A stretch of 23,304 nucleotides of DNA from a virus: the IMG/VR virus record IMGVR_UViG_3300030329_005000, positions 1 through 23,304 of that record, one strand, 5' to 3'. Below, piece by piece: positions 1 through 23,304 of the stretch. The stretch's first letter is position 1. Each line of letters begins with the position of its first letter. The notes under the pieces are model-generated. The model made no database searches, was not told where the DNA came from, and saw only the letters and a program-made list of their open reading frames with translations. The translations under genes and the position numbers were made by a program.

Positions 1-554
1 TCGGTGATATACGGATACATCAGGGCATTTTTATCGTCGCTGTGGCGCAGTCCCAGTAAATGCCCGATTTCATGGGCCGCCACGCTTTGCAGCAGCGTTC
101 CGGTAGCTGCCGGGTCATCGGTCCAGAGTTCAGCAGTGTCGAACATCGACAGCAGCCGCCCGTCGAAGTTGCGGCCGACCGGAAGCTGTGCCCACGCTAG
201 CACGCCTCCACGCTTGCCGAATCCGCTCCGTTTTCTGCCGCTGACGCCGATTGCCAAGTCGGCCTGGGAGTAGTCGAAGACCTGTTCAAATGTCAGCCGG
301 GTGACGCGACTCCAGCTAGCAAAAGCGCGAGTGAAGACGGCATCCCAGGTACTCTTGTCCAGGTCCGAGTCCCGGCTACCCATGTACCAGCGGAGGTGAT
401 GCTGCCCCCACTTATCGGGGAACAAAAGGCTGGCCTGTGGCATGTCCGGTACACCGCACAGGCACCCTTGTCGCCGCCGCCTGGCCCAGGTTGCGCCGCC
501 TCCAAATCCCAGTGCCGTGGCGGTCAAGCTCGAGAGAAAATAGCGTCGATTCAT
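1..554 (-). CDS. Matrixin (M10A-like) zinc metalloprotease with Tat signal, 3' end outside window
   Basis: The leftward frame opens at an ATG (554-552) preceded by GGAGG and stays open to the window edge. The N-terminus MNRRYFLSS fits a twin-arginine signal (RRxFL), although the hydrophobic core is short. Residues 30-37 read GCLCGVPD, very close to the PRCGVPD cysteine switch of matrix metalloproteinases, in which the Cys caps the active-site zinc of the zymogen. Residues 161-171 are HEIGHLLGLRH, the full HExxHxxGxxH zinc site, followed by the Met-turn ALMYP at 177-181. The region between resembles the MMP catalytic fold (DAVFTRAFASWSRVTRLTF at about 91-109). It is therefore a predicted secreted zinc endopeptidase; its substrate is unknown. 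It lies outside the attachment junction and is probably a host gene. The C-terminus cannot be seen. Confidence 0.9.
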   Translation of the reverse strand, partial: MNRRYFLSSLTATALGFGGGATWARRRRQGCLCGVPDMPQASLLFPDKWGQHHLRWYMGSRDSDLDKSTWDAVFTRAFASWSRVTRLTFEQVFDYSQADLAIGVSGRKRSGFGKRGGVLAWAQLPVGRNFDGRLLSMFDTAELWTDDPAATGTLLQSVAAHEIGHLLGLRHSDDKNALMYPYIT

Positions 555-644
555 GGTGACCTCCGGGGTGTTGGTGCGCCCCGTTTGTCGAGTGAATTTC
601 GACGCTCAATCTTTTTTGAAAGTTCCCTGCGGTTGAGCGGGTTG

Positions 645-650
645 ATTGTA
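645..650 (-). promoter_or_regulatory. Candidate extended -10 for the matrixin gene
   Basis: On the minus strand this reads TGG-TACAAT, an extended -10 (TGn plus TACAAT), about 90 bp upstream of the metalloprotease start. No good -35 is visible. The three phased 9-mers at 683-712 lie at roughly -45 to -75, a position suited to activator boxes. Inference only. Confidence 0.35.
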
Positions 651-682
651 CCAGAATCAGTGGCTGAAGGAGGTTCATTTCC

Positions 683-712
683 TGTACATCATTGTACATC
701 ATTTGTACATCA
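683..712 (-). repeat. Three phased copies of TGTACATCA (TGATGTACA on the minus strand)
   Basis: Perfect 9-mers start at 683, 693 and 704, that is 10 and 11 bp apart, so they face the same side of the helix. A fourth copy in the opposite orientation lies at 977-985 before the integrase gene. This spacing is typical of a protein-binding array. The protein is unknown, and both matrixin activation and recombination or regulation at the attachment region are possible. Confidence 0.6.
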
Positions 713-745
713 CCCCCATAAAACCCCGAGGAATATTCAATGCGA

Positions 746-774
746 TTGTGAAAGGTTGCCGATAATGGTACAAT
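746..774 (+). promoter_or_regulatory. Sigma70-like promoter for the tRNA-fMet locus
   Basis: TTGTGA (746-751), a 17-bp spacer and TACAAT (769-774), the latter also preceded by TGG (extended -10). The predicted start at about 781 is some 65 bp upstream of the tRNA 5' half and points into the integrase gene. After integration it may therefore transcribe the orphan tRNA half and the integrase. Confidence 0.6.
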
Positions 775-845
775 AAGAAAATCACAGCATCAGTGCAGGG
801 AAAAGCACGGTTTTCATAGTACCGAATGCGTGAAGGAATAACTGG

Positions 846-884
846 CGCGGGGTGGAGCAGCCCGGTAGCTCGCGAGGCTCATAA
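846..884 (+). tRNA. Truncated tRNA-fMet(CAU), 5' half only; probable attL
   Basis: The 39 bases match an initiator tRNA position by position: acceptor strand CGCGGGG (846-852), TG, D-stem GAGC (855-858) and GCTC (868-871), anticodon 5' stem CGAGG (873-877), loop CTCATAA (878-884) with anticodon CAT. The next bases should be CCTCG but are GAACA, so the match ends exactly after tRNA position 38. No T-arm or 3' acceptor strand follows. A break exactly at the anticodon loop beside a tyrosine integrase gene is what recombination with a 7-bp anticodon-loop overlap would leave. The other half should be at the far end of the element. Direction of the reading (host left, element right) is inferred. 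Confidence 0.85.
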
Positions 885-1014
885 GAACAAGACGGCCTCA
901 TACCGCCCTATTCTTTCTTCAATCGGTGTTTACAGGGCTTTACAGCCTTTCTGAAAGCCGATATTCTTCCCTCCCCTGATGTACACAGTCATCAACCCTG
1001 GCAGGAGGTAGAAC
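885..1014 (+). promoter_or_regulatory. Integrase leader and probable attachment-site arm
   Basis: This 130-bp gap, together with 555-845, forms a non-coding stretch of 460 bp apart from the tRNA half. It contains a second CTCATA (897-902) bracketed by CGG and CCG, resembling the anticodon-loop core. Two direct TTTACAG repeats start at 929 and 939, exactly one helical turn apart, and could be integrase arm sites. A TGATGTACA copy lies at 977-985. AGGAGGT just before 1015 is a strong ribosome-binding site. The assignments of arm and core sites are inference. Confidence 0.45.
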
Positions 1015-2742
1015 ATGAATATCCCGAACGAACCATTGGAACGGACCTGGAAAAATCGACCCAGTAAAGGCTATGTCTACGTGACAACTGCGGACGGAAA
1101 ACGACGGCAAAAATATTTCAAGGGAGAGTACAAATCACGCGAAATGTGGGACGACTTCCTCGCCTGGAAAATTAAGCAAACAGGCGGCCAGCCATCCACC
1201 AGAACACCCGCACTGGAAAGCCTCCGATCAGCGGACGACGCCCGCACGGCTGCGACCGTCTACGAGGTCGTCGCCAATCACCTCTTCGAGGTCAAGGAGC
1301 GCCGGTGCAAGGGGACCAAGGCCGACCAGGCAGCCATCACCCTCACCAAGCGAAGCCTGCTTCTGCTAGCACCCTATGACGACATGCTTGCTGACGATAT
1401 CAACGGCACGCACATGCAAGAAATCCAACGCATGCAGATCGCTAGCACCAACAACAGCCGCAAAACGATCAACACGAAGATATCAGTGATCGCTGATGCG
1501 TTTGAAAGTGCATACCTCAAAAGTCTCGTCACCGAAGCGACCGTCTCGATCGTCCGCATGTGGGAACGCAAAAACCGCCTACGAAGCAGTGATTCCCATG
1601 TCCCTGGCCCCCGTGCTGTCCATGCCGTCGATGAAGCGGCCGTTCACAAGACCATCGCGGCCGCTAGTCCGCTGCTGGCAACCATGATCATTTGCCAGTT
1701 TTACACCGGGATGCGAAGCACCAACCTCTGCGAGCTACGCTGGGCAGACATCGATCAGTCGATGTACAAAACCGATGGCGTCTGGCTCTACTCGCCAGTT
1801 GACCACAAAACCAAACGGCTGGGCAAAGAACTTCCAATTTATTTCGGGCCGCAGGCAATCACGGCACTTCTTGATTACGAAAAAGTCCGACCGGACCAGG
1901 GACACCCGTACATCTTTAATCCCCGCGCCGGATGGTGCTACCCGCAGTTCGCCAAGCAGCAAACGACCACCAAGACTCCCAAGGGTGCGGCGGCTAAAAT
2001 CCTCAAGCTGCTCAAAGCCGGGCCGGCCAGTACGAAGCGTATTCAGCGCATCAAGCGGCACTTTAACAACGAGATCACGTACCTGCGTCGGCTCGGTCAT
2101 GACATCGAGCGTGTCACACGCAAAACAGCACGCAACAACGCACGCTACACGCTGGTGTCGGTTGAGCCACATGCCGAGGAGAATTTGGCGGCGTTAATTG
2201 CCGAGGTTGGCCCAGGCAACCGGTGCCAAAAAAACAAGCAGTATAGGAACTGTCCCTCCACCGGAACGCTCAAGGTACTCGATGCGGTGAGAAAGGGGCC
2301 GCAGACCAGTCATGATCTCTCCCCCCTGGTCGGCAACCTCGGTAATTCAATGCAAATGTTGAGGAATCTGGGATTCCGCATCCAGCGGCAGCGAACGGAT
2401 CTGGATCGGGGGGATAGCTTGTTTCTCTGGCACGGGTATACAAGGCCCGAAACGGAAACGAAACCCTGGTCGTATTATTACGATCGAAGCACGAAGACCG
2501 ACCTGAACCCTTGCTACTCGAAGGATACATACGCCAAGGCGATCGCCAGGGTAATCAACCAAACCGGCCAGGATCACTGGCACCCGCATCAACTTCGGCA
2601 CGCCCACACGACCAAGGTCCGTCACGCTAAAGGTATCGAGGCGGCGCAAGCGGTCATCGGACACAGCAGCAAAGCGATGACCGAGCGATATAGCGAGAAG
2701 AACCACGCTCTCGCCAGGAAAACCCAGAAAGTTCTAGGATAA
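1015..2742 (+). CDS. int: Tyrosine recombinase / phage integrase with internal winged-helix repeats
   Basis: A 575-residue site-specific recombinase. The N-terminal part contains a lysine/arginine-rich segment, then a core-binding SAM-like region at about 80-190. The catalytic signature is visible: Arg in TGMRSTNL (R234), Lys near 265-271, HQLRH (H525, R528), the second His in VIGH (H550) and the nucleophile Tyr in MTERYS (Y559). The protein is unusually long because about 200 residues separate the first Arg from the HxxR box. That insert holds two similar segments, about 323-384 and 416-474, each with the pattern hydrophobic helix, K-GP, turn, LRxLGxxI, then a short strand, like two winged-helix domains. 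The gene lies 130 bp from the tRNA-fMet junction with an AGGAGGT site before the ATG. It should catalyse integration and excision at that locus. Confidence 0.95.
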   Translation: MNIPNEPLERTWKNRPSKGYVYVTTADGKRRQKYFKGEYKSREMWDDFLAWKIKQTGGQPSTRTPALESLRSADDARTAATVYEVVANHLFEVKERRCKGTKADQAAITLTKRSLLLLAPYDDMLADDINGTHMQEIQRMQIASTNNSRKTINTKISVIADAFESAYLKSLVTEATVSIVRMWERKNRLRSSDSHVPGPRAVHAVDEAAVHKTIAAASPLLATMIICQFYTGMRSTNLCELRWADIDQSMYKTDGVWLYSPVDHKTKRLGKELPIYFGPQAITALLDYEKVRPDQGHPYIFNPRAGWCYPQFAKQQTTTKTPKGAAAKILKLLKAGPASTKRIQRIKRHFNNEITYLRRLGHDIERVTRKTARNNARYTLVSVEPHAEENLAALIAEVGPGNRCQKNKQYRNCPSTGTLKVLDAVRKGPQTSHDLSPLVGNLGNSMQMLRNLGFRIQRQRTDLDRGDSLFLWHGYTRPETETKPWSYYYDRSTKTDLNPCYSKDTYAKAIARVINQTGQDHWHPHQLRHAHTTKVRHAKGIEAAQAVIGHSSKAMTERYSEKNHALARKTQKVLG

Positions 2743-2769
2743 GTGACCAGACGTGTCACCGAACTAACG

Positions 2770-2851
2770 ACAACAGTCCAAATATGTAGCCGGTACGACA
2801 CAAAAAGAGGCTGTTGTGCTGCGGAAATGGCAGTCAGGTCCATAAGGGACC
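2770..2851. repeat. Inverted repeats upstream of the 2973 gene
   Basis: ACAACAG (2770-2776) is the complement of CTGTTGT (2811-2817) with a long loop. GGTCC-ATAAG-GGACC (2837-2851) is a short perfect inverted repeat ending 10 bp before the -35 hexamer at 2862. The second could be an operator; the first is weak. Confidence 0.35.
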
Positions 2852-2861
2852 AAATAGGGTC

Positions 2862-2889
2862 TTGACGACACATAAAGATTTCTTAATAT
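2862..2889 (+). promoter_or_regulatory. Sigma70-like promoter for the 2973 gene
   Basis: TTGACG (2862-2867), a 16-bp spacer and TAATAT (2884-2889) lie in a locally AT-rich gap between the integrase and the next gene. The predicted start, at about 2896, leaves a leader of roughly 75 bases. Confidence 0.55.
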
Positions 2890-2972
2890 GTGATTTCCCT
2901 GAAACGATTTTTGTGCGTGTACGAAAGGCAACGAACGATAATAAACACTAGGTAGAGCGAAAGGTATTACCG

Positions 2973-3392
2973 ATGTTTATCTTGGAAGTGTGGTCGACGC
3001 GAAAGTCTTACAGCAGCGAACTATTTGAAACTCAGGATGAGGCAGCACAAGCCCTCACTTATGCCAGGGGTGCGGAAGACTTCCGCAAGGGATCGATTAC
3101 CGTGGTCACCGCCCCGGAAGACCTGGCAGAATTCGGCCTCCGCGCCCGCGAGCAGAGCGACCGGCGTCAAAACGATCGTCTCTCGGTCGAACAGCTGCCG
3201 CAGCATCCAACGCTCGGCACAACGACGCAAGCCGACCGTCCTGGCGCTCGTCACGACCAGATCCGCAAGGCGAGCATGGTCAACTGTGGGCAAGCCACCT
3301 GGACAGAAACCACTTCTGCCAAGTCGGCGAGCTTGAACATGTCGCTACCGGAAACCTACCGGCATTACGCGAGTCCTCGCAAAACTAAGTAG
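2973..3392 (+). CDS. Uncharacterised 139-residue phage protein
   Basis: I do not recognise this protein. The first 60 residues (MFILEVWSTRKSYSS onward) look like a compact alpha/beta domain with a DEAAQALTYARG helix. The rest is hydrophilic, rich in Gln, Thr, Arg and Ser, and is probably disordered. A competing frame at 3025-3336 is mostly charged and low in hydrophobic residues, and I regard it as a shadow. A purine-rich GCGAAAGG lies about 10 bases before the ATG. It stands alone between integrase and gpW-like gene, where lambda-type phages carry terminase genes, but nothing in it resembles a terminase. Confidence 0.6.
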   Translation: MFILEVWSTRKSYSSELFETQDEAAQALTYARGAEDFRKGSITVVTAPEDLAEFGLRAREQSDRRQNDRLSVEQLPQHPTLGTTTQADRPGARHDQIRKASMVNCGQATWTETTSAKSASLNMSLPETYRHYASPRKTK

Positions 3393-3433
3393 CCGCCATC
3401 ACAAAGTTTTAATCGCGTTGCGCTTTTCCAGCT

Positions 3434-3476
3434 TTGCAAACATGGGTGTGCTAACGCCATAATCTCCGATTATGGC
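3434..3476 (+). promoter_or_regulatory. Late-operon promoter with overlapping palindromic operator
   Basis: TTGCAA (3434-3439), an 18-bp spacer and CATAAT (3458-3463) form a promoter candidate whose start would fall at about 3470, two bases before the ATG at 3472. The perfect inverted repeat GCCATAATC-TCC-GATTATGGC (3456-3476) covers the -10 and the start codon. It can act as a DNA operator or as an RNA hairpin hiding the AUG. No Shine-Dalgarno sequence precedes the ATG, which suits a leaderless message. Confidence 0.5.
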
Positions 3477-3732
3477 AACAAACTATTCGCGCACGGACGC
3501 CGCCGCCAGCAGCCTTACCTTCGCCCAGCAAATGGTCGCGAAGCTCCAGGCTGAGATTCTCGCTGGCACAGGTGGCGTCACCAGCACCAGCGTGGACGGG
3601 ACGACCGTTGAAGTCGATCGCGCCCAACTTCTTAAAGAACTCACCCATTGGCAAAAGGTGGTCGCCCGCGCCGATGGCACACGCCCGGCCGCTCTCACCA
3701 TCGACCTGGGAAACGCAAATGAATCCACCTAG
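3472..3732 (+). CDS. gpW-like head-tail connector / adaptor protein
   Basis: An 86-residue protein directly before and overlapping the portal gene, the position of gpW in lambda. It has an N-terminal helix (SLTFAQQMVAKLQAEI), a beta-hairpin (TSVDGTTVEVDR), a second helix (AQLLKELTHWQKVV) and a C-terminal RPAALTIDLG segment. That helix-hairpin-helix outline and its size fit gpW-type adaptors, which sit under the portal and help close the filled head. Sequence resemblance is by pattern only. It overlaps the next start by 14 bases and probably opens the late operon. There is no ribosome-binding site, and the start codon lies inside a palindrome. Confidence 0.65.
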   Translation: MATNYSRTDAAASSLTFAQQMVAKLQAEILAGTGGVTSTSVDGTTVEVDRAQLLKELTHWQKVVARADGTRPAALTIDLGNANEST

Positions 3733-5128
3733 CGTCACGAATTTCGATTACGCCGCCGGCAATACCGACAAAAGGCGTTACGCGCCGTCCGCACGTCTCA
3801 AAAGCAGCGACCAGCTGCTGACCCCAACCAAACGCAAGCAGCTGATCAGCAGCAGTCGCGATCTTCAACAGAATTTCGCACTTTGCGCCTGGGCAATTCG
3901 CAAACATCTAGACTATGTCTCTCGCTTCACGTTTGAACCTCAAACCGGGGATGCGGGACTAGATAGGATGCTAGAGGCCCTGGTCGACTGGTTTAGTCGG
4001 CCAGAAAATTGCGATGTGACCGGAAGGCACTCCCTGGACCGAATCATTCGCCTGGCAGAAGAAAGGCGAACGGTCGATGGGGACGTGTTCCTGGTCAAAC
4101 TGAGGGACGGCCGGCTGCAAGCGCTGGAAAGCGACCGAATCAGAAACCCGGACAAACTGCTCGGTGACGACCAGTGGGTTCAGGGAATCCGGGTATCGCG
4201 CGCCGGCCGTCCCCTTCGCTACGGCGTCTGGGCACGCGACGGCAGCGGCGGTTACGACTTTGAACGAACCGTCTCGGCACGCAACGTGTACCAGCTTGGT
4301 TATTTCGACCGTTTCGACCAGATGCGAGGCATCTCACTGCTGGCCCCGGCGATCAATACCTTTCGGGATCTTTACGAGGGCTTTGACTATGCTTTGGCAA
4401 AACTCAAAGTCTCGCAAATGTTCGGGCTTGTCCTCTCGCGTGAAAGCGCCGAGGGCTGGAGCGATATTAGTAAAGATGACGCGGTGACCGGAGGATACCA
4501 AGTCGACATGGGCAAGGGGCCGATCATGCTCGACCTCGACCCTGGCGACAGCGCGGACATCATCGAGAGCAAAAACCCTAGCGACGAATTCCGGCACTTC
4601 ACCCAGGAGATGATTGCCCTGGCTTTGAAAAGCGTCGACCTGCCCTATTCTTTTTACGATACAAGCAGCACAAACTTTTTTGGTTCTCGCAGTGCCTTCA
4701 TCCACTACGAGAAAGCGTGCAAGAGCAAACGACGTGACCTCCAGCACCTGCTTGACCGGATCACCGGCTGGCGAATGAAGATGTTCATCGCTGACGGCAC
4801 CCTCCAGCTGCCGGCTGGAATGACCCTCGGCGACTTACGCTGGTCGTGGCTGCCTGAAGGAACTCCCTGGTGGAATCCCATGCAGGAAGTCAACGCGAAC
4901 ATCGCTGCCATCAATGCCGGGCTTACCAGTCGCAGCCAGGTGGTCAGGGAAGTTCACGGTAAAGAGTTCAAGGATATCGTCGACCAGTTGGCAGAAGAGG
5001 AAAGGTACATCGCCGACGCTGGCATCAGCATCGACATGACTGGCATGCCTCTGGAACAGATCGACGAAGCAATCGAGGTTCAACGCAACGATATTAACCT
5101 GGACGAAGAAGAGGAAAACAATGACTAA
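3719..5128 (+). CDS. Phage portal protein, lambda family
   Basis: The ATG at 3719 gives 469 residues and overlaps the gpW-like gene by 14 bases. An upstream in-frame ATG at 3572 would lie wholly inside that gene and is unlikely. Family features are an N-terminal arm, NFALCAWAIRKHLDYVSRF at about 50-70, a stem region with DVFLVKLRDGRLQALESDRI at about 122-141, a clip/wing region, and the C-terminal LRWSWLPEGTPWWNPMQEV block with NAGLTSRSQVV that marks lambda-type (Phage_portal_2) portals. Twelve copies form the DNA channel at one capsid vertex and dock the packaging motor. The acidic tail ends in a run of Asp and Glu. It overlaps the protease gene by 8 bases. Confidence 0.92.
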   Translation: MNPPSVTNFDYAAGNTDKRRYAPSARLKSSDQLLTPTKRKQLISSSRDLQQNFALCAWAIRKHLDYVSRFTFEPQTGDAGLDRMLEALVDWFSRPENCDVTGRHSLDRIIRLAEERRTVDGDVFLVKLRDGRLQALESDRIRNPDKLLGDDQWVQGIRVSRAGRPLRYGVWARDGSGGYDFERTVSARNVYQLGYFDRFDQMRGISLLAPAINTFRDLYEGFDYALAKLKVSQMFGLVLSRESAEGWSDISKDDAVTGGYQVDMGKGPIMLDLDPGDSADIIESKNPSDEFRHFTQEMIALALKSVDLPYSFYDTSSTNFFGSRSAFIHYEKACKSKRRDLQHLLDRITGWRMKMFIADGTLQLPAGMTLGDLRWSWLPEGTPWWNPMQEVNANIAAINAGLTSRSQVVREVHGKEFKDIVDQLAEEERYIADAGISIDMTGMPLEQIDEAIEVQRNDINLDEEEENND

Positions 5129-6194
5129 CGAACAAGTACCTGCCAACGCAATGTGCCTGAACGCCGGCGACATTACGATCACCGAGTCGACCGCTGCCGA
5201 AGGAGCGGCCACAACCTATGATGTGAGCCTGCTGGCACGCTCAAGCGGCCCCATCGAACATTGGTACTGGGGTCAGCAAACGGTTCACGATTTTTCGGGG
5301 ATGCGAGTGGCCGAGAAAATCCCGATTGACTTCAACCATGACACTGCCGAGGTGATTGGATACCTCGATACCTTCAGCCAGGAAGCCGAGGGCCTTCGCG
5401 TCAGCGGCAAACTGGTGAGCTTTGGTGACAATGATCGTGCTGCGGAGATCGCCAAAAAAGCGAAGGCCGGCATCCCCTGGCAGGCCTCGATCAACTTCGG
5501 TGGCGACGGCATCACGGTCGAGAAGCTGTCGGAGAACACCAGTACCACGGTCAACGCCAGGCAACTGTCGGGGCCAGCAACGATCATTCGCACGTTCCCC
5601 TTGAGGGGCGTGGCAATAACTCCGTACGGAGCAGATGAGAACACTGAGAGCGTCGTGCTTTCTGGAAAGAATGAATTCACAGTCACTTTCACAGAGGAAA
5701 CTCAAATGAGCGATATCGAACAATTGGAAGAGGAACTTCAGGTCGAAGACGCTGCCGCAGAGAACGATCAGCCCCAGGATGAGGCCCAGATCGATGATGC
5801 GGTCGAGGAAGCTGCCGAGGCAGAGGAACAGGCAGAAGAGCAGGCCGCCGAACCGGGCCACGAGGTTGTCTTGTCCCAGGCAGATGGGCAGCGTTACGTA
5901 GAACTGTTCGGCCAACAAGGTGCCGTCTGGTTTATCGAGGGCAAGAGCGTCACCGAATGCTTTGGCCTGCACGTTGCTAACCTGCAAGAGCAGGTCGCCG
6001 AGTTGACGGCAGAAAACCAGAACCTTCAGGCTCTGGTCGACAGCCAGGAAGACGGCGAAGAAGCCCTCGCGTTCAGCCAGGGACCGCAGCCTGTCAGCGA
6101 ATTGGCCGCCCGTGCCAAGGAACTTCAATCCCAAGGGATTCAGAACGAAAACGTCGCCAAGATGACGGCGATGATTGAGAAGCAACTCCAGTAA
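5121..6194 (+). CDS. Prohead maturation protease fused to scaffold domain
   Basis: A 357-residue, two-part protein. Residues 1-180 look like a phage prohead serine protease (S78/U35-like): FNHD with H73 as probable catalytic His, the strand GLRVSGKLV, then QASINF with S123 as probable nucleophile and the conserved LRGVAITPYGAD near 161-172. Residues 196-357 are very acidic (runs of Glu, Asp, Gln, Ala at 200-250) with a coiled-coil segment (LQEQVAELTAENQNLQAL at about 285-302), as expected for a scaffold. The protease should cleave scaffold and itself after capsid assembly. It lies between portal and major capsid, the usual place. The catalytic residues are assigned by pattern only. Confidence 0.85.
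   Translation: MTNEQVPANAMCLNAGDITITESTAAEGAATTYDVSLLARSSGPIEHWYWGQQTVHDFSGMRVAEKIPIDFNHDTAEVIGYLDTFSQEAEGLRVSGKLVSFGDNDRAAEIAKKAKAGIPWQASINFGGDGITVEKLSENTSTTVNARQLSGPATIIRTFPLRGVAITPYGADENTESVVLSGKNEFTVTFTEETQMSDIEQLEEELQVEDAAAENDQPQDEAQIDDAVEEAAEAEEQAEEQAAEPGHEVVLSQADGQRYVELFGQQGAVWFIEGKSVTECFGLHVANLQEQVAELTAENQNLQALVDSQEDGEEALAFSQGPQPVSELAARAKELQSQGIQNENVAKMTAMIEKQLQ
5706..6194 (+). CDS. Nested in-frame scaffold protein (internal start)
   Basis: The Met at residue 196 of the protease-scaffold protein is preceded by AGAGGA (5693-5698) with a 7-base gap, a good ribosome-binding site lying in the middle of a gene. Initiation there would yield a 162-residue acidic, coiled-coil scaffold without the protease, as lambda makes Nu3 from inside gene C. 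The start coincides with the boundary between the two domains. Seen: the site and the domain boundary. Inferred: use of the start. Confidence 0.6.
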   Translation: MSDIEQLEEELQVEDAAAENDQPQDEAQIDDAVEEAAEAEEQAEEQAAEPGHEVVLSQADGQRYVELFGQQGAVWFIEGKSVTECFGLHVANLQEQVAELTAENQNLQALVDSQEDGEEALAFSQGPQPVSELAARAKELQSQGIQNENVAKMTAMIEKQLQ

Positions 6195-6252
6195 AAACCC
6201 CAATCACACAGTAGGGGAATGTCACCCGATCTTTTTATGAGGAACAAGACTC

Positions 6253-7170
6253 ATGGCCGACGATTATGTAACAAGTGCAAAGATTATTGAATTCAATGAC
6301 TCAAATCTCGAGTTCGACGTAAGCGATGTGCTGAATGACGCACCCGTGCTGGCGAACCTGAGCGCTTTTAGTGTTGATGGAACTCAGCTTAAGTACATGC
6401 GTCAAGATACTGACCCCGTAGTTGGATTCAGAACATTAAACGCGGGCGTCGACAACGATGTCAGTACATGGACTCAGAAAACGGTATCACTGGCAATCGC
6501 GGACGGGTCGTTTAACATCGACATCGCCGCCGCCGAAGGTTACCGCCTGGGACCAGCGGCCTTCATCGCCATGCAGATGCGCAATCACATGAAAGCGTTG
6601 ATGTTTAAGATTGAAGACGAAATTCTGAACGGCGACAACACCGATGGCTTTGCGTCACTTTCTGACGAACTCGACGCCGTAGCTGACGAAACCGTCATCG
6701 ATGCGGGTGGCAGCACAGCGGACACCGCTTCATCTGTCTACCTCATCCGCACTGGCTTCAACGATGTCCAGGTAGCTTGGGGACAGCAAGGCGTCATCGA
6801 GGCGAAAGACACCACGATCGTTCGCACGGCTGATTCTTCCAGCAAGCACTTCCCCAGTTACTTCACGGCTGTCACCGGTTACGTGGGACTGATTTACGGT
6901 AGCAGCTACTCCGCAGGTCGAATCTGTAACCTGACGGAAGATAGCGGTAAGGGATTGACCGACGACCTCATCAGCCAGGCACTGAGCAAGTTCCCGGCCT
7001 CGCGGCCACCGAACATGCTGGCGATGAATCGTCGTTCCTTGCAGCAGCTTCAGGCGAGTAGGACAGCTACGAATGCTACCGGGGCACCAAGTCCATTCCC
7101 CTCCGAGGCATTCGGCATTCCGATCGTCGTCACTGACGCGATCTCCAGCACGGAGGCATTAGTCTCGTAG
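6253..7170 (+). CDS. Major capsid protein
   Basis: A 305-residue protein directly after protease-scaffold, with GAGGAA about 8 bases before the ATG. The N-terminal third has TSAKIIEFNDSNLEFDV and LKYMRQDTDPVVGFRTLNAG. A long helix follows (FIAMQMRNHMKALMFKIEDEILNG at about 103-126), then the SVYLIRTGFNDVQVAWGQQG strand with VTGYVGLIYGS, and a C-terminal ILVD-like segment (FGIPIVVTDAIS). This order and the composition fit HK97-fold capsid proteins of lambda-type siphoviruses. No separate decoration gene is seen. Identification rests on position and pattern. Confidence 0.85.
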   Translation: MADDYVTSAKIIEFNDSNLEFDVSDVLNDAPVLANLSAFSVDGTQLKYMRQDTDPVVGFRTLNAGVDNDVSTWTQKTVSLAIADGSFNIDIAAAEGYRLGPAAFIAMQMRNHMKALMFKIEDEILNGDNTDGFASLSDELDAVADETVIDAGGSTADTASSVYLIRTGFNDVQVAWGQQGVIEAKDTTIVRTADSSSKHFPSYFTAVTGYVGLIYGSSYSAGRICNLTEDSGKGLTDDLISQALSKFPASRPPNMLAMNRRSLQQLQASRTATNATGAPSPFPSEAFGIPIVVTDAISSTEALVS

Positions 7171-7532
7171 TGAGCCTGTCGACGACGATTAGTGCGAACT
7201 TCAAAACCTTGCAATCCGCTGCGGGCGTAGACATCGTCTATGCCCGTGGCGATCGCACGGTAAGCCTCCGCGCGGTCCCAGGTGACACGTCGTTTGTGCA
7301 GCAGACAGGCGAAGGTTACATGGAGACAGTCGAAAGTCGGGACTTCATCTTCCCGGCCGCTGACTTAAACCTCGGGGGATCACCGGTTCTGCCTGATCGC
7401 GGCGACGTGATTACAGAAACTGTAAACGGGGTCGAGCAATCGTACCCAGTCACCAGCGGCGGGGCATCGCGTTATTTTCGTTACGCTGACCCGTACCGCA
7501 CGATTTTGCGAGTTCATACGAAGCTGACGTGA
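7170..7532 (+). CDS. Head-tail connector / stopper-like protein
   Basis: The GTG start overlaps the capsid stop (TAGTG), with GGAGG some 13 bases upstream. The 120 residues are mostly predicted beta strand: VDIVYARGDRTVSLRAVPG, RDFIFPAADL, GDVITETVNGVEQSYPV, then PYRTILRVHTK. Small beta-rich proteins with a C-terminal YRIRxxxK-type strand in this slot are typical stopper or head-closure proteins, which seal the connector and receive the tail. The specific role is inferred from gene order. Confidence 0.65.
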   Translation: MSLSTTISANFKTLQSAAGVDIVYARGDRTVSLRAVPGDTSFVQQTGEGYMETVESRDFIFPAADLNLGGSPVLPDRGDVITETVNGVEQSYPVTSGGASRYFRYADPYRTILRVHTKLT

Positions 7533-7533
7533 T

Positions 7534-7959
7534 ATGCCAAACTCAGACCTGGTTCAAATCTGCGATGCCGTGGTCACGCACCTGGCAGCACAATCCCTCT
7601 CCAAGACCTTTTCGGTCGAGAAGGATTACCTGCCGGATTTCGAGCGTGAACGGCTCACCAGTACCCAGGTCACCGTCTATCCGCAATCGACCTCGGTCGC
7701 ATTTGCCTCGCGGACAACGGACCAACTGGTATACAGCGTCAACATTGTGATTCGCTCGCCGGTAGCGGCCAGTGCCAACCCGGACATCAGCGAAGAACTC
7801 TACTTCGCCCAGGAACTTCGTGATTCGCTTGATCGGGTAACGATGAGCAATGCGTCGTTTACAGCGGCGCAAAGCGAGCCGGCGTATGACCTGGAAACGC
7901 TGAACGAACGGAATGAATTTCTCACGGTAATTACCGCAACGTATTTGCAAATTAAATAA
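7534..7959 (+). CDS. Tail terminator-like protein
   Basis: 141 residues, starting two bases after the previous stop. It has an N-terminal helix (DLVQICDAVVTHLAAQ), a long strand with VTVYPQSTSVAF, a central YSVNIVIRSPV strand, a helix (SEELYFAQELRDSLDRV) and a terminal strand FLTVITATYLQI. This alpha/beta order and the location just before the tail tube fit lambda gpU-type tail terminators, which cap the tail at the head-proximal end. It could instead be another neck protein. Confidence 0.6.
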   Translation: MPNSDLVQICDAVVTHLAAQSLSKTFSVEKDYLPDFERERLTSTQVTVYPQSTSVAFASRTTDQLVYSVNIVIRSPVAASANPDISEELYFAQELRDSLDRVTMSNASFTAAQSEPAYDLETLNERNEFLTVITATYLQIK

Positions 7960-7970
7960 GGAACACAAAA

Positions 7971-8399
7971 ATGGCATACGTCTTAGGACTCAATGCGAAA
8001 ATGTATCGCTATGACGGTACTTCTACCTGGTACGAAATCGAAAACGTCAAGGATCTCACGCTGAACCTTGAAGGCGCAACGGCAGACGTCACGACTCGTG
8101 GCGGCAACGGCTGGCGACAGAGCGTGAAGACGCTCAAGGACGGCAATGTCAGTTGGACGATGGTGTACGACAATGACGACGCTGATTTTACAGCGATCAG
8201 AACTGCTTTCCTAGACAACGACGACATGCTGCTGGAAATCTTGGACGGCGACCGTGACACTTCCGGCACGCAGGGTCTGCATGCCCATTTCAGCATCACG
8301 GGATTCAATATCAACGAATCGCTGGAAGAGGCGATGACGGTCGATGTGACGGCTGTGACCGCGTACAACAGTACCGCACCAACTTGGGAAACGAAGTAG
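7971..8399 (+). CDS. Major tail (tube) protein
   Basis: 142 residues, with AAGGAA before the ATG. Predicted almost all beta: KMYRYDGTSTWYEIENVKDLTLNLEGATADVTTRGGNGW, then VSWTMVYDNDDADFTAIRTAFL and a C-terminal HFSITGFNINESLEEAMTVDV strand pair. The phrase in which a strand is followed by ADVTTRGGNGW is typical of siphophage tube proteins. Hexameric rings of this protein stack around the tape measure to make the tail tube. It lies directly before the tail assembly chaperones, as usual. Confidence 0.8.
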   Translation: MAYVLGLNAKMYRYDGTSTWYEIENVKDLTLNLEGATADVTTRGGNGWRQSVKTLKDGNVSWTMVYDNDDADFTAIRTAFLDNDDMLLEILDGDRDTSGTQGLHAHFSITGFNINESLEEAMTVDVTAVTAYNSTAPTWETK

Positions 8400-8421
8400 T
8401 AATTAATAGGGGGCGCACAAC

Positions 8422-8937
8422 ATGGCAAGTTTTACTGATGTGAACGGCCAAAAGTGGCTTGTTTCACTTAACGTGTTTTCGATCAAGCAGGTCAAGGAAC
8501 TGCTGGACGTCGACTTACTCTCAGACCAGGTTCATGAAACCTTGGCCTGTTTGATGGAAGACATAGTGAAAACCATCGACATTCTCTACGTCGTCTGCAA
8601 AGACCAGGCGGACGCAGCAGGAATCGATGATGTTACTTTTGGTAAGAACCTTGGAGGAGACAACCTGCACGAAGCGGTTGAGGCACTGGTGACCGCCTTG
8701 ACGGATTTTTTCCCGAACCCGCGCAGGCGGGCGTGGGTGAAGAAGCTCTGGGACAAAACAACCGGTCACCTCGCCAGGGCCGACGAGGAGATGCTGGCAG
8801 TTCTGGAGAACGAGCAAATCGAAAAGGAGATGACGACGCAGCTGGAGAACGCGAAGGAGGAAGGAGTCAAAAACGTGATCTCTGGCTTGAGGTCTATCGG
8901 CTCGCCGGAATCGCAGGAGTCGACCCCAACCCCTTGA
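8422..8937 (+). CDS. Tail assembly chaperone, short form (G-like)
   Basis: 171 residues between tail tube and tape measure. It begins with a small beta region (FTDVNGQKWLVSLNVFSIKQV) and continues with helices (LLSDQVHETLACLMEDIVKTIDILYVVCK). Position and size correspond to lambda gpG, which coats the tape measure during tail assembly. The last 21 residues, after the frameshift site, are low complexity (SPESQESTPTP). The overlapping -1 frame encodes a much better conserved-looking domain, as expected of this family. Confidence 0.75.
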   Translation: MASFTDVNGQKWLVSLNVFSIKQVKELLDVDLLSDQVHETLACLMEDIVKTIDILYVVCKDQADAAGIDDVTFGKNLGGDNLHEAVEALVTALTDFFPNPRRRAWVKKLWDKTTGHLARADEEMLAVLENEQIEKEMTTQLENAKEEGVKNVISGLRSIGSPESQESTPTP

Positions 8938-9173
8938 CGTTTCGCGAGTTGTTTTTGATGGCCCGCGCGAGGATGGACACCGATTGGTGGCACACGGCGC
9001 ACCTGATGGCACTGCACGTGAACATGAACCGAGCGAAGGGGAAACCGATGATCGACGCAAGCGAATTCCATCCATTGCACGTTAAACGTGCAAAACCTGC
9101 TCGGGATGGGGATATCAGCTGGCTTAAGGCGTTGTTGCCTGAAAGTGCGCCGGAAAGGAACCAGTTCAACTGA
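8422..9173 (+). CDS. Tail assembly chaperone, -1 frameshift fusion (GT-like)
   Basis: A -1 shift near 8868-8874 joins residues 1-151 of the short chaperone to about 99 residues of the -1 frame (KRDLWLEVYRLAGIAGVDP, then LTFRELFLMARAR and DTDWWHTAHLMALHV), giving about 250 residues and stopping at 9171-9173. The W-x4-RLAGIAGVDPxPLTFRELFLMA pattern recurs in T-domains of siphophage chaperones. The T frame lacks a convincing start of its own. As in lambda, the ratio of short to fused protein would control tape-measure loading. The stop overlaps the next ATG (TGATG). Confidence 0.75.
8868..8874 (+). other. Candidate -1 slippery heptamer C AAA AAC
   Basis: In the zero frame the codons read GTC-AAA-AAC-GTG. 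A tRNA on AAC slipping back one base reads AAA, and the next codon becomes CGT, entering the T frame. The heptamer differs from the canonical A AAA AAC in its first base, so P-site re-pairing is imperfect. GAGGAAGGAG just upstream (8856-8866) could act as a stimulating internal Shine-Dalgarno sequence. Confidence 0.55.
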
Positions 9174-9913
9174 TGGGTCTGTTCAGCAATAACCCTGGTC
9201 TGTTCCGTAGGTCGAGCCGCTCTGGGCGTGTTTCGTCGAAATGGAATGTGACGCCGGGAAAAATTGGCAGCCGCGCAATCACGGGCATGGCTGGCCCCTT
9301 CGGGCGAGGCGTCCAGTTCATGCTCAAGGCAAACCAACTGACGTTCCATGAAGCACGTTTTCAGCGGCGGGCTGAAAAGGCAATTAGCACTCTGCTTCAC
9401 CGGTTCGGTGGTTACACCCAACGAGTAGCCGTCAACAAATTTCGACACCTTCGTACCCGCAGGTGGCTGGACAAGGGGAAGGTGTGGTGGAATGGCGAGC
9501 CGTACCACAGCTGGAAATACTCGAAAGCCGGCCTCAACAGGGCTGGTAAGCCGACCGCCCCTTTCGCGCATTCCAAAGCCATCCCAGCCAACATCAAATT
9601 CGCGGTAGATACCTACCGCCGCAATGTCATTATCGGGCCTACGCCCAAGAACAAGCGTATTATGGATATCCTCGAATATGGTGGCCCGCAGACTCTACTT
9701 CTGAACTACAAAAGGAGCAAGTCAGGACGGCTCATAATGAGCCACCGCAAACAAGACAAGCGTAGTATGACCGTCCATTACAAGGCGCGTCCCTTCATGC
9801 GGCCAGCCTGGGACACAACAGTCGAAAAGAAACTGGCTGAATTCTTGCGAGATCCCAAGATACCGGAGTCGTTCAAGAGCATCTTCTCGACCGCCGCGAA
9901 AGGAAAGTATTAA
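9173..9913 (+). CDS. HK97-gp10-like neck / minor tail protein
   Basis: 246 residues, strongly basic, beginning within the chaperone stop (TGATG). The C-terminal half carries NVIIGPTPKN, ILEYGG and ARPFMRPAWDTTVEKKL, a strand-loop-strand pattern close to the (A)RPFMRPA motif of HK97 gp10 and gpZ-type tail-completion proteins. Those proteins normally lie upstream of the tail tube gene; here the gene lies between chaperones and tape measure, so the family assignment is moderate. The first 60 residues are rich in Ser, Arg and Gly and look disordered. Confidence 0.55.
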   Translation: MGLFSNNPGLFRRSSRSGRVSSKWNVTPGKIGSRAITGMAGPFGRGVQFMLKANQLTFHEARFQRRAEKAISTLLHRFGGYTQRVAVNKFRHLRTRRWLDKGKVWWNGEPYHSWKYSKAGLNRAGKPTAPFAHSKAIPANIKFAVDTYRRNVIIGPTPKNKRIMDILEYGGPQTLLLNYKRSKSGRLIMSHRKQDKRSMTVHYKARPFMRPAWDTTVEKKLAEFLRDPKIPESFKSIFSTAAKGKY

Positions 9914-12387
9914 TGGCATCATCACAAAACATCCGCGCCGGTGGAGCGCATGTAGAACTGTGGGTCAACGACAGGATGACCGCCGGGTTGCGTCGTGCGA
10001 GTCTCTCCCTACGTCGATTCGGCCGGTTGACTGAGGACGTATCGCGTCGGCTGTTGCGTGCGGGGACGCTGATGGCTGTGCCTATGGCTTTCGCAGGCCG
10101 TCAGTTTGCCATGTTCGAGCAGCAGATGGCAGAAGTAGCGACGATGCTCGACGCTCCGAGTCACCACATGGAGCGATTCAGCAAAGAAATCGTGAAGATG
10201 AGTGTTCGATTCGGGAAGGGGACCGAGGAACTCAGCAAGGGTCTGTACAACATTCTTTCTGCCACCATCGACGCCTCTAAGTCGCTGGAAGTTTTGGAGG
10301 TATCCAGCAAGGCGGCTGTGGCTGGCCTGACTGATACCGCTACAGCAGCCCGAACGATCGCTGGTGTTCTCAACGCATACGGCCTGAGTGCGGATCATGC
10401 CGGGGATGTTAGTGATGTACTCTTTACAACGGTCAAACGCGGCCAAACGACATTCGCGGAACTTTCGATGTTCATGGGCAAGACTACTAGTGTCGCTGCC
10501 ACCGCCGGCGTTGAGTTCCATGAACTCGGAGCGGCCATTGCCCTGGTCACACGAGCAGGTATTCCGACAGAGGTTGCAATCACTGGTATTCGCCAGGCGT
10601 TAGCCAAGATGGTTAAGCCAGCCCATCAGAGCGCCGTGATGTTCAGGAAGCTCTTCGGCATGGAAATGAATCCTCAGACGATCAAAGCCATGGGGGGCTT
10701 GGAAAAGTTCTTGCAGACCGTTGCCAACAAGGCAAACACCGAACAGATTGCGATTCTGTTCCCAGAAGTGCGTGCGTTAACGTCCATGCTACCGCTGTTG
10801 CGTAATACGAGTGAACTTCGCGAAGACCTCGAGGCGATGGAAAACCGGGCAGGAGCTACCCAAAAAGCCTACGACAAGATGGCATCCACCGTTACGCACC
10901 AGTTCAATCAAATGAAGATGGCCGGCAAAGCCCTGATGATAGTTATCGGTGAGGAACTTGCACCAGCCCTGAAGAATCTGATGCGAAATGTCCTGCGTTT
11001 CGCAATAACATCGATCCACTGGGTTAAGCACAACGGCAAACTATTGTTTAGCTTACTGAAGTTGACGGCAAAAATATTAACAGCAGGGGTGGCGTTGAAG
11101 GTCTTTTCCATTGTTTTGGCGTCAATCGCCACTATCGTTGGTGTATTGGGAGCGAAATTATCGACGCTCGCCTTGGTAACCGGCGCGTTCAAATGGCTTG
11201 CGCAGTCGGTCGGTGTATCCATAACCTGGATCGAGGCGTTTGGGGCTGCGGTCGCCGTCATCATCACATGGAAAGCAGCGATGTTGGCCCTGACCGCTGT
11301 CACACTAGCGTTCAAAGTCGTCTGGGCTGCTATAGTTGCACTCACCGGCACCTTCAGCGTCTTGATCTTTGCAATTGTGTCGGGCTTGACTCTCCTCGGG
11401 TTTGGGCTTCTTAACAACCGGTCGGTATTTAAGGCTTGGGCGAACGAAATCCATGGCGTGTTTGATGACGCAAGCATGGGGATCAAAGGGGTTATCGACG
11501 CAATCAAGGGTGGACAGTGGGAACTGGCTACGCAGATTGCTGTCGACACCATGAAGCTCGTCTGGTCGCAGTTCTGGCACTGGCTCAAAGAGGGTTGGCA
11601 GAACGCTATGGAGGGCGTCGGTGACATAATGGCAGATCGGGCGTCGGGATGGAAGAGTTCCGTTCATATCGCGCGTGAGGGGCTGAAGGAGGGAATATGG
11701 GATACGGCAGATGCGGTCAAGAGCGCGTGGAGAAAACTCGAAGATGCCGTCATGCCTGGACCTACGTCCACGGCAACCCGCGTTCGCCGTGCGGAAGCAG
11801 ACGCTGACCTACAACGTCGTCGCATGGAATTCGACAAAGCCGGCTTCAAGCATGACTTCCGTGAGGATCTAAATCTCTATGCGTTCGGCGGCGATGGTCC
11901 GGGGGCACGGATGAAAGAGATTCAAGATGCGCAGAATGAGCGTGCAAAGATTATGACGCAAGCGGAAAAGGAAATCGCTGCGAAACGCAAGGAACTTCAA
12001 CGCAAAACAACAATCGCTCGAATCGTTGCACTCCTGGCTGAACATCGCAAACGCAGAGACGCCGCGCAGCGGGAGAAAGACTTACAGGACATGCTGACGA
12101 AAGGAACGGACGCCTTCGATGCACTGAGGAAAGAGGGAAGCAAACCTAAAGCAGCTTCGCTCGAAGGACTTGCGGATTTGATTCCTGAGCAGCTGGATGT
12201 CGGTGCCGGTGCCGCTGCTGGTCGCATGCGTGTCGGTGCCCTGAATGCCGCTGCCGCTATTCGCCTCGGCATGGAAGCCGGGGCACCTAATAGCTGGGTG
12301 CAACGAAATGTTGCGGCCAACGAAAGGACGGCCGACGGCGTCACCGCAATACTACGGACCATGCAGAATTTCGGAGTTGAGGAGTAA
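9913..12387 (+). CDS. Tail tape measure protein
   Basis: 824 residues, the longest gene in the window, starting inside the previous stop (TAATG). Residues about 60-260 are the PhageMin_Tail (TIGR01760) region: FEQQMAEVATML, LSKGLYNILSATIDA, TARTIAGVLNAYGLSAD and FHELGAAIALVTRAGIPTEVA. Residues about 376-500 form a long hydrophobic stretch with several membrane-spanning-like segments, common in tape measures that help DNA cross the inner membrane. Residues about 670-735 are a charged coiled coil (KEIAAKRKELQRKTTIARIV). The protein sets tail length. At about 0.15 nm per residue, as in lambda-type tails, it implies a tail of roughly 120 nm. Confidence 0.93.
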   Translation: MASSQNIRAGGAHVELWVNDRMTAGLRRASLSLRRFGRLTEDVSRRLLRAGTLMAVPMAFAGRQFAMFEQQMAEVATMLDAPSHHMERFSKEIVKMSVRFGKGTEELSKGLYNILSATIDASKSLEVLEVSSKAAVAGLTDTATAARTIAGVLNAYGLSADHAGDVSDVLFTTVKRGQTTFAELSMFMGKTTSVAATAGVEFHELGAAIALVTRAGIPTEVAITGIRQALAKMVKPAHQSAVMFRKLFGMEMNPQTIKAMGGLEKFLQTVANKANTEQIAILFPEVRALTSMLPLLRNTSELREDLEAMENRAGATQKAYDKMASTVTHQFNQMKMAGKALMIVIGEELAPALKNLMRNVLRFAITSIHWVKHNGKLLFSLLKLTAKILTAGVALKVFSIVLASIATIVGVLGAKLSTLALVTGAFKWLAQSVGVSITWIEAFGAAVAVIITWKAAMLALTAVTLAFKVVWAAIVALTGTFSVLIFAIVSGLTLLGFGLLNNRSVFKAWANEIHGVFDDASMGIKGVIDAIKGGQWELATQIAVDTMKLVWSQFWHWLKEGWQNAMEGVGDIMADRASGWKSSVHIAREGLKEGIWDTADAVKSAWRKLEDAVMPGPTSTATRVRRAEADADLQRRRMEFDKAGFKHDFREDLNLYAFGGDGPGARMKEIQDAQNERAKIMTQAEKEIAAKRKELQRKTTIARIVALLAEHRKRRDAAQREKDLQDMLTKGTDAFDALRKEGSKPKAASLEGLADLIPEQLDVGAGAAAGRMRVGALNAAAAIRLGMEAGAPNSWVQRNVAANERTADGVTAILRTMQNFGVEE

Positions 12388-12389
12388 AC

Positions 12390-13241
12390 ATGGCGATCAA
12401 AGATACACCAATCAACGTCCACGAAATCATTGGTAGCGGTGCCAGCACCCAGACACCTCGGGCCGGGGAGTTTCAAAAGAAGTACCGGATCACCGGTACA
12501 CGCAATGAAGCGGACGTGCGGACGGAAGTCTTAAACACCGCACCCAGTGAGGTCGAAGGGCTTCCACTCGGCCAAGTGGTCGTCACTGCGGTTGACTGGA
12601 AAGTCTGGGAAGCAACCCTTACCTACACATACCGTGAGCTTGAACGAGTCGACAGTACCTGGAGCTTCAACGCGGCTGGAGCAAACACGCATATCAATCA
12701 TTCGCTTGGAACTGTCCGTGCCTACGCACTCAAATCCGGCCGAGCCGCCCCCAACTTTTTCGGCGCAATCAACGTCACGAAAGACGATGTCCAGGGTCTA
12801 GATGTGATGGTGCCGCAGATGACATTTAGCGAGACACATAAGTACGACCCCGCGACAGTGAACACAGGTTTCCTTAAAAAAATCCATGATTACACAGGTC
12901 ATGTGAACACAGGGATGTTCCGCAATTTCGCCAGTGGTGAAGTTCTCTTTACCGGTGCCAGTGGTAGTTACAACGACACGCTAGTTACCGTTACGTTCAA
13001 CTTTCAGGTGGGAAAGAACATCGACCTCAATGTTGCGGGAACAACCGTAAGTAAGGGAGCTTTCCAGTACATGTGGGTTTACTACGAAGAAGCCGAGGAC
13101 GCCTCATCGGAGACGATCGTAAAACAACCGGTCGCAGCTTATGTGGAACGCATTTACCCCAACGTGCAGTTCTCCCTGCTCGGACTACCGTCCTTCCCTG
13201 GTCAAGGCGAAGGCAGGATCACGAACCCCGGCTGGCTGTAG
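12390..13241 (+). CDS. Uncharacterised tail protein (distal-tail position)
   Basis: 283 residues two bases after the tape measure stop; GGAG lies 9 bases before the ATG. I do not recognise the family. The sequence is mostly alternating polar and hydrophobic, so beta-rich, with EATLTYTYRELERVDSTWSFN, a long VTFNFQVGKNIDLNVAG strand and a C-terminal VERIYPNVQFSLLGLPSFPG. The slot after the tape measure is where distal tail or tail-tip proteins are encoded, and the lack of a signal peptide and its stoichiometric-looking operon position support a structural role. Function inferred from position only. Confidence 0.75.
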   Translation: MAIKDTPINVHEIIGSGASTQTPRAGEFQKKYRITGTRNEADVRTEVLNTAPSEVEGLPLGQVVVTAVDWKVWEATLTYTYRELERVDSTWSFNAAGANTHINHSLGTVRAYALKSGRAAPNFFGAINVTKDDVQGLDVMVPQMTFSETHKYDPATVNTGFLKKIHDYTGHVNTGMFRNFASGEVLFTGASGSYNDTLVTVTFNFQVGKNIDLNVAGTTVSKGAFQYMWVYYEEAEDASSETIVKQPVAAYVERIYPNVQFSLLGLPSFPGQGEGRITNPGWL

Positions 13242-13250
13242 GAGAAAACC

Positions 13251-14063
13251 GTGGCAGGAAAATTGCACATTCTTAAAACGACCGAATACCAGTATGGGTA
13301 TTTGAAGAAGGCGGCCGACCAGGCAAAGCTCGACGGTGGGACACGGATGACGCCGCCGCCTACCGCGCCTACGACCGACAGTAATGTCATCACGGCCTAC
13401 AACGATGACACTGTCACCATCAAGCGTGGGTGGGGGGTCGCGATGACCAATCCCTTGCGAAGCCCAGCCAACTCGGAGATGCTGTCCCGCTTCATGGGCC
13501 GCAAGGCCGTCAAAATCAAGCGTGCCTTTATCAACACGAGTGCAGCGTCAGGCGGCGGATACCCAGGGGACGGTCACAACCCAGGACCGCTCGCAATCGC
13601 ATACGAAGCAATCCCCCCCAAGGGTATCGGACGAATCGTCGTCGCTGGTCCTGCTTATGCTTACATCGACATATTAGAGACGCCAGCTGCGATCGCCGCC
13701 CCGCACGCAACGGCGGGCAAAGAGGGGATTCTGGCCGGACGAACCCAAGGCCTGGCGGGTTGTCGAATAATCGCGTCCAGTGGGGCAGCTGGTGCCGGTT
13801 GGGCACTGGTCGACGTCGGGAGCTACGTCTCTCCTTACGCCTCGATGTATCGGTGCCAGCTTAAAGCGAATCTGCTCTCGGGGACCGGCACGATTTTGGT
13901 CGACAACTTGGTCCCGTATGATGGCATCGCAACGACTTACGATCCCACGGCAGAGAAAACAGCGACTAACTTCCTCGCGTTATCCGGCGACAACAACGAT
14001 TCGGCCGTGATTCGTTACTCAGCGACCGACGACCGATGGGATCTGTTGGAGGTGACATGCTGA
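13251..14063 (+). CDS. Uncharacterised tail-tip-region protein
   Basis: A 270-residue protein starting at GTG after TAGGAG. It is unrecognised. Low-complexity PPPTAPTT occurs near residues 35-44 and a Gly-rich GGGYPGDGHNPGP segment near 101-113. The remainder is beta-rich (VTIKRGWGVAMTNPL, GRIVVAGPAYAYIDIL, IIASSGAAGAGWALVDVGSY, SAVIRYSATDDRWDLLEV). The look is that of a tail-tip or fibre-associated protein assembled onto the tail. It overlaps no neighbour and is followed one base later by the next gene. Confidence 0.75.
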   Translation: MAGKLHILKTTEYQYGYLKKAADQAKLDGGTRMTPPPTAPTTDSNVITAYNDDTVTIKRGWGVAMTNPLRSPANSEMLSRFMGRKAVKIKRAFINTSAASGGGYPGDGHNPGPLAIAYEAIPPKGIGRIVVAGPAYAYIDILETPAAIAAPHATAGKEGILAGRTQGLAGCRIIASSGAAGAGWALVDVGSYVSPYASMYRCQLKANLLSGTGTILVDNLVPYDGIATTYDPTAEKTATNFLALSGDNNDSAVIRYSATDDRWDLLEVTC

Positions 14064-14064
14064 C

Positions 14065-16011
14065 ATGTCGTGCTGTAAACAGTGCCCCATCCACAGCGAC
14101 AGCTTCACACGCACCAGCCTGGAAACGCTGGACTTCCTGAGCCAGACAGCGACCAGCGATGGATGGAGGGTCACGATGGCGAGTACACCAACGGCGGCTC
14201 AGGCGGGCGATACGATCAGTGGCCTCAATGTTGCAGACGAAAGGTTTTACTACTACGTTGCTGCGGTCAGTGGTGACGATGTGGACATCGAGTACCTCTA
14301 CGGGCCGGCTGGGACTGATCCAGAGGAACGTAGCCCGGAAGACCAGGACATCATGGAATTTGATGTGAAGCGGCTCGCAAGCAGCTACGCAACTCCCGAT
14401 GCCACAGGGAAGCCAGCAAACTACCTGTGGGGAATCACGGCCGATGGCCTGGTCAGCAACAGCGACTACCGCCTGGAGATTGTACCGATGGCCGGCAAGA
14501 GCAATTTCATTGCCGACTTCACTTGGGAGAACGACACGACGAATAAAGAATTCGTCCTATGGACAGAGGCAGGGCAGAACACGTCAAGCAAGGATGCCGG
14601 CAATAAGGTCGTATTTTGGGATGCGGGGTGCAGCACCTGCGATGACTCGCGTAATGAGCGATATCGCATGTTCATCGCCGGTAGTTATCCGAGTTCGACA
14701 GCTAACAGTACGTACTCACCAGAGCCACTGAGTGGTTCAGCAGTCACGACGGCAAGCAGTGCGACGACTTACGAGATAACAGTCGCCCCAGGTGAGAACA
14801 ACGCGATCCCTGGCTGGACATGGGCATTTCAGGAAGATGGTGACGATGGGGAAACGGCAAGCATCTTCTATTACCGCGTTGTCAGCGGAGGAGCGGAAGA
14901 TGGCGGTGGGTACACATCGCCGCTGACAGGCGGCAACGGCGTGGTCTTGCTGGAATATTTATACGACACGGAAAACGTAGGCGCTCGCAATCCCTACGGC
15001 ATTGCCGATGACGTTGGTGACCAGGCGACGGCGACGATTTATCCATGGCTTGAGTACGCATGGAACACGCCGGAATTAGCAGGCACAGTGCGGGGCAAAT
15101 TGCGGGACGCATCCGACTTGGTGCAGCTGCAAGTATGCCAGAAGCTCTGGTCGCGTGCAGCGGCGTCAAATCAAGTCACTATTTTCGCCAGTAGCGGGAC
15201 CAATCCAGAACTACCGATCGCGATGACCGCTGCCAGTGCCTTTGCGAGTACCAACACGTTCACCAGTATCGGCGGTAGCGACACGGGGCTGGACGACAAG
15301 GTCATGCTGAGTGCGACCAAGGGGAAGCTGATCAAGAGCATTAAGTTTGAGTACAACAACAACGAAAGCGGCCAGGAAGACTGCCGTCCTTGCATGAGCT
15401 TAACATGCCAGGAGGAGTCGACCGACCTAATGTTTTCCGACACCAGCAGTCGGGACACATGGGACGCAGACGTTTCGTATTCTCCCGGCGAGCGGTACGG
15501 TGACCAGCAGGCTGCCGGGTTCGTCGGAACGGTGAACCGAAGTGCGAAAACTCTCACGCTGGCCGGCCCTTCCGGCTACACACCCGATGCGACTAGCGGC
15601 CAAACCTTCGATTTGTTCGGAGAGTTAGTGGTGGGCCAGCACCCGAGTGCGAACCTGTACGACGCCAACGGACAAACCCACGCCGGTTCGGCCTCTCCGC
15701 AGCTGACGATGGATGAAACACGCCAGGGATACGGCACGTACCGCATTCTGGAGTTAACAATGGAGCGTCTCTTTACGCTCGAAGTGCCAGACGCCAGCCT
15801 CACAATAATCTGCGGGGATACGGACGGCACAGGCGGCAGCATCAACGGCGAGGCTTATGCGAAGTATCCGGTGAAGTCGGGTAAGTTGTACCGAGTCACT
15901 ATTTGCGAGACACCAATTAATACGGAAGATTCATCGGGGAACAATATCGTGGCCTGGAAGACCGAATGGCGTTTACAAAATTTGTCGGATGACTGGGAGT
16001 ACGGTAAATGA
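14065..16011 (+). CDS. Large uncharacterised tail-tip/fibre protein with cysteine pairs
   Basis: 648 residues. The N-terminus MSCCKQCPIH and internal GCSTCDD and CRPCMSLTCQEE contain paired cysteines that could bind a metal or form disulfides outside the cell. The protein is acidic and beta-rich. A weak internal duplication is visible: FYYYVAAVSG with DVDIEYLYGPAG near residues 60-85 resembles FYYRVVSGG with VVLLEYLYDTEN near 270-310, each followed by a run ending in an acidic D-rich stretch and an aromatic strand. It is likely part of the host-recognition apparatus, from position and size only. It overlaps the next gene by four bases (ATGA). Confidence 0.75.
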   Translation: MSCCKQCPIHSDSFTRTSLETLDFLSQTATSDGWRVTMASTPTAAQAGDTISGLNVADERFYYYVAAVSGDDVDIEYLYGPAGTDPEERSPEDQDIMEFDVKRLASSYATPDATGKPANYLWGITADGLVSNSDYRLEIVPMAGKSNFIADFTWENDTTNKEFVLWTEAGQNTSSKDAGNKVVFWDAGCSTCDDSRNERYRMFIAGSYPSSTANSTYSPEPLSGSAVTTASSATTYEITVAPGENNAIPGWTWAFQEDGDDGETASIFYYRVVSGGAEDGGGYTSPLTGGNGVVLLEYLYDTENVGARNPYGIADDVGDQATATIYPWLEYAWNTPELAGTVRGKLRDASDLVQLQVCQKLWSRAAASNQVTIFASSGTNPELPIAMTAASAFASTNTFTSIGGSDTGLDDKVMLSATKGKLIKSIKFEYNNNESGQEDCRPCMSLTCQEESTDLMFSDTSSRDTWDADVSYSPGERYGDQQAAGFVGTVNRSAKTLTLAGPSGYTPDATSGQTFDLFGELVVGQHPSANLYDANGQTHAGSASPQLTMDETRQGYGTYRILELTMERLFTLEVPDASLTIICGDTDGTGGSINGEAYAKYPVKSGKLYRVTICETPINTEDSSGNNIVAWKTEWRLQNLSDDWEYGK

Positions 16012-17072
16012 CGAACTTCCGGTTCAGCGCCGCAGCTAACTCTTCGACCAGTGTTACCGCGCCGGATATCGGTGCGACGATTTCGTCCATCAAGGCCGGC
16101 GTCACGCAGTTCGACGATCCGTGCGTTAAGTGCAAGCCCCCCGCAAAATGTGGTGCCTGCCTCGGAGACGAAGCGTCCGAGCAGTACGTCGTGGAAATAT
16201 CCGGGTTTGAGGATGACGATTTCCCAGCTGCTCCAAGCTGGTGGTCAAGTCGATACCCGGCGTGTGACTGGAAGTTTGGCCCGAGCGGTCCTACCAGCTG
16301 GGGAGTCGACAACCTTGCGTCCACTCTAAACGGCACCCGAACATACCAATTGACCGAAGCTAACTATGAGCGGTACGGCACCCCCCTGTACCAAAATCCG
16401 AGCTTCCAGCAGCCTTCTGGGATACCAACGGGGCCAATGAACTTCTGTACGACTGGGAATCGTCCACACTGTTGCGTGACGACAGTCTCTAGCAGCCTGA
16501 GTTACAATCCCTCCACATCGACATTTGGCAATAGCGTGTACGACACCTACTCGACCCCAATCGGAACGCCGTGGATAGAAAGGCTACTGATTGGTGACGC
16601 TCAAACAGTCGTCTTAATGGATGTCGAGTCAGGAGAGTCCACCTATACCGGCAAGAAATCCCCACGCTACCTCACGGTGCCTCGCGGGATCACCTTTATC
16701 ATGCAAAGCTCGGAGTCGGGGCAGTACAGCTGGCCGCCGGCGGCCTGGACGGACTGCGCAGTGCAGCAGAGACTCAAGACGGTTGGACGGCTAGCCTCAT
16801 TCGTCTACATATTCAACCTTCCCTTTGCGGATTACGTGAATTGCGACCTTTCCAGTGAAGACATTCCGCTCTTATATAAATCCGACGACTCTTGGAATCC
16901 ACGAGTCCCGGCTGGGTTTGACCAACGCGACCATTTTAAGCTGTCGCATTACCAAACGCTGCCCGGCACACCGAAGGTTACGATAAGCGCGTTAGGAAAC
17001 TACCAAAAAGCAAACGCCGGTGCGGGCGGTGCGGATGCTGGCGCTGACCTGGGAGGAGTCGAGATTGGATAA
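16008..17072 (+). CDS. Uncharacterised Cys-containing tail protein
   Basis: 354 residues, translationally coupled (ATGA) to the preceding gene. Near residues 38-50 it has CVKCKPPAKCGAC, two CxxC pairs typical of a small metal-binding knuckle. A HCCVTT segment follows near 143. The rest is beta-rich with many Tyr, Trp, Ser and Pro (PSWWSSRYPACDWKFG, SYNPSTSTFGNSVYDTYS), and the C-terminus is Gly/Ala-rich (AGAGGADAGADLGG). I do not recognise a family. Together with its neighbours it forms a Cys-rich block in the tail-tip region. Confidence 0.7.
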   Translation: MTNFRFSAAANSSTSVTAPDIGATISSIKAGVTQFDDPCVKCKPPAKCGACLGDEASEQYVVEISGFEDDDFPAAPSWWSSRYPACDWKFGPSGPTSWGVDNLASTLNGTRTYQLTEANYERYGTPLYQNPSFQQPSGIPTGPMNFCTTGNRPHCCVTTVSSSLSYNPSTSTFGNSVYDTYSTPIGTPWIERLLIGDAQTVVLMDVESGESTYTGKKSPRYLTVPRGITFIMQSSESGQYSWPPAAWTDCAVQQRLKTVGRLASFVYIFNLPFADYVNCDLSSEDIPLLYKSDDSWNPRVPAGFDQRDHFKLSHYQTLPGTPKVTISALGNYQKANAGAGGADAGADLGGVEIG

Positions 17073-17325
17073 CGAACAAAGACTTCCACCGTTCAGCACA
17101 AGAGCCGGCAAGTTCATCCGTTCGGCTGCCAGGCACGTTGCAGGAGGAATGAAGCACGCTCCAGAATCCGTACAGCAGCAGCGATGGGAACAGTGCAAGC
17201 CGTGTGAGCAACGATCAGGCGATTACTGTCAAATGTGCGGCTGCCAGCTGCGATCGTTTCCAAGCAAAATAGCTTGGGCGAGTGAGTTTTGCCCGCTCGA
17301 CAAATGGCTTGCTCATAAAGAATGA
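17065..17325 (+). CDS. Small Cys-rich zinc-ribbon-like protein
   Basis: The TTG at 17065 has GGGAGGAG (17051-17058) in front and gives 86 residues. GTG 17020 and ATG 17035 in the same frame lie inside the previous gene without such a site. The C-terminal half has CKPCEQRSGDYCQMCGCQL and AWASEFCPLDKW: cysteine pairs spaced like a zinc ribbon or a metal cluster. The C-x2-C ... CxxCGC ... ASEFCPLDKW pattern resembles short Cys-rich proteins encoded among tail-tip genes in many phages. Function unknown. The gene overlaps the previous one by 8 bases. Confidence 0.65.
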   Translation: MDNEQRLPPFSTRAGKFIRSAARHVAGGMKHAPESVQQQRWEQCKPCEQRSGDYCQMCGCQLRSFPSKIAWASEFCPLDKWLAHKE

Positions 17326-17395
17326 AATCGCAACGAGATTATCAGGGAACTTTTGAACGAATAAACCACCTAAACTAGAGCAGAGGAGATTTACT

Positions 17396-18238
17396 ATGAC
17401 CGTTACTATGTGGCTTGGAACTGACGCAACATCCCCCGCAGATTTCAACCAGGACGAAAACTGGTCGACGGGATCTGTCCCGGTGGGGGGTGATGACCTT
17501 ATCTTCACCAATTCCTACAACAATCCCATGACCGAGGGCATTGACCAGGGAACGACGGCGTTCTCCTCGTTCTACGTCGAAGCGGGCTACACGGCACAGA
17601 TTGGTAGTTTTGAATCGCCGCTGATCAGCGACGTATCAAAGTTTGATTACCATGGCGGCGGCGTGATCTGGGTAAAACTGGGGGCCAGTGGCGGCATTCC
17701 GGTAAATGTCACCAACAGCGGTGCGACCGCCAACGGTGCCTGGGGCGTCAACATCGACGGCGATGTCTCAACGCTTTCGGTGAGCGGCGGCTCAGTCGCA
17801 GTAAATGTCGAAGCGGGATTCAGTGGATCGTTAACCGCGCTTCATTCGATGGGCGGCCAGACTGTCCTAGGATCGAACCTTACGGCTGTCACCTCAGTCG
17901 ATGTCCTGGGAGGCGTGGTTGAGACACGCGAAAGCGTCCCGACTGTCAGAGTCTACTCGGGAACATTCAAAACTGCTGACGCGGCCGCGATCACTACCAA
18001 GCTCAGCGTGTACGGCGGGGACTGTGTGCTTAACGGCACTGGTACGATCGCAGACATCCTGCTCGACAGCGATGGTGGAAGTACGCTCGACTTCACGCAA
18101 ACGGGTATCTCACGCACCGTCACCAACATCAAGAACAACGGCGGCGTCGTCGTCTACAACCCGAACGTCATCACGTTCACTACCGACGCGACTCCAGACA
18201 AAGCTGTTCGCAAAGCAGTCAACAACATTTCATGGTAA
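17396..18238 (+). CDS. Beta-helix-like tail fibre / spike candidate
   Basis: 280 residues with GAGGAG before the ATG, after a 70-bp gap. The N-terminus MWLGTDATSPADFNQDENWSTG (first residues 5-26; WxG ... NW..G.VP) recalls the repeat start of autotransporter-associated beta-helix proteins. From residue 85 on there are repeated short strands with Gly, Val, Ser and Thr (VNVTNSGATANG, LSVSGGSVAVNV, VDVLGGVVETR, LSVYGGDCVLNG), as in a right-handed parallel beta-helix. Such a fold suits receptor-binding spikes. No transmembrane or catalytic feature is seen. Confidence 0.65.
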   Translation: MTVTMWLGTDATSPADFNQDENWSTGSVPVGGDDLIFTNSYNNPMTEGIDQGTTAFSSFYVEAGYTAQIGSFESPLISDVSKFDYHGGGVIWVKLGASGGIPVNVTNSGATANGAWGVNIDGDVSTLSVSGGSVAVNVEAGFSGSLTALHSMGGQTVLGSNLTAVTSVDVLGGVVETRESVPTVRVYSGTFKTADAAAITTKLSVYGGDCVLNGTGTIADILLDSDGGSTLDFTQTGISRTVTNIKNNGGVVVYNPNVITFTTDATPDKAVRKAVNNISW

Positions 18239-18282
18239 ACCGCAGCCGCTTTCGTGCGGACGGACAATACGAGGACGCAGCC

Positions 18283-18525
18283 ATGCCGCTGAAACGTCGC
18301 ACTGTCTCGACCACCAGCAACAACGGTCAGGCCACGCGATCGGACAGGCGATCCGAACGCAGTACCGGCCGAGCAAATGTGCTGGATGCGAAGGCACGCC
18401 TGGCTCATGCAAAGGCGTCGAAGCGGAAATGGTTGTTCATGTTGCTTCTGGCAGGTGCAGCACTCTATTTTGCGTTCACTTCAGGGGGCGGGATCACAAC
18501 CCTTTTGAAAGGACTCCGGCCATGA
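18283..18525 (+). CDS. Small single-pass membrane protein
   Basis: The ATG at 18283 (GAGGA about 8 bases upstream) gives 80 residues. An in-frame ATG at 18232 lies inside the previous gene without a ribosome-binding site. The N-terminal 50 residues are basic and probably disordered. WLFMLLLAGAALYFAF is a clear membrane segment. The stop overlaps the next start (ATGA), so the pair is coupled. It may belong to the lysis functions or be a virion-associated membrane factor. Confidence 0.6.
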   Translation: MPLKRRTVSTTSNNGQATRSDRRSERSTGRANVLDAKARLAHAKASKRKWLFMLLLAGAALYFAFTSGGGITTLLKGLRP

Positions 18526-18719
18526 ACTTAGTGCAAGACATTGTCAACGCTCTGAAAAGCAAACGTGTCATCCTCGGTATCATCACTGCCGCGATCGTCG
18601 GTGTTAACCAGGAACTGCAACTGTTTGCGGAAACGGACATGACACGCATCGTCGCAATCGTGGGAGCATTGATCCTCGGCGACAGCTTGCGAGCAACGAA
18701 TCCTGATAAGCCACGTTAA
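18522..18719 (+). CDS. Holin-like small membrane protein
   Basis: 65 residues with two short hydrophobic segments, VILGIITAAIVGV and IVAIVGALILGDSL, separated by a polar loop (NQELQLFAETDMT) and a charged C-terminus. Size, two helices and place after the tail genes resemble holin-type proteins that permeabilise the inner membrane at lysis. No endolysin was recognised nearby. The stop TAATG overlaps an ATG at 18719 that probably is not used (see 18818). Confidence 0.6.
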   Translation: MNLVQDIVNALKSKRVILGIITAAIVGVNQELQLFAETDMTRIVAIVGALILGDSLRATNPDKPR

Positions 18720-18725
18720 TGTTCA

Positions 18726-18803
18726 TCACCGGGGCAGGTGCTTCCCTGCCCGGTGGTCGGCGAAGCGCCCCTCGACCACTGCCCTGCCCCGGTGACCTTT
18801 TTT
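18726..18803 (+). terminator. Branched GC-rich terminator at end of late operon
   Basis: TCACCGGGGCAGG (18726-18738) pairs perfectly with CCTGCCCCGGTGA (18783-18795), followed by CC and six T (18798-18803). A smaller hairpin, GTGGTCG (18753-18759) with CGACCAC (18773-18779), sits inside. The first arm could instead pair with CCTGCCCGGTG (18744-18754) with one bulge, so two exclusive folds exist. Confidence 0.7.
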
Positions 18804-18817
18804 CAGGATCGACGCAA

Positions 18818-19306
18818 ATGCATGACGAACTCTTAACGCTGCTGGCTCGGCAGAGCCGCTTGCTAGTGCGTGGGATGTACGTGCTGGCCCTCCTGCTGGC
18901 GATTCTCGCCGGCACTCTTTTATTGCTCGTTCAGTCGCTCGCCCCTGGGGCAGCGCTCGTTATGCGGCCCGATGGGATCAACGCCAACATCGTCGACCTC
19001 GTATCGAATCTGGGGCTGCCGGTAGCGTTGATTCTAATCATGCTGTTCGCCGCCTGGCGATTGGCTTCGGCCGCTGCCCCATTGTGTAAGCGTGTCGTGG
19101 AAGAACATCTTACGGCCCTGGAAGAATCGCAGCAGCAGCAGGCTCGTATCGTTGCGGCCATCGAGCAACAAACCCGGTTGCTCGAAAAACTCTCCGCAAC
19201 GAATCGCAGCTTAGCGCACCTCGGTGAAGCAGGCCAGCGAGCGCTCGACGACGACCGGGAAGCAGCACAGCAGTCACTAAGCCGAATGCGAGAGACGCTC
19301 GGTTGA
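18818..19306 (+). CDS. Two-pass membrane protein with C-terminal coiled coil
   Basis: Starting at 18818 gives 162 residues. A longer in-frame start at 18719 would translate the terminator hairpin as MFITGAGASLPGG and is unlikely. Two membrane segments (VLALLLAILAGTLLLLVQ near 20-37 and LPVALILIMLFAAWRLA near 68-84) are followed by a Gln/Glu-rich coiled coil (ALEESQQQQARIVAAIEQQ near 100-118). There is no clear ribosome-binding site before the ATG. It could be a phage membrane protein for lysis or exclusion; the family is not recognised. It lies after the terminator and directly before the first repeated leader. Confidence 0.6.
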   Translation: MHDELLTLLARQSRLLVRGMYVLALLLAILAGTLLLLVQSLAPGAALVMRPDGINANIVDLVSNLGLPVALILIMLFAAWRLASAAAPLCKRVVEEHLTALEESQQQQARIVAAIEQQTRLLEKLSATNRSLAHLGEAGQRALDDDREAAQQSLSRMRETLG

Positions 19307-19315
19307 CAACTTTTT

Positions 19316-19564
19316 GAGCGAGCGATTGAGCCTATAGGGGTAAAGAATCTGCTGCAATTTTCTTATTTCGGCCGCCCGGAATCCCGGCCCAGCCTGTTGG
19401 TTTTTTTTGCCCCCCCCGTTCGGAGGCGTCCCCCCCTGGGGTGCAGGGTTGCCGCCCCGGCCGGCTGGCGAGGGCTGCGCTTGCCACACCTATTGCGTGT
19501 CCCCGCGATTGCCGACTATTCTCTTAACACTGTTAATGTTTCTCTTTCAAGAAAGGTGCAAAAG
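19316..19564 (+). repeat. Repeated leader, copy 1 (most diverged)
   Basis: Begins GAGCGAGCG, then CCTATAGGGGTAAAGAATCTGCTGC. The central palindrome is lost or decayed (CAATTTTCTTATTTCGG). A degraded GC hairpin and T8 (19401-19408), C-tracts, then TTGCCG (19509-19514), 16 bp and TGTTAA (19531-19536) inside TTAACA-C-TGTTAA. It ends GAAAGGTGCAAAAG directly before the ATG at 19565. 249 bp in all. It separates the membrane gene from the short paralog. Confidence 0.75.
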
Positions 19565-19960
19565 ATGGGAATGGTTAAAAGACACATCGAAAACATTTCA
19601 GGCAATAAGCTGGGAATGGATGGAGTAATCACAGTGTCCCTGATGGATGTTCTGGCACATAGGGGATGGGAATATCTGGAAGAAAAACCGGAACATGTCC
19701 TGGTAGACATGCTGCTTTGCGACTGCGCAATAGCCCCTGAGCATTGGACGGCTGTGCGCGAAGCCGCAGAACGGGCGGTGAATAATCCGGGGGTCAGTTT
19801 TGCAAATCGTCCAAGCATTGAGGGTGGATTGCGGGCGCTGCATGACATCGCAACGGGCAGACATGTGACCGAAACCACGATGGAAAGTTCACGCGTTCAC
19901 AACTTGGTAGCGAAGTTTGCCCGTTTAGTAGTGTGTTTTTATTGGCACTGGTCGTACTAG
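19565..19960 (+). CDS. Uncharacterised protein, short paralog of the 22647 gene
   Basis: 131 residues from the ATG that follows GAAAGGTGCAAAAG; longer in-frame starts lie in the non-coding leader. It is clearly homologous to residues 1-121 of the protein at 22647 (MGMVKRH, KLGM, SLMDVL, EYLEE, DMLLC, RALHDIATGRHVT, KFARL). It then diverges at once to a hydrophobic, stop-terminated VVCFYWHWSY, so it lacks the paralog's remaining 69 residues. It has the look of a compact, mostly helical domain. Either an ancestral short form or a truncated copy; sequence alone cannot decide. Function unknown. Confidence 0.7.
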   Translation: MGMVKRHIENISGNKLGMDGVITVSLMDVLAHRGWEYLEEKPEHVLVDMLLCDCAIAPEHWTAVREAAERAVNNPGVSFANRPSIEGGLRALHDIATGRHVTETTMESSRVHNLVAKFARLVVCFYWHWSY

Positions 19961-19979
19961 AAAGCACGGGAGGAAACCA

Positions 19980-20483
19980 ATGACTGACGACAATAAGCTC
20001 GATAAGTTTGAAGACCCACCCATGATCAAGATCATTAAGAAACTCATCTCGCACGCCAATGAACTTGCGCAGTGGATACCGGATGAACCTCATCTAGCAA
20101 GTGAAGAAGAAGAAGCGATTTTCACCCGCATGTGGGACGAGCATGAGGCAATTATCAAAGAAGCTGAGAAGCTGCTGAGAAAGGAAAGCAAGCTGGCTCG
20201 ATTCAACGCGATCTGTGATAAGATTGCAGTCGAGGTAACGGACGTTGTCACTGTTAGCGAAGGAGTTGCCATCCGGGCGACGGTTGACGCTGGTGGTGAC
20301 TACGTTTTCTGTGAGGTCGATCCCGACGACTGCGTTCGAGCGCTAGTCAACATCACTCGACTCTGGAACTGGGCTGACCAGGAAGCCGATGGTACGCCGT
20401 ACTGGGACATTCTCAAGGCGCGATTCCCGCTTGCGTTTCGAGATCGCTCGAACACCAACAGTTTGCGATTCACTTACAACTAA
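19980..20483 (+). CDS. Uncharacterised 167-residue protein
   Basis: It begins 19 bases after the short paralog, with GGGAGGAAA before the ATG, and so belongs to the same cassette. Residues 14-80 are helical and charged (IKIIKKLISHANELAQWI, EEEEAIFTRMWDEHEAIIKEAEKLLRKESKL). The last 70 residues are mixed alpha/beta with AIRATVDAGGDYVFCEVDPD and CVRALVNITRLWNWAD. I do not recognise a family. It is translated on the same message as the next two genes. Confidence 0.7.
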   Translation: MTDDNKLDKFEDPPMIKIIKKLISHANELAQWIPDEPHLASEEEEAIFTRMWDEHEAIIKEAEKLLRKESKLARFNAICDKIAVEVTDVVTVSEGVAIRATVDAGGDYVFCEVDPDDCVRALVNITRLWNWADQEADGTPYWDILKARFPLAFRDRSNTNSLRFTYN

Positions 20484-20503
20484 CTAAACGAAAGGTGCTA
20501 ACG

Positions 20504-20761
20504 ATGATCAAAATGAATTCGAAGAATAACCGCGCATGGAAGGTCGCTCTGACAGTGCATCCCGAATGCGTCGAGACAAAGGTCGATGATCTAAACCGTT
20601 CGGGTTGCTTAACGGTATCCCTGGAAAACACTCTCGCTTGCTACATCGAGATGAACGGAAAAACATTCTACATTGACGACTCCACTGGGGAGGGCATTGC
20701 AGAGTGCTTCGATGCGCCGTGCTGCTGCGACGATGCTATTGCGGCCCGTGAGCAAGCGTGA
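20504..20761 (+). CDS. Small Cys-rich protein of cassette 1
   Basis: 85 residues starting at the ATG after GAAAGGTGCTAACG; the upstream in-frame GTG at 20495 lies within that ribosome-binding sequence. The content is alpha/beta with AWKVALTVHPECVETKVDDLN, CLTVSLENTLACYIEMN and a C-terminal CFDAPCCCDDAIAA, so five cysteines lie in the last 50 residues. Unknown function. The shared ribosome-binding sequence links it to the leader family. Confidence 0.65.
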   Translation: MIKMNSKNNRAWKVALTVHPECVETKVDDLNRSGCLTVSLENTLACYIEMNGKTFYIDDSTGEGIAECFDAPCCCDDAIAAREQA

Positions 20762-20789
20762 CAACAATACAAATTATCCGGGAGCAAAT

Positions 20790-21071
20790 ATGACTGACAT
20801 TAAACACATCGCCGTGTGGGATTTCCCGCTACAGGAATTCGATGCCTGGCGAACATTCACGGGCAACGAGGAGATCCGTTCATTCGCGGATTACCAGGAC
20901 ATGCTGACGGGCGCGATCACTGATTTTGAACAGGCTGGATTTGAGTGGGTGAAGGTTGCATTAACCGTCGAGGAAATGCGCAACGCACTTGATGACCTGG
21001 GCCTGGACAATACGCCGGACTCGCGTGCCGTCGTTCTTAATCTGGCGTCAACAGGCGGCGAAAAGTTTTGA
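20790..21071 (+). CDS. Small uncharacterised acidic protein
   Basis: 93 residues from the ATG after GGGAGCAAAT. Its stop TGA is the first part of the second repeated leader (TTTTGAGCGAGCG). The protein is acidic and mixed alpha/beta (HIAVWDFPLQEFDAWRTF, DYQDMLTGAITDFEQAGFEW, EMRNALDDLGLDNTPDSRAVV). It is the last gene of cassette 1. No family is recognised. Confidence 0.65.
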   Translation: MTDIKHIAVWDFPLQEFDAWRTFTGNEEIRSFADYQDMLTGAITDFEQAGFEWVKVALTVEEMRNALDDLGLDNTPDSRAVVLNLASTGGEKF

Positions 21072-21124
21072 GCGAGCGATCGCCCCCCTAGGGGTAAAAA
21101 ATCTGCTGCGAAAATCCGATTTTC

Positions 21125-21160
21125 GGTCGGCCGGCAAGCACCCGGCCGGCCGTTTTTTTT
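21125..21160 (+). terminator. Terminator inside leader copy 2
   Basis: GGTCGGCCGG (21125-21134) pairs with CCGGCCGGCC (21142-21151) over 10 bp with one G-T wobble, seven-base loop, and is followed by G and eight T (21153-21160). It would end the transcript of cassette 1. Confidence 0.75.
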
Positions 21161-21261
21161 GGTCACCCCCCCCCTGGGGATGCCCCCCCTGGGTGGTCGG
21201 TTTTTCGGTCGCGTCGGTCGCTGTTGCGACGGTCCTGCTGCGGTATTGCAAAGGACAATAC

Positions 21262-21289
21262 TTGCCGATTAGGATTGTGAACCTGTTAG
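21262..21289 (+). promoter_or_regulatory. Conserved leader promoter box TTGCCG-N16-TGTTAG
   Basis: Identically spaced boxes occur in all three leaders (19509-19536, 21262-21289, 22588-22615), each about 30 bases before the first ATG. The -10 half is a poor sigma70 match, but its exact conservation between otherwise diverged copies suggests function, perhaps with an activator or another sigma factor. Confidence 0.45.
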
Positions 21290-21320
21290 TTCTTTTGTTT
21301 TTTTTGAAAGGTGCAAAACG

Positions 21321-21524
21321 ATGAGTATTCTATCTTACGTTGCCAACGTGCAATCTAAACTGCGCAGCATGCGCCCAGATTTGCCGGTCGACGACCCCGA
21401 CTTTCGCCAGTGGTTTGCAGACACGGGGCGCATTGCGTCGGCAATGTCTGACGCATCATGTGGGGTAGCTGGTCGCGGTCTACGCGTTGCGGAAGAAATC
21501 GCTGAACGGTATCACATTCTTTAA
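21321..21524 (+). CDS. Small uncharacterised protein of cassette 2
   Basis: 67 residues, first gene after leader copy 2, with GAAAGGTGCAAAACG directly before the ATG. Predicted helical and basic near the N-terminus (MSILSYVANVQSKLRSMRPD), with DDPDFRQWFADTGRIASAMS and a C-terminal AEEIAERYHIL helix. No family is recognised. The GP88-family gene follows after 24 bases with its own copy of the same ribosome-binding sequence. Confidence 0.6.
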   Translation: MSILSYVANVQSKLRSMRPDLPVDDPDFRQWFADTGRIASAMSDASCGVAGRGLRVAEEIAERYHIL

Positions 21525-21548
21525 TCCAGTCATGAAAGGTGCAAAATT

Positions 21549-22388
21549 ATGACTATTCCGACGCTAGATTTTAACGGTTCAACTCCCGTGGTTACGATTC
21601 CGCAGGGTTTCCAGGTTTCTAAGTTTTTCAAACTCGAGAAGAAATACCATTTTAAGGTCAACAACCTACTTCAAGACGGGGACGGCAACACCAAGCTGCG
21701 CAAGAATAAGAAACGCGGTTTTAAAACCGTCGGCTTGAATCTTGCCCCTGCTAAGCTTGCAATGGTTGGGAACACCTGCCCGGCGTCTACCAAAGGGTGC
21801 AGGGAATCGTGCCTAGATAATTGCGGATTGCGCGCAGTGTTCACATCTATCCACATGGGTAAAATCGCCCGGACTGTTTTATGGTTCAAGGACCGCAAAC
21901 GATTTCTAGAGATGCTAGACGATGAACTAGAACGGAAACGGTACAGCGCAGAACGGGCGGGCGATCGCCTGGCCGCGCGTCTCAATGTTTTTTCAGATAT
22001 CCCGTTTGAAAAACATGGGGTGATGGATAGGCACCCCGAAATAGAATTTTACGATTACACAAAACGTCCTAAACGGTTTGGGCAAGTGCGCCCGAACTAC
22101 TGGGTTACCTTGTCGCGATCGGAAAACAACGAGACGCAGTGCTTGTATGCATTGTCCCAAGGCGCGAACGTCGCGGTTGTTTTCGCATCGATCGAGGGTA
22201 AGCAATTCACCACGTTGCCCAAGACCTGGAAAGGTTTCCCCGTGGTAGTTGGTGATGAATCGGATTTAAGGTTTCAAGATCCCAGGGGCCGCACTCGCGG
22301 CCGCGTTGTCGGGCTTGAATTGAAAGCCCCAAACAATCAACTTTACCAGAAGGCGATTGATAGCGGGTTCGCTCTACCGGTCGCGTGA
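21549..22388 (+). CDS. GP88-family phage protein
   Basis: 279 residues. The order of motifs is that of the GP88 family known from mycobacteriophage gene 88 and many others: LNLAPAKLAMVGNTCPAS, then the cysteine cluster C77-x6-C84-x3-C88-x3-C92, then helices with FKDRKRFLEML, RLNVFSDIPFE (145-155), FYDYTKRP (167-174), LSRSENNE (188-195) and the C-terminal GDESDLRFQDPRG (235-247) with VVGLELKA. The biochemical function of the family is not established; its cysteines suggest a metal site. GAAAGGTGCAAAATT precedes the ATG. It ends just before leader copy 3. Confidence 0.85.
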   Translation: MTIPTLDFNGSTPVVTIPQGFQVSKFFKLEKKYHFKVNNLLQDGDGNTKLRKNKKRGFKTVGLNLAPAKLAMVGNTCPASTKGCRESCLDNCGLRAVFTSIHMGKIARTVLWFKDRKRFLEMLDDELERKRYSAERAGDRLAARLNVFSDIPFEKHGVMDRHPEIEFYDYTKRPKRFGQVRPNYWVTLSRSENNETQCLYALSQGANVAVVFASIEGKQFTTLPKTWKGFPVVVGDESDLRFQDPRGRTRGRVVGLELKAPNNQLYQKAIDSGFALPVA

Positions 22389-22394
22389 ATTGTT

Positions 22395-22646
22395 GAGCGA
22401 GCGAAAGCGCCTATAGGGGTAAAAAATCTGCTGCGAAAATCCGATTTTCGGTCGGTCGGCAATCACCCGGCCGGCCGTTTTTTTTGGTCCCCCCCCCGCT
22501 GGGGATGCCCCCCCCTGGGTGCCCGGTTTTTCGGTCGCGTCGGTCGCGGGTGCCCCGGGCCTGCTGCGGTATTGCAAAGGAAAACAATTGCCGATTAGGA
22601 TTGTGAACCTGTTAGTTTTTTTTGTTTTTTTGAAAGGTGCAAAACG
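22395..22646 (+). repeat. Repeated leader, copy 3
   Basis: GAGCGAGCG; CCTATAGG palindrome; GTAAAAAATCTGCTG; CGAAAAT-CCG-ATTTTCG (22434-22450); terminator (22450-22485); C-tracts; TTGCCG (22588-22593), 16 bp, TGTTAG (22610-22615); T-rich run; GAAAGGTGCAAAACG before the ATG at 22647. Nearly the same length as copies 1 and 2 (249, 251 and 252 bp). Confidence 0.85.
22450..22485 (+). terminator. Terminator inside leader copy 3
   Basis: GGTCGGTCGG (22450-22459) pairs with CCGGCCGGCC (22467-22476) over 10 bp with two G-T wobbles, followed by G and eight T (22478-22485). Compared with copy 2, a C-to-T change keeps pairing by wobble. Confidence 0.7.
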
Positions 22647-23219
22647 ATGGGAATGGTCAAAAGACATCTCGACAAAATTTCGTGTGACAAGCTTGGAATG
22701 TCTGGAGAAATTACACGTTCTCTTATGGACGTCCTGGAGTTCCGGGGGTTTGAGTATTTAGAAGAACACCCTCAGCACTTCCTGATTGATATGCTGTTAT
22801 GTGAATCGCTGATTGATTCGGACTATTGGACCAAAATTAGGCAAACGGCAGAACGGGCAAGCGATCACCCAGGAATGTCTTTTAGTTGCTCGAATCCAAT
22901 TATTAGAAATGGACTTGTTGCCCTGCGAGATATTGCAACGGGAAAACACGTTACGGACACGACGATAGCGAGTACCATTTATCGGGACGTTGTCGGCAAG
23001 TTTGCCCGTTTGCAAATTGGCAGCTATTTAGTCAAAGCTACGGCAGAACCACTTTATGATATTGTGCGGTTTTACAATCCGAATATCCACACAATCGGCG
23101 CGCCTGTCATCAGGACTGGATTGACTCTGGAGGAAGCCCAGGCGCATTGCCGCGATCCAGAAACGAAAAAAGACGGCGTCTGGTTTGACGGCTACACTGA
23201 GCAAAAGGGGGGCGAGTAA
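22647..23219 (+). CDS. Uncharacterised protein, long paralog with a phage C-terminal motif
   Basis: 190 residues. Residues 1-121 are the paralog of the 19565 protein (MGMVKRH, KLGM, SLMDVL, EYLEE, DMLLC, GLVALRDIATGKHVT). Residues about 139-190 match a small-protein pattern common in phages: IVRFYN, GAPVIRTGLTLEEAQAHCRDPET (154-172 area), then GVWFDGYTE. Free-standing proteins of that pattern are widespread in phage genomes and have no known function. This gene seems to join the two modules. Leader copy 3 with GAAAGGTGCAAAACG directly precedes the ATG. Confidence 0.75.
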   Translation: MGMVKRHLDKISCDKLGMSGEITRSLMDVLEFRGFEYLEEHPQHFLIDMLLCESLIDSDYWTKIRQTAERASDHPGMSFSCSNPIIRNGLVALRDIATGKHVTDTTIASTIYRDVVGKFARLQIGSYLVKATAEPLYDIVRFYNPNIHTIGAPVIRTGLTLEEAQAHCRDPETKKDGVWFDGYTEQKGGE

Positions 23220-23220
23220 T

Positions 23221-23304
23221 ATGATTACTTTTGAAAAATGGCGAGAATCGGCAATCCGGCAAAAACCGGAACAAACCGAGCAAATTCTAAACAGGAAAGT
23301 TTAC
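23221..23304 (+). CDS. Start of another uncharacterised protein, 3' end outside window
   Basis: The ATG follows the previous stop by one base, with GGGGGGCGAG upstream. The 28 visible residues (MITFEKWRESAIRQKPEQ, then TEQILNRKVY) are charged and probably helical. Nothing further can be said. Confidence 0.5.
   Translation, partial: MITFEKWRESAIRQKPEQTEQILNRKVY

Follow-up and report, generated by a model that had tools for sequence, protein, structure and literature searches.

The window, the whole 23,304-nucleotide stretch of DNA analysed here, is a 23.3-kb IMG/VR virus record from an uncultured virus. It encodes a tyrosine integrase, a lambda-type portal, a prohead protease, a major capsid protein and a tape measure, and is therefore assigned to a temperate tailed phage. 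The phage integrase at 1015-2742 is the only recombinase detected in the window; to its left, on the minus strand, lies a Matrixin (Peptidase_M10) gene (3-554), probably a piece of the host genome bordering the provirus. The last tail-module gene (18719-19306) directly precedes the first of three non-coding sequences, herein called headers (or leaders), which split the post-tail region into unit A (unit 1, 19565-21071), unit B (unit 2, 21321-22388) and unit C (unit 3, from 22647 to beyond the window). The tail gene, the headers and the accessory genes all lie on the plus strand. Unit 1 begins with A1 (131 aa, 19565-19960), the slot gene after header 1, which had no match in Pfam or PHROG, and continues with A2 (167 aa, 19980-20483), which has a weak START_2 match under the curated cut-off, and A3 (85 aa, 20504-20761), an open reading frame of unknown function. 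It is closed by A4 (93 aa, 20790-21071), whose homologues likewise close the unit ahead of header 2 in two related phages described below (G003 and L078). Unit 2 consists of the slot gene B1 (67 aa, 21321-21524), identified as an open reading frame, and B2 (279 aa, 21549-22388), a member of the GP88 family (PF17338). As a single query, GP88 retrieved only distant homologues from annotated phages and no close relatives from viral contigs. Unit 3 starts with the slot gene C1 (190 aa, 22647-23219), which found nothing when searched against viral contigs. A1 and C1 are 57% identical at the amino acid level over 127 residues, so that units 1 and 3 start with paralogues, and B1 is unrelated to both; the first-pass annotation had described units that begin with related or unrelated small genes.

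Measured from GAGCGAGCG to the base preceding the ATG, the three copies span 249 bp (19316-19564), 251 bp (21070-21320) and 252 bp (22395-22646), the lengths and places first proposed for them. Headers 1 and 3, as delimited by sequence comparison, alignment and a box matrix, occupy 19311-19564 and 22390-22646, and header 2 (21065-21320) overlaps the stop codon of A4. Each copy starts at the stop codon of the gene before it or immediately thereafter. Within this record, leader 3 as a query retrieved leader 2 at E 2e-101 (91%) and, through a 139-bp match of 75%, leader 1 at E 2e-17; the three aligned leaders show 83% mean column identity. Headers 2 and 3 are alike (~90%) along the entire 250 bp, beyond the functional sites. 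The parts follow one another in the order box TTTTTGARCGNNC...GCCTAYNNG, placed at the stop codon or just 3' of it, hairpins with T-tracts or C-tracts, promoter, ribosome-binding site (RBS) and ATG. The ordered elements claimed by the first-pass annotation are all present in this order, with a weak terminator in copy 1. The window stops within unit 3, and the count of three headers thus covers the window only; G002 and G020, two circular-looking relatives, carry three headers each and no more.

A search for further copies recovered 11 more headers, at corresponding places in four related uncultured phages. A capsid protein search yielded 31 related contigs, and the headers of G002 and G003 were located after the same last tail-module gene; G020 was found with a pattern derived from the 5' box of the G002 and G003 headers, and L078 by a search with the gene preceding header 1. 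The family thus comprises 14 headers in five phages (three each in the window, G002, G020 and G003, two in L078), all with one order of parts and spanning roughly 250-310 bp. In a held-out test, a profile of 12 headers built without L078 returned exactly two full-length L078 copies (E 5e-14 and 2e-13), both with a stop codon on one side and a start codon on the other. Within the family, the window copies have diverged furthest, and they were missed by a whole-header profile from which they had been left out. A 28-column box matrix, also built without the window, ranked the window headers first (header 1), second (header 3) and fourth (header 2) among ~46,600 window positions, the top position being the 5' box of header 1, TTTTTGAGCGAGCGATTGAGCCTATAGG, at 19311-19338. 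The homology of the window copies to the other headers therefore rests on box, layout and position, and the 5' box is the header feature most shared between phages.

Each phage carries its two or three headers after the tail module. Position 1, after the 18719-19306 gene, is equivalent in all five phages; the C-terminal half of this gene is conserved in each of them and header 1 comes next every time. Position 2, after A4, is equivalent in the window, G003 and L078; the window and G003 also have position 3, behind the GP88 gene, in common. The anticipated variation in cassette number was borne out in that G003 carries header 3 and one gene between GP88 and the gene that follows it, and L078 is without both. 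More distant capsid relatives (e.g. G007, G008, G012-G016 and G019) gave no leader, BLAST of the header against 50,697 annotated phage records gave no match, and a window-type leader pattern found nothing in viral contigs. AGGGGTAAANAATCTGCTGC was hit twice in a scan of genome contigs, in unrelated phyla, and both hits were taken as chance. Several neighbouring arrangements were also observed. On L082 (8315-13700), related accessory genes occur without headers, with unit-1 type genes inverted and a divergent promoter; this contig has a B1 relative ahead of GP88 and TTGACA-N16-TATAAT with the same GCCGA beside the -10 element, and its arrangement is possibly an alternative state of the module. 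In the distant leaderless relative G008 (L048, 2070-3270), another start-associated repeat, CCCCCCTCAATTAAGGATCAACAGAATG-like, stands before several consecutive accessory genes. A header-like element with C-tract hairpins closes the module at L078 13230-13549, L043 1-350, L041 1-400 and L074 6900-7250, with a weak header-profile match in L078 at 13489-13524 (E 2e-4).

Within the window, predicted intrinsic terminators of 11 pairs followed by T8 lie in header 2 (21124-21160) and header 3 (22449-22485). Their energies of -22.5 and -19.8 kcal/mol were equalled by none of 20 shuffles. In header 1, the hairpin energy scan found a weak hairpin followed by T8 (19384-19408; -8.9 kcal/mol), equalled by 11 of 20 shuffles. 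Across the family, strong intrinsic terminators are predicted in five headers (window 2 and 3, G002-3, G020-3 and G003-2), and the hairpin scan found no convincing terminator in window 1, G002-2, G020-1 and G003-1. Inside header 3 of G020 (L074 8041-8180), CCGCCCATTC is repeated in tandem and ~25 bp are additional. At the other end, every copy is bounded by a stop codon and a start codon and has as its last element an RBS, which in header 1 is the sequence motif AAAGGTGCAAAA at 19552-19563. This motif is not confined to the leaders, as it also occurs ahead of the internal genes A3 (20491) and B2 (21535).

The promoter had initially been read as TTGCCG-N16-TGTTAR, an assignment that the relatives overturn. 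In the matching alignment columns, header 1 of G002 has TTGACA-N17-TATAAT (12 of 12 consensus bases), and it follows that TTGCCGA adjoins the -10 element and that TGTTAR lies downstream of it, where the sequence suggests that it is probably located at the start of the transcript. By this comparison, promoter 1 is predicted at 19493-19522 (TTGCGT-N18-TATTCT, with TTGCCGAC beside the -10), and promoters 2 (21246-21275) and 3 (22572-22601) both as TTGCAA-N18-TAGGAT with TTGCCGAT beside the -10. The window promoters match 7-8 of 12 consensus bases, and a simple promoter scan of the window did not list them; a -35/-10 pair with 16-18 nt spacing was present in all 12 headers checked. A search of the window for TTG-N15..19-YCGA-TANNNT gave exactly three hits, all of them in leaders, against 0.2 expected; since the window was part of the alignment from which this pattern was drawn up, the count is supportive and not independent. 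In five of the six headers of G002 and G020, the palindrome TATCGG-N4-CCGATA lies between -35 and -10, and elsewhere each of these genomes has just a looser match. Unit 1 of both phages encodes a helix-turn-helix (HTH) protein, 98.6% identical between the two. One regulator may serve all headers, and in G002 and G020 this unit-1 protein is the candidate; that it binds TATCGG-N4-CCGATA is a guess. The same palindrome was seen in two other viruses (L076 700-900 and L077 650-820), and these operator-like matches are not leaders; they lie in repressor/cro-like intergenic regions.

The genes behind the headers were compared most closely in G002 and G020, whose sequences agree at 93.5% along the 23 kb leading to header 1 and which have all three headers in common. 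Homology continues across headers 1 and 2 and breaks off near the start codon, from ~15 bp ahead of it to 10 bp past it according to the alignment scoring used. In all three slots, the encoded proteins are unrelated between the two phages (best E 0.3 or worse), and past the unit-1 slot gene homology picks up again later in unit 1. Header 3 is shared over 140 bp at 96.4% identity, with flanks on both sides that do not align under strict scoring. Such replacement at headers, which is plain in the sequences, was seen in one phage pair only. In the window, A1 and C1 are paralogues while header 3 is nearest to header 2, so that gene and header histories are uncoupled. In the header tree, copies from one phage, not those at one position, fall together, although the placement of G003 header 1 is less certain. 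The headers of G002 and G020 pair by position; global pairwise identities with free gaps are inflated and were left out of this comparison. The grouping of headers by phage despite their corresponding positions is most simply explained by recombination between copies, which would have homogenised them. The proposal that the header is a modular element for separately transcribed units, with exchange at its copies, is supported by the 11 further copies, the G002/G020 slots and the varying header number, and the header looks like a socket for swapping genes.

We consider it probable that the header is a composite terminator-promoter-RBS unit and at the same time an anchor of homology at which genes are exchanged, a solution convergent with that of the PeSL cassettes discussed below. 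Its 5' half would close the preceding transcript by means of the box at the stop codon, the hairpin with T-tract and the C-tract hairpin. The 3' half would open the next one through a sigma70-type promoter with TTGCCGA or the CCGATA palindrome beside the -10, followed by the AAAGGTGCAAA ribosome-binding site and the ATG. With the same header ahead of every accessory operon, a shared sequence for homologous recombination is provided, and genes right behind a header could be exchanged, or shifted between slots, with their start and stop signals kept. We infer homologous recombination as the cause of the exchange.

Alternatively, the headers could be plain operon borders that derive from one old duplication, are held alike by shared constraint and are not involved in gene exchange. 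Operon borders are indeed expected to carry a terminator and a promoter, the correspondence of positions 1 and 2 in the window, G003 and L078 indicates that the header positions are old, and the pairing by position in G002 and G020 speaks against a very recent exchange between slots. However, window headers 2 and 3 are alike beyond the functional sites, the headers group by phage at corresponding positions, and between G002 and G020 the genes in all three slots behind the headers were replaced, with header 3 left as an island of homology. Operon borders of this kind are therefore an unlikely explanation, although the most credible of the alternatives. It is highly improbable that the headers are a structured regulatory RNA family, riboswitch-like or of the antitermination-leader type, through which a sensed signal would control the units. 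The conserved 5' box and the several hairpins per copy would suit such an RNA, and the first-pass annotation had raised a structured RNA family, but RNAalifold on 12 leaders gave a consensus of -0.43 kcal/mol with 4 pairs and hence no sign of a conserved structure, and an Rfam search with the header gave no match. Moreover, the box, which is the most conserved one, lies upstream of the predicted promoter and would belong to the 3' end of the RNA before it rather than to the leader of the next gene. As no common structure was found, the family was searched with a sequence profile rather than a covariance model.

Several near-identical copies per genome and a sharply conserved 5' box might also point to a small transposable element (MITE-like) or to dedicated recombinase sites as in integron cassettes. 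Yet the header termini carry no inverted repeats, the best 14-mers matching at 7-10 of 14 positions, the headers are confined between stop and start codons and end in an RBS, and the integrase is the sole recombinase seen in the window. Unlike integron cassettes, each unit here has its own predicted promoter and usually several genes; this reading, too, has very little probability. Slightly less improbable, and still doubtful in the extreme, is that the 5' box is the recognition site of a dedicated phage or host enzyme and the header an active cassette-insertion site, in which case the module would represent site-directed gene capture and not a passive target of homologous recombination.

The composite unit and homology anchor has its nearest known counterpart in PeSL (promoter early stem-loop), the mobile regulatory cassettes of T4-type phages, in which a promoter and a stem-loop mediate gene shuffling (Arbiol 2010; Comeau 2014; via PMC4503421 and PMC3950731). 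PeSLs are intergenic composites of a sigma70-like promoter and a stem-loop terminator; in the headers both activities are predicted, the terminator being strong in five copies and weak or absent in others. Like the headers, PeSLs occur in several copies in a variable accessory region, and close relatives shuffle genes at the copies, as one pair of header phages indicates. The promoter of PeSL has its counterpart in the predicted -35/-10 pair found by comparison in the headers. The header phages differ in being temperate, with an integrase and a lambda-type portal, rather than T4-type myoviruses, and the header differs in its length of 250-310 bp, in its conserved 5' box and RBS and in heading multi-gene operons; in addition, it has no detectable DNA similarity to any of the 50,697 phage records. 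The working principle is the same, and the headers are not PeSLs by descent.

Other systems share single traits. In the haloarchaeal virus HGTV-1, a composite promoter/inverted-repeat motif is likewise repeated ahead of many accessory ORFs and was proposed to regulate and shuffle genes, but with a TATA-box archaeal promoter, single-gene spacing and an archaeal host (PMC3950731). The SAS/ESAS motifs of cluster K mycobacteriophages are also repeated before start codons in the non-structural genome half, some copies with inverted repeats, but consist of a 13-bp start-site repeat and 17-bp inverted repeats with no promoter-terminator composite (PMC3203893). The 13-bp SAS, GGGATAGGAGCCC, is not enriched in the window, where it has a single match, at 3 mismatches, against a chance expectation of 5.1. 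The long repeats of Campylobacter group II phages are similarly extragenic and split the genome into rearranged modules, but form arrays of 1-2.9 kb with 72-86 bp units, separate modules of 28-55 kb and have no promoter-terminator header (PMC4546147). The accessory genes described here also resemble the morons of lambdoid phages. Morons are accessory genes beside structural genes with their own promoter and terminator, signals that are unrelated from one insertion to another; here, in contrast, one header family is common to all units.

Altogether, the header family is real, belongs to a different group of temperate phages and is undescribed in the phage collections and literature compared. 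The PeSL principle, a joint stop and start signal that doubles as a recombination anchor, would thereby extend to temperate phages without detectable DNA similarity to the phages from which it was originally described. This suggests that a general means of leaving accessory genes open to exchange, with transcription kept intact, has evolved convergently. In addition, the header provides a sequence handle for locating the variable, mostly uncharacterised genes directly behind it.
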